A stretch of DNA of 64,000 nucleotides from Mycobacterium marseillense (GTDB taxonomy: Bacteria > Actinomycetota > Actinomycetes > Mycobacteriales > Mycobacteriaceae): positions 4,526,001 through 4,590,000 of the forward strand of contig NZ_AP022584.1 in NCBI RefSeq assembly GCF_010731675.1, written 5' to 3'. The translations under genes were made by a program, and so were the position numbers. Of the stretch, positions 1 through 64,000 are shown piece after piece. Each line of letters opens with the position of its first letter. The first letter of the stretch is position 1. The notes below the pieces were generated by a model. The model did not search any database. It was not told the DNA's origin and saw nothing but the letters and a program-made list of their open reading frames with translations.

Positions 1-1
1 C

Positions 2-1072
2 GCACGCCACTCAGGCAGTCAGGGCATCACCTACGCGTCGGCCGGGGTGGACATTGAGGCCGGCGATCGCGCCGTCGAACTGTTCAAGCCGCTGGCGACA
101 AAAGCCACGCGACCCGAGGTCCGGGGCGGCTTGGGCGGATTCGCCGGCTTGTTCGCGTTACGCGGCGACTACCGCGAGCCGCTGCTCGCGGCCTCCACCG
201 ATGGCGTCGGAACCAAGCTGGCGGTCGCCCAGGCGATGGACAAGCACGACACCGTCGGGCTGGACCTGGTGGCCATGGTGGTCGACGACCTCGTGGTGTG
301 CGGCGCCGAGCCGCTGTTCCTGCAGGACTACATCGCCGTGGGCCGCACGGTGCCGGAACGCTTGAGCGCCATCGTCAGTGGCATCGCCGAAGGGTGCGTG
401 CGGGCCGGCTGCGCACTGCTCGGCGGCGAGACGGCCGAACACCCCGGCCTGATGGAACCGGACCATTACGACATCTCGGCCACCGGCATCGGTGTCGTCG
501 AGGCCGACGACGTGTTGGGGCCCGATCGGGTCAAACCCGGCGACGTGATCATCGCGATGGGATCGTCGGGCCTGCACTCCAACGGCTATTCGCTGGCCCG
601 CACGGTGCTCCTCGAGATCGACCGGATGAACCTGGAGGGCTACGTCGAGGAGTTCGGCCGCACCCTGGGCGAAGAGCTGCTCGAGCCCACGCGGATCTAC
701 GCCAAGGACTGCCTCGCGCTGTGCGCCGAAACCCACGTCCGCACCTTCTGCCACGTCACCGGCGGTGGGCTTGCCGGAAACCTCGCACGCGTCATCCCGC
801 ACGGGCTGGTCGCCGAGATGGACCGCGGCACCTGGACGCCCGCGCCGGTGTTCGCCATGATCGCCCAGCGCGGCCGGGTGACACGGGAAGAGATGGAAAA
901 GACGTTCAACATGGGCGTCGGCATGATCGCCGTCGTGGCTCCAGAAGACACCGACCGCGCCCTGGCCATCCTGACCGCGCGACACCTGGATTGCTGGGTG
1001 CTGGGCACCGTCGGCAAAGGCGGAAAGGCGGGCCCGAGGGCCAAACTCGTCGGTCAGCACCCGAGATTCTGA
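2..1072 (+). CDS. purM: Phosphoribosylformylglycinamidine cyclo-ligase (AIR synthetase), 5'-truncated by window edge
   Basis: PurM converts FGAM plus ATP to aminoimidazole ribonucleotide in cytosolic purine synthesis. The reading frame is open to the left edge (it reads GITYASAGVDIEAGDRAVEL before any stop), so the true start lies outside the window; mycobacterial PurM is about 364 aa and only about 15-20 residues are missing. Visible AIRS-family features are the ATP-binding segment STDGVGTKL, the DLVAMVVDDLVVCGAEPLF stretch, the GGETAEHPG loop and a C-terminal AIRS_C domain with FNMGVGM. The downstream gene on the opposite strand (DUF3073) matches the Rv0809-Rv0810c order of M. tuberculosis. 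Confidence 0.96.
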   Translation, partial: ARHSGSQGITYASAGVDIEAGDRAVELFKPLATKATRPEVRGGLGGFAGLFALRGDYREPLLAASTDGVGTKLAVAQAMDKHDTVGLDLVAMVVDDLVVCGAEPLFLQDYIAVGRTVPERLSAIVSGIAEGCVRAGCALLGGETAEHPGLMEPDHYDISATGIGVVEADDVLGPDRVKPGDVIIAMGSSGLHSNGYSLARTVLLEIDRMNLEGYVEEFGRTLGEELLEPTRIYAKDCLALCAETHVRTFCHVTGGGLAGNLARVIPHGLVAEMDRGTWTPAPVFAMIAQRGRVTREEMEKTFNMGVGMIAVVAPEDTDRALAILTARHLDCWVLGTVGKGGKAGPRAKLVGQHPRF

Positions 1073-1139
1073 GGGCCCCGGACTTCAGCGGAACTGATAC
1101 GGCGCCGGTGCACGAGGCATCGGCGCCGAGGCGTTGGTT

Positions 1140-1325
1140 CTAGCGCCGCCAGCTGTCCTGGTCGTCCCAGGATTCGTCGGCGCCGTCGGTGTCCAGTTCA
1201 GTGGGCTCGTCGGAGCCCGTCCCGGACAGCTCTTGCTGAAGCCGCTGGAAGTCGGTCTGCGGAGAACTGTATTTGAGTTCTCGAGCAACCTTGGTCTGCT
1301 TTGCCTTAGCCCGGCCGCGGCCCAT
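1140..1325 (-). CDS. DUF3073 small acidic-tailed protein (Rv0810c-like)
   Basis: A 61-aa protein with the conserved DUF3073 start MGRGRAKAKQTKVARELKY, a basic head followed by an acidic, Asp-rich tail ending DDQDSWRR. The family is actinobacteria-specific and has no assigned function; the charge split suggests a nucleic-acid or ribosome contact, but that is inference. It is convergent with purM and has its own promoter region (about 1326-1471). Confidence 0.9.
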   Translation of the reverse strand: MGRGRAKAKQTKVARELKYSSPQTDFQRLQQELSGTGSDEPTELDTDGADESWDDQDSWRR

Positions 1326-1471
1326 GGGGGAACCCCCTCGCGCAATAACGGAGCGGCCTAACGAGTAGGCGGCTCCGATCTCCTGGTGTCGTATTGTCCT
1401 GCCAACAGTTTACCGTGCCACGCCAGTGGGCGTCGGCGCCCCCTGCTCGCTGTGGCGGACGTTACCGTTCA

Positions 1472-2566
1472 TTATCCCGCACCGCCCCGCAACCGTTCAA
1501 CGGCCAGTCGCCCGGCGCCGATCTGTTCGGCGGGAGGCAGGGAATCGACGTCGATCACCGCGGCCACCGCGGCCTCCGGACCAGTCGCCAATTCCGTCTC
1601 GGCGGGCAGTCCGCGCTTGAGCAGCGCCAGCGCTATCGGCCCGAGATCGACGTGATCGACCACGGTGCCGAGGCGGCCGATCGTGCGGCCGCCGGCCAGC
1701 ACGGGGTCGCCCGTCGTGGGGCGCTCCACCGAGCCGTCCAGGTGGAGCAGCGCCAGCATCCGGGGCGGCCTGCCCAGGTTGTGCACCCGCGCGACGGTCT
1801 CTTGCCCGCGGTAGCAGCCTTTGTCCAGGTGGACGGCACCTTCGCCGGGCCCGCCGATCCAGCCCACCTCGTGCGGAATCGTGCGTTCGTCGGTGTCGAC
1901 GCCCAGCCGCGGCCGCACCGCCGCGACGCGGTGGGCTTCGTAGGCCCACACGCCGCCGGGCCGCACTCCGGCCTGCGACAACCGGTTTCGCCAGTCACCG
2001 AGGTCACTGCGCGGTACCACCAGGTCCAGTTCGACCGGGCCGGCGGGCGTGCCGGGCATGCGCCGCACGAAGCCGCCGCCGACGGCAACCGCGGACAGCT
2101 CGTCGGGCAGCACGTCCACTCCGAGCGCATCAAGGATCGTCTGGTCGGCCAGCCGCGGGCCGAGCAACGAGAGCACGGCCAAATCGGCGTCGCCCGGGGT
2201 GACTTCGGACCAGAACACCATCTTGCGCAGGTATTGCAGGAGCGGCTCGGCGCGCCAGGGTTCGGTGTCGAGGTAAGTAGTGCCGCCCAGCTCGGTTTGG
2301 ATCCAGTGGTCCTCGACGCGGCCCTGTCCGTCCAGGCTCAGATTCTGCGTGCTGGCGCCGTCGGGCAGGTTACTGACGTGTTGGCTCGAGATGCTGTGCA
2401 ACCACGTCTGGCGGTCGTTGCCGGTCAAGGTGAGCACACCGCGGTGCGAGCGGTCGACCACGATCGCGTCGGTTTCGGCCGCGCGCTGTTCGCCCAGCGG
2501 GTCGCCGTAATGCCAGACGGCGCCGGCGTCGGGTCCGGTATCGGGTGCAGGGACTGGATGACTCAC
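1472..2566 (-). CDS. YgfZ/GcvT-like folate-binding protein (Rv0811c-like)
   Basis: A 364-aa GcvT-fold protein. The YgfZ signature is present as KGCYRGQETVARVHNLGRPP in the second half; its Cys is the residue conserved in tetrahydrofolate-dependent Fe-S cluster repair proteins. The N-terminal part carries the aminomethyltransferase-like fold (DRSHRGVLTLTGNDRQTWLH). The gene starts at GTG (reads SHPVPAPDTG) and is divergent from the pabC-like gene, with about 120 bp between the two starts. The expected role is maintenance of particular Fe-S enzymes in the cytosol. The family call is firm; the exact client enzymes are unknown. Confidence 0.88.
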   Translation of the reverse strand: MSHPVPAPDTGPDAGAVWHYGDPLGEQRAAETDAIVVDRSHRGVLTLTGNDRQTWLHSISSQHVSNLPDGASTQNLSLDGQGRVEDHWIQTELGGTTYLDTEPWRAEPLLQYLRKMVFWSEVTPGDADLAVLSLLGPRLADQTILDALGVDVLPDELSAVAVGGGFVRRMPGTPAGPVELDLVVPRSDLGDWRNRLSQAGVRPGGVWAYEAHRVAAVRPRLGVDTDERTIPHEVGWIGGPGEGAVHLDKGCYRGQETVARVHNLGRPPRMLALLHLDGSVERPTTGDPVLAGGRTIGRLGTVVDHVDLGPIALALLKRGLPAETELATGPEAAVAAVIDVDSLPPAEQIGAGRLAVERLRGGAG

Positions 2567-2688
2567 AGGTCAACTCTACGGACCGGCTCGCGCATCCAGC
2601 GAGTGTGCGGCCCGCCGCACGTTCGTCCCCGAGTGCGCGGCCAGCTTCACATTCGGCGGGGAGCGGTGAGCGGATAGGCTTCTGCACC

Positions 2689-3576
2689 ATGGCTGGCCAG
2701 AGGGGTGTCATCGTCACGCTGGACGGCGAAATCCATTCGCCCGACGCGCCGCTGTTGCACGCCGACGACCTGGCGGCGGTGCGCGGCGACGGCGTCTTCG
2801 AGACGCTGTTGGTGCGCGACGGCAGCGCCTGTCTGATCGAGTCGCATTTGCAGCGGCTGACCCAGTCGGCCGCGCTGACCGATTTGCCAGAGCCGGACCT
2901 GCCGCGGTGGCGCAGCGCGATCGAGGTGGCCACCCGGCAGTGGTGTGCGGACACCGCGGACGAAGGCGCGATGCGGCTGATCTACAGCCGCGGCCGGGAG
3001 GGCGGTTCGGTGCCGACGGCCTACGTGATGGTCAACGGCGTTCCCGAACGAGTCACGGCGGTCCGGCGCGACGGGTTGGCGGCGGTCACCCTCGATCGCG
3101 GCCTGCCCGCCACGGGTGTCGACGCGATGCCGTGGCTGCTGGCCGGCGCCAAGACCCTGTCCTACGCGGTGAACATGGCCGCCCTGCGCCACGCCGCCCG
3201 TCTCGACGCCGGTGACGTCATCTTCGTCAGCACGGACGGCTACGTCCTCGAGGGTCCGCGCTCGACCGTGGTGATCGCCACCGACTCCGATGCACCGGAC
3301 GGCAATCCCTGCCTGCTGACGCCCCCGCCGTGGTATCCGATCCTGCGCGGCACCACTCAGCAGGCCCTGTTCGAGGTGGCCAGGGCCAAGGGGTACGACT
3401 GCGATTACCGGGCGCTGCGTGTCGCGGATCTGGTTGCCGCCCAAGGGGTTTGGTTGATCTCGAGCATGACGTTGGCCGCCCGGGTCCATACGCTCGACGG
3501 TAGCCCACTGCCGCGGTCGCCGATGGCGGCGGACTTCGCCGAACTGGTCGACGCCGCCATCGTCAGCGATCGCTGA
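2689..3576 (+). CDS. pabC: Class IV aminotransferase, probable aminodeoxychorismate lyase (Rv0812-like)
   Basis: A 295-aa fold-type IV PLP enzyme. The PLP lysine lies in LLAGAKTLSYAVNMA (about residue 160), with the N-terminal DGVFETLLVRDG and the C-terminal LISSMTLAARV typical of PabC/branched-chain/D-amino-acid transaminases. I chose the ATG that gives MAGQRGVIVTLDGE because the 48 residues before it are Pro/Ser/Arg-rich noise and it matches the ortholog. PabC releases pyruvate from 4-amino-4-deoxychorismate to give p-aminobenzoate for folate. It faces the folate-binding YgfZ-like gene, a sensible pairing. A D-amino-acid transaminase role cannot be excluded from sequence alone. Confidence 0.85.
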   Translation: MAGQRGVIVTLDGEIHSPDAPLLHADDLAAVRGDGVFETLLVRDGSACLIESHLQRLTQSAALTDLPEPDLPRWRSAIEVATRQWCADTADEGAMRLIYSRGREGGSVPTAYVMVNGVPERVTAVRRDGLAAVTLDRGLPATGVDAMPWLLAGAKTLSYAVNMAALRHAARLDAGDVIFVSTDGYVLEGPRSTVVIATDSDAPDGNPCLLTPPPWYPILRGTTQQALFEVARAKGYDCDYRALRVADLVAAQGVWLISSMTLAARVHTLDGSPLPRSPMAADFAELVDAAIVSDR

Positions 3577-3619
3577 GCGCTGAATCCTGTTGTCGCCTCT
3601 GCGATTCGCGGGTACGGTC

Positions 3620-3801
3620 GGCCGTACACAAGAAGGGAGGTGGTCCGAGAAATTGATAGCTTCATGGACATGTGAGGTGGCTGCGCGCTAGCTGCATCGG
3701 CTCGGAAGAGCTGGCGATACAGATGCGCTGGCGAATTCCCCGCAGTCACCCGGCCCCCGAGCTTCCGGTTTTGTCCGACCTGGAATACGGCTCGGGGGCC
3801 G
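3620..3801 (+). other. Structured intergenic segment with strong SD-like site, mini-ORF and 12-bp hairpin
   Basis: The 260 bp between the convergent pabC and nitrobindin genes are not blank. A perfect Shine-Dalgarno-like GGGAGGTGG at about 3635 is followed within 40 nt by a short frame ending in ATG GAC ATG TGA. A long-loop inverted repeat follows: CGGCCCCCGAGC (3751-3762) pairs with GCTCGGGGGCCG (3790-3801). I see no U-tract, so it is not a classical terminator. It may be a transcribed small RNA or leader-type element, or simply a pair of gene ends. Confidence 0.3.
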
Positions 3802-3836
3802 CTCCATGTCAGCAGCGCGTAGGCCGGCGCCGGACG

Positions 3837-4523
3837 CTAGCCGGCGAACCGCGACAGCCGGGCCGAGAGATGCGGCACCAGCCCGCCGTCGGCGTCGACC
3901 CGCTCCTCGACATAGGCCAGATCGCCGCCCTCGACGATGCCGTAGAGCCGTTTGGCGCCGCCGACCAGTACGCCGGACCTGCTGCGCGCCAGCGCATCGG
4001 TCGCCAGCTCCCACGACGATTGGGTGCGCGGACGCCCGTAGAACAGCTCGACGTAGCCCGCCGAGTGGGCCAGCAGCAGCTCGATCGCCTGGGATTCGCT
4101 GGGGTCGTCGGGATCGTTGACAAAGCGCCAGAAACCGGTCTCGCGTAGGTCGCGCTCCCGGTAATCGCCTGTCTCGCTCAGCCGCCAGGAGCGGGACTCC
4201 CAGTTGAGATAGTCGCCGCCGTCGTGCGAGACCACGATCTGCTGGCCGAATCGGTAGTCGCCGTCGTGGCCGCGGCCCTCACCTTCGCCGCGCCAGACTC
4301 CGACCAGCGGCAGCAAAGCCAGCAGTGCGTCGTTGAGATTGGCGCCCTCGCGCAGGTTGGCGGTGTCGGCGGGCAGGGGCAGGTCGTCGAAGGACGGGAT
4401 GTTGCGGCTGGCGGTCAGCTTTGCGCGCTCGGCTGCGGCGGCCACCGCTCGGTCACCGGAACCAGCCGAACTCAACGGTTCGTCCGCATCGCTGCGCTCT
4501 GGATCGTCGTCGGCGCGCGTCAC
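3837..4523 (-). CDS. Nitrobindin-like heme-binding beta-barrel protein (Rv0813c-like)
   Basis: A 228-aa protein with a DUF1794/nitrobindin barrel after about 55 disordered acidic N-terminal residues. The signature GVWRGEGEG opens the barrel (about residue 75), and the paired [20 protein letters not shown] and [17 protein letters not shown] strands match the family. Nitrobindins bind ferric heme and react with NO or peroxynitrite; the Rv0813c structure was described as fatty-acid-binding-protein-like. The GTG start overlaps the stop of the upstream 32-aa peptide in a GTGA, so the two are translationally coupled. It is the last gene of the sulfur operon running left from about 6.5 kb. Confidence 0.88.
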
Positions 4524-4618
4524 GACTCGTCAGTGATGAGCCGGTAGAGGGTGTAGAGGGCGAACCATGAAATCACCACGACCGCCACAACCAGCATGAT
4601 CTCGAAGAACAGCACCAC
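4520..4618 (-). CDS. 32-aa single-pass membrane peptide, coupled to nitrobindin
   Basis: A short frame of 33 codons starting at GTG and reading [18 protein letters not shown], then [14 protein letters not shown]. One membrane helix fills residues 1-22, followed by a charged tail. Its TGA overlaps the GTG of the nitrobindin gene in a 4-nt GTGA, which argues strongly that it is translated. It lies between sseC and nitrobindin on the same strand, so it is part of the same mRNA. Two in-frame GTGs are adjacent (4618 and 4615) and the choice between them is open. No function is known to me; a membrane anchor or assembly partner for the next protein is inference only. Confidence 0.65.
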
Positions 4619-4670
4619 GGGGACAAGTCTATTCGCTCCCGTCGCGGCCCGGTCGCGGGCAGCTGGCCGA

Positions 4671-4973
4671 TCAGGCGATCTTGACGTCGACCTCGTGGAT
4701 GCCCGCGCCCGACGGCGTCACCACGGCGTTCCCGTTACCGGCTGCCGACAGCGCGCGCAGGGTCCAGGATCCGGGGGCGGCGAAGAACCGGAAGTCACCG
4801 GTGGCCGAGGCCACCACCTCGGCGGTGAACTCGTCCGACGAGTCCAGCAAGCGGACGAACGCGCCACCCACTGCCTGGCCCTCGCCGTCCACGACGCGGC
4901 CGGTGATCACGGTTTCCTTTTCCAGATCGACGCTGGCCGGCAACGTCAGTCCTTGCTTCGGTGCAGAGCACAT
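4671..4973 (-). CDS. sseC: SseC family protein, DUF1416 (Rv0814c/Rv3118-like)
   Basis: A 100-aa DUF1416 protein beginning MCSAPKQGLTLPASVDLEKE. The upstream in-frame extension overlaps cysA2 and is discarded, because the ATG at 4973 lies 1 nt after the cysA2 stop (TGATATG). The sequence is a small carboxypeptidase-regulatory-like beta-sandwich (TVITGRVVDGEGQAVGGAFV). In mycobacteria sseC always follows cysA and is implicated in sulfur metabolism without a proven reaction. The conserved Cys at residue 2 is notable. Confidence 0.9.
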   Translation of the reverse strand: MCSAPKQGLTLPASVDLEKETVITGRVVDGEGQAVGGAFVRLLDSSDEFTAEVVASATGDFRFFAAPGSWTLRALSAAGNGNAVVTPSGAGIHEVDVKIA

Positions 4974-4974
4974 A

Positions 4975-5808
4975 TCAGCTTCCCAACTCGATCGGGGCCC
5001 CCACCAGGGAGCCGTATTCCGTCCAACTGCCGTCGTAGTTCTTGACATTCCTGTGCCCGAGCAATTCGTAGAGAACGAACCACGTGTGCGACGACCGCTC
5101 GCCGATGCGGCAGTAGGCGATCGTTTCTTTCTCGCCGTCCAGGCCGGCCACGGCGTACAGCTTGGCCAGCTCCTCGTCGGACTTGAAGGTGCCGTCCTCG
5201 TTGGCGGCCTTGCTCCACGGCACGTTGATCGCGCCCGGGATGTGGCCGGGCCGCTGGCTTTGTTCCTGCGGTAGATGCGCGGGCGCCAGGATCTTGCCCG
5301 AGAACTCGTCGGGGGAGCGCACGTCGACCAGGTTCTTGACGTTGATGGCCGCGATGACGTCGTCGCGGAACGCCCGGATGCTGTTGTCCGGGGCGGCGGC
5401 GGTGTACGACGTCGCCGGCCTGCTGACGGTGTCGCTGGACAGTGCGCGGCCGTCGAGCTCCCACTTCTTGCGGCCGCCGTCGAGCAGCTTCACTTGAGCG
5501 TGGCCGTACAGCTTGAAATACCAATACGCGTAGGCGGCGAACCAGTTGTTGTTGCCGCCGTAGAGGATCACGGTGTCGTCATTGGAGATGCCGCGCTCGC
5601 TGAGCAGTTTCGAGAACTGCTGAGCGTCGACGAAGTCGCGCTTGACCGGGTCCTGCAAATCGGAGCGCCAGTCCAGCTTGATCGCGCCGGGGATGTGACC
5701 GGCGTCGTAAGCGCTGGTGTCCTCGTCGACTTCGACAAAGACGACGCCTGAGGCGTCGAGATTGCTCTCAGCCCAGTCGGTCGAGACCAGGACGTCGGAG
5801 CGTGCCAT
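4975..5808 (-). CDS. cysA2: Thiosulfate sulfurtransferase (rhodanese) CysA2
   Basis: A 277-aa two-domain rhodanese. The inactive N-terminal domain (about 10-140) contains LVSTDWAESNLDASGVVFVE, and the C-terminal domain (about 155-270) carries the catalytic loop AYCRIGERSSHTW, where Cys accepts the sulfane sulfur. The length equals M. tuberculosis CysA2 exactly when the start MARSDVLVS at 5808 is used rather than the 7-codon extension. It passes sulfur from thiosulfate to thiophilic acceptors in the cytosol. It is the second gene after the DUF4395 membrane protein and is predicted to be controlled by the poly-Cys leader at 6421-6510. Confidence 0.95.
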   Translation of the reverse strand: MARSDVLVSTDWAESNLDASGVVFVEVDEDTSAYDAGHIPGAIKLDWRSDLQDPVKRDFVDAQQFSKLLSERGISNDDTVILYGGNNNWFAAYAYWYFKLYGHAQVKLLDGGRKKWELDGRALSSDTVSRPATSYTAAAPDNSIRAFRDDVIAAINVKNLVDVRSPDEFSGKILAPAHLPQEQSQRPGHIPGAINVPWSKAANEDGTFKSDEELAKLYAVAGLDGEKETIAYCRIGERSSHTWFVLYELLGHRNVKNYDGSWTEYGSLVGAPIELGS

Positions 5809-5835
5809 GGAGTGGATCCTTTCAATCACAATTGG

Positions 5836-6315
5836 TTACAGCAGGTCAGTGGGGTGCGCGCTGCTTCGGACGCGGGCCGCCAGCGGGTAGAGCTGGCAGC
5901 CCAGGCAGATGCCAAAGGCTGCATTGAGGAACGCGGCCGCCAGGGCGGCCGCGGTGGCGATGACGCCGACCAGGGCGGCGCCGGCGGCGAAGCCGACCGT
6001 CCCCAGCAGAGCGAAGATCAGGCCGACGAGTTGGGCGAACTTCAGCGGCGCGGTGGGTTCGCGATCCTGCACCGGGCCCAGTCGGGGCGCGACGATGGCG
6101 GCGAAGATGCGGCCGTAGGGATGCTGGCGCGGCCCCCCGGCAGCGCCGATGGCGAAGATGACGGCCTGGACGGCCAGGATCGCCGCCGCCGCCGGCGCGC
6201 TGACGGCCGACACGATCAGCGCCACCACCAAGACCCCGGTGGTCACCCAGGCGGCAAAGCGTGGTCCACGCACGTCGACGAGGTCGGGCTGCGTGACGGT
6301 GTTGCTGCTCGGCAA
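5836..6315 (-). CDS. DUF4395 integral membrane protein
   Basis: A 159-aa protein with about four membrane helices (roughly 25-45, 47-62, 88-108, 110-135) and a conserved Cys pair near the C-terminus, GICLGCQLYP. DUF4395 proteins commonly sit beside rhodanese and thioredoxin genes and may move or sense sulfur species, though no activity is established. The start is TTG at 6315, supported by GAGGAG about 8 nt upstream. It is the first structural gene behind the poly-Cys leader and lies 27 bp from cysA2. Confidence 0.85.
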   Translation of the reverse strand: MPSSNTVTQPDLVDVRGPRFAAWVTTGVLVVALIVSAVSAPAAAAILAVQAVIFAIGAAGGPRQHPYGRIFAAIVAPRLGPVQDREPTAPLKFAQLVGLIFALLGTVGFAAGAALVGVIATAAALAAAFLNAAFGICLGCQLYPLAARVRSSAHPTDLL

Positions 6316-6420
6316 GGTGTTACTCCTCGAATACCCCTGTTGCTCACGGAAACGACGACGGGAGAGGCGCCACGGTCAGGATCCGGGCCCGCTCCGAGTG
6401 CTACGCGAAGGCGCGGCTAC

Positions 6421-6510
6421 TCAGCAGCAACAGCAACAACAACAGCCCGCGGTGCGGCACAGCTCAACTGCGCGACGCTTGGTGAGCATGGGCTCGAGGC
6501 GGGCTGACAC
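6421..6510 (-). CDS. Leaderless poly-cysteine upstream ORF (cysteine-responsive attenuator)
   Basis: A 29-codon frame reads MSARLEPMLTKRRAVELC, then RTAG and seven consecutive Cys codons (TGT/TGC) before TGA at 6421-6423. The start is GTG at 6510 with a TAAGCT -10 box 7 nt upstream, so the mRNA begins at the start codon; an internal ATG at 6489 is in frame. Poly-cysteine leaderless ORFs of this kind are established in M. smegmatis as cysteine-sensing attenuators of exactly this operon. Low Cys-tRNA would stall the ribosome in the Cys run and raise expression of DUF4395-cysA2-sseC-nitrobindin. About 105 nt of untranslated leader follow before the TTG of DUF4395. Confidence 0.9.
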   Translation of the reverse strand: MSARLEPMLTKRRAVELCRTAGCCCCCCC

Positions 6511-6517
6511 GTCGGTC

Positions 6518-6523
6518 AGCTTA
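6518..6523 (-). promoter_or_regulatory. -10 box of the poly-Cys leader promoter
   Basis: TAAGCT on the minus strand fits the mycobacterial TAnnnT -10 motif and ends 7 nt before the GTG at 6510, the spacing expected for transcription starting at the first base of the start codon. It lies just past the thiX stop, so the attenuated operon has its own promoter. Confidence 0.7.
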
Positions 6524-6539
6524 CCCAATGACACCGCAG

Positions 6540-6971
6540 TCAAGCCAACAGCGGTTTCAGGGCGGACCGCAGGTCGGCGGCGCTGGGCACTCCCGAGGTC
6601 CGGTAGCGCTGCCGCCCGTCGACGTCGAAGATCAACGTGGTGGGCAGGGACAGCACCGAATAGCGCCGCGCGGTCTCCGGATTGGCGTCCAGGTCGACTT
6701 CGACATGGGTCACGTCGCCCAGGTCGTCGCAGACCTGGACCACGACCCGGCGAACCCGGTCACACGGCCCGCACCAGGGGGCGCTGAAATGCACGACGGT
6801 TGGCCCGCTGCGGGACAGCCCCAGCGCTGCGACGTCGCCGGCGGTGTCGCGGTCCGGCTCGGAATCGACTTCCCGGATGCTGCCGGAGCGGCGGGTCAAC
6901 AGCCAGCCGAGCAGCGTCGCGGCGGCGAGCGCGGCGACGATGATCACGACGACCGTCATCATGGGCGCCAC
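6540..6971 (-). CDS. thiX: Membrane-anchored thioredoxin-like protein ThiX
   Basis: A 143-aa protein with an N-terminal membrane helix (MMTVVVIIVAALAAATLLGW) and a thioredoxin domain (about 45-143) carrying the redox site APWCGPCDRV and the cis-Pro loop SLPTTLIFDV. The helix places the active site outside or at the membrane. It matches Rv0816c in both sequence and position, upstream of cysA2. It probably keeps thiol proteins or sulfur carriers reduced; substrates are unknown. The first ATGs (MAPMM) leave the exact start open by a few codons. Confidence 0.9.
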   Translation of the reverse strand: MAPMMTVVVIIVAALAAATLLGWLLTRRSGSIREVDSEPDRDTAGDVAALGLSRSGPTVVHFSAPWCGPCDRVRRVVVQVCDDLGDVTHVEVDLDANPETARRYSVLSLPTTLIFDVDGRQRYRTSGVPSAADLRSALKPLLA

Positions 6972-7011
6972 TCCCGACCATTCCCGGGTTCGGCGGCATC
7001 GTCAGCGGGCC

Positions 7012-7824
7012 TCATGACCGTTTAAACCCATCGAGCGACACCGTTACTCCATAGGTGATGCCCTCGATGATGACGTCCGAGCCCCGCGCCCCCTCGGTGG
7101 TGGGCGCGACGCCGAAGGGAAGGAGCTGATCGGGAAGCCTGCCGGCAAAAGCGTGCAGCACCGCGTCCTGCTTGTCGGCCGGGACGGTCTGGTCGGCGGT
7201 GTCGGGCCCGGTAAGCACGCCGGTGGGGCTGAAGACCAACGTCGCCGGGTCATCGGGGGCAATCGAGAGGTCGACCGAGACGCTCACGCGTCGATCGAAG
7301 CCGGACGATTTGGGCGTGCCGGTGAACACCAGCCCGTGGCTGTCGGAGATGCCCGACGCGGTGACACCGCCGGTCGAGGTGTTGGTTTCCTTCGGCGGCG
7401 CCTCGACCATCAGGTCGCTGATGCCCAGGTAGCGGCCCAGGTGCGTCGAGTCGATGATGATGCGGCTTTCCAATTTGTGCACCGCCAGCTTCGCGTCGGG
7501 CGTGATCAGCCACGACGCGTGCGCGAGATCCACCGAGTACATCGTGGCTTCGAGGGTGGCTTTGCCGGTCATCGCGTGTTCGACGGCGTTGGCCTTGATC
7601 TCCAACTGGTCGTAGTTGCCGCGCATGGCCTGCGGAATGAAGGGAAACGCCACGATCGCCACGAAGGGGTCGCTGCCCAGATTGGCGGCCTTGCGCACGC
7701 TGGCCGACAGCCGGTACTCGGCATAGATGCTGGTGCCGTAGTCGACGCCGATCGCGCCGAGGGCGACCACGACCACCAGGATCACGGTCGCGGTCACAGC
7801 AATCAGCAGCTTGCGCACCCGCAT
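7012..7824 (-). CDS. lmeA: LmeA family phospholipid-binding lipoprotein-like protein (DUF2993, Rv0817c-like)
   Basis: A 270-aa DUF2993 protein with one N-terminal membrane helix or signal (LLIAVTATVILVVVVALGAIG) and a periplasmic BPI/tubular-lipid-binding-like domain. The M. smegmatis ortholog LmeA binds phosphoinositides and is needed for full mannan elongation of lipomannan. Position between thiX and divergent glnR equals Rv0817c. No lipobox is present, so it is probably secreted or anchored by the helix. Family assignment is firm; function is carried over from the ortholog. Confidence 0.88.
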   Translation of the reverse strand: MRVRKLLIAVTATVILVVVVALGAIGVDYGTSIYAEYRLSASVRKAANLGSDPFVAIVAFPFIPQAMRGNYDQLEIKANAVEHAMTGKATLEATMYSVDLAHASWLITPDAKLAVHKLESRIIIDSTHLGRYLGISDLMVEAPPKETNTSTGGVTASGISDSHGLVFTGTPKSSGFDRRVSVSVDLSIAPDDPATLVFSPTGVLTGPDTADQTVPADKQDAVLHAFAGRLPDQLLPFGVAPTTEGARGSDVIIEGITYGVTVSLDGFKRS

Positions 7825-7899
7825 ATTGTGGCGTAACCCCCGGCGGTGCCGGATCGCCCGTGGCAGGGCTCACAGTGGCTCGTCTGCCACGCGAAAAAA

Positions 7900-7934
7900 C
7901 CAGGTAACACGTTATCGTTAGATGACCTGGTAAC
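7900..7934. promoter_or_regulatory. Direct repeat in the lmeA-glnR divergent promoter region
   Basis: CCAGGTAAC (7900-7908) recurs as CCTGGTAAC (7926-7934), 26 bp apart, in the 169-bp region between divergent lmeA and glnR. The GTAAC words resemble half-sites of GlnR boxes, so this could be an autoregulatory site; that is inference. Confidence 0.3.
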
Positions 7935-7944
7935 TAACGCCTGA

Positions 7945-9708
<1,764 letters not shown>

Positions 9709-9857
9709 CCGCGGGTACGAGCGGCATTCAGCCGGATCGTTAACCTGGTCCTTGCTACCGAGACGTTGCTGTGCGCCGGACCGGCGCATACTTTCGCCGC
9801 GACCGGCAACCCGACAGGGGATGGCCAGCGGCGCCCACATGCGTCTTGAACGTTGTC

Positions 9858-10997
9858 ATGAAAGCGAGATCGGTGAAGCTCGAGAGGCAGGGCAAGGCGC
9901 TGGCCGCGGTGGTGTTGGCGACGGCACTCGGCGCCACGGCGCTGACCGCCTGCGGCAGCGACGAGAACCGGCCCGGGGCCGCGGCGCCCAGCATGACCGG
10001 CGGCGCCGGCACCGCGGGGTGCGGCGGCAAGAACAAAGTGACGGCGGAAGGCTCGACCGCGCAAGCGAACGCGATCACCGTCTTCAACCAGGTGTGGGGC
10101 CAGTACTGCCCGGGCAAGGGCCTGGCCTACAACCCGACCGGATCCGGCGCCGGCCGCGAGCAGTTCATCGCCGGGCACGTGGATTTCGCCGGAGCCGACT
10201 CTCCGTTGGTCGCCGAACAGATCGGTCCCGCCGCCAGCCGGTGCGGCGGGAACCCGGCGTGGGACCTGCCCCTGGTGTTCGGTCCGATCGCGCTCGCCTA
10301 CAACCTGCCGGGAAATCCGGGCCTGGCGGTCAGCAGCGACGCGGTGGCCAAAATCTTCACCGGCAAGATCACCGCGTGGAACGACCCCATCCTGGTCGGC
10401 CTCAATCCCGGTGTGCCGCTGCCCGACACCAGGATCACGCCGATCTACCGGTCCGACTCATCGGGAACCACCGACAACGTGCAGAAGTACCTGACCGCCG
10501 CCGCGCCGCAGAGCTGGGCCAAGGGCGTCGGCACGGAATTTCAGGGCGGCGTCGGCGAGGGCGCGGCGAAGTCATCCGGGGTCATCCAGGCGGTGCAGAC
10601 CACTCCGGGCGCCATCGGATACGTCCAGAAGGGCTTCGCCGACCAGGCGGGCATGTCCTACGCCAAAATCGCCACGCGAGGCGGGGTCGTCCCGCTCACC
10701 AACGACACGGCCGGAAACGCCATCAAGGCGGCCAAGTTCCTCGGCGAGGGAAACGATCTGCTGCTCGACCTCAACGCCATGTACCGCTCGCAGGAGCCGG
10801 GCGTCTACCCGTTGGTGCTCGTCACCTACGAGATCGTGTGCTCCAAGGGGTACGACGCCGAGACCGCCGGGGCGATCAAATCGCTCCTCTCCGTGGCCGC
10901 CACCAGCGGGCAGGCCGAGCTCTCCTCGGCCGGTTACATTCCGCTGCCCGATAGGGTCAAGGAACGACTGGTCGCCGCGATCAATGCGCTGCAGTGA
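9858..10997 (+). CDS. pstS: Phosphate-binding lipoprotein PstS
   Basis: A 379-aa ABC solute-binding lipoprotein. A signal peptide ends in the lipobox LTAC (Cys about residue 35, TALTACGS), followed by a Gly/Ala linker and the phosphate-binding motifs AEGSTAQANAI (about 60-70) and SDSSGTTDNVQKYL. It captures Pi outside the membrane for PstCAB. The start is ATG 9858 or the in-frame GTG 9873; both leave a normal signal peptide. It is 51 bp upstream of pstC and has about 150 bp of upstream promoter DNA after mshD. M. tuberculosis has no pstS-pstC-pstA genes between mshD and phoT. Confidence 0.94.
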   Translation: MKARSVKLERQGKALAAVVLATALGATALTACGSDENRPGAAAPSMTGGAGTAGCGGKNKVTAEGSTAQANAITVFNQVWGQYCPGKGLAYNPTGSGAGREQFIAGHVDFAGADSPLVAEQIGPAASRCGGNPAWDLPLVFGPIALAYNLPGNPGLAVSSDAVAKIFTGKITAWNDPILVGLNPGVPLPDTRITPIYRSDSSGTTDNVQKYLTAAAPQSWAKGVGTEFQGGVGEGAAKSSGVIQAVQTTPGAIGYVQKGFADQAGMSYAKIATRGGVVPLTNDTAGNAIKAAKFLGEGNDLLLDLNAMYRSQEPGVYPLVLVTYEIVCSKGYDAETAGAIKSLLSVAATSGQAELSSAGYIPLPDRVKERLVAAINALQ

Positions 10998-11048
10998 CCG
11001 GGTGAGCAGGGTTCCAAGGAGCGACAGCAGAACTGTGGCGGGATCGCA

Positions 11049-12083
11049 GTGACAACGCCAAACCCCATCGACGCGGGCTCGGGCGCGGTCCTCGCCGCAT
11101 CGTTTCCCGAGCCGTCGACGACGCCCACCAGCCCCTGGGGCGAGGGGCGACCGCACGTCGGAGACCGGGTTTTTCGTTGGCTCGCGCGGGCCTCGGGCGT
11201 GCTGATCATCGGCGTGATCGCCGCGATCGCCGTGTTCCTGCTCGGGCGCGCGGCACCGGCGCTGCAGCGCAATCGCGAGAACTTCTTCAGCTACGGCGGT
11301 AACTGGGTCACCACCGACCCGTCGGCGATGCATTTCGGGATCGCCAGCCTGCTGCCGGTCACGGTCTTCGTGTCACTGTTCGCGTTGACGTTGGCCATGC
11401 CGGTCGCGCTGGGCGTCGCGCTGTTTATCACGCAGTACGCACCCCGGCGGGTCGCGACACCGCTGGCCTATGCGGTCGATCTGCTGGCCGCGGTTCCCTC
11501 GATCATCTACGGCGCCTGGGGTCTGTATGTGTTGGCGCCGCAACTGCGGCCCCTCGCCACGTGGCTCAACCGCTCCATGGGCTGGTGCTTCCTGTTCGCC
11601 AACGGCAACGCGTCGGCCGCCGGCGGCGGCACCATCTTCACCGGCGGCATCGTCTTGGCCGTGATGATCCTGCCGATCATCACCGCCGTCACCCGCGAAG
11701 TGTTCGTCCAGACACCGCAGGACCAGATCGAAGCCGTGCTGGCCCTCGGCGCCACCCGGTGGGAAGCGGTCAAGATCGTCACGCTGCCGTTCGGGCGGTC
11801 CGGCTACATCAGCGGCGGGATGCTGGGCCTGGGCCGCGCGCTGGGCGAGACGGTCGCGCTGCTGATCGTCTTGCGGGGCACCCAGTCGGCGTTCGGCTGG
11901 TCGCTTTTCGACGGGGGCTCCACCTTCGCCACCACGATCGCGGGCGCCGCGGGGGAATTCGACGACCGATTCAAGTCGGGCGCATACATCGCCGCGGGCC
12001 TGACGCTCTTTGCGCTCACGTTCCTGGTCGACGCCCTGGCCCGGGGCGCCGTCGCCGGGGCCGGCCGAAAGGCCGCGCGATGA
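11049..12083 (+). CDS. pstC: Phosphate ABC transporter permease PstC
   Basis: A 344-aa membrane permease with six core helices starting after a 45-residue cytosolic head. The EAA cytoplasmic loop is seen in VLALGATRWEAVKIVTLPF followed by GLGRALGETVALLIVL. It forms the Pi channel with PstA. The start GTG at 11049 (reads TTPNPIDAGSG) follows pstS by 51 bp, and the stop overlaps pstA in ATGA. Confidence 0.94.
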   Translation: MTTPNPIDAGSGAVLAASFPEPSTTPTSPWGEGRPHVGDRVFRWLARASGVLIIGVIAAIAVFLLGRAAPALQRNRENFFSYGGNWVTTDPSAMHFGIASLLPVTVFVSLFALTLAMPVALGVALFITQYAPRRVATPLAYAVDLLAAVPSIIYGAWGLYVLAPQLRPLATWLNRSMGWCFLFANGNASAAGGGTIFTGGIVLAVMILPIITAVTREVFVQTPQDQIEAVLALGATRWEAVKIVTLPFGRSGYISGGMLGLGRALGETVALLIVLRGTQSAFGWSLFDGGSTFATTIAGAAGEFDDRFKSGAYIAAGLTLFALTFLVDALARGAVAGAGRKAAR

Positions 12084-12994
12084 CGTCGATGTTGGACCGA
12101 CCCCTCAAGTCTCGGACGTTCTCGCCGCTGTCCTGGCGCCGCCGCACCGCGAATCGTGTTGCGACCGTGCTGGTTTCATTGGCGCTGCTGGTGGCCGTGG
12201 CGCCGCTGGTGATGGTGCTGTGGTCGGTGACCGTCAAGGGATTCAAGGCGATCATCTCAACCGTATGGTGGTCGCACTCGCAAGCCGGGATGACGGCATT
12301 CGTGACCGGCGGTGGCGCCTATCACGCGCTCGTCGGCACCGTGCTGCAGGGATTGGTGTGCGCCGTCATCTCCATCCCGATCGGTCTGATGGTCGCGATC
12401 TATCTGGTCGAATACGGCGGCGGCACCGCGTTGGGCCGGTTGGCCTCGTTCATGGTGGACATCCTGAGCGGGGTGCCCTCGATCGTGGCGGCGTTGTTCG
12501 TCTATGCGTTGTGGGTGGCCACGCTGGGCCTGCCGCGCTCGGAGTTCGCGGTGTCACTGGCGCTGGTGTTGCTGATGCTGCCGGTGATCGTGCGCGCGAC
12601 CGAGGAAATGCTGCGGATCGTTCCGGTCGATCTCCGCGAGGCCAGTTATGCGCTGGGCATCACCAAGTGGAAGACCATCGTCCGGGTGGTCATTCCCACC
12701 GGACTGTCCGGCATCGTCACCGGGATCTTGCTGGCGATGGCCCGAGTGATGGGGGAGACGGCGCCGCTGCTGATCCTCGTCGGCTATGCCCAGTCGATGA
12801 ACTTCAACATCTTCAGCGACTTCATGGGCACGCTGCCAGGCATGATGTACAACCAGACATCGGTCGGCGCGGGCCTCAACCCCATCCCCACGGATCGGTT
12901 GTGGGGCGCCGCGTTAACCCTCATCCTGGTGATCGCCGCGATCAATATCGTGGCTCGAGTGATAGCGAAATTCCTTGGCGCCAGAAAGTCATAG
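12080..12994 (+). CDS. pstA: Phosphate ABC transporter permease PstA
   Basis: A 304-aa permease with six membrane segments, beginning MTSMLDRPLKSRTFSPLSWR at the ATG that overlaps the pstC stop. The permease loop SYALGITKWKTIVRVVIPT and ARVMGETAPLLILVG identify PstA. It pairs with PstC, and the ATPase gene follows 12 bp downstream. The longer open frame reaching into pstC is a shadow. Confidence 0.94.
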   Translation: MTSMLDRPLKSRTFSPLSWRRRTANRVATVLVSLALLVAVAPLVMVLWSVTVKGFKAIISTVWWSHSQAGMTAFVTGGGAYHALVGTVLQGLVCAVISIPIGLMVAIYLVEYGGGTALGRLASFMVDILSGVPSIVAALFVYALWVATLGLPRSEFAVSLALVLLMLPVIVRATEEMLRIVPVDLREASYALGITKWKTIVRVVIPTGLSGIVTGILLAMARVMGETAPLLILVGYAQSMNFNIFSDFMGTLPGMMYNQTSVGAGLNPIPTDRLWGAALTLILVIAAINIVARVIAKFLGARKS

Positions 12995-13006
12995 GCAGGA
13001 GCAGTA

Positions 13007-13783
13007 GTGGCCAAACGGTTGGACCTCAAGGGCGTCAACATCTACTACGGAACGTTTCACGCCGTCGCGGAGGTGACGCTGACGGTGTTGCCGCGCAGCG
13101 TCACTGCGTTCATCGGTCCGTCGGGTTGCGGCAAGACGACGGTGCTGCGCACCCTCAACCGCATGCATGAGGTGGTGCCCGGCGGGCGTGTCGAAGGCAG
13201 CGTGCTGCTCGACGACGAGGACATCTACGGCGCCGGTGTCGACCCGGTCGGGGTGCGCCGGGCCATCGGCATGGTCTTCCAGCGTCCGAACCCGTTTCCC
13301 GCCATGTCAATTCGCGACAACGTGGTCGCCGGCCTGAAACTGCAAGGGATGCGCAATCGCAAGGTGCTCGATGAGACGGCCGAGTACTCGCTGCGCGGGG
13401 CGAACCTGTGGGACGAGGTCAAGGATCGGTTGGACCGGCCCGGCGGTGGTCTGTCCGGCGGGCAGCAGCAGCGGCTGTGCATCGCCAGGGCCATCGCCGT
13501 ACAGCCCGACGTGCTCCTCATGGACGAGCCCTGCTCGGCGCTGGACCCGATCTCGACGATGGCCATCGAAGAGCTGATCAGCGAACTGAAGCAGGACTAC
13601 ACGATCGTCATCGTCACCCACAACATGCAGCAGGCCGCCCGGGTCAGCGACTACACCGCGTTTTTCAACCTGGAAGCCGTCGGGAAGCCGGGGCGGCTGA
13701 TCGAGGTCGACGACACCGAGAAGATCTTCTCCAATCCGAATCAAAAGGCGACGGAGGACTATATCTCCGGCCGCTTCGGCTAG
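13007..13783 (+). CDS. pstB: Phosphate ABC transporter ATPase PstB/PhoT
   Basis: A 258-aa ATPase with Walker [10 protein letters not shown] (about 40), Q-loop [13 protein letters not shown] signature [14 protein letters not shown], Walker [14 protein letters not shown] and switch His in VTHNM. It powers phosphate import by PstSCA. The M. tuberculosis gene at this place (Rv0820) is called phoT and stands alone, whereas here it ends a complete pstSCAB operon. GTG start 12 bp after pstA with an AGGAG-type site (GCAGGAGCAG). Confidence 0.95.
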
Positions 13784-13808
13784 TCGGGCGAGCCGACCTG
13801 ACCCGCGA

Positions 13809-14477
13809 CTACTGCGAGGGCGGCTTCGCCTCTTCCTCCGGCAGTCTGCCGGTCGCCTGGAAGATGACGCGCCGGGCGACCTCGACGGCGTGGTCGGCGA
13901 AACGCTCGTAGAAGCGGCCCAGCAACGTCACGTCGACCGCCGCCGCCACGCCGTGCTTCCATTCGCGGTCCATGAGCACCGAGAACAGGTGTCGGTGCAG
14001 ATCGTCCATCGCGTCGTCTTCTTCGCGGATCCGGGCCGCCTTCTCCGGGTCGCGCGACAACACCACCTCTTGGGCGCTGTTTCCCAATTCGACTGCGATG
14101 CTGCCCATTTCGGCGAAGTAGCCGTTGACCTCTTCGGGCAGCGCGTGCTGGGGGTGACGGCGACGAGCGATCTTGGCGACGTGCAACGCCAGCGCGCCCA
14201 TGCGGTCGATGTCGGCCACCATCTGAATGGCACTCACGATCGACCTCAGATCACCGGCCACCGGCGCCTGCAAGGCCAGCAGCACAAAGGCGCTTTCCTC
14301 GGCGCGCGCACTCATCGCGGCGATCGCTTCGTGGTCGGAGATCACTTGCTCGGCCAGCACCAAGTCGGCTTGGAGCAGGGCTTGGGTGGCCCGCTCCATG
14401 GCGATTCCTGCCAAGCCGCACATCTCGCCGAGCCGCTCGGATAACTCCGAGAGTTGCTCGTGGTAGGCGGTTCGCAT
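13809..14477 (-). CDS. phoU: Phosphate-signalling regulator PhoU (PhoY2-like)
   Basis: A 222-aa PhoU protein of two three-helix bundles; the repeated motif is seen in [19 protein letters not shown] and, weakly, in the second half [16 protein letters not shown]. PhoU couples Pst transport state to the SenX3-RegX3 kinase and keeps Pho genes off when phosphate is plentiful. It is convergent with pstB with only 25 bp between the stops. The ortholog Rv0821c (PhoY2) is linked to drug persistence. Confidence 0.93.
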
Positions 14478-14535
14478 GTCGTCAAGGATACGTTCCCCGC
14501 GTCCGCGACAGGCCGCGGAGCGCCGTCAAAACGGC

Positions 14536-16650
14536 TTATTCGCAGGTGGTGTCGGCCGCGTTGGTGACGGCCAGGTCCTCGGGAAGCTTGGCCGGTGCGT
14601 TGCTCGAGCCGCGTTCGATCTGCAAACTCATCGACGAGCCGCTCGGTGAGGGAGCGGTGACCGACTTGAAATCCGGGCCCAGCACCACCTGTACGACCTG
14701 CCCGTAGCCGGAAACCCGCTGGACCTTGGCGTTGGCGAACGAGGACGCCACGGTGGCCGCGGCCTCTTCGTTGCCGGGCGAGAACAGCACCGTCGTCGCG
14801 GTCACCGAACTCGGGTAATCGTCGGGCGCCATCACGTTGAAGCCGTCCCGTTTGAGCTGGGTGGTCGCGGTCGCCGCCAGGCCGGTCTGGGTGGTGGCGT
14901 TGGAAACCCGCACGGTCACACCGCCGGGCGAGGTCGTCGTGACCTGTTGGTGTTGAGCCTCGGGCGTGGGGGACGGTTTCCTGGTGGTGGGGGCCTTCGA
15001 CGCGCCCGTCGTCGTGCCCGAGGCGGACGAGGCGCTCAAATTCTTTGCGTTCTGGTCGTTTTCCTCCGGCAGCGGGTCGTCGTTGATGATGGCGTCGAAC
15101 AGCGCCCGCATGTCGGACATGCGCGGCGGTTCGTCGCCGTTCTGGTCGGTGACGCCGGTCGGCACCGTCACGAACGTGACGTGGCCGGCCGCCATCCCCT
15201 GCAACGACTGACCGAGCTGCACCAGGTCCTTGGACTTCACGTTGTCGACGACGGTGTCGCTGATGAACATGTTGACGACGTTGTTGAGCTTGTTGAGGTC
15301 AAGCAGCGTGTCCGCCGAGATCAACGACCTCAGCAGCGACGACAAGAACAGCTGCTGGCGTTTGATACGCCCGTAGTCCCCGTTGAGTTCCGTGGTGACC
15401 TGGCGGGCCCGCACGTAATTCAATGCGGTGGAACCGTCGAGCATTTGGCGCCCGCTGTGTTCCAGCACGGTGCCCAGCTCGTAGTCGTGCAGCGAGGTGC
15501 TCGAGCACACCTCGACGCCGCCGAGGGCATCGACCATTTTCGCGAACCCGGAGAAGTCGACGGCGATGAAGCGGTTGATGCTCAAACCGGACAGCTTCTG
15601 GATTTCCTTCACCAGACACTTCGGACCGCCGAAGGCGAACGCCGAGTTCAGTTTGGTCTCGGTGTAGACCATCTTCGGTCCCCACGTCTGCGTCTTCGCG
15701 TCGTAGAGCGGGCCGTACTTGCCGGTGCTGGGGTTCCAGGCCTCGCATTGCATCGGGGTGATCGCCAGGTCGCGCGGGAAGGACACCGCCACCACGCGTT
15801 TGCGGTTGGCCGGGATGTTGACCAGCATCACGGTGTCCGAACGGGCGCCGTCGGCGTCGTCGGTGTCGCCGGCGCCCATGTTGGCGTTGTCGCCGGCGCG
15901 CGAGTCGAGACCGACGATCAAGAAGTCCTCGTCGCCGTACTGTCCGTTCGCATCGCGGATGTCGTCCGAGTGCGGGTCGAGCGCGTTGATCGTGTTGAGC
16001 CGGGCGTTCTTCGACGTGCTCCACTGCCAGGCCCCGCCGGTCATCACCAGGGCCAGCACGGCGGCCAGCGCCGCTACCGAGCGGCCTGCCAGCAACATCG
16101 GGCGGCGGCGTTTGGGCTCCTCGGGGGAGGCGTCGACGGCGTCGGAAGGCCGCTCGTCGGGCTCGTCGTCGTTGGGGTAGTCGGCGGCCATGAGCTCGCG
16201 AAGCTCGGAGACCGCGTCGAACGAGTAAGCGAGGTCGTCGATCACCTCTGTTTGCTGCAGCGCGAGCGGCGGCTCGGGCCCGGGCTGGAAGGCCTCGGGG
16301 TCGGGCTCAAAAAATTCGGGCTCGGGCGGCTCGGGCTCGGGTGGCTCGACCTCCGGGGCGGCGCGCCGGTGGATGGGCCGGTCGGGGGCGCCGATCTTGG
16401 CGATCAGATCGGCGACGCTGACCCCGCCCCCGGCGTGGCTTCCGGTGTGTTCCTCTTCCTGCGGCGGGGCGGGCTCGATGGCCGCTTCCGGTTGCCATCG
16501 GTGGATGTTGTCGTCGGGCGGTGGTTCGAAGAATCGCTCCCAGGGGGCAGCGCCCAAGCTCGGCGACGGGCCCGTGGGGATCGGTTGGGCGTGAGCCTCG
16601 CCCGGTGCGTGCCGACCGTTACGAGTGGCGTCGCGCTCGCCGTCACTCAT
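14536..16650 (-). CDS. LytR-CpsA-Psr (LCP) family cell-wall ligase with LytR_C domain (Rv0822c-like)
   Basis: A 704-aa membrane protein. A long Pro/Glu-rich cytosolic head (1-190) precedes one membrane helix (about 192-212, SVAALAAVLALVMTGGAW). The LCP catalytic domain (about 245-460) has DTVMLVNIPANRKRVVAVSF, RDLAI, FGGPKCLVKEI and the RARQV Arg motif; a Ser/Thr-rich linker leads to a C-terminal LytR_C domain (about 575-665, GVTVRVSNATTQTGLA). LCP enzymes attach glycopolymers such as arabinogalactan to peptidoglycan outside the membrane. The head is unusually long for the family and low in complexity. Confidence 0.9.
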   Translation of the reverse strand: MSDGERDATRNGRHAPGEAHAQPIPTGPSPSLGAAPWERFFEPPPDDNIHRWQPEAAIEPAPPQEEEHTGSHAGGGVSVADLIAKIGAPDRPIHRRAAPEVEPPEPEPPEPEFFEPDPEAFQPGPEPPLALQQTEVIDDLAYSFDAVSELRELMAADYPNDDEPDERPSDAVDASPEEPKRRRPMLLAGRSVAALAAVLALVMTGGAWQWSTSKNARLNTINALDPHSDDIRDANGQYGDEDFLIVGLDSRAGDNANMGAGDTDDADGARSDTVMLVNIPANRKRVVAVSFPRDLAITPMQCEAWNPSTGKYGPLYDAKTQTWGPKMVYTETKLNSAFAFGGPKCLVKEIQKLSGLSINRFIAVDFSGFAKMVDALGGVEVCSSTSLHDYELGTVLEHSGRQMLDGSTALNYVRARQVTTELNGDYGRIKRQQLFLSSLLRSLISADTLLDLNKLNNVVNMFISDTVVDNVKSKDLVQLGQSLQGMAAGHVTFVTVPTGVTDQNGDEPPRMSDMRALFDAIINDDPLPEENDQNAKNLSASSASGTTTGASKAPTTRKPSPTPEAQHQQVTTTSPGGVTVRVSNATTQTGLAATATTQLKRDGFNVMAPDDYPSSVTATTVLFSPGNEEAAATVASSFANAKVQRVSGYGQVVQVVLGPDFKSVTAPSPSGSSMSLQIERGSSNAPAKLPEDLAVTNAADTTCE

Positions 16651-16860
16651 GTCCTACCGGCCTCCGAAGCTCTGATGCAGACGTCAGCGTGTCCGTGCGT
16701 CGTGGCAGCGCAGCGCCGCTGTCGTCGGCGCGGCGGCTCGTGCCATCCGTTTTCGTTGCGCCCGTGCGGCGGCGCGAAACTCATCCGCCATCCAAGCGCA
16801 TGCAACAAAGCCCACATCGTACTGAGTTATCGCTCCGGAAGCGATTTCGAGCTGGTGGAC

Positions 16861-17994
16861 TCAGCCGCCGGAGTGCATGACGTCGGCGCCGGCCGGCACG
16901 GTGCAGTCGTCGGGGTCGTCCAGCCAGCCTTCCGGGAGCACGACCCGGGCGGGTGAACCCTGCCGGCCCCGGGGCCCGCTCGCCTCATCCGGGAAGGGCA
17001 CGCCGGCGTCCAACCGGTCGAGGAGGCGGTCCAGCTCGTCGAGCGTCTTGACCATCGCCAGCGCTCGGCGCAGCTCGGAGCCGGCGGGAAAGCCATGCAG
17101 GTACCAGGCGATGTGCTTGCGGATGTCGCGCATGCCCTTGTCCTCGCCGAAGTGGGCGGCCAGCAGCTGGCCGTGGCGGCGGACGATGTCGGCGACCTCG
17201 CCCAGCGTGGGCGGCGTGGGTGGCGGGCTGCCGGTGAAAGCCGCCGACAGCTCGGCGAAAAGCCAGGGCCGGCCCAGGCAGCCGCGGCCGATGACCACGC
17301 CGTCGCACCCGGTGGCGGCCATCATCGTCAGCGCGTCACTTGCGTCGTAGATGTCGCCGTTGCCGAGCACCGGGATCGTGCGCACATGCTGCTTGAGGCG
17401 GGCGATCTCGTCCCAGTCGGCGGTGCCGGAGTAGCGCTGCGCCGCCGTCCGGGCGTGCAGTGCGACCGCTGCGGCGCCCTCGCCTTCGGCGATGCGTCCG
17501 GCATCGAGGTGCGTGTGGTGCTCGTCGTCGATGCCGATGCGGAACTTGACCGTCACCGGTATCTGGGTGCCCTCGGTGGCGCGCACGGCTGCGGCGACGA
17601 TCTGGCCGAAGAGCCGGCGCTTGTAGGGCAGCGCCGAGCCGCCGCCGCGCTTGGTCACCTTGGGCACCGGGCAGCCGAAATTCATGTCGATGTGATCGGC
17701 CAGCCCTTCGTCGGCGATCATCTTGGCGGCCGCGTAGGTGGTCGCGGGGTCGACGGTGTAGAGCTGCAGCGAGCGTGGCGACTCGTCGGGGGCGAACGTG
17801 GTCATGTGCATGGTGACCGGATGCCGCTCAACGAGCGCACGGGCGGTCACCATCTCGCAGACATACAGGCCGCTGACGGTGCCGACCTTGGATTGCTCCA
17901 GTTCACGGCACAGCGTCCGGAAAGCGATGTTGGTGACGCCCGCCATCGGTGCCAGGACCACCGGGCTGGCGAGCGCGATGGAACCGATGCGCAC
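16861..17994 (-). CDS. dus: tRNA-dihydrouridine synthase (Rv0823c-like)
   Basis: A 377-aa FMN enzyme with a TIM barrel (about 1-250). The Dus hallmark is MNFGCPVPKVTKRGGGSALP, with catalytic Cys, and the N-terminal LAPMAGVTNIAFR binds FMN. It reduces uridines in the D-loop of tRNA. It lies 7 bp downstream of desA1 on the same strand, so the two are probably co-transcribed. About 210 bp separate it from the LCP gene downstream; I see no gene there. Confidence 0.93.
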   Translation of the reverse strand: MRIGSIALASPVVLAPMAGVTNIAFRTLCRELEQSKVGTVSGLYVCEMVTARALVERHPVTMHMTTFAPDESPRSLQLYTVDPATTYAAAKMIADEGLADHIDMNFGCPVPKVTKRGGGSALPYKRRLFGQIVAAAVRATEGTQIPVTVKFRIGIDDEHHTHLDAGRIAEGEGAAAVALHARTAAQRYSGTADWDEIARLKQHVRTIPVLGNGDIYDASDALTMMAATGCDGVVIGRGCLGRPWLFAELSAAFTGSPPPTPPTLGEVADIVRRHGQLLAAHFGEDKGMRDIRKHIAWYLHGFPAGSELRRALAMVKTLDELDRLLDRLDAGVPFPDEASGPRGRQGSPARVVLPEGWLDDPDDCTVPAGADVMHSGG

Positions 17995-18001
17995 CGCTTG
18001 G

Positions 18002-19024
18002 TTACCGCCGGCTCATGGTCAGCGTGCCCGCGGTCTGGTGCAGTTCGGCCGCGGTGGTCCTCTTGCCGGTGCGGGCTTCTCGCTCGAGCTGGCGCCGCTT
18101 GGAGACCTCGAACTTGTCGCAGGTCGTCTCGAGTTCCTTGATCAGCAAGGCGAGGTCGTCGCGCAATGCGGCGGCTTCGCCGGTGAAGTCCTCACGCTCG
18201 AAGATGCGCCATTTCCTCAGCACGGGCATGACGACCTCGTCGAGGTGGATGCGCGGGTCGTACACGCCGCCGACGGCGATCATCACGGCCTTGCGCCGGA
18301 ACTCGGGCACCTGGTAGCCGGGCATCTGGAAGTTGCGCAGCACCTTGTGCAGCGACTTCATCGCCTGGTTGGGCGCGATTTCGAACCCGGCCTCGGTGAC
18401 GTCGCGGTAGAAGATCATGTGCAGGTTCTCGTCGGCCGAGATCTTGGCCAACAACTGGTCGGCGATCGTCTCGTTGCAGGCTTTTCCGGTGTTGCGGTGC
18501 GAGATCCGGGTGGCGAGCTCCTGGAACGTAACGTAGGTGACGGAGTCGAACAGGCTCTCGGCGAAGAGGTCTTCGCGAACCTGGTGGTTCTGGCCCGGGC
18601 TGAAGCCGCGGTTCACCACCTCCATGCGCAGCTTTTCCAACTCGATCGGGTCGACGGCGCGCGTGACCACCAGGTAGTCGCGCAGCGCGATCCCGTGCCG
18701 GTTCTCCTCGGCGGTCCACCGGTTGACCCACTGGCCCCACGGGCCGTCCATGCTGAAGTTCATCGCGATCTCGCGGTGATAGGACGGCAGGTTGTCCTCG
18801 GTCATCAGGTTCTGCACCATCGCCACCTGGGCGACGTCAGTCAGCTGGGACTGGCCCGGCTCCCAGTCCTGCCCACCGAGCGCATAGAAGTTCTTGCCGT
18901 CCGACCACGGGATGTAGTCGTGCGGGTTCCAGTTTTTGTGCATGCTCTCGTGCCGGTTCAGGTACTTCTCGACGGCCGGCTGAAGTTCGTGCAACAGCTG
19001 TAGGTTTGTCAGCTCGGCTGACAT
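18002..19024 (-). CDS. desA1: Acyl-ACP desaturase DesA1
   Basis: A 340-aa soluble di-iron desaturase. Ligand motifs are EENRHGIALRD (about 105-115) and DENLHMIFYRD (about 190-200). The start MSAELTNLQLLHELQPAVEK matches DesA1 of M. tuberculosis. It introduces a double bond into acyl-ACP chains feeding mycolic-acid synthesis and is essential in M. smegmatis. It is transcribed leftward with dus just behind it. Confidence 0.95.
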   Translation of the reverse strand: MSAELTNLQLLHELQPAVEKYLNRHESMHKNWNPHDYIPWSDGKNFYALGGQDWEPGQSQLTDVAQVAMVQNLMTEDNLPSYHREIAMNFSMDGPWGQWVNRWTAEENRHGIALRDYLVVTRAVDPIELEKLRMEVVNRGFSPGQNHQVREDLFAESLFDSVTYVTFQELATRISHRNTGKACNETIADQLLAKISADENLHMIFYRDVTEAGFEIAPNQAMKSLHKVLRNFQMPGYQVPEFRRKAVMIAVGGVYDPRIHLDEVVMPVLRKWRIFEREDFTGEAAALRDDLALLIKELETTCDKFEVSKRRQLEREARTGKRTTAAELHQTAGTLTMSRR

Positions 19025-19177
19025 AGCGCCTCCAGTTATCTGTGTCGATGGGTAGCAGTCAATATATCTGTGTACTTCAGTAGCAGCAAGTTCCTCGCCG
19101 GGCGTGGCTGATAACGGTTTGACATCGCGATCAAGCCCAGTCTTACGGCTTGCCGATGCGGCCCAAATGAAAACCCG

Positions 19178-19792
19178 CTACTGCGACTTGCCGAGCTCAC
19201 CGGCGGGGACGTACGGCGCCGCGGTGATGTAGAGCATGTTGATGCAGTAGTCGATGAACTGCTTGCGGGTCGACCCGAGTTGCCCGTGCAGGTAGGCGGT
19301 GAACAGGCTCGACAAGCCGCCGACCAGGCTGGTGGCGATCATCTTCTGCAACACCGGATCGCCGATCCGGGACAGCTTGCGCTGCAGCAAGTCGATGAAG
19401 TTGGGCATCCATTCCGCGCCCGACCGGACCAGCACCGGCTCAACCGCCGGGGCCAGCAACAGCACCCGCCCGCGGACCGGGTCATCCACCATCAGCTCGA
19501 CGAAGCGTTCGACGGCCTCACGCGGGGTCGTCGCCGACGTCAGGGTGTTCATCGCCCGCGTGCAGACATCGTCATAGACCGCGCGCACGAATTCGTCACG
19601 GTCGGCGAAGCTTTCGTAGAAGTAGCGCTCGGTCAATGCGGCCTTGCGGCACACCGCGCGCACGGTCAGTGCCGGCCCCCCGGAGCCGCCGAGCAACTGC
19701 ACGCCGGCGCTGATCAGGTTGTCACGGCGAAGCGCGAGGCGACTCTCCAAGGGGACACCGGTCCAGCGGCCCCGTCGTTGACCCGTCTGCAC
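19178..19792 (-). CDS. TetR/AcrR family regulator (Rv0825c-like)
   Basis: A 204-aa regulator. The HTH (about 20-65) reads LLGGSGGPALTVRAVCRKAALTERYFYESF. I take the GTG at 19792, which has AGGAG 4 nt upstream and matches the ortholog length, over a longer frame from 19831 that would run through the promoter palindrome. It is divergent from the DUF2236 gene, and the 67-bp region between them carries an 18-bp near-palindrome, so it likely represses itself and that gene. Confidence 0.88.
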   Translation of the reverse strand: MQTGQRRGRWTGVPLESRLALRRDNLISAGVQLLGGSGGPALTVRAVCRKAALTERYFYESFADRDEFVRAVYDDVCTRAMNTLTSATTPREAVERFVELMVDDPVRGRVLLLAPAVEPVLVRSGAEWMPNFIDLLQRKLSRIGDPVLQKMIATSLVGGLSSLFTAYLHGQLGSTRKQFIDYCINMLYITAAPYVPAGELGKSQ

Positions 19793-19812
19793 ATCGCTCC
19801 TAAGCTGAAAAA

Positions 19813-19830
19813 TGACAACGGCTGTAGTCA
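19813..19830. promoter_or_regulatory. Near-palindromic operator between TetR and DUF2236 genes
   Basis: TGACAACGGCTGTAGTCA pairs with itself at 14 of 18 positions (TGAC...GTCA ends perfect). It sits midway between the chosen starts at 19792 and 19860, a typical place for a TetR operator. Confidence 0.5.
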
Positions 19831-19859
19831 AAAATTCAGATACCTACAGGAATCCAATA

Positions 19860-20921
19860 GTGACTCAAGATACGTCCGCATCGCGCCCCCTGACCAGCGA
19901 CGCAGCGCGCAGCGACGGCCCCGCCACCGCTGAGCAGTCGATATCCGCCGGACCCAACGGCGCCGCGAACGGCTGTCCCGTATCGCCGCTGGGCTACGAA
20001 GCGCCGCCCGCGCCGCTGGGGCCCGATTCCCTGACCTGGCGGTATTTCGGGGACTGGCGGGGCATGCTGCAGGGGCCGTGGGCCGGATCGATGCAGAACA
20101 TGCACCCCCAACTGGGCGCGGCGGTCCTCGACCACTCCACCTTCTTCCGCGAGCGGTGGCCGCGCCTGCTGCGCTCGTTGTATCCCATCGGGGGAGTCGT
20201 CTTCGACGGTGAGCGCGCCCCGGTCACCGGTGCCGAAGTCCGCGACTACCACACCGACATCAAGGGCGTCGACGACCAGGGCCGCCGCTACCACGCCCTG
20301 AACCCCGACGTCTTCTACTGGGCGCACTCCACCTTCTTTATGGGCACCATTCACGTGGCCGAACGGTTCTGCGGCGGGATCACCGAGGCGCAGAAGCGTC
20401 AACTGTTCGACGAACACGTCGAGTGGTATCGCATGTACGGCATGAGCATGCGCCCCGTGCCGAACTCGTGGGAGGAGTTCCAGGCCTACTGGGACCACAT
20501 GTGCCGCAACGTGCTGGAGAGCAACGAGGCGGCCCGCGCCGTGCTCGATCTCAGCGAGTTGCCCAAACCGCCTTTCGCGCAATGGATTCCGGACCCCCTG
20601 TGGGCCGCGCAGCGCAAACTGATGGCCCTTTTCTTCGTCTGGCTGACCGTCGGCCTGTATGACCCTCCAGTGCGGGAACTGATGGGCTACCGGTGGTCGC
20701 GACGCGACGAGTGGATGCACCGCCGCTTCGGCGACCTCGTCCGTGCGGTCTTCGCCGTGGTGCCGAGCAGATTCCGTAAGCACCCGCGGGCGCGTGCCGG
20801 CCTGGACCGCGCCACCGGGCGAATCCCCATCGATACCCCGCTGGTGCAAACCCCGGCGCGCAACCTGCCGCCGATTGAGGAACGTGGGGACCCCAAGCAC
20901 TACTGCCCGATGGTGTCTTAA
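19860..20921 (+). CDS. DUF2236 (MpaB/latex-clearing-like) oxygenase family protein (Rv0826-like)
   Basis: A 353-aa DUF2236 protein. It has the family core SMQNMHPQLGAAVLDHSTFF, a His-rich FYWAHSTFFMGTIHVAERF and the C-terminal GYRWSRRDEWMHRRFGDLV. DUF2236 includes heme-dependent Lcp and MpaB-type oxygenases; the conserved His and Arg suggest heme binding, but the substrate here is unknown. I chose the GTG giving VTQDTSASRP with AGGAA upstream; the ATG at 19812 would put coding sequence through the operator. Confidence 0.8.
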   Translation: MTQDTSASRPLTSDAARSDGPATAEQSISAGPNGAANGCPVSPLGYEAPPAPLGPDSLTWRYFGDWRGMLQGPWAGSMQNMHPQLGAAVLDHSTFFRERWPRLLRSLYPIGGVVFDGERAPVTGAEVRDYHTDIKGVDDQGRRYHALNPDVFYWAHSTFFMGTIHVAERFCGGITEAQKRQLFDEHVEWYRMYGMSMRPVPNSWEEFQAYWDHMCRNVLESNEAARAVLDLSELPKPPFAQWIPDPLWAAQRKLMALFFVWLTVGLYDPPVRELMGYRWSRRDEWMHRRFGDLVRAVFAVVPSRFRKHPRARAGLDRATGRIPIDTPLVQTPARNLPPIEERGDPKHYCPMVS

Positions 20922-20942
20922 ACGCCTCGGCGGCCGCCCGCG

Positions 20943-21146
20943 CTAGGCGTGGGCGTGACCGTGAACATCCTCCAGCCCGGCCTGGTGCACGTGCCGATGG
21001 GTGTGTTCCGTCCCGTCGGCGTGCGCGTGGGAGTGCTCGTGCTCCACGTGGTCATGCTCGTGGGACGTGTGCGGGTGGGCGTGCGTCACGTCGCCGTGCT
21101 GGTGCTCGTGCGCGTGGGGCGCGTCGTGGGTGTGCTCGTCGCTCAT
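20943..21146 (-). CDS. Histidine-rich small protein (23 His of 67), probable Ni/Co/Zn binding
   Basis: A 67-aa protein built almost entirely of His-X and His-Asp/Glu repeats (for example HAHPHTSHEHDHVEHEHSHA), with 23 His and no Cys. It starts at ATG with AGGAG 10 nt upstream. It lies 44 bp downstream of kmtR on the same strand, so the two are likely one mRNA. KmtR is a nickel/cobalt sensor, and a metal-buffering role for this protein is a reasonable inference. Such tracts resemble Hpn/HypB-type nickel storage segments, without homology that I can claim. Confidence 0.75.
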   Translation of the reverse strand: MSDEHTHDAPHAHEHQHGDVTHAHPHTSHEHDHVEHEHSHAHADGTEHTHRHVHQAGLEDVHGHAHA

Positions 21147-21190
21147 CGGTGATGTCTCCTTGCGTGGAATGGGTTGTGCTTCCGGCTCAC

Positions 21191-21598
21191 TCAGCGGCTG
21201 CTGCCGCGTTGTCGGTTCGGTGTGGGTGACGATTCGGCTACTGCCTTTAACCCGCTGTCGCCGCGGTGGTGACCGGGGACCCCGGGGCCGGCGTGCTCGG
21301 CATTGAATACGGCGTCGATGACGAGCTGGCGGACGTGCTCGTTCTCCAGGCTGTAGAAGATCGTGGTGCCCTCCCGGCGGGTGCGGACCAGACGTGCCAT
21401 CCGCAACTTCGCGAGGTGCTGGGAAACCGAGGGCGCCGGCTTGCCCACGTGCTCGGCGAGTTCGTTGACCGACATCTCGTGATCGGTCAGCGACCAGAGC
21501 ACCTGCACGCGGGTGGCATCGGCCAGCATCCGGAAGACCTCGACTACCAGGCTCGCCTGGTCGTCGGGAAGACGCCCTTTGCTATTACCTGCATGCAT
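21191..21598 (-). CDS. kmtR: ArsR/SmtB nickel/cobalt-sensing repressor KmtR
   Basis: A 135-aa winged-helix repressor. The HTH is MSVNELAEHVGKPAPSVSQH. With the second ATG as start, the metal ligands known for KmtR fall exactly on H88 (NEHVR), E101/H102 (NAEHAG) and H110/H111 (GHHRG). This start has a TAGTAT -10 box 6 nt upstream (21605-21610), so the mRNA is probably leaderless. In M. tuberculosis KmtR represses itself and the cdf efflux gene; here the co-transcribed neighbour is the His-rich protein. Confidence 0.93.
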   Translation of the reverse strand: MHAGNSKGRLPDDQASLVVEVFRMLADATRVQVLWSLTDHEMSVNELAEHVGKPAPSVSQHLAKLRMARLVRTRREGTTIFYSLENEHVRQLVIDAVFNAEHAGPGVPGHHRGDSGLKAVAESSPTPNRQRGSSR

Positions 21599-21612
21599 AC
21601 GCAAATACTAGC
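21581..21612. promoter_or_regulatory. KmtR autoregulatory operator and leaderless promoter
   Basis: An imperfect dyad, GCTATTACCTGC / GCAAATACTAGC, flanks an 8-bp centre and covers both the TAGTAT -10 box and the kmtR start codon. Nine of 12 arm positions match. Its overlap with the promoter fits steric repression by KmtR. Confidence 0.5.
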
Positions 21613-21638
21613 GAAAGGCGCCAGGCCTGCCAAGCGGC

Positions 21639-22139
21639 TCAGGCCGGCGGGACGATCGTCGTCTGGCGCCGGCCGCCATTGCGCTCGTTCCACAGCCGGT
21701 AGACCTCTATCGCATCCTCGCGCGGGTCATACCGCATCGGCAGGCGTCGCTCGTCCCAGTCCTTCGCGAATTCGTCGTAGAACGTGGACAACTCGAAGTA
21801 CTTGCGGTCATCGGCGTAGTACTGCTCGTAGCTGTCGCGGGTGGTCAGGAACACGACCTCCCGGGGCGAGCAGTAATACAGCGAGCCCAGGCACATCGGG
21901 CACGGGTGGGCCAGCACGTAGATCGTGCTGTCGACGAGGTGCTCGATGCCCAGCTTCATACAGGCCTCGCGGATGGCGAGGATTTCGGCGTGGGCGGTGG
22001 GATCGCTCGTCTGAGCCACCTGGTTGGCGCTCTCGGCGAGCACCTGGCCGTCCTTGACGATCACCGTGGCGAACGGCCGGCCGCCGTCGGCCACGTTGCG
22101 ACGAGCCAGTTCGATCGTTCGATGAGCGAAGTCGGTCAC
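21639..22139 (-). CDS. Nucleoside/cytidine deaminase family zinc hydrolase (Rv0828c-like)
   Basis: A 166-aa CMP/dCMP-deaminase-fold enzyme. The zinc site is complete: TAHAEILAIREA (His plus catalytic Glu) and HPCPMCLGSLYY (two Cys). It resembles guanine deaminase/tRNA-adenosine deaminase type proteins; the substrate cannot be fixed from sequence. It is 34 bp upstream of the kmtR operator on the same strand but divergent from the methyltransferase at 22259. The length exceeds Rv0828c by about 25 residues at the C-terminus. Confidence 0.88.
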   Translation of the reverse strand: MTDFAHRTIELARRNVADGGRPFATVIVKDGQVLAESANQVAQTSDPTAHAEILAIREACMKLGIEHLVDSTIYVLAHPCPMCLGSLYYCSPREVVFLTTRDSYEQYYADDRKYFELSTFYDEFAKDWDERRLPMRYDPREDAIEVYRLWNERNGGRRQTTIVPPA

Positions 22140-22258
22140 GGGTCCTCCGGCGGCGAACGGCAGTAGATACGTCGGAGAGTAGCCCCGTCGGCTGGGATTC
22201 GATCCTGTGATATTAACTAGATTATCTATCTTTTTTGGACCCGGTTGAAGGAGCCAGC

Positions 22259-23158
22259 ATGGCGCGCAGCGAACGTGATCGTTGGGACCTGGCGACCAGC
22301 GTCGGGGCGACGGCGACCATGGTGGCCGCCCAGCGGGCGCTGTCCTCCGACGCGAAGTTGATCGACGACCCGTACGCCGCCCCGCTGGTGCGGGCCGTCG
22401 GGATCGACGTCTACGTCCGGCTGGTGAACGGCGAAATCGCGACCGGCGGGAACGCGGAGTTCGATCCGCAGCGGATGGCGCAGGGGATGGCCTGCCGAAC
22501 CCGCTTCTACGACCAGTTCTTTCTGGATGCCACCCGCAGCGGGATCGGCCAGGTGGTGATCCTCGCGTCGGGCCTGGATTCCCGCGCCTACCGGCTGCCC
22601 TGGCCGGCCGGGACCGTCGTCTACGAGGTCGACATGCCGGAGGTCATCGAATTCAAGACCCTGACGCTGGGCGATCTGGGTGCCGAGCCGACCGCCGAAC
22701 GGCGCACGGTCGCCATCGATCTGCGCGACGATTGGGCCTCGGCCTTGCAGGCCGCGGGATTCGATCCCCAGGCCCCCTCCGCGTGGAGCGCCGAGGGCCT
22801 GGTGGTCTATCTGCCGGACGAAGCGCAGGATGCGCTGTTCGACAACGTCACCTCGCTGGGCGCCCCCGGCAGCCGTCTCGCTTTTGAATTCGTGCCCGAC
22901 ACTGCCGTTTTCGCCGACCCGCGGTGGCGTGCGCACCACGACCGGATGAGCGAACTCGGCTTCGAGATCGACTTCAACGACCTCGTCTATCACGGCCAGC
23001 GCAGCCACATCGTCGACCATCTGAACGAGCGCGGCTGGCAGACCTCCTCGACAACGGTCGCGGAGCTGCACGCGGCGAACGGCTTCGTCTACGCCGACGA
23101 CGACGTCGCCGCCGCTTTCGCCGATGTGACGTACTGCAGCGCAGTGCTCGGCCGATGA
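22259..23158 (+). CDS. SAM-dependent methyltransferase, LCMT/TIGR00027 family (Rv0830-like)
   Basis: A 299-aa methyltransferase of the family expanded in mycobacteria. The SAM loop is [17 protein letters not shown] and the family start [20 protein letters not shown] is present. I use the ATG at 22259 with GAAGGAG upstream. The substrate is unknown. The gene is the last one syntenic with M. tuberculosis before the island at 23.2 kb. Confidence 0.88.
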
Positions 23159-23227
23159 GCCGACATCAACTGCGCGGTCGGCCAGGCGATGCGCGGTGTG
23201 GTCGTCACAGCCGCTCTGGTCCTGCCT

Positions 23228-23281
23228 GAGCTAGCGACTTTTAATCCGCAGGTCCTAGGTTCGGGAGTCCTAGTGGGGGCA
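23228..23281 (+). pseudogene. Broken tRNA-Lys 3' fragment (inverted relative to the intact gene)
   Basis: Fifty-four bases match the last two thirds of the intact tRNA-Lys at 26552-26627, from GAGCTA through the anticodon arm GACTTTTAATCCGCAGGTCC to GTGGGGGCA, with GC/CG swapped at two positions and two extra G in the T-loop. The 5' part is missing, so it is not functional. It lies on the plus strand while the intact gene is on the minus strand, so the 3' ends face each other across a 3.3-kb island. It is probably an integration scar. Confidence 0.8.
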
Positions 23282-23297
23282 GACCGGCACGGGCCTG

Positions 23298-23319
23298 CTC
23301 CTCCCAGCCCTGGGAGGAG
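23298..23319. terminator. Perfect 10-bp hairpin after the tRNA-Lys fragment
   Basis: CTCCTCCCAG and CTGGGAGGAG flank a 2-nt loop. There is no U-run on either side, so it is a hairpin-type terminator candidate, possibly the original tRNA terminator, 17 bp after the fragment. Confidence 0.45.
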
Positions 23320-23443
23320 GCCGCAAAGGCAAGCACACGCGGCGCAAGCGGGCTCAGGTTCAAGCACATGTTCCGGCGCGTGAAGCCCGAGCCGTTCTGC
23401 AACGCACGCTGTCCCTGTTTGCGGGATGCAGTTAGTGGAAGGC

Positions 23444-23608
23444 CTATTTGTTCTGGCTTGTTTGTTGAGTCTTCAGCCGCATATCGGCGGCTTGGCGCTT
23501 CTTTCGCTGCTCATCCTGCTTTGCGCGCTGCTTTTTCTGATCCTCCGCATAGCGGACTTCGCTCACTGGCTGCTGAAGGGGCGACTGAGGCGGCTGGTCG
23601 ATGGGCAC
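23444..23608 (-). CDS. Hypothetical small Gln/Lys-rich protein
   Basis: A 54-aa frame starting at GTG with GGAG 5 nt upstream. It reads VPIDQPPQSPLQQPVSEV and then a charged helix, AEDQKKQRAKQDEQRKKR, that would form a coiled coil. No family is recognised. A longer in-frame extension to 23716 is possible but has a different, Cys/Arg-rich composition. It is on the same strand as the next unknown gene and the FRG/DUF262 pair. Confidence 0.35.
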   Translation of the reverse strand: MPIDQPPQSPLQQPVSEVRYAEDQKKQRAKQDEQRKKRQAADMRLKTQQTSQNK

Positions 23609-23700
23609 TTTGTCTCCAAAAATTCGCGTGGCGGCTAGCCCGTTCAAGCGTACAGCGCACGAGGCCCGCGGACACAAAATCCGAGACCTTCGCCATGCGA

Positions 23701-24084
23701 CTAGCGACCGCGCCATCTTGCCTGTTCAAGTTTGTTGGTTATGAACGTAAATGGCTTATCGTTCTCGTCGAGTGCGGCTAGTTCGCTCGCTGTGACAGGT
23801 CTGACGTCCGACCATTCCTTCAATGGCTCATTGAAGTCTTGTTGAAACGCCTCGCGGTGGACTTGAAGTTCTCCGTCGGCCTTCAGAAAGAGGCGTCTGG
23901 TTTCGCTCTGCCATTCTGCCGGATGTCCCGGGACCGCTGGCTCTGGGTCATCCCACCTGCTCTCGTGCAGCGTATGGATGAACCACCCCTGAACTTCTGG
24001 TGGGCCGGACCGCGCGCTTAGTTCGCGCGCGACTTCCTTCGCGAGCTGTAGCACAACGTCATACGCGTTCACCCGCAAGAGCAT
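23701..24084 (-). CDS. Hypothetical protein, 127 aa
   Basis: An ordinary-looking soluble protein (MLLRVNAYDVVLQLAKEVAR...) with mixed helix and strand composition, an acidic middle and a basic end (NKLEQARWRGR). I recognise no family. It lies in the island between the tRNA-Lys copies and is transcribed in the same direction as the FRG/DUF262 genes, 148 bp behind them. Confidence 0.5.
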   Translation of the reverse strand: MLLRVNAYDVVLQLAKEVARELSARSGPPEVQGWFIHTLHESRWDDPEPAVPGHPAEWQSETRRLFLKADGELQVHREAFQQDFNEPLKEWSDVRPVTASELAALDENDKPFTFITNKLEQARWRGR

Positions 24085-24232
24085 AGCTACTCAGGGCTGG
24101 TGAGCGGGGGAAGTTCACTGAACGACGGAGGAACTGACGCCACCGGAGGTTGGGTGCGGGACGGTCCAAACCAGTACGGCACGGCCGCGGTGGCACTCCA
24201 GCGACGCAACGTTTTGAAGGATTAAACACCTC

Positions 24233-25366
24233 TCAAAGATCGAACAGCGTTCGCCCGATCGGAAGCAATGTGGATATCCGATCTTCGCTACTGCGCCCTG
24301 TTGCGAAGTTCGGCGGGATGAGATCGGTTGTCCACACAACTTTGACTGCTTCTTCCACCTCAATCGTGGGAGTGTGCCCCCGAGCTATGTGGTAGCCGAG
24401 TCCAAGAGCGATGACCTCGAAAGCAGTATTCGAGAATCCGCCGGAATACTTGTTTTTTTCGGGCACCCAACGCCTGAACGCATCTTCAGCCGGACCAGCT
24501 GCAATCTTCGAAAAGGTACGTACGAAAGTATGTTCAAGCGGTTCCCGCCGTTCCATGAAGTTTTCTGCTAATACCATCGTCTCATCGTCCAGGAACGATG
24601 AGAAATTCCTCAATTCTCGTGGACGGAAGTTCTCACGGTTATGTAAAATTAGAAATCTAAGCGCTAATTCGAAGTTGTATTGCTCTTGCATCTGACGATC
24701 TGTCAATGGTGTGCAAAGCTTGAAGGAATCAAGGTTCACCAAGTCCGTAAGCCAGCGCAGTAGATGGGGATTGACTGAAACGATCAGTGCGCCACGAATT
24801 TCTTGCGCGGTCAGCGGAGATCCAAAGCTGTTCAACCGTTGAAACAAGTCGTATTTTGCACGGGCTGTTGATTCGCGTTTAATGATCTGGACGTCGATCC
24901 GTGCGCGCCGAATATCCCGCTTTTCGACTGGCCCTAGGGCATCGTCACCCGGCAGCACAGCTTCCCATACTTTTCCTTCCAGCGCCGAAAGGTAATTCGT
25001 AGCCCTAAGTTGTAGCTGCGGTTGTTTGACTCCTTCAGGTGATTTGAGTAAGCCCTGCAGCTGCAATAGGGTGCTTACCCGCTGAAGCCCGTCGATGAGT
25101 TCCCACCGACCATCAGTCGTAGTCGATACAAAAATCGAGGGTACCGGTATCCCTAGAAGTATGCTCTCAACAAGGCTGGATTTTTGCGTCTCGTCCCAAC
25201 GAAATAGTCGCTGGAACTCGGGCTGAATTATCAAGTCTCCGTCGGCATACATAGTAGTTAGTTCACCCACCGACATGGAGAGCATCTCCGTGAAGATCTC
25301 ACGGCGCCGCAGGGTGATTTGTTGCTCTAGGAGCGACTCGCTAGCACTGTCCGTCTCGTCGATCAT
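24233..25366 (-). CDS. DUF262 (GmrS-like) domain protein of candidate defence module
   Basis: A 377-aa protein with a DUF262 (ParB/sulfiredoxin-like) fold in the first half. It shows IIQPEFQRLFRWDETQKSSL, SILLGIPVPSIF and the catalytic-type motif IDGLQRVSTL (usually DGQQR; here Leu replaces the first Gln). It lacks the C-terminal DUF1524 HNH nuclease of GmrSD/type IV restriction proteins; the second half is helical and unassigned. The ATG overlaps the FRG stop in ATGA and has GGAGG 7 nt upstream. The DNA is visibly AT-richer than the flanks. DUF262 proteins are NTP-dependent nuclease components in phage defence; that role here is inference. Confidence 0.85.
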   Translation of the reverse strand: MIDETDSASESLLEQQITLRRREIFTEMLSMSVGELTTMYADGDLIIQPEFQRLFRWDETQKSSLVESILLGIPVPSIFVSTTTDGRWELIDGLQRVSTLLQLQGLLKSPEGVKQPQLQLRATNYLSALEGKVWEAVLPGDDALGPVEKRDIRRARIDVQIIKRESTARAKYDLFQRLNSFGSPLTAQEIRGALIVSVNPHLLRWLTDLVNLDSFKLCTPLTDRQMQEQYNFELALRFLILHNRENFRPRELRNFSSFLDDETMVLAENFMERREPLEHTFVRTFSKIAAGPAEDAFRRWVPEKNKYSGGFSNTAFEVIALGLGYHIARGHTPTIEVEEAVKVVWTTDLIPPNFATGRSSEDRISTLLPIGRTLFDL

Positions 25367-26271
25367 TCCCACCCCTCCATGATAGATATTTCCTCCGAGA
25401 GGCTTTCGAGATCAGGGAAGACCATGGATCTCTGGATCCCGACTGAATGTAATTCGGCAGCGAGACCTGATCGATCACCGGTATATACGTATTTAACGAG
25501 GAGTGGTTCTTCGGGATATCGATCATGAGCAATCGCTTCCATCGAATCTGTAAGCGAACCTGCAATAGTGAATGTGCCTCTCTGTGCGACAATTCGAGGG
25601 CTATTGTGGATTCCGTAAAGCGCTATTGGTTGCCTGTTTCGTCTCGCCGCCGCAAGGTCTTCGGCGGTTGACCGCGGTTCCCAGTTCTTGATTTCTGGAT
25701 CCGATGTCGTGAGAATGCCGAGGTCGGCATCTATATGCTCCAAGACGCGACCGTTCCAGGCGACTGGATCCAAAGTCCAGAGCGCAGGTCGGCCATCACC
25801 TGCCGCTTCCTGCTCTTCGGAAGAGGTGTAAGGCTGCGACGCGAAATATGCTGCTACAAAGAGATTCTCAGTCCAATCAAGCAGTCGGGTAGGGGCACCG
25901 TAGTGCTGCATCGAGAAGAGTAATGACCAATCGTCTCTCGGGTAGCCCGGGATCCAGAAAGGCATGCTTCGTTCGGCGAACCTGGCAAGCAATCGCGCTT
26001 CTCTTCGGCGAACGGCTTCGGCATCGTGCGCCTCGCGATGGAGCTTGGGAACGAGTCCGTAATGCTCGCTTTTGGTGCCGCGGAACCAGACAAGGCCGCT
26101 AGATGGCTGTTTGGGCTGCACGCCGTTGGGCTGATGCTCAGGGGGACCCACTTCGCCCTTTTTGGGCGGCTCAATCTCGGCCTCGGCAGCCGGAGGAAGC
26201 GTACTGGCGAGCCTTTGCTCGATGACCAGCGCTACTAATTCGCTTAGCGCTGCGAACTCTATGTCCGCCAC
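25363..26271 (-). CDS. FRG domain protein
   Basis: A 302-aa protein. The FRG domain (about 65-165) has the name-giving WFRGTKSEHYGLVPKLHR and the later SMQHYGAPTRLLDWTENLFV with its conserved LLDWT. I use the GTG at 26271 (reads ADIEFAALSELV) with GAGAGGGGG upstream; a start 8 codons earlier is also open. FRG domains are of unknown chemistry and are found in bacteria and phage-related loci. Translation is coupled to DUF262 by ATGA. The region from here to the intact tRNA-Lys (26296-26551) has no gene. Confidence 0.85.
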   Translation of the reverse strand: MADIEFAALSELVALVIEQRLASTLPPAAEAEIEPPKKGEVGPPEHQPNGVQPKQPSSGLVWFRGTKSEHYGLVPKLHREAHDAEAVRRREARLLARFAERSMPFWIPGYPRDDWSLLFSMQHYGAPTRLLDWTENLFVAAYFASQPYTSSEEQEAAGDGRPALWTLDPVAWNGRVLEHIDADLGILTTSDPEIKNWEPRSTAEDLAAARRNRQPIALYGIHNSPRIVAQRGTFTIAGSLTDSMEAIAHDRYPEEPLLVKYVYTGDRSGLAAELHSVGIQRSMVFPDLESLSEEISIMEGWE

Positions 26272-26450
26272 GCGATAACCCCCTCTCAGCCGCAACGAGC
26301 AGACGGCGGAGGTTTCAGACTACTGGGCCGAGTGGGGCCCGAGATGAAGAAACTCACTTGGGGTCCACGCTTCTGGGCATCTGGCCGACGGCTTGGAAGC
26401 TTACGCCGGCTTCGGACTCTTGCACGATCCTTCCTGAGTAACAGAAAACC

Positions 26451-26468
26451 GTATACACCGGTGTGTAC
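26451..26468. promoter_or_regulatory. Near-palindrome upstream of the FRG gene
   Basis: GTATACACCGGTGTGTAC is self-complementary at 16 of 18 positions. It lies 180 bp upstream of the FRG start in the gene-free stretch next to tRNA-Lys and may be an operator for the module or a remnant of the inserted element. Confidence 0.3.
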
Positions 26469-26551
26469 GTGGTGTGGACGTAGGGGGCCAGCGCGCGTTC
26501 GGTGGTGTAACGCCGCTGACCTCATACAACGCCCTGATTTGGACGTTTGCG

Positions 26552-26627
26552 TGGTGCCCCCACTAGGACTCGAACCTAGGACCTGCGGATTAAAAGTCCG
26601 TAGCTCTACCAACTGAGCTATAGGGGC
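26552..26627 (-). tRNA. lysT: tRNA-Lys (anticodon TTT)
   Basis: A complete cloverleaf on the minus strand, with acceptor GCCCCTA/TGGGGGC, D-arm AGCTCAGTTGGTAGAGCT, anticodon loop CTTTTAA and T-arm CTAGGTTCGAGTCCTAG, with the CCA end encoded. A broken inverted copy is at 23228-23281. It is transcribed away from the Glu-Asp-Phe cluster. Confidence 0.96.
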
Positions 26628-26751
26628 CGCGGAGATTCAGGATACTTGGACCGAAAACCCGGCTCGTTTGAGGATTGGGCACACCGTGACCTAAGCTGAC
26701 GTGGCTCCCAACGAAACCACGTTGCGAGTACCCCGGAGTGATTCGGTTCTG

Positions 26752-26824
26752 GCCCCCATCGTCTAGTGGCCTAGGACGCCGCCCTTTCACGGCGGTAGCA
26801 CGGGTTCGAATCCCGTTGGGGGTA
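26752..26824 (+). tRNA. gluT: tRNA-Glu (anticodon TTC)
   Basis: A 73-nt cloverleaf: acceptor GCCCCCA/TGGGGGT, anticodon loop CTTTCAC and T-loop GGTTCGAATCC. CCA is not encoded. It is first in a three-gene plus-strand tRNA cluster. Confidence 0.96.
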
Positions 26825-26853
26825 CGCGACGCGGTGACGCGGAGCAGCAGCAA

Positions 26854-26930
26854 GGCCCTGTGGCGCAGTTGGTTAGCGCGCCGCCCTGTCACGGCGGAGG
26901 TCGCGGGTTCGAGTCCCGTCAGGGTCGCCA
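26854..26930 (+). tRNA. aspT: tRNA-Asp (anticodon GTC)
   Basis: Acceptor GGCCCTG/CAGGGTC, anticodon loop CTGTCAC and T-arm GCGGGTTCGAGTCCCGT; discriminator G and encoded CCA. It lies 29 bp after tRNA-Glu. Confidence 0.96.
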
Positions 26931-26956
26931 GCGCGGCGAGGCACTCGCTGCCTTCC

Positions 26957-27033
26957 GGCCAGGTAGCTCAGTCGGTACGAGCGTCCGCCTGAAAAGCGGA
27001 AGGTCGGCGGTTCGATCCCGCCCCTGGCCACCA
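26957..27033 (+). tRNA. pheU: tRNA-Phe (anticodon GAA), integration target
   Basis: Acceptor GGCCAGG/CCTGGCC, anticodon loop CTGAAAA and encoded CCA. The 3' 52 bases (26982-27033) recur exactly at 40554-40605, so this gene was the target and has been kept intact at the left end of the integrated element. Confidence 0.97.
26982..27033 (+). repeat. attL: 52-bp direct repeat (tRNA-Phe 3' half)
   Basis: Identical over all 52 bases to 40554-40605; flanking bases differ on both sides. It begins in the anticodon stem (CGTCCGCCTGAAAAG) and ends at CCA. The integrase gene ends 33 bp inside. Confidence 0.95.
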
Positions 27034-27065
27034 GTCTTGAACTGCACGGACGCGGTGACAGCACT

Positions 27066-28223
27066 CTATGGATATTTCGGTGTGTCCGGTTCCTGTCCGT
27101 TCGCCTGGTCTTTGGCGACGTCATTGAGCCGGTCGAGATTCGTAGCGACGTGGTCGAGTTCGTCTGAGTAGAGGTCGCTGTAGATGTTGGCGGTGACAGT
27201 CGGCGTCGAGTGCCCCATGGTCTTCTGGACGTAGCGGAGGTCGGCCCCGGATTTGCGGGCGAGGCTCGCGTAGGTGTGGCGCAGGTCGTGGATCGTCAAC
27301 GGCGCCAAGCCGGTTTGCTTGAGGGCTTTGTTCCAGTGGGTGTGTCTGCGCCAGTTGTTTGATCTGAGAAAGCCGCCGTTTGGTGAAGTGATCGCTTGTT
27401 CTTTAGGTGAGCGGTTTTCGATTCGTGGCTCGAGCGCGTCGATGACGATTTGGGGGAGTGGGACGGTTCGGACGGCGGCGCGAGTTTTCGGTGGCCCGAC
27501 GATAATTCGGCCCTCCACGTCCGGGGCGGCTTGGCGGACGTAGAGGCGGCGTGCTTTGAGGTCGATGTCGCCGACGCGCAGGCCGACGAGTTCGGACCAG
27601 CGCAGACCGGTAAAGGCCAGGATTGTGACGATGTCGCCTTGGCCGCCGCAGGCGGTTGCTAGGGCGGCGACTTCCGTAGCGGAGAGGTAGCGGTGACGTT
27701 CCCGCGCCGGCATCCGACCGGATGACACACCTTGGGCCGGGTTGATGTGAATTCGGCCGTCCTCGCGAGCCATGTCGAGAATCGAGCGCAGCAGCCGGAG
27801 CGTGGCGAGTCTGGCCCACGGGCCCACGGTGAGGCCGCCGATGAACTGCTGCACATCCTTCCGGCTGACCTCGTCGACCGGGACATGGCCGAAGCGCGGG
27901 CTGATACGCAGTTCCCAATGCTGCACGTAGCCGCTCCACGTCTTGGGGGAAACGGCCGGCTGCTTCGACGCGCTGTATTGCGTCCAGATAGCGGAGAGGC
28001 TGGCGCGGCCAAGTCTGGGGTCGAATCGTCGGGCGCCGATCGCCGACTCGCCGTCGCGATCCGCCTTGAACGCGCGCGCTTCCCGCATGGTGGCAAACGT
28101 CGATGATGTCTCGACCCATCCTGACGGGGAGTTTGGATCGCGCACCAGGTAGCGCACTTGGTAGCGCGCCTGGCCGGCTGAATTGGTCCGCTTTCGGATG
28201 CCGCGCGGTACTGATCCGGCCAC
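27066..28223 (-). CDS. int: Tyrosine site-specific integrase
   Basis: A 385-aa tyrosine recombinase with an SAM-like core-binding domain (about 75-155) and a catalytic domain (about 175-360). Catalytic residues are Arg in FTGLRWSELVGL, the HDLRHTYASLARKSG box (His and Arg), His in MGHSTPTVT and the Tyr nucleophile in ANIYSDLY. It directs recombination between the element's attP and tRNA-Phe. It starts at GTG directly after the xis stop (TAAGTG) and ends beside attL. Confidence 0.95.
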   Translation of the reverse strand: MAGSVPRGIRKRTNSAGQARYQVRYLVRDPNSPSGWVETSSTFATMREARAFKADRDGESAIGARRFDPRLGRASLSAIWTQYSASKQPAVSPKTWSGYVQHWELRISPRFGHVPVDEVSRKDVQQFIGGLTVGPWARLATLRLLRSILDMAREDGRIHINPAQGVSSGRMPARERHRYLSATEVAALATACGGQGDIVTILAFTGLRWSELVGLRVGDIDLKARRLYVRQAAPDVEGRIIVGPPKTRAAVRTVPLPQIVIDALEPRIENRSPKEQAITSPNGGFLRSNNWRRHTHWNKALKQTGLAPLTIHDLRHTYASLARKSGADLRYVQKTMGHSTPTVTANIYSDLYSDELDHVATNLDRLNDVAKDQANGQEPDTPKYP

Positions 28224-28454
28224 TTAGCGGTGCACCTGCTTGAGCCACGCGCGGACTTCCGCTGCGTCCCAACGTCTTACGCGATCAGATAGCGTGTAGC
28301 AGGGCGGCCCCACATCTGCGCCGTGTTCCCGTAGCGCGCCCCATCGGCTCACGGTGGCAGTGGACACGCCAAGCAGCTCCGCCACCTGTTCCGCTGTCAG
28401 AAGCTCTGGAAAGGTCGCTATCTTGGTGGTGGCGTTGATGCCAAGAGTTGCCAT
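28224..28454 (-). CDS. xis: Excisionase (MerR/Xis-type helix-turn-helix)
   Basis: A 76-aa DNA-binding protein with the HTH_17 pattern LLTAEQVAELLGVSTATVSR and a C-terminal RRWDAAEVRAWLKQV. I take the ATG at 28454, ten bases after the stop of the transfer gene, with GAGG upstream. It would bend DNA to turn the integrase toward excision. It abuts int with no spacer. Confidence 0.88.
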   Translation of the reverse strand: MATLGINATTKIATFPELLTAEQVAELLGVSTATVSRWGALREHGADVGPPCYTLSDRVRRWDAAEVRAWLKQVHR

Positions 28455-28464
28455 GCCGCTGTCC

Positions 28465-29811
28465 TCAGTTCTCTGCGGGACCAGTAGATCTTTGGCTCTT
28501 GAACCCGTATTCTTGTGCAACAGAACGGATTAACGAATCTGGCCAGTAGTCGGCACGTACTCGCATCGTTGATCCGTCTTCTGCGATGACGTATCCGGTC
28601 CCAGGTTCACTCGGGTTGATGCGGTGCGCGGGTGCGGCATCAGCGAGGCCATCACCCAGAACCATCGCGACTTCGTCGCGTGAACGCAGCCGCAATGCAA
28701 CGGTCTGGGTGAACAACCCGCGCATGGGCAGAATCTCCTTGCGGGGGTCCTGCATGAAGGCGGTGGCCACGAGGCCTACGGCCCTGCCCTTTGTCAGGAT
28801 GCGTGAGAGCGAGGCTGCAACTTGCTTCTTGAGGGCGACGTCTGTCATGTAAGCGGTCAAGCCCGCCAATTCATCGATGAGCAGCACCACGAGCGGTTCG
28901 GCGGTGCTCGGTGTGTGCGAACGCGCTTGGCCGGCCATCCTGCGGCCACGGCAATCCAGCAGCTCCTCCAACTTGTTGAGCAGGCTCGCGGCCTCGACCT
29001 CGGTCGTCGCGATCTTGCTGAATAGGGCGGAGCCGACTGACACTTCGATCCCGTACTTGAGGTCGACGGCGAAAAGCCGCACGGTTCCTGACCTGATGGC
29101 CGGGCCTAAGCCGCCTGCAATGCCCCAAAAAATGGAGCCCTTGCCCGCTCCTGAGCACCCGACAGTGAGGGTGTGGAGGCCAGCGACGCGGAGAATCCAA
29201 GCCGAGCCGTTCTCCCGTCGGCCAATCTTAACGGCAGTTGCCTCGGTGCAGGCTGGCCGTCTAGCAGTCTTGATGGCCGACAGCTGTTGTCGCATAACAA
29301 ATTCCATGCGAACCGTCCCGGGTGCTACCACCGTGGAACGGGCGGAATGTGCCCCGACAGCGTCGCGGATCGCGGGGACCGCGTTTTCGAGGTCATCGAC
29401 TGTCTGGCCCGTTCGTGTGCGGACGGTCATGTGCAGGCAGTGATCGGAGATGCTCACCCCGAGAAGGCGAGGGTGGGTCCAGACTGTCTTCGTCGTGGTC
29501 TTGCCCTGCGAGTCCGTACGTGCGACGCGCTCGGAAGTCGACAGCCCGCAGGCCTTGGCAACTCGCGGCCAAGAGGTCAACGCCCATAGCAGCCATCGGA
29601 TCCGCCGCGCAGGGGTTGCGACATAGCGCCCAAATGTGGCGGGCGAACGCAGTCTCCAAACGACGAGCGAAAGGGTGACCACGCCGGTCACCGCGGTGAG
29701 CCATGTGGCGCCGACCGTCAGTAGGTGCGTGAGGTCAAAGAGGTCCGTCCCGGCGTCGGGATCTGGAATCGAATACGGATCGCTAGGTACTACGGGGTCG
29801 TACGGACTCAT
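28465..29811 (-). CDS. FtsK/SpoIIIE-family conjugal transfer ATPase (TraSA-like)
   Basis: A 448-aa membrane ATPase. Two helices lie near the N-terminus (about 30-55 and 75-90). The FtsK domain has Walker A GCSGAGKGSIFWGI and Walker B PLVVLLIDELAGL, with ALRLRSRDEVAMVLGDG near the end. Single proteins of this type move double-stranded plasmid DNA between mycelia in Streptomyces. The ATG start overlaps the Pra-like stop in ATGA; the N-terminal 59-codon extension is discarded. Confidence 0.9.
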   Translation of the reverse strand: MSPYDPVVPSDPYSIPDPDAGTDLFDLTHLLTVGATWLTAVTGVVTLSLVVWRLRSPATFGRYVATPARRIRWLLWALTSWPRVAKACGLSTSERVARTDSQGKTTTKTVWTHPRLLGVSISDHCLHMTVRTRTGQTVDDLENAVPAIRDAVGAHSARSTVVAPGTVRMEFVMRQQLSAIKTARRPACTEATAVKIGRRENGSAWILRVAGLHTLTVGCSGAGKGSIFWGIAGGLGPAIRSGTVRLFAVDLKYGIEVSVGSALFSKIATTEVEAASLLNKLEELLDCRGRRMAGQARSHTPSTAEPLVVLLIDELAGLTAYMTDVALKKQVAASLSRILTKGRAVGLVATAFMQDPRKEILPMRGLFTQTVALRLRSRDEVAMVLGDGLADAAPAHRINPSEPGTGYVIAEDGSTMRVRADYWPDSLIRSVAQEYGFKSQRSTGPAEN

Positions 29812-30230
29812 GCTGACGCCCGGTCTGCCGCTGAGGACCCCGCCTTGCCAGTGTCCGCGGTCATGCTCGAGGCCCGAAACGACCACGCAATGCGGCCGGA
29901 TTCGCTCGAACGGTCCACGTACGGCAACACGCACAACTCTTCGAAAATCACTGGTGTAAAAGGCATTCCGGCAGTGTTCTGTGGGCACACAGGCTGCTTG
30001 GGCGTTGCGAACTTGACGGTCAGGGTGCGTGCCCGCTTGCTCGCGGCCGGATCACCGTCGAGGACTTCCACCTGCCACAACGGCAGGCCTGATTCTCGAT
30101 CAGTCGCCTGAACCTTGTTGTCTTTCGTTGACCGCTCGTAATCGATCACCGGCGTCACATCTGACACCACGAACGCTTTGTGTGGGAAAACCTGCTGGTG
30201 GGACAGCTTGAGCCACTTCGGCACAGACAC
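29808..30230 (-). CDS. Pra-like plasmid replication/integration/excision activator
   Basis: A 140-aa protein of the family that precedes tra genes in AICEs. Hallmarks are SGLPLWQVEVLDGDP in the middle, TLTVKF and MPFTPVIFEELCVLPYVD later, and a Ser/Ala-rich tail. In pSAM2, Pra switches on rep, xis and int. I take the GTG at 30230 with AAAGG 8 nt upstream. A copy of the GntR operator word lies 46 bp upstream, so it is predicted to be repressed by the GntR protein. Confidence 0.75.
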   Translation of the reverse strand: MSVPKWLKLSHQQVFPHKAFVVSDVTPVIDYERSTKDNKVQATDRESGLPLWQVEVLDGDPAASKRARTLTVKFATPKQPVCPQNTAGMPFTPVIFEELCVLPYVDRSSESGRIAWSFRASSMTADTGKAGSSAADRASA

Positions 30231-30255
30231 TTTGTCGACCTTTCGTAGAACTGCT

Positions 30256-30286
30256 CTAGACAAGTTGAGGGTACATAGTCGTCTAG
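30256..30286. promoter_or_regulatory. Predicted GntR operator upstream of the Pra-transfer operon
   Basis: CTAGAC (30256-30261) and GTCTAG (30281-30286) form an inverted pair, and the right half TAGTCGTCTAG is the exact reverse complement of 11 bases in the operator at 31132-31142. Confidence 0.6.
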
Positions 30287-30329
30287 AGGAGTGCAACGGG
30301 CGACGCGTGATTCGTGTGAGACTTTGCGC

Positions 30330-31124
30330 TCAGCGGGCCGGGAACTCGTATTCGAGCAGGTAGGCGGAGGCCACCTTCACGGTGTCGCAGACCTCCACCG
30401 CCACGTCATCGGTGTCGTAAGCGGTTCGCAACACCGTAAGCACCGGAACTCCTGAGTCAAGCTCCAGCTGCCGCCGTTCTTCAGGAGTGGGCATCCGAGC
30501 GGCGACTTCTTCAGTGAAGCGAGCAAGCACATGACCGTGCTCTTCTAAGCGCGCGTAGATACCACCGGGTCCGGTATCCAGCTGCTCGATCCTCGTGCCT
30601 TCGGCAAATGCCGCCGGAATGTACGAGACGGCCGTCTCGACGGGTCGCCCATTCGCCAGGTAACGCCTCGATCTCACGACAATGTCATCGCCGTCTGAAA
30701 CTCGAAGGCGCTCAGCCACAAACGAATTCGGCCTCTCTCGGCTCACAACGATGTTGTCCACCTGCGGCGCGAAATCGGATTTCTCCGCCTCGACGGTAAA
30801 TGCAGCCTTGCCCTCGGCGCGGTGCTGTCGTGCGAATCGATCAGACGCTAGTCTGCGGATTCGAGGTTCCGGGCGGACGAACACCCCGCGGCCGTGTTGT
30901 GAGATGACCAATCCGTCGGAACGAAGCTCCTGCACCGCTTGTCTTACAGTCATGCGCGCTACACCGAAATGTTCGATCAGTTCCGCCTCGGACGGCAGTC
31001 GCTCCCCGGGTGCGAGCCGATTGGAACTGATCGCCTCTCGCAGTATGCCCGCGATTTGCCGATATGGCGGTTTGTCATCGCCTCGATCGATTTGTCCAAG
31101 TTGCAGCACCCGCGAGCCTTCCAT
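30330..31124 (-). CDS. GntR-family repressor with UTRA domain (KorSA-like)
   Basis: A 264-aa regulator. The winged HTH (about 18-85) has PPYRQIAGILREAISSNRLA, GERLPSEAELIEHFGVARMT and VISQHGRGVFV, and the UTRA ligand domain covers about 110-255. KorSA in pSAM2 represses pra and keeps the element integrated. The ATG start at 31124 is 8 bp from the palindrome at 31132, so it should also repress itself and the divergent NUDIX gene. Confidence 0.9.
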   Translation of the reverse strand: MEGSRVLQLGQIDRGDDKPPYRQIAGILREAISSNRLAPGERLPSEAELIEHFGVARMTVRQAVQELRSDGLVISQHGRGVFVRPEPRIRRLASDRFARQHRAEGKAAFTVEAEKSDFAPQVDNIVVSRERPNSFVAERLRVSDGDDIVVRSRRYLANGRPVETAVSYIPAAFAEGTRIEQLDTGPGGIYARLEEHGHVLARFTEEVAARMPTPEERRQLELDSGVPVLTVLRTAYDTDDVAVEVCDTVKVASAYLLEYEFPAR

Positions 31125-31131
31125 TACATGT

Positions 31132-31148
31132 CTAGACGACTAGTCTAG
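31132..31148. promoter_or_regulatory. Palindromic operator between GntR and NUDIX genes
   Basis: Perfect 6-bp arms, CTAGAC and GTCTAG, flank GACTA. Eleven bases (CTAGACGACTA) recur inverted at 30276-30286, before the Pra-like gene, tying both promoters to one repressor. Confidence 0.65.
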
Positions 31149-31202
31149 GAAGCCAGTCAACCCGTGTCACCTCCGACGGCATCGAACAATGGAGACCGAA
31201 CG

Positions 31203-31631
31203 ATGGGAACCACTCCTAAACACTCAGTCAGTGTCGCCGGCATCGTCGTACGTGGCGATGATCGCATTCTCGTGATCCGGCGAGATGACAACGGCCACTG
31301 GGAAGCCCCCGGTGGCGTACTCGAACTGGACGAATCCTTCGAGGATGGTGTGCGGCGGGAAGTCCTCGAGGAAACTGGATTGAAGGTCACGGTGCAACGT
31401 CTTACCGGCGTCTACAAGAACCTCAAGCAGGGGATTGTCGCGTTGGTCTACCGCTGCAGTCCTGCCGCTGGCGACACGCACCCGACTGCCGAAGCCCGGG
31501 AAGTCCGTTGGATGGCGAAAGAAGAAGTTCAGTCTGAGATGAGCCCTGCTTTCGCCGTGCGCGTTCTGGACGCATTCGACGAATATCCGCACTCGCGTGC
31601 CCACGATGGAGCCAACGTTCTTTCAGAGTAG
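31203..31631 (+). CDS. NUDIX hydrolase (Pif-like)
   Basis: A 142-aa protein with a complete Nudix box, GGVLELDESFEDGVRREV followed by LEETGL (G-x5-E-x7-R-E-x2-E-E-x-G). ATG at 31203 with GGAG 8 nt upstream. In pSAM2 a NUDIX protein, Pif, blocks transfer between cells that already hold the element; the same role here is inference from position beside the KorSA-like gene. A housekeeping nucleotide-cleaning role is the alternative. Confidence 0.88.
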   Translation: MGTTPKHSVSVAGIVVRGDDRILVIRRDDNGHWEAPGGVLELDESFEDGVRREVLEETGLKVTVQRLTGVYKNLKQGIVALVYRCSPAAGDTHPTAEAREVRWMAKEEVQSEMSPAFAVRVLDAFDEYPHSRAHDGANVLSE

Positions 31632-31699
31632 AGACTGTGACGGGGCCACATTGCGTTTAGCCGGCCAACCGTATGCCCCGAGTTCAAAGCGGTCTACTT

Positions 31700-32299
31700 T
31701 CAATCGAATCCAGCCAACGTGACTCTCAAAGCTTCTTTCAACTGAACGTGCAGCGGTGGCTTCGTTTCAGTGTCTGAGCTCAGCCAGCGCCGAAGTATGA
31801 ATTGTGCGGTGGCCAAACCCGTGTGGACCAGCAGCGAGGGACGGATGTCGGATGCCGCATCGACGCCCATCCTTGTGGCGACGAGTTCGACGAGCTTGCG
31901 GTCATCGTTGTCGCTGATCAGTACCGATTCGCTCAGTAGGTGGGGGGCGGTCAGTATGGCTCGTTGCCAGTAGTGCGGGTTCGGATTGGTTTTGTCCCAG
32001 GCGGTTTCGGCAAACAACGCGATCAGCGCCTCGGCTGCCGATTGGTCCGACGGCTGAGCGCCGTAGGCACCAACGATTTCGGCGACCGCCTGCCGCAACG
32101 GCGCGACAAGAAGGTCGTCCTTCGTAGGCGCGTAACGGAAGTAAGTACTGATGGATATCCCGGCACTGGCAGCGATGTCCTCAGTGGTCACAGCAGCAAA
32201 TCCACGTTCGGCAAAAAGTTGGTGCGCGGTGCCCTGGATCTGCGAGAGCAACTCGGCACGGCGTCGGTCCCTTAACGAGCCAGTATTTGCGGAGGGCAT
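31700..32299 (-). CDS. TetR/AcrR family regulator (cargo)
   Basis: A 199-aa regulator with an HTH at about 20-65 (FAERGFAAVTTEDIAASAGI, then SISTYFRYAPTKDDLL) and a divergent ligand domain. ATG at 32299 with GAAGG upstream; the 25-codon extension is discarded. It is in the same orientation as, and downstream of, the hydrolase and MmpL genes, 157 bp away. It may regulate the transporter together with or against the second TetR at 37287. Confidence 0.85.
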   Translation of the reverse strand: MPSANTGSLRDRRRAELLSQIQGTAHQLFAERGFAAVTTEDIAASAGISISTYFRYAPTKDDLLVAPLRQAVAEIVGAYGAQPSDQSAAEALIALFAETAWDKTNPNPHYWQRAILTAPHLLSESVLISDNDDRKLVELVATRMGVDAASDIRPSLLVHTGLATAQFILRRWLSSDTETKPPLHVQLKEALRVTLAGFD

Positions 32300-32455
32300 G
32301 ACATCGCCTTCGTCAATCCGACATTCCCAGATGCTTCCTGAGTTATGGTACGAACAGTAGCGTAGCGAAACCAACAGTACTAGGGGGGTTCACTTGCTGG
32401 TCTCGCAGTGTTGGGGGCCCAGCAGGCGACGCGGGTTTCACGGGAAAAGACCGTC

Positions 32456-33346
32456 TCACAAAAATACGCGGCGGTCGAGGAAGTCGGTGACAGCGCTGGT
32501 GAAGGCGTCGTTGTCGTCGCCGGCAACCATATGACCTGTGCCCGTCACGTCAGTTGTTTCGGCGTGCGGGACGAGTTCGAGGAATTCGTTGACCGTTTCC
32601 TCGGAGACGACGTCTGAAAGCGCGCCCCGCACTAACAGCGTCGGGGCCGTGATTCGACGTGCTCCTTCGGCGAGAAACCCGCTGATCGCCTCGAACTCCT
32701 CGGTGTCGGTCATGAGTTCGCCTTGCAGGACATCGAAGTTGGAGCTGATGAAGGCTGGGTCCCAGCGCCAGACCCATCGACCGTCGCTACGTTGGCGCAG
32801 AACTTTGTGCAGACCGTCGAGATTTTCGGGTCGCGGTCGGCGCGGGTTGTATTCGGCGATGATGTCGGCGGCATCGGTGAGTGTGCCGAAGCCGTCGGGG
32901 TGGGCGGCCATGAACGACACGATGCGACGGGCCCCGTGGAACTCCATCCTCGGGGTGATGTCGACGAGAATAACGGCTGCCCACAGCCCGGCTGGGGCCA
33001 GCAGGTGGGTTGCCAGGATGGTTAGCCCACCCAGCGACGCGCCAACGAGGGCAGGGGGACTCTCGGTGCCGACGTGTTCTCGAACCGAGAGCAGATCGGC
33101 GACGAACTTTTCGACGTCGTATTGTCCGCTCGGGTCCCAGTCGCTGTCGCCGTGGCCGCGGGTGTCGTACGCGATGACGGTGTAGCCATGGGCGTGGAGG
33201 CGACGAGCTGTGGTGGCCCAGGCGTGGCGGTTTTGGCCGCCGCCATGGAGGAGCAACACCACGGGACCAGTCGTGGGGTGCCGGTAGCAATCCGCCACGA
33301 GAGTGATGCCGTCGCGCGTGTGGATGCGCTCCTGAGTAAGTGTCAT
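32456..33346 (-). CDS. Alpha/beta-fold hydrolase (cargo)
   Basis: A 296-aa alpha/beta hydrolase. Oxyanion HGGG lies near residue 34, the nucleophile elbow is LVGASLGGLT (Ser about 103), the acid is in LVRGALSDVV and the His in GTGHMVAGDD. It is soluble, without a signal peptide. It lies 72 bp behind the MmpL gene in the same direction, which suggests it acts on the transporter's substrate, such as a lipid or ester; the actual substrate is unknown. Confidence 0.88.
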   Translation of the reverse strand: MTLTQERIHTRDGITLVADCYRHPTTGPVVLLLHGGGQNRHAWATTARRLHAHGYTVIAYDTRGHGDSDWDPSGQYDVEKFVADLLSVREHVGTESPPALVGASLGGLTILATHLLAPAGLWAAVILVDITPRMEFHGARRIVSFMAAHPDGFGTLTDAADIIAEYNPRRPRPENLDGLHKVLRQRSDGRWVWRWDPAFISSNFDVLQGELMTDTEEFEAISGFLAEGARRITAPTLLVRGALSDVVSEETVNEFLELVPHAETTDVTGTGHMVAGDDNDAFTSAVTDFLDRRVFL

Positions 33347-33418
33347 GTAATCCGCGCCCCTTTGGGCGCAAGGTCCACGCCCGTCACGCTGCGTTGTCCC
33401 TCAGGTGACATGTCATCG

Positions 33419-36400
33419 TCAGCGTGCTCTGGCGCGCGGGGCCAAGGGCTTCCGTTGAGGCCACCAGCTGGCCTCACCGAGCAATGTGGCGATCGCGGGA
33501 ACCGTGAGGGTGCGGACCACGAAGGTGTCCAGGAGTAGGCCGCAGCCGATGATGAGTCCGGCTTGGAGCATGATCGCGACGGACCCGACCATAAGGCCGA
33601 ACATGCTGGCCGCGAAGATGAGCCCGGCCGAGGTGATGACTGAGCCGGTGTTCGCGACCGTGCGCAGCACGCCGACGCGAATGTTGTGAGCGGATTCCTC
33701 GCGTAGCCGCGAGATCAGCAGCATGTTGTAGTCGGCGCCCACCGCGACCAGGATGATGAACGCCAAAAGCGGAACGGGCCAAGCGATTTGCTTGCCCAGG
33801 CCGTATTGGAAGACCAGTGTGCCGATGCCCAGTGCGGCTGCGTAGTTGAGTACGACCGTACCGAGCAGGTAGAGCGGGGCCACCACGGCACGTAGCAGAA
33901 CGACGAGGGTCAACCCGACGATGACGAGTGTGGCGATGGCCAGTAGGTGAAAGTCGGCCGACAGGAGGCGCTGGATATCGGAATTGACGGCGGGGAAGCC
34001 GGCCATCGATATCCGGGCGTGAGCCAGCGAGGTGTTGGGGCGTGCGGCATCGGCAACGTGCGTGATCTTCTGCGCGAGATCCATCGCTTCGCTGCTGTAG
34101 GGGTTGTAGCTAGATTCGATGGCGAAGCGCGCGGTCTTGCCGTCAGCGGATAGAAAGTGCTTTGCCACATCGGAGAACTGGCGATTCTCGAAGGCGTTAG
34201 CGGGAAGGTAGAAGCCGCTGGAGTTGTCCGAACCGGCGCTGGATCGCGCGGAATTCTGTAGCTGGGTGGCGATCTGACTCATGCCGGACAACATTTCGAT
34301 GTTGCTGTCGGCGAGGGTGTGCACACCGGTGGCTAGGGCTTGTGCTCCCGACGCGAGCTGGCTGATGCCGTTTTGAAGGCGGCCGATGTTGCCGGCCATG
34401 TCGGCGGGATCGCCAAGCGCTCCGAAGGCCTTGTCCAGCGAAGTGACTGTGCGCTGCAGGTCTGCCACGGTGCCGCCTGCATTATTGGCATCGGGCTGGT
34501 ACAAATCGCCGAGGTCGGCGAGCTGGCTGAAAAAGCCGCCATCGCGCAAAGTCACCAAGATCCGTACCTGGTCGCGGATCTGGGCACACTCGGGGGTGGT
34601 GGCACACCAGGGGGAGGTGTTGAGCGCACCGACCAGCGGGTCGATGGTGGCGATCGCTTGTTGGGCTTGTTGAGCTTCTTGGCGTAGCCCGGGCCCGGTT
34701 CGAATAGCTTGGTCGACGGTCGGTGTGGTAGCCGAAAGCTGCTGCAGCAGCTGGCGAAAGCGCTGAAATTGTGGCCCGCTGGACTGGGCTTGGGTAAGGA
34801 TCCCGGTCAGCGGAGTCAGCGCCGTGCGCAGGGTGGTGTCAAGTTGCGCCAGGCCGCCCGCGAGTTGGTCGGCGCCACCGGTGAGTTTGGTGAGATCGGT
34901 CTTGTGGGCGTCTCCTTTGGCGACGGCATCGGCCATCTTGGTGCCGATCTGGCCGTTCTGCCAAGAAAGCTGTGCCTGGTCCAGTCGCGCCCCGGTAGGC
35001 CGGGTGACGCCGGAAACTTTGGTGACACCTGGCAATTGCGACACGCGAGACGCCATTTCGTCCAGGTCGGCCAGGCTTTTACCGGTGCGCATATCGGTCG
35101 GTGATTCGACGACCATGAACTGCGTGATAACGATATCTTTGCGAAAGTGCCTGTCCAGCAGATGATAACCCTCGTTGCTGGCGGTCGTTTCCGGCTGGCC
35201 TTGACGGTCGTCATAGCTCATGCGCATGGTCAGCGCCACAGCAGCTAGCCCTAACACGAGAGCCAGGCTGGCGGCCAGCAATGGGCCGGGCCGGCGGACT
35301 ACGGCCACCGCGATCCAGTTCCAGTAGCGGCGTGTGCGGTCGGCTTTGGGCTCGCCGATGCCGCGTTTAGCGGCCAGCGCCAACACCGGTGGGAACAACG
35401 TCACGGTGGCCGCGACTCCGACGAAGACGGCTATCGCACACGCTGGGCCCAGCGCGCCAAAAACGCTCAGCTTTGCAAACACCATGGCCAAAAATGCAAA
35501 CGCCACAGTCGCCGCGGAGGCCAGGATTACGCGCCCGATGGTGGCGGTCGCATTGATCACCGCGAGGTCGGGCGAGACCCCCTGGCGGCGTTGCTCGTGA
35601 TACCGGCTGATCAAAAACACCGAATAATCGGTGCCGGCGCCCAACAGAATCGCCGTCATGAACGCGATGGTGAATTGCGACACCGGCATCCCCGCTTCGC
35701 CCAGCCCCGAGAGCACTCCGCGCCCTACCCCAAGACTGACGCCGATAACCACCAGTGGCAGCAACGCGGTAAACAATGACCTATAGATGACCAGCAAAAT
35801 CAGCGCAATCAGCCCCGCGGTCACCACAGAAATGACAATCAAATCCTGCTCAGCCGAATCAATTTGATCGCTGAACGTCGCGGGAGGGCCGGTTACGCGA
35901 ACCGTCGTGGACGTACCGTTAAACGACTGGGCGGCGATAGCGCGCACCACCTGGACGGATTCTGCCGCCTTCGGATCGCCGAGTGTGCCCGCCACCCCGA
36001 CCGGCAGATACCATGCCTTGCCGTCCTGGCTCACCGCCTGACCGGCAGTAACCGGGTCGGCCAACAGATCCTGAACCAGTCGCACATGCTTGGAATCGGC
36101 ACGCAACCGCGAAACCATCGCGTTGTAACGCTGACGCACCGGCGCAGTCAGGCCCGTCGGGTCCTCTACCGCGACGAAGACGGTTGTCTTGGATCCCTGC
36201 TCGCCGAATGCGATCCCCATCCGGTCCACGGTTTGCAGCGAGGGCGCATCAGGAGGGATGAGATTCACCGACTGCTGCTTTACGACGATCTCCAATTGCG
36301 GGAACAGCACGGCTAAGACGCCGGCAGCCACCACCCACGCGGCGATGACCAGAACCTTGTGCCGGATACTGAACCGCGCTAAGCGGGCAAGCCGGTCGCT

Positions 36401-36496
36401 GTAAACGCCCTCACCAGCGGTGACCTTGCGGAGTTGTTCCCGGACCGGCCGACTCAAGGTCGCCACGCCCGACGAAACCCACCCGGTATCTACCAT
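33419..36496 (-). CDS. MmpL-family RND transporter (cargo)
   Basis: A 1025-aa membrane protein. One helix lies at about 48-68, followed by a periplasmic porter domain and five to six helices at about 210-385. A second, larger porter domain (about 430-805) includes a Gln/Ala-rich coiled segment, and a second helix bundle covers about 820-1005. MMPL hallmarks are GAGTDYSVFLISRYHEQRR and GADYNMLLISRLREES. Such proteins export lipids, siderophores or drugs. It is full length, has no mmpS partner nearby, and is the largest gene of the element. Confidence 0.9.
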   Translation of the reverse strand: MVDTGWVSSGVATLSRPVREQLRKVTAGEGVYSDRLARLARFSIRHKVLVIAAWVVAAGVLAVLFPQLEIVVKQQSVNLIPPDAPSLQTVDRMGIAFGEQGSKTTVFVAVEDPTGLTAPVRQRYNAMVSRLRADSKHVRLVQDLLADPVTAGQAVSQDGKAWYLPVGVAGTLGDPKAAESVQVVRAIAAQSFNGTSTTVRVTGPPATFSDQIDSAEQDLIVISVVTAGLIALILLVIYRSLFTALLPLVVIGVSLGVGRGVLSGLGEAGMPVSQFTIAFMTAILLGAGTDYSVFLISRYHEQRRQGVSPDLAVINATATIGRVILASAATVAFAFLAMVFAKLSVFGALGPACAIAVFVGVAATVTLFPPVLALAAKRGIGEPKADRTRRYWNWIAVAVVRRPGPLLAASLALVLGLAAVALTMRMSYDDRQGQPETTASNEGYHLLDRHFRKDIVITQFMVVESPTDMRTGKSLADLDEMASRVSQLPGVTKVSGVTRPTGARLDQAQLSWQNGQIGTKMADAVAKGDAHKTDLTKLTGGADQLAGGLAQLDTTLRTALTPLTGILTQAQSSGPQFQRFRQLLQQLSATTPTVDQAIRTGPGLRQEAQQAQQAIATIDPLVGALNTSPWCATTPECAQIRDQVRILVTLRDGGFFSQLADLGDLYQPDANNAGGTVADLQRTVTSLDKAFGALGDPADMAGNIGRLQNGISQLASGAQALATGVHTLADSNIEMLSGMSQIATQLQNSARSSAGSDNSSGFYLPANAFENRQFSDVAKHFLSADGKTARFAIESSYNPYSSEAMDLAQKITHVADAARPNTSLAHARISMAGFPAVNSDIQRLLSADFHLLAIATLVIVGLTLVVLLRAVVAPLYLLGTVVLNYAAALGIGTLVFQYGLGKQIAWPVPLLAFIILVAVGADYNMLLISRLREESAHNIRVGVLRTVANTGSVITSAGLIFAASMFGLMVGSVAIMLQAGLIIGCGLLLDTFVVRTLTVPAIATLLGEASWWPQRKPLAPRARAR

Positions 36497-37286
36497 CCCC
36501 CGTCTCCGCTACGTTGAAAGAAACTAACGGTATCGCAACAGTACTACCGGTACCCTTTCATGGTGTCGGTGAAACTGCTACCGACAGGCGTGCCCATTCC
36601 ACTGCGGCGGCACCGATCGGCCCTGGCGCTCGACCTCGATGTCCTGTCGCCGGTTCCGTACCTCGGATACGTCAGTACGTAATCCATTGGTATGCAGATC
36701 ATTTGACGTTGGGCATGGGTCATCGCTGGCTGCTGACAAGCTCACGAACGCCGTAGGCGAAATGCCAGCCGGGAACTCAGCCTGATCGGCTCATCGCGAA
36801 CATGATCGTGCATTTCCCGACTCATCAGATCGTCGTCCAGGTACGAGCAAGTGCGAGGGGGATAGTGACGTGGACGAACGCGGCCCTGGTCGACCGGGCG
36901 TCCTTGGTGTGTGCGCTTGGCAATACCGCGACTGGCCAGCCGGATATCCCGAACCGCACGCCTCCAGAGGTGGGTTTTCGTCAGCGAAATCGGCACATTC
37001 ATCAGGATTTGACGTCTTTCGTCCGTGAGGTCGCCGCGCCGAGGCAGAAGCTGGATCCTTCGATAGCCACGCGGCCGGCCGACTGGGGGCAGCACCGTCG
37101 ACTCCCCCGGGTCCCGAACCGCTCGACCGGTTGCCTGATCACCAATCCTCCTTCGGTGCTTGGCCTACACCGCCAAAGTGTACTCATAGTATCGCTACGA
37201 TACTACTAGTATCGTTCGACGGATTGAATGGCTTCCCCGGTGCAATTCGCTGCGGGCCAGGTTCGTGGGGGGTTTACGGTGACTAC
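36497..37286. other. Gene-poor divergent promoter region of the MmpL and TetR genes
   Basis: About 790 bp with no convincing gene; short frames on both strands lack family features or ribosome sites. Near 36530-36560 there is a GGTATCGCAACAGTACTACC stretch close to the MmpL start, and at 37187-37214 a clear TetR-type operator. The long middle part may hold remnants of lost cargo. Confidence 0.4.
37187..37214. promoter_or_regulatory. Palindromic operator plus extra half-site upstream of TetR
   Basis: TAGTATCG / CGATACTA with a 3-bp centre (37187-37205) is followed at once by a third TAGTATCG half-site (37207-37214). It is 73 bp upstream of the TetR start and likely its own site. GTATCG also occurs near the MmpL start. 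Confidence 0.6.
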
Positions 37287-37982
37287 GTGGAGCGTGACGC
37301 CGAAACCTCGGTAGATGAAGACGACGACGTCGACCCACGCCGCCTTCGGTCACGGACCCGATTGCTGGATGCGGCGACTAAACTCCTCAATGCCGGTGGC
37401 ATCGAAGCCGTCACCATCGACGCGGTCACCAAAGCCTCCAAGGTCGCACGCACCACGCTGTATCGGCACTTCACCAGCTCCACCCAACTGCTGGCCGCCA
37501 CATTTGAACGGCTGCTACCGCAGGTCACCCCACCACCTGCTACGGGATCATTACGCGACCAACTGATCGAGCTGTTGAGCCGACAGGCGACCCTCTTTCA
37601 AGAAGCGCCGCTGCACGTCACCACGCTGGCCTGGGTCGCGCTCGGGCCAACACCGGACGGCACAGAGGAAACCTACGATCGCAACGCGCTCCGAACACGG
37701 ATCATCGACCACTACCGCCAACCGTTCAACAGCCTCCTAGAAGGCCCTGAAGCCCGAGCCGGCCTCGACGACTTCGATCTAGAACTGATCCTGTGCCAAC
37801 TCGTCGGCCCGGTGGCGTTCGCTCGACTCACCGGGCTGCGCGCAGTCGATCGCCGAGATTGTGAACGTATAGTCGACGATTTCCTCACCGCGCACCGCCG
37901 CCCGGCAGACACACCCCCTTCGCGGCCCTCGGCCCGGAAATCCTCGTCCGGCATAAGCCATTCCGATCAAGGCGGCAACTAG
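37287..37982 (+). CDS. TetR/AcrR family regulator (cargo, divergent from MmpL)
   Basis: A 231-aa regulator with an acidic head (DEDDDVDPRR), an HTH at about 30-75 (LLNAGGIEAVTIDAVTKASK, ARTTLYRHFTSSTQLLA) and a C-terminal ligand domain. I use the GTG at 37287; the open frame extends 52 codons upstream through the operator and is not credible there. Divergence from the MmpL gene makes it the likely repressor of the exporter. Confidence 0.85.
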   Translation: MERDAETSVDEDDDVDPRRLRSRTRLLDAATKLLNAGGIEAVTIDAVTKASKVARTTLYRHFTSSTQLLAATFERLLPQVTPPPATGSLRDQLIELLSRQATLFQEAPLHVTTLAWVALGPTPDGTEETYDRNALRTRIIDHYRQPFNSLLEGPEARAGLDDFDLELILCQLVGPVAFARLTGLRAVDRRDCERIVDDFLTAHRRPADTPPSRPSARKSSSGISHSDQGGN

Positions 37983-38415
37983 CTCGGCAGACGGTCGACG
38001 ATGCATAGCCCGGATCGGGCTCGCGCACACTGCGCAACTAAAAAGTGTCAACGGCAAGCGAAAACTGATCAGCTTGCCGCGCAGTGGTCAGTATTCAGTT
38101 GCCGCCGACAAAAAGTCGATTCCCAGTCGGTATGCGGGCCCGCAGGGCACGAAACGCTATCCGCGCCAGCGACGCATCGAGACAGAAGTGAACGACCCGA
38201 TCGAAGTGCGGCGTGACGGTAGGTGTTCACCCCGATGTCAACCACAGGACCGGGAACACGCGTTCGCCACGATCGGACAAGCCGGAAGGCAGCAGCACCG
38301 AATCACCGGGATACATCATGCTGTCATGCACATCGCATCACACCGGCGTTGGGGGACATCCACCCTCAGCGACCCACGTGTCTTTCGTGGCCAGCTTAAG
38401 AGCAGACTCATTGCC
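37983..38415. other. Gene-free stretch inside the element
   Basis: About 430 bp between the TetR stop and the next gene. Short overlapping frames show no family, start site or codon pattern that I would defend. It may contain the replication origin or transfer site expected near rep, but I see no diagnostic repeat. Confidence 0.3.
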
Positions 38416-38787
38416 TCAGTCAGCATCAGTAACACGTTCGGCGCCAGCGGCTTTTAGCAGCTGGTCGCGCGCTTCATGAAGCCTATCGAGGGCGCTCTTC
38501 AAGTCGAGAGCGGCGTCGGCCAATTCAGAGCGGGCCGCCGGGTCGCCGTGTGAAGCAAGGCTCGCGGTCGCCGACGTGAGCGCCCTAACGTGGCGCATGA
38601 CATCAATGGTGTAGCGAGCGGTCCGCATCGCGGTGGCACCCTCGGTTCGCTGGAGATGATCTCTCATGAGACCTAGCCAATCATCGATCGTGTATCGATC
38701 GAAGTTGTACATCGCGTTGAGCACCCAGCGTTGCCAGGCCGGTGGGCGTTGTGATGACGTCCGGAGCAGGACCGGAGGAGTAACCAT
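38416..38787 (-). CDS. Hypothetical helical protein, 123 aa
   Basis: A mostly helical soluble protein (YTIDDWLGLMRDHLQRTEGA, then ALDLKSALDRLHEARDQLLK) without a recognised family. The last 40 residues could form a coiled coil. It lies downstream of the rep gene in the same direction, 107 bp apart, so a helper role in replication or maintenance is possible but unproven. Another ATG (MYNFDR) 25 codons in is an alternative start. Confidence 0.5.
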   Translation of the reverse strand: MVTPPVLLRTSSQRPPAWQRWVLNAMYNFDRYTIDDWLGLMRDHLQRTEGATAMRTARYTIDVMRHVRALTSATASLASHGDPAARSELADAALDLKSALDRLHEARDQLLKAAGAERVTDAD

Positions 38788-38894
38788 GATCGAAATTTTA
38801 GGGCGCGAAACCGGCGTTTTCGACGGTCAGAATAAAGAATGTATGACGTGACGAACCCGAGTGCGCATTGTGGCAATGGATGAGTTCGGCTGCT

Positions 38895-40364
38895 TTATCT
38901 AGGTGACGCCCCCGACACTGCGGCAGCTAGGTTGGACGCAAAAGCCGGACCGTCATTCACTAGTGCGTATCCGCCCGCGAGGCCTCCTTGGCTGCAGAAG
39001 GCTCGTCGTCGGCGCACCCTCCGGAAGGTCACGACGCCCGTGTACTGACCAACGCGGGGGACCAGGCGAGTGGCCGTGCGCGGCACGACGGCGGTGGGGA
39101 AGCTGCTGCCGGGATTGCCGTATATCGCTTGGCTACGTGACCAGCGTCGCACGATCCGGCGCGCAGCCAGGTATGCGTCCTGAGCTACCTCTACAACCGC
39201 AATGGCCTTCTTGAGTCCGCAGACACCCCAGAATCGGCCGGGTCCGCGCCCAGGTTGCTGCCACAAATTGGGCACGATATGCTGATATTCCTTGTCGCCG
39301 TTGATGTTTGGCGATGAGTGTTTGGTGAAGTAGATAGCCAGGCGTTTCGGGTCACACGCACGTAATCCGTTGCGAACATCGATGGCCGTGCCAGCGAGCA
39401 AATGGCGCTCGCGCTGCTCGGGATCCGGATGGCCGACGATCTCCGCCCATTCGCGCGAGAGCCAGTCGCGGAATTTGACGCCGGATCGGCCTACCGCATG
39501 CGGCGGAGCCATCCAGAGGTGAATGTGCGGAGCGCCGCGGCGTTGAAATTCCAGCTTCCAGATGTAGCGGGCCGGTTCACCCCATTCCCGTTGAAAACGT
39601 TTGCGCCACAGCATCATATGCCGCTTTACGCTAGCCCCATCAGGTGCTACAGATTCCCAGTCGCCGGGGTAGGTCAAGGTGACCATTGCAGGGACACGGT
39701 CGCACTCCACCAGTGGCGTGTAGTCGAGCTCGGCGAAGGTGCGACACATTGCCGCGCGCGACTTGCGAGACCATTCGGTGATCGCACGGGCTGCCGAGTC
39801 GGGAATGTTGCGACCGGCCTCAATGCGATCAACCTCTGCCGTCACATCGAGGCGGTGTCGTTTGACTGCACGCTCAGATGCCTTTTCCGGACGCACCGGG
39901 TTGGTCCAGCCGAGTCGGACTACACCGGGGCCGATCGTGATCCGAAATCGGCCGGACTCAGGTTCTACGCCCAGCCGGCCCCGCCCTCGCGCCCACGGCC
40001 CCGCCGGTTCAAAGAGTGCTGCCGCCGAGGCCACCAGCTCGGGCCTTGGGAACCGCAGTCCGAGGGCATCTGCCGCCGATAACTGCGCATCAACACCGCC
40101 CTCGGCGGCATCGCGGACACTTTTGGCACATATAACAAGCCCGTTGGTCCCAGCCGGAACACGGCCTACGCCGCTCCCGCCGTCCGACCGACCGCTACCG
40201 CTCTCGCGCCCTGCGGCCCTGGCGGCCTCGGGCACTCGCGGCCTCCCGGCGTCCGCGGCTCCGTCCGTGTTCCGGCTGGCCGTTCGGCTTGTGTCCGGCC
40301 GAAGAGTGGGTCGCTCCGCGGTCGTGCTCGTTGGACGGGCGGTCGACCTCGTGATGCTGGGCAT
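38895..40364 (-). CDS. Rolling-circle replication initiator (RepSA-like)
   Basis: A 489-aa replication protein of the actinobacterial RepSA family. Diagnostic segments are VPAMVTLTYPGDWESVAPDG, ARYIWKLEFQRRGAPHIHLW (with the HxH metal motif of HUH enzymes), LRACDPKRLAIYFTKHSS and GRGPGRFWGVCGLK. The first 90 residues are low-complexity. It nicks the circular form of the element to start replication. It ends the gene set next to attR, as expected. Confidence 0.88.
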   Translation of the reverse strand: MPSITRSTARPTSTTAERPTLRPDTSRTASRNTDGAADAGRPRVPEAARAAGRESGSGRSDGGSGVGRVPAGTNGLVICAKSVRDAAEGGVDAQLSAADALGLRFPRPELVASAAALFEPAGPWARGRGRLGVEPESGRFRITIGPGVVRLGWTNPVRPEKASERAVKRHRLDVTAEVDRIEAGRNIPDSAARAITEWSRKSRAAMCRTFAELDYTPLVECDRVPAMVTLTYPGDWESVAPDGASVKRHMMLWRKRFQREWGEPARYIWKLEFQRRGAPHIHLWMAPPHAVGRSGVKFRDWLSREWAEIVGHPDPEQRERHLLAGTAIDVRNGLRACDPKRLAIYFTKHSSPNINGDKEYQHIVPNLWQQPGRGPGRFWGVCGLKKAIAVVEVAQDAYLAARRIVRRWSRSQAIYGNPGSSFPTAVVPRTATRLVPRVGQYTGVVTFRRVRRRRAFCSQGGLAGGYALVNDGPAFASNLAAAVSGASPR

Positions 40365-40553
40365 CGCGCATCTGCTCCCCGGGAGCCCTCGGCGCGCATC
40401 ACTGAGTGAAGGGCGATGAAGGGGTCCCTGTCGGGAGTGCTGTCACCGTGTCCGGTTTGTGTCCGATCGTCGGACGGGCAGCCTGCGTCAGACGCGCTCA
40501 GCGCGCCGCATTTGACGCATGAACGACGTTAAACCGCAGGCCAGTGGCCATTC

Positions 40554-40605
40554 CGTCCGCCTGAAAAGCGGAAGGTCGGCGGTTCGATCCCGCCCCTGGC
40601 CACCA
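40554..40605 (+). repeat. attR: 52-bp direct repeat (tRNA-Phe 3' half)
   Basis: Exact copy of 26982-27033. Upstream sequence does not fold into the 5' half of a tRNA, so this is only the duplicated end. It marks the right border of the element; the SDR gene beyond is chromosomal. Confidence 0.95.
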
Positions 40606-40726
40606 CGATGGTGATCGCCCATGATCATCGAGATGGAGCACGAGGTTGCCGCGGCGCAACCGGCTCATCGGCCCTCGCAAGATCCAGGCAAGCGTTCTGC
40701 TCCGGCCGGTCCCAGGACAGTCAGCA

Positions 40727-40759
40727 ACGACAGCAGTGCCCGCGGGGCACTGCTGTCGT
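40727..40759. terminator. Strong bidirectional hairpin terminator (15-bp stem, 3-nt loop)
   Basis: ACGACAGCAGTGCCC and GGGCACTGCTGTCGT pair without a mismatch around GCG. It lies 21 bp after the SDR stop (40780) and 120 bp outside attR. There is no U-run, as usual in mycobacteria. Confidence 0.75.
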
Positions 40760-40779
40760 CGGTGGGGGAGCGAAAACCC

Positions 40780-41619
40780 TTACTTGAGCATGCTCCCGGC
40801 GTCGACGGTGACCGGAAGACCTGTGATGTAACGGGATTCGTCGGAAGCCAGGAACAGCACGGCGTTGCTGATGTCCGCGGGCTCGACCCAACCGATGGGC
40901 AGCACGTGCATGAACTGCGCGGCGACTTTGAGGTCATCGGGCCCGGGATTCTTCAGGTCGGGCCGGAACAGCTTCATCGTCCCCTCGTTCATGAACATGG
41001 GCGTGTTCACGTTGGTGGGGTGCACCGAATTCACCCGAATGAAGTGCTCGCCGAGTTCGACGGCGAAGGTGCGCATCAAGCCGACCACGCCGTGCTTGGC
41101 GGCGATGTAGTGACCGGTGTGCGGATAGGCCTTGAGGCCGCCGACCGAGCTGGTCAGAATGATCGAGCCGCCTTGTCCCTGGGAAATCAGGTGCGGCACA
41201 CCGGCTTTGACGGTTTTCCAGACGCCGGAAAGGTTGACGTCGATCATGTCGCGCCAGTCGTCTTCACTGGTCTTGTCGAGGGTCTGCCCGCCGTTGCCGA
41301 TTCCGGCGTTGGCGCAGATGATGTCCAGCCGGCCGAGCTGCTCGACGCCGCTGTCCACCGCCGCCTTCAGCGCGTCGAAATCGCGCACGTCGACTTCTGC
41401 GGTCACGATGCGCCGGTTGAGGCCCTTGATAAGGTCGGCCGTCTCGGCTAGATCATCCGGTGTGGACGGCGGGATCTCGCTGCTGCTGCTGATCGGCGTG
41501 CAGATGTCGACCGCGATGATGTCGGCGCCTTCCTGCGCCAGGCGCACCGCGTGGCTGCGGCCCTGGCCGCGAGCCGCCCCGGTGATGAACGCGACCTTGC
41601 CCTCGACTCTTCCACCCAT
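40780..41619 (-). CDS. Mycofactocin-coupled SDR family oxidoreductase
   Basis: A 279-aa short-chain dehydrogenase with the nucleotide loop ITGAARGQGRSHAVRLA, the long insert after DICTPISSSSEIPPS typical of mycofactocin-associated SDRs, NAGIGNGG, and catalytic Ser (LTSSVGG), Tyr (HYIAAK) and Lys. These enzymes keep NAD bound and pass electrons to mycofactocin during alcohol oxidation. A TGATCGATCGAC operator 37 bp upstream of the start is shared with the TetR/ferredoxin promoter. Confidence 0.9.
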   Translation of the reverse strand: MGGRVEGKVAFITGAARGQGRSHAVRLAQEGADIIAVDICTPISSSSEIPPSTPDDLAETADLIKGLNRRIVTAEVDVRDFDALKAAVDSGVEQLGRLDIICANAGIGNGGQTLDKTSEDDWRDMIDVNLSGVWKTVKAGVPHLISQGQGGSIILTSSVGGLKAYPHTGHYIAAKHGVVGLMRTFAVELGEHFIRVNSVHPTNVNTPMFMNEGTMKLFRPDLKNPGPDDLKVAAQFMHVLPIGWVEPADISNAVLFLASDESRYITGLPVTVDAGSMLK

Positions 41620-41655
41620 GACAGCACCTCACTTCGACCTGGCCGACAGTTGTTT

Positions 41656-41667
41656 GTCGATCGATCA
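41656..41667. promoter_or_regulatory. TetR operator (GTCGATCGATCA) before the SDR gene
   Basis: The 12-mer GTCGATCGATCA has a perfect TCGATCGA core and recurs unchanged at 42450-42461. Both copies lie in promoters flanking the TetR gene. Confidence 0.6.
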
Positions 41668-41770
41668 GGAAGGGTGGCACCATTCCGTCGCAGTGTCAAC
41701 AGCCGCGCGTCGAAGGGCGGCCCACATTCCGGCAGTGACGCTCGCGCCCGCGTGCAGGCGGCGATCGGTG

Positions 41771-42430
41771 CTAGCTGCTTGGGGTCGACGCGGCCGCCGG
41801 TGTCGCCAGCAGGCTCAGTTGGCGCTCGACGAACGCGCGCAACTCGTCGTGCCCCTGGGTGACGCCGACGGCGCTCTCGTTGCACAGGCTGCGCGCCACC
41901 TGCGCGATCAGCATCGAGATCGCCACCGGAGGATATTCCTCGAGATCGACCCCGTTGGCGCGCAGCACCATGGTGACCGCCGCCGTCTCGATGTCACGAA
42001 CCCGCTCGGCGTAGGCCTTGAGTTCAGCGCCAATTGCCTTGCGGTGGTTGGCCAATGCCATGAATTCGGCGTTGAGGGCCGTCACTGCGGTGTCGCTGTT
42101 CATCACCCACAGGGCGCGCAGGGGGTCGTCCTCGGCCAGCAGGGCGCGCATGTGTGTGAGCGCGGTCTCGGCACCGGTCCGCAGCACCTCGACGAACAAA
42201 TCGTCCATTGTCGGGAAGTAGTAATAGACCAGCGCCTGCTTGACGCCGGCCTCGGCGGCGACCCGCCGGGAGGTGGCCGCGGCATAGCCTTCCTCGCGCA
42301 TGATGCGGGCGGTGGCCTCGATCAGCTTGCCGCGCGCGCCGGCGTCGGGATTCCTCTTGGTTTGGCGCGCCGCCGCGCGGTTGGGCGTGCCGGGTTTGCT
42401 TGACCGGTCCGCGCGATCCGTGGTAGGCAT
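41771..42430 (-). CDS. TetR/AcrR family regulator of the P450-ferredoxin-SDR locus
   Basis: A 219-aa regulator. HTH at about 40-85 (MREEGYAAATSRRVAAEAGV, KQALVYYYFPTMDDLF). I use the ATG at 42430 (MPTTDRADRSS); the longer frame runs over the divergent ferredoxin. It is flanked by two copies of the GTCGATCGATCA operator, one before the SDR and one before the ferredoxin and itself, so it probably controls all of them in answer to the P450 substrate. Confidence 0.88.
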   Translation of the reverse strand: MPTTDRADRSSKPGTPNRAAARQTKRNPDAGARGKLIEATARIMREEGYAAATSRRVAAEAGVKQALVYYYFPTMDDLFVEVLRTGAETALTHMRALLAEDDPLRALWVMNSDTAVTALNAEFMALANHRKAIGAELKAYAERVRDIETAAVTMVLRANGVDLEEYPPVAISMLIAQVARSLCNESAVGVTQGHDELRAFVERQLSLLATPAAASTPSS

Positions 42431-42449
42431 ACCGCATCCTAGCAATTTG

Positions 42450-42461
42450 GTCGATCGATCA
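42450..42461. promoter_or_regulatory. TetR operator in the TetR-ferredoxin divergent promoter
   Basis: Second copy of GTCGATCGATCA, 20 bp from the TetR start and 37 bp from the ferredoxin start. Confidence 0.6.
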
Positions 42462-42497
42462 GTTGCGGAGTCGCAAAGAGGGGACGGAGGGCGCCGT

Positions 42498-42698
42498 ATG
42501 CGTGTCCGGGTGGAACCGCGCCTGTGTGAGGCGCACGCCCTCTGCGTGGAGATCGCCCCCGAGGTTTTCGACCTGGGCGATGACATCGCGACCTGCGATG
42601 AAGAACCGGCTGGAGCGTTGCGCCACAGCGTGGAAGCCGCGGCGGCCGCCTGTCCGCGCCAAGCCATCAGCGTCGTCGCCGGCGACGCATCAGCGTGA
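42498..42698 (+). CDS. 3Fe-4S ferredoxin, P450 electron donor
   Basis: A 66-aa ferredoxin with the cysteine pattern of P450-linked 3Fe-4S types: C10-x5-C16 (LCEAHALCVEIAPEVFDL) and C57-P (AACPRQAI); the position of a fourth ligand is Ala/His. ATG at 42498 after GGAGG. It feeds electrons to the P450 encoded 40 bp downstream; no ferredoxin reductase lies nearby. Confidence 0.93.
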   Translation: MRVRVEPRLCEAHALCVEIAPEVFDLGDDIATCDEEPAGALRHSVEAAAAACPRQAISVVAGDASA

Positions 42699-42738
42699 TG
42701 CACTGCGCTTTTCGGTGTCAAGAAAAGGAATTGGACTC

Positions 42739-44019
42739 ATGACCGAGCTCGCCAACGTCGACTACTTCACCGACGCCGACGTCGCGCAAGACCCCTATGA
42801 CTACTGGGAGTACCTGCGCAACCAGGGACCGGTGTTCCGCGAACCCCACTACGGGGTCGTGGCCGTCACCGGCTACCAGGAAGTGCAGGCGGCCTTCAAA
42901 GACGTGGATTCCTTTTCCGCGGTCAACGCGATCGGCGGCCCGTTCCCGCCGCTGCCGTTCACCCCGGAAGGCGACGACATCAGTGAGCAGATCGAAGCGC
43001 ATCGCCACGAATTCCCGATCTTCGAGCACATGGTCGTCATGGACCCGCCCGAGCATGAAAAGGCGCGTTCCCTACTCGGGCGGCTCCTGACCCCGCGCCG
43101 GCTGCAGGAAAACAAGGACTACATCTGGCAATTGGCCGACCGGCAATTCGACGAGTTCATTGCCAACGGCCACTGCGAATTCCTCAGCGAGTACGCGAAG
43201 CCATTCGCGACGCTGGCGATCGCCGATCTGCTCGGGGTCCCCGACGAGGACCGCCCGGAGATCCGCCGCAATCTCGGGGCCGGTAATGCGCCGGGCGCCC
43301 GGGTAGGCGCGTTGGATCACGAACCGGTGGGCAGCAACCCGTTGCAGTATCTCGACGATCTCTTCAGCGCCTACATCGACGACCGGCGACAACGGCCCCG
43401 CGAAGACGTGCTGACCGGCCTGGCTACCGCGACCTACCCCGACGGGTCGGTCCCGCCGCTGTTGGAGGTCGTCCGGCCGGCGACCTTCCTGTTCGCGGCG
43501 GGGCAGGAGACCGTGACCAAACTGCTCAGCTCGGCGGTGCAGGTCCTCGGTGACCAGCCCGAGTTGCAGCAGCGACTCCGCGCCGACCGCAGCCTCATCG
43601 GGACCTTCATCGAGGAGGCGCTGCGCATGCAGAGCCCGACCAAGGTCGACTTCCGACTGGCGCGTAAGACCACCACTCTGGGCGGGGTGCACATCCCGGC
43701 TGGCACCGTCATCATGCTGTGCCTGGGGGCCGCCAACCGCGATCCGCGAAAGTTCGAGAACCCCAACGAGTTCCGGGCCGACCGAAAGAACGTTCGCGAG
43801 CACATCGCGTTCGGTCGCGGCATTCACACCTGCGCGGGCGCGCCGCTGGCGCGGGTGGAAGGACAGATCACCATCAACCGGATCCTCGACCGCACCCGCG
43901 ATTTCACCATCAGCGAGGCCAAGCACGGATCGGTTCGCGGCCGTCAGTACCAGTACGAGCCGACGTTCCTGCTGCGCGGCCTGACGGAGTTGCACATCGA
44001 CTTCACGTCGGCCGGCTGA
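42739..44019 (+). CDS. Cytochrome P450
   Basis: A 426-aa soluble P450. I-helix AAGQETVTKL (about 255), ExxR in EEALRMQ, and the heme loop FGRGIHTCAGAPLAR with the Cys ligand at about 365. The start MTELANVDYFTDADVAQDPY has AAGGA upstream. It resembles the P450 at 59171 throughout (both have DPYDYWEYL/DPYGYLAGL starts and an IEAHR... insert), so the two are paralogs. The substrate is unknown; SDR, ferredoxin and TetR partners suggest terpenoid, steroid or aromatic oxidation. Confidence 0.93.
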   Translation: MTELANVDYFTDADVAQDPYDYWEYLRNQGPVFREPHYGVVAVTGYQEVQAAFKDVDSFSAVNAIGGPFPPLPFTPEGDDISEQIEAHRHEFPIFEHMVVMDPPEHEKARSLLGRLLTPRRLQENKDYIWQLADRQFDEFIANGHCEFLSEYAKPFATLAIADLLGVPDEDRPEIRRNLGAGNAPGARVGALDHEPVGSNPLQYLDDLFSAYIDDRRQRPREDVLTGLATATYPDGSVPPLLEVVRPATFLFAAGQETVTKLLSSAVQVLGDQPELQQRLRADRSLIGTFIEEALRMQSPTKVDFRLARKTTTLGGVHIPAGTVIMLCLGAANRDPRKFENPNEFRADRKNVREHIAFGRGIHTCAGAPLARVEGQITINRILDRTRDFTISEAKHGSVRGRQYQYEPTFLLRGLTELHIDFTSAG

Positions 44020-44024
44020 CCGCA

Positions 44025-44456
44025 TCAATCCTCCGCCACAAGGCCGTTCACCTGCTGGTAGTAGATGACATTGCCGCCGCCGGCCCAATTCCCTTCAGGG
44101 ATCTCGTGGATCAACGTCCACACATGAAAGGCCATCGGGCCTTGCGCCTCGATTCTCGCCGCGGCGCAGATAGCGGTGTGCACGTCGGCGGCCGGCTGTT
44201 CCTTGCGGTCCCGCGACAGTGCGCCGTCGAACACCGTGAGATCGACCCTGAACCGGGGCGCGCCCGGACCCCGACCGTCCACCGAGAGCGCCTCCGGGTC
44301 TAGCGCGTGTAGATACACCCACGTGTTGTCACGCAAAAACGGTGTGTCCGGGGCGCGTTCGGCCCGCAGCAACACGGTGACCAACTCGTCGGCCAGTCGA
44401 TTCAGCGCGTCCTGATCCACCGAGCCACGCACGAACGTCACGTCGATCATCGGCAT
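44025..44456 (-). CDS. Tautomerase-superfamily protein
   Basis: A 143-aa protein beginning MPMIDVTFVRGSVDQDALNR; Pro directly after the initiator Met is the catalytic base of the superfamily, which fixes the start at 44456 and rejects a 15-codon extension. The length fits MIF/cis-CaaD-like two-repeat tautomerases. It is convergent with the P450, 5 bp from its stop. A short copy of its 3' end lies at 46943-46978. Substrate unknown. Confidence 0.75.
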   Translation of the reverse strand: MPMIDVTFVRGSVDQDALNRLADELVTVLLRAERAPDTPFLRDNTWVYLHALDPEALSVDGRGPGAPRFRVDLTVFDGALSRDRKEQPAADVHTAICAAARIEAQGPMAFHVWTLIHEIPEGNWAGGGNVIYYQQVNGLVAED

Positions 44457-44506
44457 TGCCGCACCTCCTCGTGACTTCCTGCGGTATCGCTGGCCCAGCA
44501 TCGAGG

Positions 44507-45919
44507 CTAGCCGCTACGGCCGGCCACGGTCGACAGGAACTGCCCGAGATGCGCGAGTGCCGTGGTGTATTCGTGCTCGGGCGGTGTCCCGTATCCGATG
44601 ACGATTCCGTCCGTGTGGCGGCTTGTGCCGTGCCAGAAGGGGTTCAGCCCGGTGAGGGCGATGTCGCGTCCGTGCGCGACCTTCAACACGTCGGCCTCCG
44701 AAATGCGCTCGGGGAGCGCGACAACGGCGTGAAGGCCGGCCGAGATGCCCAACACCGGCATCCCGGGGGCGCAGCGGCCGAGGGCTGCGACGAGGGCATC
44801 GCGGCGGTTGCGGTAGCGCCGCCGCATCCGTCTGATGTGCCGGTCGAGCGCACCGGATTCGATCAACTCCGCGAACGTCAGCTGCGCGAGGACGTCGGTT
44901 CCACGGTCGGCGCGGCGCTTGGCTTCGACCACCCCGTCGACCAATGCGGCGGGCAGCGCGAGCCAGCCAAGGCGCAGGCCGGGCGCCAGGCTCTTGCTGG
45001 CGCTGCCCGCGTAGACGACGTGCTCGGGCGCCAGGCCCTGCAGCGCGCCGACGGGGTGGCGGTCGTAGCGAAATTCCCCGTCGTAGTCGTCCTCGATCAG
45101 ATACGCGCCTCGGGCGGCGGCGATGTGCGCAAACTCGGTGCGTCGGTCGGCAACGAGCGTTGCACCGAGCGGAGCCTGGTGTGCCGGGGTGAGCACCGCC
45201 GCGGCGACGCGTTTGTTGAATCCCTCGGGCCGCGCACCCCCGTGGTCGACGTCGAGGGGCTCGACGGTGAGGCCGCTCGCCACCGCCGTCGCGCGATGGT
45301 CGGGCAGGCAGGGATTTTCGAGGGCGACCGATCGGGCCCCGCTCGCGGCCAGCGCGTCACACACCAGACGCAGCCCCTGCGTGAACCCGCTGCAGACGAC
45401 GATGTGCTCCCCGGTAGTGAGCACGCCGCGCACTCGACCCAGATAGTTGGCCAGCGCCGCGCGCAAGCGCGGTGACCCCCGCGGATCCGCCGGCCCGAGC
45501 TCGGCGTGGGGAGTGACCTCGAGGACCCGGCGCAGCGCGCGTAGCCATTCGGCGCGAGGGAACATGCTGAGGTCCGGACGGCCGAGGCGAAAATCGGCCG
45601 CGTAGCGGTGGATAACCCGCGCGGGATGGGTCGGCGCCTGAAGGTGCGGGCCGCCCGCCACCTGGGTCGCCGCACCTGGACGGGTGCGGAGGTATCCCTC
45701 GGCTCCCAGTTGCGCATAGACCTCGACGACCGTTCCGCGGGCAAGCCCGAGTTGTGTGGCGAGGGCACGCGAGGACGGCAGCACTTCGTCCGCGGCGAGG
45801 CGTCCACCCCGGATAGCTTGTCGCAGAGCATCTTCGAGCGCTGCGCGCCGGCCCCGCCCCGGGGGAAGGTCAAGGTGCAGGTCGACTCCGGTATCGCGAC
45901 TGGTCCAAGAATTCGCCAT
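44507..45919 (-). CDS. MocR/PdxR-type GntR-aminotransferase regulator
   Basis: A 470-aa fusion. An N-terminal GntR winged helix (about 15-85, GGRLAADEVLPSSRALATQL) is joined to a fold-type I aminotransferase domain (about 110-465) with PLP Lys in YAGSASKSLAPGLRLGW and the YLIEDDYDGEFRYD loop. MocR proteins sense PLP or amino compounds to control transport or cofactor genes. The divergent neighbour, 75 bp away, is a methyltransferase, an unusual partner for this family. Confidence 0.92.
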   Translation of the reverse strand: MANSWTSRDTGVDLHLDLPPGRGRRAALEDALRQAIRGGRLAADEVLPSSRALATQLGLARGTVVEVYAQLGAEGYLRTRPGAATQVAGGPHLQAPTHPARVIHRYAADFRLGRPDLSMFPRAEWLRALRRVLEVTPHAELGPADPRGSPRLRAALANYLGRVRGVLTTGEHIVVCSGFTQGLRLVCDALAASGARSVALENPCLPDHRATAVASGLTVEPLDVDHGGARPEGFNKRVAAAVLTPAHQAPLGATLVADRRTEFAHIAAARGAYLIEDDYDGEFRYDRHPVGALQGLAPEHVVYAGSASKSLAPGLRLGWLALPAALVDGVVEAKRRADRGTDVLAQLTFAELIESGALDRHIRRMRRRYRNRRDALVAALGRCAPGMPVLGISAGLHAVVALPERISEADVLKVAHGRDIALTGLNPFWHGTSRHTDGIVIGYGTPPEHEYTTALAHLGQFLSTVAGRSG

Positions 45920-45994
45920 CGAATTGGACCTTACCGATGGGCCGGTCTGCTGGATAGCGTCGAATAGCGGGCAGTTCGTTGCAAAGGGGAGTCG

Positions 45995-46891
45995 ATGGTT
46001 GATGTGGGCACTCGGCGCCTAGATCGCGCAGCGAGTTGGACCGCCGAAGTCAATGCGTTCCAGCGCGCAGCGGAAACGCTGCGGCCATCGGGGCGCCGCC
46101 TGGTGGACGACACGTACTCCCGGCGTTTCGTCAGGCACCGCGCGCTGCGCGCCCTGCTGACGCACTGGCGCTCAGCCGACGCCGCGCTTCGGATCTTCGA
46201 CCGGCTGTGGGGAGGGCTGCACGCCCACATCGCGCTTCGGGTGCGCTACGTCGACGACGCATGTGAGACCGCGATCAGCGCAGGAATCAGCCAACTCGTG
46301 CTGCTGGGTGCGGGCTTCGACACCACCAGCCTTCGCCGGGCCGACACCCCGGTGACAATCTTCGAGGTCGACGCGCCGGCCACTCAAGCGGAGAAGCGAC
46401 CGGTCGTCGAACGGTTGTTGCCACCGCAGCACCACTGCCGAATGCACTGGGTTGCTTGTGATTTGGAACAGAACGCGCTCCGTGAAACGCTGCTCGCCGC
46501 CGGCTTCGACCCCACCGCGGCGGCCCTCGTGGTCTGGCTTGGAGTTACTCCCTACCTGACGCGCGGCGCCATCGACGCGACGCTCGCCGACCTCGCCGGA
46601 CTCTGCGCCCCGGGGAGTCGACTGGTTTTGGACCATATCGCGGCGGGCGTCGTCAGCGCCAGCACGCCGTGGAAAAGCGCGGGCCGGATCACCCGGATGG
46701 TAGCCAGGCGCGGCGAACCGTATCGCACCGACTTCACCGAGGCCGACCTGACCGTGACATTGGCAGAGCACGGATTTGAACTACGCGAGCACGTGAGTGT
46801 GCCTGCGCTCTTGCGGCGCTACGACCCGTCGCGCGCAAGCCGGCTGTCGGCCGACGACTGGCTCGCCGTCGCGACCGCAGAACGCGGATGA
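45995..46891 (+). CDS. SAM-dependent methyltransferase, LCMT/TIGR00027 family
   Basis: A 298-aa methyltransferase. The SAM loop is LVLLGAGFDTTSLRRAD and the second motif VTIFEVDAPATQAEK. It belongs to the same broad family as the gene at 22259 but is a different branch. It is divergent from the MocR gene, which may control it. The substrate is unknown. Confidence 0.85.
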   Translation: MVDVGTRRLDRAASWTAEVNAFQRAAETLRPSGRRLVDDTYSRRFVRHRALRALLTHWRSADAALRIFDRLWGGLHAHIALRVRYVDDACETAISAGISQLVLLGAGFDTTSLRRADTPVTIFEVDAPATQAEKRPVVERLLPPQHHCRMHWVACDLEQNALRETLLAAGFDPTAAALVVWLGVTPYLTRGAIDATLADLAGLCAPGSRLVLDHIAAGVVSASTPWKSAGRITRMVARRGEPYRTDFTEADLTVTLAEHGFELREHVSVPALLRRYDPSRASRLSADDWLAVATAERG

Positions 46892-46942
46892 GGCGCGACC
46901 CGGCCACGCCCTGACGGCCCAGACAACCTGCAAGGGCCTTTC

Positions 46943-46978
46943 CACCTGCTGGCAGCAGATGACGTTTCCGCCGCCGGC
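46943..46978 (-). pseudogene. Remnant of a tautomerase gene 3' end
   Basis: Thirty-two of 36 bases match 44049-44084, the C-terminal GGGNVIYYQQVN coding segment of the tautomerase gene; on the minus strand it reads GGGNVICCQQVE. No start or remaining body is present. It lies just downstream of the CocE-like gene and suggests a lost second copy. Confidence 0.55.
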
Positions 46979-46989
46979 ACTGCCGTTGG

Positions 46990-48699
46990 CTACCCGAGCA
47001 CCGGAATGAATAACCTCGAAGACGAGCGCACCGTGTTCAAGCTGGACGTGCCGACGCTGGCATGGCGGAAGTTCATGATCGCCGGTGTCGCTGGGTCCTG
47101 GTCGTCGCTGGTGAGCGTCAGGCGGATGCGCTGGCCTTTCTTGAACCGGCGAGCATTGGGCACCAACGGGATTCGATACTCGACATCCTCGCCCAGCGGC
47201 ACCGCTTGCGGGTTTTTGCAGGGTAACACCGGCGCACCCGGGCGGCTGGCCGCTTCGTCGACCTCGCGCAAGCTGGCGCGCAACCAGCCTGCGGTCACGT
47301 CGGTCGCTTCCCCATCAGGCGCCACGTCGTGCAGCGTGGCCATCCACGCGGTATCGATCGCCGTCGCCGAGGCAACCAGCCGCAGCTCGACATCGCCGAC
47401 CACATCGACATCCTGGCTCAGCGGCGCGCTGGTCCATGCCAACATCGACGGCGGATCGATCTCGCTGGCTTTGATGCGGCCCAGGCCTGATCCCAACACC
47501 ATGAATTCGCGACCGCCCGGCTCCCCTTCGTCGGCATCCAAAACGCCGTCAGTGCGCAGGGCCAGCTCGCGATGCGGGGCTTGCGAGGGCGGCCAGGAGT
47601 CGGCAGTTCGCCACTCGTCGGCGCCCGGCAGGAAGTAGCGGATCGGTGGCCCCTCGGTGATCCCGGTGTCGCGCCCCTTCAGCCAATGGTCGTACCAGGC
47701 CAGCGCCTCGGTGTGCATGCTTTCCCATGGCCATGTCAGCCCGAACTCGCCGAGCATGCCCATCCGCACACACCCGTTGCCCGACAGCCGCTTCCAGGTT
47801 GCGAACGTCGAAGGCAGGTGTAACGGCACATTCTGCCAATCACACCCCAGGTAGACCGGGATGTCGATTTCCTTGAGCAGTGGCAGCAGGTTTCGCTCAT
47901 CCCACCACTCGTCGCGCGTCGGGTGCTTGACCACCGCCTCCTGCCATAGTTCGTCCCACGGATGGGGATTGTGCGGCAGCCTGAGCAGTTGGCGCAGCAT
48001 GGTGACCGCCGCCTCGCCGTTCATGGTCTCGAATTTCTTGTGCACCCTCGGGCTCTTGAGCACGCGCCGCGCCAGTCCGATTGGCTTGCTGCGCCACAGC
48101 TTGTCGCTGCGGTCGGCAGTCAGGCCCATCATGGCGAGAAACGGTGTGATGAAAGACGAACTCAACAGCCCGTGGTGGTTGGCGCCCTCGTACAGGTCGC
48201 TGGTCACGGCCAGGGGAAAGATCGCTTTGAGGTGAGGCGGCCGCTCGACGGCCGCCTCGAGCTGGGTCATCGCGAAGTAGCTGATGCCGATCATTCCGAC
48301 GTTCCCGTCGCACCACGGCTGAGCCGCGATCCACTCCACTAAGTCGTGCACATCCCGGCGCTCCTGCGCGTCGAAGAAGTTGAAGGAGCCCTCGGAGCCG
48401 CAGGTGCCGCGGAGGTTGGCGATGACGTGCACGTAGCCGCGTGGCACCCAGAAGTCGGTCCTGCCGGCCTCGATGAACCCCGCGGGCGCGCCGAGATCCT
48501 GCATCTGCCGCGGATATGGCGAGGCTGCCAGCAGCGCCGGGAAGCGGCCGTCGGCATCGGGCCGGTGAATGTCGGCCAAAAGTGTTGTGCCGTCGCGCAT
48601 TGCGATCGCGGTGTTGATGTCGGTGCGCGACGCGTACTGCGGCTCGCTGAGATTCCGGTATTCGCGGCCCGTGGTCTGCGGACCGTTGAGCGGTGTCAT
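46990..48699 (-). CDS. CocE/NonD family hydrolase (X-Pro dipeptidyl-peptidase S15 fold)
   Basis: A 569-aa serine hydrolase. An alpha/beta core (about 30-330) has the nucleophile elbow MIGISYFAMTQ (Ser about 140) and catalytic His near WESMHTEALAWYD. A C-terminal jelly-roll domain (about 370-560) contains DVDVVGDVELRLVASATAID. Family members cleave esters or acyl-amides such as cocaine or beta-lactam side chains. It is divergent from the TetR at 48761, with a perfect operator between them, so it is probably substrate-inducible. Confidence 0.9.
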   Translation of the reverse strand: MTPLNGPQTTGREYRNLSEPQYASRTDINTAIAMRDGTTLLADIHRPDADGRFPALLAASPYPRQMQDLGAPAGFIEAGRTDFWVPRGYVHVIANLRGTCGSEGSFNFFDAQERRDVHDLVEWIAAQPWCDGNVGMIGISYFAMTQLEAAVERPPHLKAIFPLAVTSDLYEGANHHGLLSSSFITPFLAMMGLTADRSDKLWRSKPIGLARRVLKSPRVHKKFETMNGEAAVTMLRQLLRLPHNPHPWDELWQEAVVKHPTRDEWWDERNLLPLLKEIDIPVYLGCDWQNVPLHLPSTFATWKRLSGNGCVRMGMLGEFGLTWPWESMHTEALAWYDHWLKGRDTGITEGPPIRYFLPGADEWRTADSWPPSQAPHRELALRTDGVLDADEGEPGGREFMVLGSGLGRIKASEIDPPSMLAWTSAPLSQDVDVVGDVELRLVASATAIDTAWMATLHDVAPDGEATDVTAGWLRASLREVDEAASRPGAPVLPCKNPQAVPLGEDVEYRIPLVPNARRFKKGQRIRLTLTSDDQDPATPAIMNFRHASVGTSSLNTVRSSSRLFIPVLG

Positions 48700-48711
48700 A
48701 GTTTCACGCTA

Positions 48712-48731
48712 CGTTGAGATTAGTCTCAACG
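48712..48731. promoter_or_regulatory. Perfect 20-bp TetR operator
   Basis: CGTTGAGA and TCTCAACG surround TTAG. It lies between the divergent CocE-like (start 48699) and TetR (start 48761) genes and covers the -35 area of the TetR promoter, whose -10 TATGGT (48749-48754) is 6 nt before the GTG start (leaderless). Confidence 0.75.
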
Positions 48732-48760
48732 CAAGATGAAACTTCGGGTATGGTGAGGCG

Positions 48761-49360
48761 GTGCCGACACGATCGATCGTCCCGGGTCCGCGCGACGAGC
48801 GCGGTGTGCTGGCGGGGCGCATCCTGGCCGCCGCCCGCGACGAATTCGCCGAAAATGGCTGGGCCGGAACGGCAATTCGGGCCGTCGCCCGGACCGCGGA
48901 CGTCGACCCGGCGCTCATCTACCACTACTTCGGCTCGAAGGAGGGCCTGCTTGATGCCGCCACCACGCCGCCGCAGAAATGGCTCGACGCGGTGGCCGCG
49001 ACGTGGGCGACGCCCAAGGCCGACCTCGGCCGGCAATTGATCCGCACCGTCCTGGACACCTGGACCGACGACGAGGTCGGTCCGATCCTGCGCGCGGTGG
49101 TGCTGACCGCCGCCCATGAAGACAAGACCCGGGAGAAGCTGCGGCTGATCGTGGAGCGAGGTCTGATCGGCGGGTCCACCCTGGGGGCCGACGAGGACGA
49201 ACGACTGCGGCGCAGCGGGCTGATCGCCACCCAGCTGATCGGCTTCGCGCTGTTGCGCTACGTCTGGAAGATAGAGCCGATCGCGTCCATGTCCGAGGAC
49301 CAGGTGGTGGCGGCGATGGCGCCGAACCTGCAGCGCTATGTCGAGGGCGACATCTCGTAG
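48761..49360 (+). CDS. TetR/AcrR family regulator
   Basis: A 199-aa regulator, HTH about 18-65 (FAENGWAGTAIRAVARTADV, DPALIYHYFGSKEGLL), with a TetR_C_17-like ligand domain. GTG start with a leaderless-type promoter. It probably represses itself and the CocE-like hydrolase through the 20-bp palindrome. Confidence 0.9.
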   Translation: MPTRSIVPGPRDERGVLAGRILAAARDEFAENGWAGTAIRAVARTADVDPALIYHYFGSKEGLLDAATTPPQKWLDAVAATWATPKADLGRQLIRTVLDTWTDDEVGPILRAVVLTAAHEDKTREKLRLIVERGLIGGSTLGADEDERLRRSGLIATQLIGFALLRYVWKIEPIASMSEDQVVAAMAPNLQRYVEGDIS

Positions 49361-49402
49361 GAGATAACGCAACTCGGGGTGACCAACTGCGACAATGGCC
49401 GA

Positions 49403-50104
49403 ATGCGTTTTTTGCGCCGGGTCCGTGCGCTCGCGATCGTCGCGGGTCTGGTCGCGGTCTCCGGCGTGGGGACCGCCCAGGCCGGCCCCGACGTGCCGCC
49501 GGTCAGCGACGCCGCCCGAGCGGCCGGCTTCGTCGACATCCGCACCGTCGTGCCCGACGCGGTGCTCGATCTGCGCTACGCGACGACCAACAATTTCACC
49601 CACACGCAGCTGTATCCATCCGATGCCAGATGCCTTGTGCACCAATCGATGGCCCCCGGCCTCGCCGCCGCGGCCGGCGCCCTGCGCCCGCAGGGGCACC
49701 TCCTGGTCTTCTGGGACTGCTATCGGCCGCACGACGTCCAGGTCAAGATGTTCAGCCTCGTCCCCAACCCCGCCTGGGTGGCACGTCCGGGCCAGTATGC
49801 GCGCAGCCATGAGTCGGGACGCTCGGTCGATGTGACGTTCACGACGACCCAACAGCCATGCTCATCGGGACAGCACGCGGGTGGGCTTTGTCTCGCCGAT
49901 ATGGGCACCGACTTCGACGACTTTACCCCGCGGGCAACGGCTTTCAACACCCAGGGCATCAGCGCCGACGCGAAGGCGAATCGGTCCGCGCTGCGCAACG
50001 CCATGAACTACGGCGGCCTGAAAGTGTATTCGGGCGAATGGTGGCATTTCGACGGTCCGGGAGCCGGTTCCGACCTCCCGATCCTCAACGTCCCCGTCGA
50101 CTAG
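49403..50104 (+). CDS. Secreted D-alanyl-D-alanine dipeptidase (VanX-like, peptidase M15D)
   Basis: A 233-aa protein with a Sec signal (MRFLRRVRALAIVAGLVAVSG, cleavage near AQA-GP). Zinc motif SHESGRSVDVTF (SxHxxGxxxD, about residues 135-145) and EWWHFD near the end complete the M15D active site; DCYRPHDVQ is also typical. It would cleave D-Ala-D-Ala outside the membrane. I prefer the ATG at 49403 to the GTG 8 codons earlier because it begins the signal peptide. Confidence 0.9.
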   Translation: MRFLRRVRALAIVAGLVAVSGVGTAQAGPDVPPVSDAARAAGFVDIRTVVPDAVLDLRYATTNNFTHTQLYPSDARCLVHQSMAPGLAAAAGALRPQGHLLVFWDCYRPHDVQVKMFSLVPNPAWVARPGQYARSHESGRSVDVTFTTTQQPCSSGQHAGGLCLADMGTDFDDFTPRATAFNTQGISADAKANRSALRNAMNYGGLKVYSGEWWHFDGPGAGSDLPILNVPVD

Positions 50105-50151
50105 CTGTCTCAAATAGCGAGACGCATATTTCATCATGTGGCTCGTCGCCG

Positions 50152-50157
50152 TAAGCT
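50152..50157 (+). promoter_or_regulatory. -10 box of a leaderless promoter
   Basis: TAAGCT, a TAnnnT match, ends 6 nt before the ATG of the methyltransferase at 50164, the same box and spacing type as for the poly-Cys leader; no ribosome site is present. Confidence 0.6.
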
Positions 50158-50163
50158 GGCGCC

Positions 50164-50970
50164 ATGAATGACCGGGCCAGTTATACGCACGGGCACCACG
50201 AGTCGGTGCTGCGCAGCCACCGGCGCCGCACCGCCGAGGATTCGGCGGCGTACCTGCTGGCACACCTGAAGCCGGGCCTGTCGGTGCTGGACGTCGGATG
50301 CGGGCCCGGCACCATCACCGCTGACCTCGCCGCGCGCGTCGCACCCGGATCCGTCACCGCCGTCGACCAAGTCGCGGACGTCCTGGGCGCGGCCCGCGCC
50401 GAAGCCCAACAACGCAATCTGTCCAACGTCTCGTTCGGCACCGCCGACGTGCACAACCTCGACTTTGCCGACGACACATTCGATGTCGTCCACGCCCACC
50501 AGGTGCTGCAGCACGTCGCCGACCCGGTGCGGGCCCTGCGCGAGATGCGGCGAGTGTGCGCGCCGGACGGCATCGTGGCCGTCCGCGACGCCGACTATGC
50601 GGGTTTCATCTGGTACCCGCAGCTGCCCGCCCTCGAGTTGTGGCGAGAGCTCTACCAGCGGGTCGCGCGCGCCAACCGCGGCGAACCGGACGCGGGCCGG
50701 CGCCTGCTGTCCTGGGCACAGCAGGCGGGATTCGAGGACATCACGCCGTCCGGCAGCCTGTGGTGCTACGCCACAGCCGAGACGCGCGAATGGTGGGGTG
50801 GGATGTGGGCCGACCGAATCCTGCATTCCACCGTGGCCCGCGACCTGGTGAGCCTCGACTTGGCCACCCCCGCGCAGCTCGAGGAGATCTCCGCCGCGTG
50901 GCGGGAATGGGCCGCCGCCGACGACGGCTGGATCGCCATCCCGCACGGCGAAATCCTTTGCCGCACCTAG
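50164..50970 (+). CDS. Class I SAM-dependent methyltransferase (Methyltransf_11/25)
   Basis: A 268-aa methyltransferase; motif I LSVLDVGCGPGTITADLA (about 40), motif II VTAVDQVADVL and the post-motif VHAHQVLQHVADP. It resembles ubiquinone/menaquinone-type C-methyltransferases, and the substrate is unknown. It has its own leaderless promoter and is convergent with the SDR, 3 bp away. Confidence 0.88.
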   Translation: MNDRASYTHGHHESVLRSHRRRTAEDSAAYLLAHLKPGLSVLDVGCGPGTITADLAARVAPGSVTAVDQVADVLGAARAEAQQRNLSNVSFGTADVHNLDFADDTFDVVHAHQVLQHVADPVRALREMRRVCAPDGIVAVRDADYAGFIWYPQLPALELWRELYQRVARANRGEPDAGRRLLSWAQQAGFEDITPSGSLWCYATAETREWWGGMWADRILHSTVARDLVSLDLATPAQLEEISAAWREWAAADDGWIAIPHGEILCRT

Positions 50971-50973
50971 GGA

Positions 50974-51798
50974 TCAGTCCAAGAACAGGTCCGGGATGGG
51001 CTGCTCGCCGCCGCCGTACCCGGACAGGTCCGCGACCCCGGCGGATCGCAGCAGCGTCGCGTCGATGTGGCACTCGCCGGTGGCTTCCCGGGCCGGTCGG
51101 GAGACGATCTCGACGGCGGCGTCGCCCATGATCTCGGGGCTGCGCGACGACGCGGCCAACCGGTCGCCATCGGCCATGTTGGTGACCGCCGCGGTGGCGA
51201 TGTAGGTCTCCGGCCACAGACAGTTCACGCCGATCCCGTCGTCCGCGAACTCGGCCGCCCAGCCCAGTGACAGCAGCGTCATCCCGTACTTGGACAGCGT
51301 GTAGGCCGGGTGGGCGCCCAGCCAACGGGGGTTCATATTGATCGGTGGCGAGATGGTCAGCACGTGCGGGTTGGCCGATTTCTGGAGATGGGGCACGCAC
51401 GCCTTGGTCAGCAGGAAGGTGCCGCGCAGGTTGATCTCCTGCATCAGGTCGTATTTCTTGGCCGACAGCACGGCCGTCGGGTCGGTCGCGATGGCGCTGG
51501 CGTTGTTGACGCAGACGTCGATGCCGCCGAACCGATGCACGGCCGCGTCGACCACGCGCTGCACGTCCTCTTCGCGGCGCACGTCGCCCACGACGGCCAG
51601 CGCCTTCCCGCCGGCGGCCTCGACGTCAGCCGCCGCGGTGTGCACCGTCCCGGGCAGGCGCGGATGGGGTGTGTCGGTCTTGGCCAGCAGCACCACGTTG
51701 GCGCCTCGGCGAGCCGCGGCGATTCCAATCGCGAGTCCGATGCCGCGGCTCCCGCCGGAGATCACCACCGTGCGATCGGCGAGCTCGTTGTTAGCCAT
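50974..51798 (-). CDS. SDR-family oxidoreductase (HSDL2-like)
   Basis: A 274-aa short-chain dehydrogenase with VVISGGSRGIGLAIGIAAAR, VNNASAIATDPTA, LTISPPINM (Ser is shifted) and YTLSKYGMTLL with Tyr and Lys. It has the longer C-terminus ending DLFLD. HSDL2-like proteins act on peroxisomal or fatty-acyl substrates in animals. It is divergent from the mutase operon, 69 bp away, and may share its control. Confidence 0.88.
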   Translation of the reverse strand: MANNELADRTVVISGGSRGIGLAIGIAAARRGANVVLLAKTDTPHPRLPGTVHTAAADVEAAGGKALAVVGDVRREEDVQRVVDAAVHRFGGIDVCVNNASAIATDPTAVLSAKKYDLMQEINLRGTFLLTKACVPHLQKSANPHVLTISPPINMNPRWLGAHPAYTLSKYGMTLLSLGWAAEFADDGIGVNCLWPETYIATAAVTNMADGDRLAASSRSPEIMGDAAVEIVSRPAREATGECHIDATLLRSAGVADLSGYGGGEQPIPDLFLD

Positions 51799-51867
51799 TC
51801 GTCTCCTTTGACCTGGTCAAGCGTGTGGTATTGGCATTCTCTTTTTTTGCAAGTACGTTATTCACCG

Positions 51868-53445
51868 ATGGATAATACGGCCCACACTCCCTCCGGCATC
51901 CCGCTGCAGCCCGTATATGGGCCGGCGGATAGAGGCGCGGAGCCTCCCCAGCCCGGGGAGTTCCCCTTCACTCGCGGCAACTTCGCGTCGGGCTACCGCG
52001 GCAAGCTGTGGACGTTCCGCCAGTATTCGGGGTTCGGCACCGCCGAGGAATCCAATCGTCGTTACCGCTACCTGCTGGATCAGGGCGGGACCGGGCTGTC
52101 GGTCGCGCTCGACCTGCCGACTCAGTGCGGCTACGACTCCGACGATCCCGAGTTCGGCGAGGAGGTCGGCCGGGTCGGCGTCGCCGTGGACACCCTGGCC
52201 GATTTCGAGATCCTGTTCGACGGCATCCCGCTGGACAAGCTCAGCACCAGCATGACCATCAACGGCACGGCGGCGATCCTGCTGGCGTTCTACGTCGCCG
52301 CCGCCGAGAAAAAAGGTATCCCGCGCGCCAAGCTCACCGGGACCATCCAGAACGACATCCTCAAGGAGTACGCCTCGCGCGGCACGTGGATCTGGCCGCC
52401 GGAGCCGTCCCTGCGGTTGATCGCGGACACCATCGAGTTCTGCGCCGCCGAGGTGCCCAGGTTCAACGCGATTTCGGTTGCCGGTGCGCATTTCCGCGAC
52501 GCCGGGGCCAACGCGGTGCAGGAGATGGCGTTCACCCTCGCCGACGGCGTCACCTACTGCGACACCGTGGTGGAGCGCGGCCGCATGACGATCGACCAGT
52601 TCGCGCCGCAGATTTCGTTCTTCTTCTATACCCACGGGGACTTCTTCGAAGAAATCGCCAAGTACCGTGCGGGACGGCGGCGTTGGGCGACGATCGTGCG
52701 GGAGCGCTACGGGGCGACGAAGGACAAGGCGGCGATGTTCCGCTTCGGCTGCGTCTGTGGCGGGGCGTCGCTGTATGCCCCGCAGGCCCACAACAACATC
52801 GTCCGCGTGGCCTATGAGGCCATGGCCGCTGTGTTGGGCGGGGTCCAGTCGATGTTCACGGCGGCCTGGGACGAGCCGTTCGCGCTGCCCACCGAGGAGA
52901 CCACGACCCTGGCGTTGCGCACCCAGCAGATCCTCGCGCACGAAACCGGCGTGGCCAGTGTGGCCGACCCGCTGGGCGGCTCGTATTTCGTGGAGGCGCT
53001 GACCGACGCGACCGAGGAGCGCATCATCGAGATCATGTCCGACCTCGAGCGGCACGGCGGCATGGTCCATGCCATCGAGGACGGTTACCTGCAGGGCCTG
53101 ATCGCCGACGAGGCGTTCAAGATGCATCAGGACGTCGAAGCGGGCACCCGCCCGGTGGTGGGGGTCAACCGCTTCGTGACCGAGGAACCCGAACACGACG
53201 TCGTCACTTACGAGCTCGACGCCGAAGGGCGTGACCTTCAGCTCAAGCGGCTCTCCAAGGTAAAGTCCGAAAGGGATTCGGCCGCAGTACAATCCACCCT
53301 TGCCGCCCTGTCGCGTTCCGCGGAAGGAGACGACAACCTGATGCACAAATTGATCGACTGCGCCAACGCCTACTGCACGGTCGGTGAGATGGTCTCCGCG
53401 CTCAAAGCGGTGTGGGGCGAGTTCCAGCAGCCGGTGGTGTTCTAA
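51868..53445 (+). CDS. B12-dependent acyl-CoA mutase, large (substrate-binding) subunit
   Basis: A 525-aa methylmalonyl-CoA-mutase-type TIM barrel without the B12 domain, which is encoded separately next door. Substrate-pocket residues: Tyr in LWTFRQYSGFG (the Tyr89 position; Phe in isobutyryl-CoA mutase) and Arg in KEYASRGTWIWPP (the Arg207 position; Gln in isobutyryl-CoA mutase). Both point to a carboxyl-bearing CoA substrate such as methylmalonyl- or ethylmalonyl-CoA. DLPTQCGYDSDDP differs from the MCM DLATHRGYDSDNP and is nearer the ethylmalonyl type. The ATG at 51868 lacks a ribosome site; the upstream frame is antisense to the SDR gene. Confidence 0.88.
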   Translation: MDNTAHTPSGIPLQPVYGPADRGAEPPQPGEFPFTRGNFASGYRGKLWTFRQYSGFGTAEESNRRYRYLLDQGGTGLSVALDLPTQCGYDSDDPEFGEEVGRVGVAVDTLADFEILFDGIPLDKLSTSMTINGTAAILLAFYVAAAEKKGIPRAKLTGTIQNDILKEYASRGTWIWPPEPSLRLIADTIEFCAAEVPRFNAISVAGAHFRDAGANAVQEMAFTLADGVTYCDTVVERGRMTIDQFAPQISFFFYTHGDFFEEIAKYRAGRRRWATIVRERYGATKDKAAMFRFGCVCGGASLYAPQAHNNIVRVAYEAMAAVLGGVQSMFTAAWDEPFALPTEETTTLALRTQQILAHETGVASVADPLGGSYFVEALTDATEERIIEIMSDLERHGGMVHAIEDGYLQGLIADEAFKMHQDVEAGTRPVVGVNRFVTEEPEHDVVTYELDAEGRDLQLKRLSKVKSERDSAAVQSTLAALSRSAEGDDNLMHKLIDCANAYCTVGEMVSALKAVWGEFQQPVVF

Positions 53446-53892
53446 GTGGCCGTTCGCGTTCTGGTTGCCAAACCCGGCTTGGACGGGCACGACCGCGGCG
53501 CCAAGATCGTCGCCCGCACCCTGCGCGACGCCGGATTCGAGGTCATCTACACGGGTATCCGTCAGCGCATCGAGGACATCGCCTCGATCGCGGTGCAGGA
53601 AGACGTCGCCGTGGTCGGCTTGAGCATCCTCTCCGGCGCGCACCTGGCGCTCACCGCGCGCACCGTCGAGGCGCTGCGCGCCGCCGACGCCGCCGACATC
53701 TCCGTCGTCGTCGGCGGAACCATCCCGCACGCCGACGTCCCCAAACTGCTCTCCGCCGGGGCCGCGGCCGTATTCCCCACCGGGACACCGCTGGACAACC
53801 TGGTGCGCGATATCCGCGCGCTGACCGGCACGGCGGAATCCACCGAGAACGAACCCGCTTCAGAAAAAGAGGAACAGTGCGCGTCGGAGTAA
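53446..53892 (+). CDS. Cobalamin-binding small subunit of the acyl-CoA mutase
   Basis: A 148-aa B12-binding domain with KPGLDGHDRGAKIVART (DxHxxG, His ligates cobalt), GLSILSGAH and VVVGGTIP. Its GTG follows the large-subunit stop directly (TAAGTG). The two should form one mutase. A Glu/Ser-rich tail (ESTENEPASEKEEQ) extends past the domain and overlaps the next gene by 16 bp. Confidence 0.93.
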   Translation: MAVRVLVAKPGLDGHDRGAKIVARTLRDAGFEVIYTGIRQRIEDIASIAVQEDVAVVGLSILSGAHLALTARTVEALRAADAADISVVVGGTIPHADVPKLLSAGAAAVFPTGTPLDNLVRDIRALTGTAESTENEPASEKEEQCASE

Positions 53893-54833
53893 TGATCGGT
53901 GCCGAGCGTGGCGACATGGCCCGCAAGGTGCACAAGCTGGCCTCCGATATCGAATGGGCCGAATCCGCAGGGCTGGACACGGCGTGGATGCCGCAGGTGC
54001 CCAACGACTTCGACTGCCTGACCATGGTGTCGCTGATGGCCGCGCACAGCTCGCGCATCGAGCTGGGTACCGCGGTGGTGCCCCTGCAGGCCCAGCATCC
54101 GATCGCGCTTGCCCGCCAAGCGCTTTCGACACACGCGGTGGCAGGCGGGCGGCTGGCCCTCGGTGTCGGACCGTCGCACCACTGGATCATCCGGGACATG
54201 CTCGGCCTGCCGTACGAGAAGCCGGCCGCCTACACCCGCAATTACCTGCAGGTGCTCAACACCGCCGTCGCCGGGCCGGGCCCGGTGGATGTCGAGAACG
54301 ATTCGTTCACCGTGCACAACCCGCTGGCGATCGGGGCGGATACCCCGATGCCGGTGTTGGTCGCCGCGCTGGGGCCGGTGATGCTGCAGCTCGCCGGTGA
54401 ACTCGCCGACGGCACCGTGTTGTGGATGGCCGACGAGCGCGCGATCGGTGATCACATCGCGCCGAAGATCACCAAGGCCGCCGCCGACGCCGGGCGGCCC
54501 GCCCCGCGGATCGTCGCGGGCATCCCGGTATGCCTGTGTGCGCCTTCGCAAGTCGAGGAGGCCAAGGAGCGGGCCAACCGTATCCTGGGTGAGGCCGAGG
54601 TGTCACCCAACTACCAGCGCCTGCTCGATCGCGGCGATGCGCGCGACGTCGGCGACCTGTGCGCGGCGGGTGACTCCGAACAGATCCTGGCCCGGATGCG
54701 TCGTTTCGCCGATGCCGGCGTGACCGATCTGTCGGTGCGGCTGCTGCCCATCGGCGACAACCGGGACGAGCTGGTCGCCTCCAAGCGCCGCACCCGCGAA
54801 ATGATCGCCTCGCTCGCCGCGGAATTGCGTTGA
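53877..54833 (+). CDS. LLM-class F420-dependent oxidoreductase
   Basis: A 318-aa luciferase-like TIM barrel (MIGAERGDMARKVHKLASDI, LGTAVVPLQAQHP, GRLALGVGPSHHWIIRDMLG), typical of mycobacterial F420-dependent oxidoreductases. GTG start inside the end of the B12 subunit gene with GAGGA upstream. Its operon with the mutase and CoA-transferase suggests oxidation or reduction of a branched acyl or terpenoid intermediate; the substrate is unknown. Confidence 0.88.
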   Translation: MRVGVMIGAERGDMARKVHKLASDIEWAESAGLDTAWMPQVPNDFDCLTMVSLMAAHSSRIELGTAVVPLQAQHPIALARQALSTHAVAGGRLALGVGPSHHWIIRDMLGLPYEKPAAYTRNYLQVLNTAVAGPGPVDVENDSFTVHNPLAIGADTPMPVLVAALGPVMLQLAGELADGTVLWMADERAIGDHIAPKITKAAADAGRPAPRIVAGIPVCLCAPSQVEEAKERANRILGEAEVSPNYQRLLDRGDARDVGDLCAAGDSEQILARMRRFADAGVTDLSVRLLPIGDNRDELVASKRRTREMIASLAAELR

Positions 54834-55873
54834 CTGGCGGCAACACCGGGCCGCTGGCGGGGATACGCATCCTCGAGGTCGGCACCATGCTGGCCGGCCC
54901 GTACGCCACCATGTTGCTCGCCGACCTCGGCGCCGAGGTCACCAAGATCGAGCCTGCCGGCGGCGAGATCTCCCGCAGCGTCGGCGCGACGTACTTCGCC
55001 AGCCTCAACCGGAACAAGTCCAGCATCTGCCTGGACCTGAATTCGGATGCGGGACAACAGCGCCTGGGCGAACTGGTCGCCGAATCCCACGCCTTGCTGG
55101 TGAACCTGAAGCCGTCGGCCATCCGACGGCTGGGGCTCACCTACGAGCAGCTGCGGCGGCACAACGAGCGGATCGTCTGCGTGGCGATCACCGGCTTCGG
55201 CCTGTACGGCGGCGACGACCCCGCGTTCGATTATGTGGTGCAGGCCGGTGTCGGCACCGCGGCGCTGACCGGTGACCCGGACGGTCCGCCGACGCTGCCC
55301 GGGTACTCGTCGGCCGACAACTCCACCGGAATGTCCGCGGCGCTGGGGCTTTTGGCCAAGGTCATCTCCGGCACCGGAGGGCAAGTGGATGTGTCGCTGC
55401 GCGACGTCATGCTGTCACAGCTGAACTACCACGCCTCCGCCTACCTCAACAGCGGCGTGGAGCCGCAGCGGCGCCCCCACGGGGCGCACTCCTACTACGT
55501 TCCGGCCCAGCTGTTTCCGACCGCGGACGGATATCTGGCGTTGTTCATCACCCATGATGGATTCTGGAAGTCGTTCGCCGCAGAGGCGGGCATCGGGGGT
55601 TTCGAGACGATGGCCGAGCGGGTCACCCGCCGCGACGAAGTGCTCGCCGTCGTCACGGCGATGCTGGCGACCGACAGCGCGGCCGGGTGGGAACGGCGGC
55701 TGCGCCCGCTCGGGGTCCCGGCGGCGGCCGTCAGGACCCTGCCCGAGGCTCTTGAGGCCACCCCGGAAGTGGTTGTGACGGCGGGCGATTTCCGTCTGGT
55801 GGGCAGTCCCATCCATGTCTCCGGTTACGAGCCCGAGTACCGTCCCCCGCCGGAGTTGCCGAGCGTCGAGTAG
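54830..55873 (+). CDS. CoA-transferase family III (CaiB/BaiF)
   Basis: A 347-aa family III CoA-transferase with LAGIRILEVGTMLAGPYATM, LNRNKSSICLDLNSDAG, VNLKPSAIRRLGL and the catalytic Asp in DDPAFDYVVQAG. It moves CoA between an acyl-CoA and a carboxylic acid. The TTG start overlaps the upstream TGA in TTGA. It probably activates or finishes the acid handled by the mutase. It is somewhat shorter than the family's usual 390-400 aa. Confidence 0.9.
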   Translation: MTGGNTGPLAGIRILEVGTMLAGPYATMLLADLGAEVTKIEPAGGEISRSVGATYFASLNRNKSSICLDLNSDAGQQRLGELVAESHALLVNLKPSAIRRLGLTYEQLRRHNERIVCVAITGFGLYGGDDPAFDYVVQAGVGTAALTGDPDGPPTLPGYSSADNSTGMSAALGLLAKVISGTGGQVDVSLRDVMLSQLNYHASAYLNSGVEPQRRPHGAHSYYVPAQLFPTADGYLALFITHDGFWKSFAAEAGIGGFETMAERVTRRDEVLAVVTAMLATDSAAGWERRLRPLGVPAAAVRTLPEALEATPEVVVTAGDFRLVGSPIHVSGYEPEYRPPPELPSVE

Positions 55874-55922
55874 TTGTGCCCGGATCGCCCATTTTCGCCC
55901 AACAGGTCGACGTTCGACGTCA
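55861..55922. repeat. Extragenic palindromic repeat, copy 1
   Basis: GAGCGTCGAG ... CGCCCATTTTCGCCC ... GTCGACGTTCGACGTCA; about 62 bp, shared with 61850-61911 and 62365-62425. The ends CGTCGA / TCGACG pair, giving a hairpin that serves the convergent CoA-transferase and TetR genes; it overlaps the last codons of the former. Confidence 0.7.
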
Positions 55923-55924
55923 GA

Positions 55925-56617
55925 TTAAGTGCCGCCGGCGGGGACGATGGCCGACAGCACCAACTGCAGATACGGACGGTAGAGGTCGACCCCGTCGAGT
56001 TCGCTGCCAAGGGTGACACCGTCGTTGACTGCGAGGATGACGCGGGCCAGCGTCTCGGCGGGCATCGTCAGTGACGCACCGAGCCGCGCCACATTCTTGG
56101 CAATGAATTCGGCCAGCGAGCTGATCGTCTCCATTCGCTGTGACGCGAGCCGGTGGCGCGCCTCCGGGCTGCGCAACAAGAACAACGAGAGTTCGTAGTT
56201 GAGCGCGGCGCGGTTCGGATCGCCGCTGGCCGCACTCCACCGCTCAGCGAGTTCATCGATGTCGATATCGCCAAGGCGACGGAACGACTCGATGGCTCCG
56301 GCGAAGCCATCGAGAAAGCGTTGCCGCTGACGGTCGGTCACCGCGAGAAACAATTCTTCCTTGGCCCCGAAGTGGGAATAGATGGCGCCGCGCGTGTACC
56401 CGGCCGCGTCCGCGATGTCCTCGAGCGCGGCGCCGCTGAGGCCCTTGCGCGCGAAGACCTCCTCGGCGGCATCCAACAAGAGGCCGCGCGTGTGCTCGAG
56501 ACGCCGCTCCCTGGTCCATCGTTCCGCCACCGGCCCATCCTCCCACACCGCAACACGCTCAGCGCTCGTTCGGGCACTGCGGTCGATCGAAATGCCCTGC
56601 CGCGCAATCCTATTCAT
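55925..56617 (-). CDS. TetR/AcrR family regulator of the Rieske/P450 operon
   Basis: A 230-aa regulator; the HTH (about 55-100) is FARKGLSGAALEDIADAAGY, TRGAIYSHFGAKEELF, followed by a TetR_C ligand domain. The frame stays open to 56731, but that part runs through the operators, so I use the ATG at 56617. It is divergent from the Rieske gene, with two tandem operator copies between them; it is the likely repressor of the 56.8-61.8 kb operon. Confidence 0.87.
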   Translation of the reverse strand: MNRIARQGISIDRSARTSAERVAVWEDGPVAERWTRERRLEHTRGLLLDAAEEVFARKGLSGAALEDIADAAGYTRGAIYSHFGAKEELFLAVTDRQRQRFLDGFAGAIESFRRLGDIDIDELAERWSAASGDPNRAALNYELSLFLLRSPEARHRLASQRMETISSLAEFIAKNVARLGASLTMPAETLARVILAVNDGVTLGSELDGVDLYRPYLQLVLSAIVPAGGT

Positions 56618-56687
56618 AGCGAATGCCTCGATCGTCGCATCGACCGCGGTGGCGCCGCCCCGCCGCCACAGTGACCTGCGCCACTTT

Positions 56688-56723
56688 AATACATCCTTGT
56701 ATATAGAATACATCTCTGTATAT
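56688..56723. promoter_or_regulatory. Tandem TetR operators
   Basis: AATACATCCTTGTATAT (56688-56704) and AATACATCTCTGTATAT (56707-56723) are near-identical dyads (ATACA...TGTAT), 19 bp centre to centre, in the TetR-Rieske intergenic region. Two bound dimers on successive helical faces are plausible. Confidence 0.75.
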
Positions 56724-56804
56724 GGTGACACGCATCACGACGCAGACGCAGCGGTCGCCGTAGCCCTCACGGCGCACCGCCGGCACCACGATGAGGAGAT
56801 CGTC

Positions 56805-58163
56805 ATGAGCCAAGTGACACGCCCCGGACAGTGGGTGGAGCAGGAAGCGGGAATCGGCCTTGCCGATGTCGCCGCCGACGCGTTCAACATGTGCATCTCG
56901 ACCGACCGGTACCGGTCGCGTGAATACTCGTTGCAAGAGCGCGAGCGGATCTGGATGCGCGTCTGGCAGATTGTCGGCCGGGTCGATGAGCTACCGAAGG
57001 TGGGCGACTGGAAGCAATACCGGATCCTGAACCAATCGTTCGTGATCGTCCGCGGTAAGGACGAGAAGCTACGGGGCTTCGTCAACGCCTGCCGCCACCG
57101 GGGAAACATCCTGTGCAACGCGGCAACCGGAAATGCCAAGCGCGGCTTCCTATGTCAGTACCACCTCTGGTCGTACGACCTGGACGGCAAGTTGCGCGGA
57201 ATGCTGCGCGAGAACCTCGCCGGCCCGATCGACAAGGGTGAGAACTCGCTGCTGGAGGTGCCCGTCGACACCTTCGGTGGGTTCATCTTTCTCAATCCCG
57301 ATCCCAACGCTCAGCCACTCAGCGATTTTCTCGGCCCCGAAGTGACCGAACTGCTCGCGCCTTACCACCTCGATGAGATGGTCACCGTGATGAACGTTCG
57401 AGAGTCCTTGGAATGCAACTGGAAAGTCGTGATGGACGCCTTCGAGGAGGGCTACCACATCAACGGCATCCACCCGCAACTGCTCAGCGTCCTCGTCATC
57501 GATCCGACGAGCGCCCGATACCGGTTCTTCGAAAACCACAGCGTCGCAGTGGCGCCCTTCGAGGTGAAAGGGGCCAGTGCGGACAAGCAGATTGAAGGCA
57601 TCCTGAACCTCCCGGACACGTTTCCCTCCACCGTCGCCGTCATGCCGCGCTTCCAAGAGTTGGTCGCGCAATACCGCGGGTCCGACGACTCAGTGGAGTT
57701 TCCCGAGGACGTGACGGCCCGCACGCTGCTCCAACAGGCCACCCGCGACACCCTGACCGGGATGGGCCTCGATGTCGGTGGGCTTACCGACGACCAGATG
57801 AGCGACAACCAGGGCTGGGTGCTGTTCCCGAACTATTTCATGACGATTCGCGCCGGCGAATGCCACGTCATCATGGCGGTGCCGCACCCGGACGGCGACC
57901 CGAACCGATGCGTCTGGCATGTCAGCAGCTACATGTACCTACCACCGGAACACCGTGACGCGTTCAGGGTGCCCCTGACCGAAGTCGACGAGCCCGGCAC
58001 CTACAAGTATTTCGAAGCGCTGCAACAGGATTACGACCAGATGCCGCGCCAACAACTCGGCCTGCGCAACAGCAGGCTCGACCACATGTCGCTGGTGAAG
58101 GAAGAAGTTGTCATCGGCCACTATCACTCTGTGGTAGACCGTTACATGGCCAATGGCGTTTGA
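56805..58163 (+). CDS. Rieske non-heme iron aromatic-ring-hydroxylating oxygenase, alpha subunit
   Basis: A 452-aa oxygenase. The Rieske cluster is CRHRGN ... CQYHLW (about 94-118), and the mononuclear iron site is CNWKVVMDAFEEGYHINGIHP (Asp, two His; about 206-226). ATG at 56805 with GAGGAG 5-10 nt upstream. It hydroxylates aromatic or cyclic substrates using NADH electrons. No beta subunit, ferredoxin or reductase lies next to it unless the NTF2-fold genes behind it fill the beta role. Confidence 0.93.
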   Translation: MSQVTRPGQWVEQEAGIGLADVAADAFNMCISTDRYRSREYSLQERERIWMRVWQIVGRVDELPKVGDWKQYRILNQSFVIVRGKDEKLRGFVNACRHRGNILCNAATGNAKRGFLCQYHLWSYDLDGKLRGMLRENLAGPIDKGENSLLEVPVDTFGGFIFLNPDPNAQPLSDFLGPEVTELLAPYHLDEMVTVMNVRESLECNWKVVMDAFEEGYHINGIHPQLLSVLVIDPTSARYRFFENHSVAVAPFEVKGASADKQIEGILNLPDTFPSTVAVMPRFQELVAQYRGSDDSVEFPEDVTARTLLQQATRDTLTGMGLDVGGLTDDQMSDNQGWVLFPNYFMTIRAGECHVIMAVPHPDGDPNRCVWHVSSYMYLPPEHRDAFRVPLTEVDEPGTYKYFEALQQDYDQMPRQQLGLRNSRLDHMSLVKEEVVIGHYHSVVDRYMANGV

Positions 58164-58179
58164 GCAGGGAGGAAGCCCT

Positions 58180-58704
58180 ATGAACATCGAAGAACGCATT
58201 GCCCATCATCGCCGGATGGCCGAGGCGTACCGCGACGCGTACCTGCGTCAAGGAATTCAGGACGGTGAGGCGTTCGCCGACGCATGGAAATTCGCCGACG
58301 ACGGTATGTACGTGTCGCCGCATTTCACCGGCGACCAGGTGTTCAAGTTCAGCGAGTTTCCCGAGGACACCGCCCGGGCGTCGACCATGGAGGCGAAGGC
58401 CTATTCGCTGACGTTCCCGGACTGGAAGCCCGCCGTCTTCAAATACTGGCCCGCCGAAAACGGGGTCGTCATGAAGACCCGGTGGGAAGGCCACACCACG
58501 GACGGCACCCAAATGGGTTTCTACTCATATAGTTTCATCGAGACTAACGAGGCCGGTGAGTTGTCCCGCTGGGAAACTCACGTCAACGACGAATACAACG
58601 CGTTTTTGGACGTGGCCCTCGGCGTGCATGGTCCGTTTCATGGCACCGGCGAGTACGTCGAGGCGCTCGAACGTTGCCTGGCGAACGCCGGGGTGACGGT
58701 ATGA
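58180..58704 (+). CDS. NTF2/SnoaL-like protein
   Basis: A 174-aa cone-fold protein (MNIEERIAHHRRMAEAYRDA, GPFHGTGEYVEALERC end) with GGGAGG upstream. It sits where ring-hydroxylating dioxygenases keep their beta subunit, which has this same fold; a structural or isomerase role in the same pathway is inferred. Its stop overlaps the next start in ATGA. Confidence 0.7.
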   Translation: MNIEERIAHHRRMAEAYRDAYLRQGIQDGEAFADAWKFADDGMYVSPHFTGDQVFKFSEFPEDTARASTMEAKAYSLTFPDWKPAVFKYWPAENGVVMKTRWEGHTTDGTQMGFYSYSFIETNEAGELSRWETHVNDEYNAFLDVALGVHGPFHGTGEYVEALERCLANAGVTV

Positions 58705-59174
58705 CGGGGTTGCGCAGGGTCGAGGACGTGATCGGGAGTTACAACGGTCGCGCTCGGACGGTGCTGCAGTACAGCACCGTCACCAAGCGACTGGTGGACG
58801 AAGCGAAGAAGCCGGGCTTCTCGGCGGACAGTTGGAAACCGCTCGCCGAACTGGTCGCCGTCGACGAATTCGAACGAATCGGTGCCTTCAAAGAGGTGAT
58901 GACCTGGCGGGACTACGTCGAATTCCTCACCAACTGGGCCACCTCGTCGCAGTGGGAGTGCTCTTTCAAGAACATCACCGAGTCCGGGGGTCGCGTGTTC
59001 CTCGAACTGGAGGAACGAAGCGAGATAGGCGATTTCAGCAGCGTGGTCAATTCGCTCTCGGTGTACGAGTTCACCGGCGACGACAGGATCCGACACATCG
59101 ACATTTACCTGCAGATGACGCCGCCGCAGCCCGAGATGCTCAAAAGCTTTGAGGGAGTGGAACTGCCGCAGTGA
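58701..59174 (+). CDS. Second NTF2/SnoaL-like protein
   Basis: A 157-aa protein (MTGLRRVEDVIGSYNGRART...) with a SnoaL-like pattern ending DRIRHIDIYLQMTPPQPEML. ATGA overlap with the gene before and GTGA overlap with the P450 after it; the four genes are strictly coupled. The chemistry is unknown. Confidence 0.7.
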   Translation: MTGLRRVEDVIGSYNGRARTVLQYSTVTKRLVDEAKKPGFSADSWKPLAELVAVDEFERIGAFKEVMTWRDYVEFLTNWATSSQWECSFKNITESGGRVFLELEERSEIGDFSSVVNSLSVYEFTGDDRIRHIDIYLQMTPPQPEMLKSFEGVELPQ

Positions 59175-60448
59175 AGGCCGCCGACATCGACAACAGGGAC
59201 TTCTTCACCGACAACGAGCTACTCGAGGACCCATACGGCTATCTCGCCGGACTCCGCGGCGAATGTCCGCTCCGCCGCGAGCCGCATCACGGCGTGGTGA
59301 TGATCACCGGCTACGACGAGGGCGTCGCGGTATACAACGACACCAAAAGGTTTTCCTCGTGCATCTCGGTGACGGGTCCCTTTCCCGGGTTTCCCGTGCC
59401 GCTCCGCGATCAAGGCGACCACGACATCACCGAGCTGATCGAGGCGCATCGCGGGGAACTGCCATTCAATGACCAGTTGCCCACATTCGACCCGCCGGTC
59501 CACACCGCGCACCGCGCGCTGCTGTCTCGGATGATCACGCCCAAGCGGCTCAAGGAAAACGAAGAATTCATGTGGCGCCTCGCCGATCGCCAGCTCGACG
59601 TGGCACTGAGCGGTGCGGGCTGCGAATTCATCGGGGACTTCGCATCGCCATTTGCGATGCTCGTGATCGCGGATCTACTGGGCGTTCCCGAGTCGGACCA
59701 CGCGGAGTTCAGCGCCGCCTTGCTCAGCGAGGCCGGCACCATCGGCAGCAGCGACGGTGACACCATGCGTCATTCGCCGCTCGAATATCTTTACGGAAAG
59801 TTCACCGCCTACATCGAGGAGCGGCGGCGAAGCCCGCGCGACGACGTGCTGACCGGGGTTGCGTCCGCCACGTTTCCGGACGGCAGCACGCCCACGGTCA
59901 TAGATGCGGTGCGAGTGGCGGCCAATCTGTTCGCGGCGGGCCAAGAGACGACCGTACGCCTGCTCAGCTCTGCGGTACTGATGCTCGCCGAAAACCCGCA
60001 ATTGCAAAAGCAATTGCGCGCCAACCGCGAACTGATTCCCAACTTTATCGAGGAGGCCTTGCGCTACGAGAGCCCGGTACGTGGTGACTTCCGGTTGTCC
60101 AAGTGCCCGGTGAGTGTCGGCGGGATCGATCTTCCCGCAGGCGCCACAGTGATGCTCGTCAACGCGGCGCTCAACCGCGATCCCCGCAAGTTCCCCCGCC
60201 CGGACGTATTCGACATGCACCGTCCGAACGCCCGAAGCCATGTCGCGTTCGGCCGCGGCCCGCATGCCTGCCCCGGGGCGCCGTTGGCGCGCGCCGAGGC
60301 GCGGGTCAGCTTGGAGCGGATGCTAGCTCGCACCAACGACATTCGTATCGATGAGGACCGGCACGGTCCGCCCGGTAACCGCCGTTATCGGTACCTGCCG
60401 ACGTTCATCTTGCGGGGCCTCACCCGGCTACACATCCGATTCGAGTAA
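59171..60448 (+). CDS. Cytochrome P450 (paralog of the one at 42739)
   Basis: A 425-aa P450 with I-helix AAGQETTVRLL, ExxR in EEALRYE and heme loop FGRGPHACPGAPLAR. It aligns end to end with the P450 at 42739. GTG start in GTGA overlap. It has no own ferredoxin gene; the small ferredoxin at 42498 could serve both. It is part of the TetR-controlled Rieske operon. Confidence 0.93.
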   Translation: MKAADIDNRDFFTDNELLEDPYGYLAGLRGECPLRREPHHGVVMITGYDEGVAVYNDTKRFSSCISVTGPFPGFPVPLRDQGDHDITELIEAHRGELPFNDQLPTFDPPVHTAHRALLSRMITPKRLKENEEFMWRLADRQLDVALSGAGCEFIGDFASPFAMLVIADLLGVPESDHAEFSAALLSEAGTIGSSDGDTMRHSPLEYLYGKFTAYIEERRRSPRDDVLTGVASATFPDGSTPTVIDAVRVAANLFAAGQETTVRLLSSAVLMLAENPQLQKQLRANRELIPNFIEEALRYESPVRGDFRLSKCPVSVGGIDLPAGATVMLVNAALNRDPRKFPRPDVFDMHRPNARSHVAFGRGPHACPGAPLARAEARVSLERMLARTNDIRIDEDRHGPPGNRRYRYLPTFILRGLTRLHIRFE

Positions 60449-60452
60449 CGAG

Positions 60453-61208
60453 ATGCCCATTCGCGAGACGACCGCAATCGTCACCGGTGGGGCCATGGGG
60501 CTTGGCCTGGCCATCACCGAGGCCCTCGCCGCGCGCGGGGTCAAGGTCGCAATGTTCGACATCGCCGCCGACGCCCTACGGGCTCAGGCGGCGCGGCTGA
60601 ACCACGACGGCGGCCGGGTCAGTGGCCACGTCGTCGACGTCTCCGACCGCGACCAAATCGAGGCCGCTGTGGCACAGGTGCGCGCCGACCTCGGACCGGT
60701 GCTGATCCTGGTGAATAACGCCGGAATCGAGCAGTTCGGCAAGTTCGACGCGATCTCCGACGACCTGTGGGACCGCGTCATGGCGGTTAACCTGCGTGGC
60801 CCCTTCATCTGCGCACAGGCGGTCCTGCCGGACATGCTCGAGGCGCAATGGGGTCGCATCGTCAATATCTCGTCATCGAGCGCCCAGGGCGGCCAGGCGC
60901 GGATGGCCGCGTACGTCAGCTCCAAGGCCGGCCTGATCGGACTGACCAAAAGCCTTGCCCTGGAATTGGGTCCGAAAGGAATCACGGTCAACACGATCCC
61001 ACCGGGCATGGTCGTGACCCCGATGCTCGAGAAGGCGATCGCCGAAGGCAGGTTCACCGCCAGCCTGGAGCATTTTGCCAGCATCACACCGGTGCGACGA
61101 GCGGGTCGACCGCAAGATATCGCCAATGCGGCGCTGTTCCTGTGCCAGGACGAATCCTCCTACATCACAGGACAGGTGATCGGCGTCAACGGAGGGCGCA
61201 GAACATGA
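60453..61208 (+). CDS. SDR-family oxidoreductase
   Basis: A 251-aa classical SDR: VTGGAMGLGLAITEALAARG, VNNAGIEQFGK, NISSSSAQGG, YVSSKAG and a C-terminus ITGQVIGVNGGRRT. ATG 4 bp after the P450 stop with a GAG site. It probably oxidises or reduces the alcohol made by the oxygenases in this operon. Confidence 0.92.
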   Translation: MPIRETTAIVTGGAMGLGLAITEALAARGVKVAMFDIAADALRAQAARLNHDGGRVSGHVVDVSDRDQIEAAVAQVRADLGPVLILVNNAGIEQFGKFDAISDDLWDRVMAVNLRGPFICAQAVLPDMLEAQWGRIVNISSSSAQGGQARMAAYVSSKAGLIGLTKSLALELGPKGITVNTIPPGMVVTPMLEKAIAEGRFTASLEHFASITPVRRAGRPQDIANAALFLCQDESSYITGQVIGVNGGRRT

Positions 61209-61822
61209 CTGACGGCGGCAGCTTTGTGCGGCGAACGCTGGCCCCCCTGGCGGCCGACCAGTGGGGAGATGCCGAGTACGCGGCTTTCGGTGTGTTGCTG
61301 GGCATTCCGGGGGACAGGGTGCCCCGCGCCGGCTCCGGGCATGCCTTGGACCCCTTGAGATTCGACATCATCGGCCTGCTCGCTCGCCATCCCGATATGG
61401 CGCAGTCCTTCTTGAACTTCAATGGATTCTTGCTGCGGCGCGGCGAGCTTTCGCCTCGCCTCCGTGAGTTGGCGATCCTGCGTGTCGCCCATGCTCGTCA
61501 CTCGGCCTTCTTTTGGGGCGAACACGCCAAACTTGCGCTCGACAGTGGTGTACCTGAAGACGACATCGCGCGCCTCGCCGAAGGCAATGAGGGGTTCTCG
61601 GGCGTGGATTCGCTTGTGCTGAGCGCGACCGACGAGTTGCTCACCGACGGCCGCGTCCACGACGGGACCTGGGAGCGACTCGTCGGCACGCTGCAGACTC
61701 ACGCCGCGATGGAACTGATCTTCGTCGTCGGCACCTACGTCATGTTGGCCATGGCCTTCCAGACCTGGGGCCTGTCGCCTCCACCGGGCAGCGCGCGGCT
61801 GCCAGGACCTCGATCGCGTTAG
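61205..61822 (+). CDS. Carboxymuconolactone-decarboxylase-like (AhpD fold) protein
   Basis: A 205-aa CMD-family protein; core LRELAILRVAHARHSAFFWG followed by EHAKLALDSGVPEDDI. The CxxC of peroxidase-type AhpD is absent (positions filled by Arg-His-Ser-Ala), so a redox role is unlikely and a lyase/isomerase-type or scaffold role remains. ATGA overlap with the SDR. Last gene of the operon, followed by repeat copy 2. Confidence 0.82.
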   Translation: MTDGGSFVRRTLAPLAADQWGDAEYAAFGVLLGIPGDRVPRAGSGHALDPLRFDIIGLLARHPDMAQSFLNFNGFLLRRGELSPRLRELAILRVAHARHSAFFWGEHAKLALDSGVPEDDIARLAEGNEGFSGVDSLVLSATDELLTDGRVHDGTWERLVGTLQTHAAMELIFVVGTYVMLAMAFQTWGLSPPPGSARLPGPRSR

Positions 61823-61849
61823 GAAGCTTCCGCAGGACTGACCTTCGCC

Positions 61850-61911
61850 GAATGTCGAGTTGTTGCCCCACAATCGCCCATTTTCGCGCAACTACTCGAC
61901 GTTCGACGCCA
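61850..61911. repeat. Extragenic palindromic repeat, copy 2
   Basis: Same element as at 55861: GTCGAGTTGTTGCCCCACAA, CGCCCATTTTCGCG, CTCGACGTTCGACG. It lies in the 107-bp gap between the operon end and the SnoaL-like gene. Confidence 0.7.
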
Positions 61912-61929
61912 AGGATATAAGGTGCAACG

Positions 61930-62355
61930 ATGGATCTGCAGCGGGTCGCTGACGAACTCGAAATCGCCGCGCTACTCAACAGATACGCCCGCGCCGTCGA
62001 TGCCAAGGATTGGGAGCTCTACCGCTCGGTCTTCACCGACGACGCGCATATCGACTACTCGTCGGCGGGCGCGGCCGCGGGCCCTCGCGACGAGGTGGCC
62101 GCGTGGTTGCAACAGGGCTTCGGTGCGATCCCGATGTCCATGCACTACATCACCAACGTGGAAATCCTGGCGCTCGACGGTGATTCCGCGACGGTGCGCG
62201 CCATGTTCTACAACCCCATGCAGTTGCCGGGCATGACAGAGATGAGTTACTGCGGCGGCTATTACCACCACGAGCTGACGCACACGGCCGACGGTTGGCG
62301 CAGTCGCAGCCTGCGCGAGGAGAACGTGTGGTTCGTCAACCCGCCAACGGGCTGA
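61930..62355 (+). CDS. SnoaL-like/NTF2-fold protein
   Basis: A 141-aa protein of the SnoaL_4 type: ELEIAALLNRYARAVDAKDW, EVAAWLQQGF, SMHYITNVEILALDG, GWRSRSLREENVWF. The fold is used for ring hydroxylase beta subunits, dehydratases and isomerases; conserved Tyr, Asp and His (RYARAVD, MHYITN) resemble scytalone-dehydratase-like active sites. It is not overlapped with the operon before it. Confidence 0.82.
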   Translation: MDLQRVADELEIAALLNRYARAVDAKDWELYRSVFTDDAHIDYSSAGAAAGPRDEVAAWLQQGFGAIPMSMHYITNVEILALDGDSATVRAMFYNPMQLPGMTEMSYCGGYYHHELTHTADGWRSRSLREENVWFVNPPTG

Positions 62356-62364
62356 CGGCGCGCC

Positions 62365-62425
62365 GAGCGTCGACTTCTGGCGCAAAACTCGCCGATTTCG
62401 CCCAACGAGTCGACGTTCGACGTTA
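62365..62425. repeat. Extragenic palindromic repeat, copy 3
   Basis: GAGCGTCGACTTCTGGCGCA, CGCCGATTTCGCCC, GTCGACGTTCGACGTTA. It sits between the convergent SnoaL-like and amidohydrolase genes and touches the stop codon of the latter. It can fold into a long imperfect hairpin. Confidence 0.7.
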
Positions 62426-63685
62426 CGACGTGGCCAACTGCTTTTCCTGATAGCGCCGCGCCCACTCGGCACGCGACCGGATCGACACGTCCACGTCAGT
62501 TGCCTTGGCGCGCAACGCTTTGACGGTCGCCTGCTCGCGGGGCGTGCGGGCGAACGGGTCCCAGCCGAAGAACCGGCAGGCGTTGGCCCAGGTGATCTTG
62601 TTGATGTCGGAGTCGTCGGCGCCGGCGGCGTTCAGTTCGGCCAGCACCTGCTCGGGCGCGTCGGGCCAGAAGCAGTCCGAGTGCGGGTAGTCGCACTCCC
62701 AGGCGATGATGTCGATGCCGATCTCGTGGCGCAGCTTCAACGACGTCTTGTCGGTGACGTAGCAGGCCAGCGAATGCTCGCGGAAGACGTCGCTGGGCAG
62801 CTTGTCGCCGAAGTCGCGGCGCAGCCATTTCTGGTTGGTGTAGTGGCGGTCGCTGCGGTCCAGGTAGAAGGGGATCCAGCCGATACCGCCTTCCGAGAAG
62901 GCGAATTTCAGGTCGGGGTAGTTGCGCATGCCCGGGCCCCACAGCAGGTCCTGGGCGCACATCGCCGAGACCTGGGTGGCCAGGATGATCATGTTGTCGA
63001 TCGGTGCGTTGGGGGCCATGCTGATCGCCCCGAACCCGGTGCCGATGTGCAGACACATCACCACGTTCTCCTCGGACAACGTGCGAAACACCGGTCCCCA
63101 GTAGTCCTCGTCGTGATAGCTCGGAAGCCCTTCCAGGTGCGGCAATTCCGGCATGGTGACCGCGCGGCAACCCTTCGCGGCGACCCGGCGGATCTCGGCG
63201 CACATGGCCTCGGGGTTCCAGGTCGGCAGGACGGCGATCGGGATGAACCGATCCGGGTAGGAGCCGGCCCACTCGTCGATGTGCCAGTCGTTGTAGGCCG
63301 ACACCATCACCAGCGTCACCTCTTCACGATGCATGTTGAGGTGCCGGGCGGAGAACCCGGTGAAGGTGGGGAAACACATCGACGCCAGGATTCCGTTGCG
63401 GTTCATGTCCCGGACGCGTTCGTGGACGTCGTAGACGCCCGGACGCATCTCGGCGAAGCCGGCGGGATCGCGGCCCCACTCCTCGGCCGGCCACGACACC
63501 ACGGCGTTCAGTCCGCTCACGCCCTGCGGCCGGCCCTGGTACATCCACTGGTCGACGCCCTTGTCGTCGGTCACGACGATCGGGGCCTCGTCCTTGTACT
63601 TGGCGGGCACGTGGCGCAGGAACATGTCCGGCGGTTCGACCACATGGTCGTCAATGCTCACCAGGATCAGGTCATCGGCCTTCAT
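62423..63685 (-). CDS. Amidohydrolase family 2 (ACMSD-like decarboxylase/hydrolase)
   Basis: A 420-aa metal-dependent TIM barrel. Metal motifs are VSIDDHVVEPP (DxH), VVMCLHIGTGFG (His) and WECDYPHSDCFWP (Asp). ATG at 63685 with AGGAG 7 nt upstream is preferred to the TTG one codon before. Relatives in mycobacteria are often found beside Rieske and P450 genes and may open or decarboxylate ring-cleavage products. It is convergent with the SnoaL-like gene. Confidence 0.9.
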   Translation of the reverse strand: MKADDLILVSIDDHVVEPPDMFLRHVPAKYKDEAPIVVTDDKGVDQWMYQGRPQGVSGLNAVVSWPAEEWGRDPAGFAEMRPGVYDVHERVRDMNRNGILASMCFPTFTGFSARHLNMHREEVTLVMVSAYNDWHIDEWAGSYPDRFIPIAVLPTWNPEAMCAEIRRVAAKGCRAVTMPELPHLEGLPSYHDEDYWGPVFRTLSEENVVMCLHIGTGFGAISMAPNAPIDNMIILATQVSAMCAQDLLWGPGMRNYPDLKFAFSEGGIGWIPFYLDRSDRHYTNQKWLRRDFGDKLPSDVFREHSLACYVTDKTSLKLRHEIGIDIIAWECDYPHSDCFWPDAPEQVLAELNAAGADDSDINKITWANACRFFGWDPFARTPREQATVKALRAKATDVDVSIRSRAEWARRYQEKQLATS

Positions 63686-63721
63686 CAATGTGCTCCTTTT
63701 GTGTGCGCGACGCGAACTCGG

Positions 63722-64000
63722 TCAGCCGCTGCACTCGGTGGTGGTTTCGAGCAGTCGTGGAATCGGCGGCGGGTCCAGCTGCAAGGCATCGGACATGTGC
63801 AGCTGGCCGGCGTTGGCGACCATGCCGTCCAGAATCGCCTGCAGATCGTCGCCTTCGATCTCGTAGATGGCGACATAGGGGCCATCGCCGTCGACGGGTC
63901 GCAGTCGGCGTGCCGAGACGAATCCGTCGAGCGCCACCAACTCACCCAGGTGCACTTCGTCGTACCAGGTGTTGTATTCGTCTTCTCGTTCGGGCGAGCT
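63722..64000 (-). CDS. Dimeric alpha/beta-barrel (EthD/Dabb-like) protein, start cut off by window edge
   Basis: The frame is open to the right edge and reads SPEREDEYNTWYDEVHLGEL, then VALDGFVSARRLRP and a C-terminus LETTTECSG. The YNTWYDEVHL pattern is typical of ferredoxin-like EthD/DUF4286-type small proteins found with degradation genes. At least 92 residues are present; the start is outside the window. It is 36 bp upstream of the amidohydrolase on the same strand and probably in its operon. Confidence 0.75.
   Translation of the reverse strand, partial: SSPEREDEYNTWYDEVHLGELVALDGFVSARRLRPVDGDGPYVAIYEIEGDDLQAILDGMVANAGQLHMSDALQLDPPPIPRLLETTTECSG

Follow-up and report, generated by a model that had tools for sequence, protein, structure and literature searches.

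A tRNA-Phe gene of Mycobacterium marseillense and a second, partial copy of it enclose a set of genes resembling those of AICEs. We asked whether the enclosed DNA is a real and mobile element, how it might move and to which kind of AICE it is related. The window, the whole stretch of 64,000 nucleotides that we analysed, contains an element of 13,624 bp (26982-40605). It is bounded by the perfect 52-bp direct repeat of the tRNA-Phe 3' half that an earlier note on this DNA had described (26982-27033 and 40554-40605). No other direct-repeat family of at least 30 bp was reported in the whole window (seed 18), and the third copy in the 52-bp family is a tRNA-Asp gene (62%). Matches of 100% to the tRNA-Phe gene occur at only two places genome-wide, the left and right repeat sites; tandem repeats in the element are unremarkable. 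The features, with positions in the window, are:

26957..27033, + strand, tRNA-Phe (GAA), intact, the integration target (ARAGORN; Rfam)
26982..27033, + strand, attL core, 52-bp repeat, the 3' part of the intact tRNA-Phe (repeat comparison)
27034..27065, no strand, left-end sequence, start of a conserved end region running into the int 3' end (left-end matches in relatives)
27066..28223, - strand, int, tyrosine recombinase, 385 aa (PF00589, E 2.3e-20; PF14659)
28224..28520, - strand, xis-like HTH protein, start uncertain (HTH_17, E 9.5e-6, just under the cut-off; phrog_66 excisionase, E 2.2e-9)
28465..29811, - strand, tra, FtsK/SpoIIIE-like DNA translocase, 448 aa (phrog_1358, E 1.5e-17)
29808..30236, - strand, pra-like activator, 142 aa, overlapping the tra start (NCBI homolog names)
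30330..31124, - strand, GntR-UTRA regulator, KorSA-like by class (PF00392, PF07702)
31164..31631, + strand, NUDIX hydrolase, Pif-like by class, start probably 31203 (PF00293, E 1.4e-19)
31700..32374, - strand, TetR regulator with MftR-like C-terminus, cargo (PF00440, PF17754)
32456..33346, - strand, alpha/beta hydrolase, cargo (PF00561; dN/dS 0.19)
33419..36496, - strand, MmpL-family RND transporter, 1025 aa, cargo (PF03176, E 2.1e-154)
37131..37982, + strand, TetR regulator divergent from mmpL, cargo (PF00440, PF16859)
38416..38787, - strand, small conserved protein beside rep, no functional assignment (79-90% identity in L015, L016 and L039)
38895..40364, - strand, rep, HUH rolling-circle initiator, 489 aa, first gene inside attR (PF23343, E 1.9e-11)
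40365..40553, no strand, right-end sequence between rep and attR, conserved in relatives (comparison with relatives)
40554..40605, + strand, attR core, 52-bp repeat, partial tRNA (repeat comparison; Rfam)

We examined the core genes for integrity and for the functions expected of an AICE. Int contains the motifs TGLRWSE, HDLRH and GHS. Tra has a single hydrophobic stretch, at its N terminus, and the motifs GCSGAGKG and LVVLLIDE; its profile matched FtsK in three of three PDB matches, and it is 32-36% identical to Tra proteins of AICEs. Its PF01580 score of 16.6 bits falls short of the cut-off of 24, although 33 of the 36 members of the Tra alignment matched this model at E up to 1. Among the ORFs scanned in the element we detected no T4SS family and recognised no Spd-type gene. 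The pra, GntR (korSA) and NUDIX (pif) genes are all present, their functions being predicted from class assignments. Several homologs of the pra-like protein bear the name 'plasmid replication, integration and excision activator', and the corresponding protein beside tra in relatives shows 57-92% identity. The NUDIX protein shows 75-84% identity in other family loci, with mismatches enriched at third codon positions. A minus-strand ORF at 31224-31604 ('hypA'), considered as a conserved gene, proved to be an antisense shadow of the plus-strand NUDIX gene by motif scan, Pfam and codon-position counts.

Rep carries the motifs HIH (280-282) and YFTKH (345). It had no match to PF20199 (RepSA) at E up to 1, and only 1 of 34 members of the Rep alignment matched this model (E 0.0024), whereas the controls scored 330-418 bits (330 for the Rep of pMR2, 411 and 418 for those of two AICEs elsewhere in the M. 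marseillense genome). BLAST of Rep against these same three Reps gave no match, and its profile had no meaningful match in the PDB. In the small gene beside rep, third-position mismatches are again enriched (of the loci compared, L015 lies on the same contig as L034). The assertion that every AICE core function is present thus stands for int, xis, FtsK-like tra, Pra-like, GntR, NUDIX and a rolling-circle rep, but not strictly for a 'RepSA-like' protein, as PF20199 is missing. The core genes also appear intact, as claimed: their frames have no internal stop, and the Int, Tra and Rep motifs examined were all found. We conclude that a complete AICE-like element with all the named functions, NUDIX included, occupies the tRNA-Phe gene.

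We then considered whether the element has moved. An empty tRNA-Phe site in relatives had been suggested as a check, and 5 of the 20 sites compared are clean, with no core gene in them (L097, L099, L104, L108 and L113); the refuting condition of the earlier note, that every relative should lack such a site, is therefore not borne out. With its tRNA-Phe target, 52-bp att, tyrosine integrase and empty sites, the segment belongs among tRNA-inserted integrative elements. Two genomes of other species, G364 and that of M. vulneris DSM 45247 (G273), contain all 13,624 bp without a single difference, and the comparable flanks are about 88-92% identical. At the right edge, identity stops at attR (L109) or 21 bp beyond it (L100); the left edge is less sharp because most relatives have a similar tRNA cluster there. 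Recent movement is shown by the presence of this identical 13.6-kb unit in three genomes, each from a separate species. A second family member, element B of M. vulneris, is 100% identical in UM_CSW over 11,667 bp and in M. interjectum over 10,049 bp, and differs from that of E1214 by 1 mismatch in 11,225 bp; its host flanks are 78-90% identical where comparable. On these sequence comparisons, we conclude that the element is real and recently mobile.

About every eighth or ninth Mycobacterium genome sampled contained a member of the lineage. The order of int, xis, tra and rep is constant in 8 of 8 distinct elements, counting those with both att copies recovered. The regulatory gene set is not constant, since L130 has neither a NUDIX match nor a full-length GntR and L128 has no pra match. 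Three loci that might be taken for small mobile derivatives (L107, L110 and L112) retain nothing but remnants of the int 3' end, which makes decayed elements the better reading. Values of dN/dS between 0.08 and 0.22 indicate that the six genes tested are under purifying selection: int (0.13), tra (0.22), gntR (0.08), rep (0.17) and two cargo genes. The TetR, alpha/beta hydrolase and MmpL cassette is the present load of the element. The MmpL cassette recurs in other family loci. Of the five other elements sampled for cargo, three carry restriction-modification or defence-type genes.

These data make it probable that the segment is an integrative element belonging to a separate lineage of mycobacterial AICEs that uses tRNA-Phe, and we infer that it undergoes excision and double-stranded DNA conjugation. 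Int and Xis would release it as a circle containing a single 52-bp att; Rep, as an HUH rolling-circle initiator, would copy the circle, and the FtsK/TraB-type Tra would pump double-stranded DNA into a neighbouring cell. There, Int would insert the element into the tRNA-Phe gene, and the tRNA would stay intact. If pSAM2 is a guide, Pra may activate and GntR repress, while NUDIX may limit redundant transfer. A search for the excised circle with the exact right end and att core returned 0 matches in viral_contigs, in which only 2 and 4 relatives were found, and there was no attP-type contig among 32 chosen genomes. A continuous right-att-left match in G026 is the junction of a tandem array; another, in G187, extends only 21 bp past att, too short for a judgement. 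No TraB clt-like cluster of 8-bp repeats rose above shuffled controls, degenerate repeats lying outside this test. Counting against the distinct-lineage reading are the Tra score below the PF01580 cut-off, the missing clt cluster, circle and Spd-type gene and the variable regulatory set; transduction or distributive conjugal transfer could also account for the spread of identical copies.

The position of rep, which adjoins attR and so lies across att from xis-int beside attL, raises the tentative possibility of a mycobacterial AICE lineage whose replication is triggered by excision itself. In the integrated state, the whole length of the element separates rep from the genes pra-tra-xis-int. 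Once the circle had closed, rep would lie 273 bp downstream of int in the same orientation, with the 52-bp att between them. Transcripts of pra-tra-xis-int could then run on through attP into rep, and copying would therefore start only after excision. Scans for promoters and terminators did not exceed the counts in shuffled sequences and placed no site at either end of the element, with the caveat that mycobacterial promoters may not fit the consensus, so the scans neither support nor refute this idea.

An unlikely alternative is that the element excises and replicates but is not self-conjugative in mycobacteria. Its spread would then depend on phage transduction, hitch-hiking on plasmids or distributive conjugal transfer, and Tra would serve another role, such as circle segregation. 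Its 13.6 kb would fit a phage head, and the sub-threshold PF01580 score and missing clt-like repeats are consistent with such a route. However, tra is under purifying selection and is kept in all eight distinct elements with both att copies, and identity ends at attR or 21 bp past it, where homologous exchange would run on into host DNA. That the identical copies reflect assembly or laboratory contamination, so that no recent transfer is demonstrated, is very improbable: the M. vulneris DSM 45247 library may be mixed, because its assembly has two alternative occupants at the same tRNA-Phe site, but the element lies inside contigs of 5.49 Mb (G000) and 5.40 Mb (G364) with differing flanks, and element B is identical in records from other projects.

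There is similarly little to recommend the classical pSAM2-type AICE proposed in the earlier note. Pra-like, GntR and NUDIX genes are all there, as is a tyrosine integrase inserted in a tRNA gene. Nevertheless, the label fails because Rep has no RepSA match, by Pfam or by BLAST to the Reps of pMR2 and the two same-genome AICEs, and because the gene order differs, rep lying across att from xis-int instead of in a single rep-xis-int run. pSAM2 itself entered this comparison solely by way of the Pfam model named after it and published work.

To our knowledge, few routes of DNA exchange are established for slow-growing mycobacteria. The tRNA-Phe lineage is a compact, recently active shuttle between mycobacterial species, and its identical copies in several species open excision and transfer to direct test. 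Rep and Tra fall outside the RepSA and FtsK_SpoIIIE Pfam models at their cut-offs; surveys using such models may therefore have missed members.

The earlier suggestion that an AICE would be new to the genus did not hold. Mycobacterium AICEs have been in print since 2011 (PMC3218068) and an AICE-like contig was reported in 2021 (PMC8190616); the M. marseillense genome itself holds two classical RepSA/serine-recombinase AICEs (L117 and L118). The pSAM2 and pMR2 (NC_006910) groups (PMC3218068) share with our element a tyrosine integrase, xis, FtsK-like Tra, rolling-circle Rep and insertion at a tRNA 3' end, and pSAM2 has reported Pra, GntR and NUDIX genes with counterparts here. Those groups have RepSA, whereas our Rep matches PF23343. 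pMR2 has the order tra...rep-xis-int, whereas our rep lies on the other side of att, and its Tra and Int are only 32% and 31% identical to ours. The Mycobacterium serine-recombinase AICEs of PMC3218068 also have an FtsK-like Tra (35-36% identity for L117 and L118) and a rolling-circle Rep. L118 adjoins tRNA-Leu and has a NUDIX relative at 32%. Both combine a serine recombinase with RepSA, whereas our element has a tyrosine integrase, a tRNA-Phe target and a non-RepSA Rep. Mkan24688, the only tyrosine-recombinase Mycobacterium AICE in PMC3218068, may belong to the tRNA-Phe lineage. The tRNA-Phe and tRNA-Lys inserts of M. avium OCU464 and H87 use the same tRNA genes and a tyrosine recombinase and were reported as likely mobile, but the accessible part of PMC6798384 mentions neither Tra nor Rep and does not use the term AICE for them. 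The closest Reps in the plasmid collection come from small actinomycete rolling-circle plasmids, both free: NC_019201 (Streptomyces; 45% identity over 84%) and NZ_CP084060 (Nonomuraea), which has a related Rep and Tra but no annotated integrase. Mycobacterial AICEs as such are thus already known, and the best reading is of a distinct lineage among them that uses tRNA-Phe.

Element A, the 13,624-bp AICE-like element in tRNA-Phe, is bounded by a direct repeat of 52 bp with copies that are 100% identical, bearing out the perfect repeat described in the earlier note. A repeat search (seed 18) reported no other direct-repeat family of 30 bp or more from the window. The left copy forms the 3′ part of an intact tRNA-Phe gene, which has 100% matches at two places only in the whole genome, both of them the repeat copies; the remaining three matches are at 77–81%. 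GC content in 1-kb bins is 0.58–0.65 from 27 to 40 kb and mostly 0.64–0.71 elsewhere in the window, with lower-GC bins also at 23–27 and 57–60 kb.

Repeats and genes of element A
26982–27033: left repeat copy (attL)
40554–40605: right repeat copy (attR)
Int: PF00589 and PF14659
Xis-like: helix-turn-helix (HTH) protein
Tra: 448 aa (P0001), Walker A and Walker B motifs, one N-terminal hydrophobic stretch
GntR-UTRA regulator: clear match
NUDIX protein: + strand
Rep: PF23343, HIH and YFTKH motifs
Cargo: TetR, alpha/beta hydrolase, MmpL, TetR

Tra matches the FtsK/SpoIIIE-like family phrog_1358, and a PDB search with the Tra family profile (E ≤ 0.01) returned FtsK in all three matches and nothing else. 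The window's own Tra scores under the cut-off of PF01580 (FtsK_SpoIIIE), and 33 of the 36 members of the Tra alignment match PF01580 at E ≤ 1. The Pra-like protein gave nothing above cut-off against Pfam; several of its homologs are named by NCBI 'plasmid replication, integration and excision activator' or 'pra like protein'.

We fetched 20 tRNA-Phe sites from the best 30 rows of a tRNA-cluster search over 396 genomes (one genome per species), a sample biased to close kin. Two of these sites, one in genome G364 (L100) and one in M. vulneris DSM 45247 (L109), hold the full 13,624 bp of element A with 0 differences. Outside the repeats, the host DNA of L100 is about 91–92% identical to that of the window, and the left host flank of L109 is 88% identical; the right flank in M. 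vulneris has other content than the window's. Vertical descent is not plausible, since 0 differences inside element A stand against 8–12% outside. We conclude that element A spread recently.

The earlier note had proposed looking in relatives for an empty site with a single tRNA-Phe, and 5 of the 20 sites (L097, L099, L104, L108 and L113) are clean empty sites, in which no core genes were found. The M. vulneris DNA past attR matches the sequence right after the single tRNA-Phe in these five at 89–93%. Empty sites carry a 1.6-kb block after tRNA-Phe (L104 1424–3064) that is missing in the window (40606–40780) and in L100 between attR and the next gene, so the right flank of these two is not the simplest comparison for empty sites. 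Reading of the comparisons placed other family members or remnants at nine sites (L095, L098, L105, L106, L107, L110, L111, L112 and L114) and other content at four (L096, L101, L102 and L103). Shorter tRNA-Phe inserts occur in L107, L110 and L112 (about 3.65, 12.1 and 2.4 kb, with att copies of 35–52 bp); they keep an int 3′ remnant only and are best read as decayed elements.

A second family member, element B, lies on a 16,522-bp contig (L143) of the same M. vulneris assembly, bordered by the tRNA-Phe 5′ part at one end and the same host flank as element A at the other. This contig and the element-A path have exactly 77 bp in common at each end, as would be expected from a 77-base-word assembler if A and B share the site in different cells, or if the stock was mixed. 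Contig names in the assembly give depths of 17.9 and 45.9. In this one assembly, L143 and L109 look like two different elements, each taking the place of the other at the same tRNA-Phe site. Over the parts compared, which fall short of the whole element, element B is 100% identical to its copies in Mycobacterium sp. UM_CSW (11,667 bp) and M. interjectum (10,049 bp), and differs from that in strain E1214 by 1 base in 11,225. Host flanks around these copies are 78–90% identical where comparable, and the M. interjectum flank yielded no match. Between elements A and B, dN/dS is 0.08–0.22 for int, tra, gntR, mmpL, rep and the hydrolase gene.

Of the 198 genus genomes searched, the window's own among them, Rep matches (E ≤ 1e-3, fragments counted) occur in 36, of which 24 have long matches at ≥67% by our count. 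Tra matches occur in 68, 21 of them in the window's lineage at ≥58% identity (own count) and the others more distant, and Int matches (E ≤ 1e-60) in 34. On these counts the lineage is present in about one in eight or nine of the genus genomes sampled. A broken relative is found in Rhodococcus marinonascens (L054). Both att copies and core genes were seen at ten places; as L100 and L109 repeat element A, these represent eight distinct elements (window, L143, L119, L121, L126, L128, L130 and L031). In all eight, tRNA-Phe is followed in turn by int, xis and tra, then by the cargo, and last by rep and the att copy. Seven have pra after tra (none was found in L128), and seven have full-length GntR and NUDIX genes, the eighth being L130, where NUDIX was not found and GntR is a short reversed match only. 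In L035, with one att copy seen, pra, GntR and NUDIX were all not found. By-eye comparison of Rep and right-end matches covered the 22 Rep-matching genomes that were also searched for element ends, many of the other 14 having fragments only. In 21 of these 22, rep lies directly within the right end; in the exception, G082, rep is truncated. In G026, a right-end/att/left-end junction (L144/L120, C1:4827454–4827724; 81% over 271 bp) with a second, partial rep beyond is probably what is left of two family elements once arranged in tandem.

Cargo differs between elements, as sampled in selected ORFs of five: Eco57I-type genes in L119 and L121, an LmuB-like ATPase also in L119, and a type IIG restriction enzyme in L126. 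No defence-like genes were found among the selected ORFs of L128 and L130.

Alongside the demonstrated insertion site, empty sites, recent spread and selection, the most likely cycle is one in which Int and Xis would excise element A as a circle, Rep would copy it by rolling-circle replication, Tra would drive its transfer as double-stranded DNA and Int would insert it at the recipient site. By coordinates, rep would lie 273 bp from int across att in the closed circle, a placement suggesting that circularization may couple rep to the upstream gene run.

The neighbouring DNA contains what looks like a second island at the tRNA-Lys/tRNA-Phe cluster. An inverted tRNA-Lys fragment (23228–23281) and the intact tRNA-Lys to its right (26552–26627) stand 3.3 kb apart, with a low-GC stretch (about 0.53) between them, and for most of the 20 relatives the alignment to the window is interrupted here. 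Two ORFs of this putative island presumably resemble DUF262 and FRG-domain proteins. The second contig of the window's genome (about 18 kb by subtraction) is possibly a plasmid.

The earlier note had called AICEs best known from Streptomyces, Amycolatopsis, Saccharopolyspora and Frankia. PMC3218068 already reports Mycobacterium AICEs, with serine recombinases in all but one; a single tRNA-Leu gene is the site of eight. PMC8190616 describes a Mycolicibacterium contig that is AICE-like and notes that few such cases have been reported, and PMC6798384 describes M. avium inserts that lie in tRNA-Phe and carry an integrase. Descriptions of the window's lineage were not found in the open-licence papers searched. 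The window's own genome holds two classical AICEs, L117 (C1:1877000–1896900) and L118 (C1:602000–621900), the latter adjoining tRNA-Leu. Both encode an FtsK-like Tra, a serine recombinase and RepSA (411 and 418 bits), and they serve as controls because the same method gives a strong RepSA match in the same host. In contrast, element A has a PF00589 Int, and its Rep, previously described as RepSA-like, has no match to RepSA (PF20199). Since RepSA proteins also match PF23343 (pMR2 above cut-off, L117 and L118 below), the two kinds of Rep probably share a distant superfamily. Among plasmid Reps, the closest to that of element A come from small plasmids of the rolling-circle kind, at 45% over 84%.
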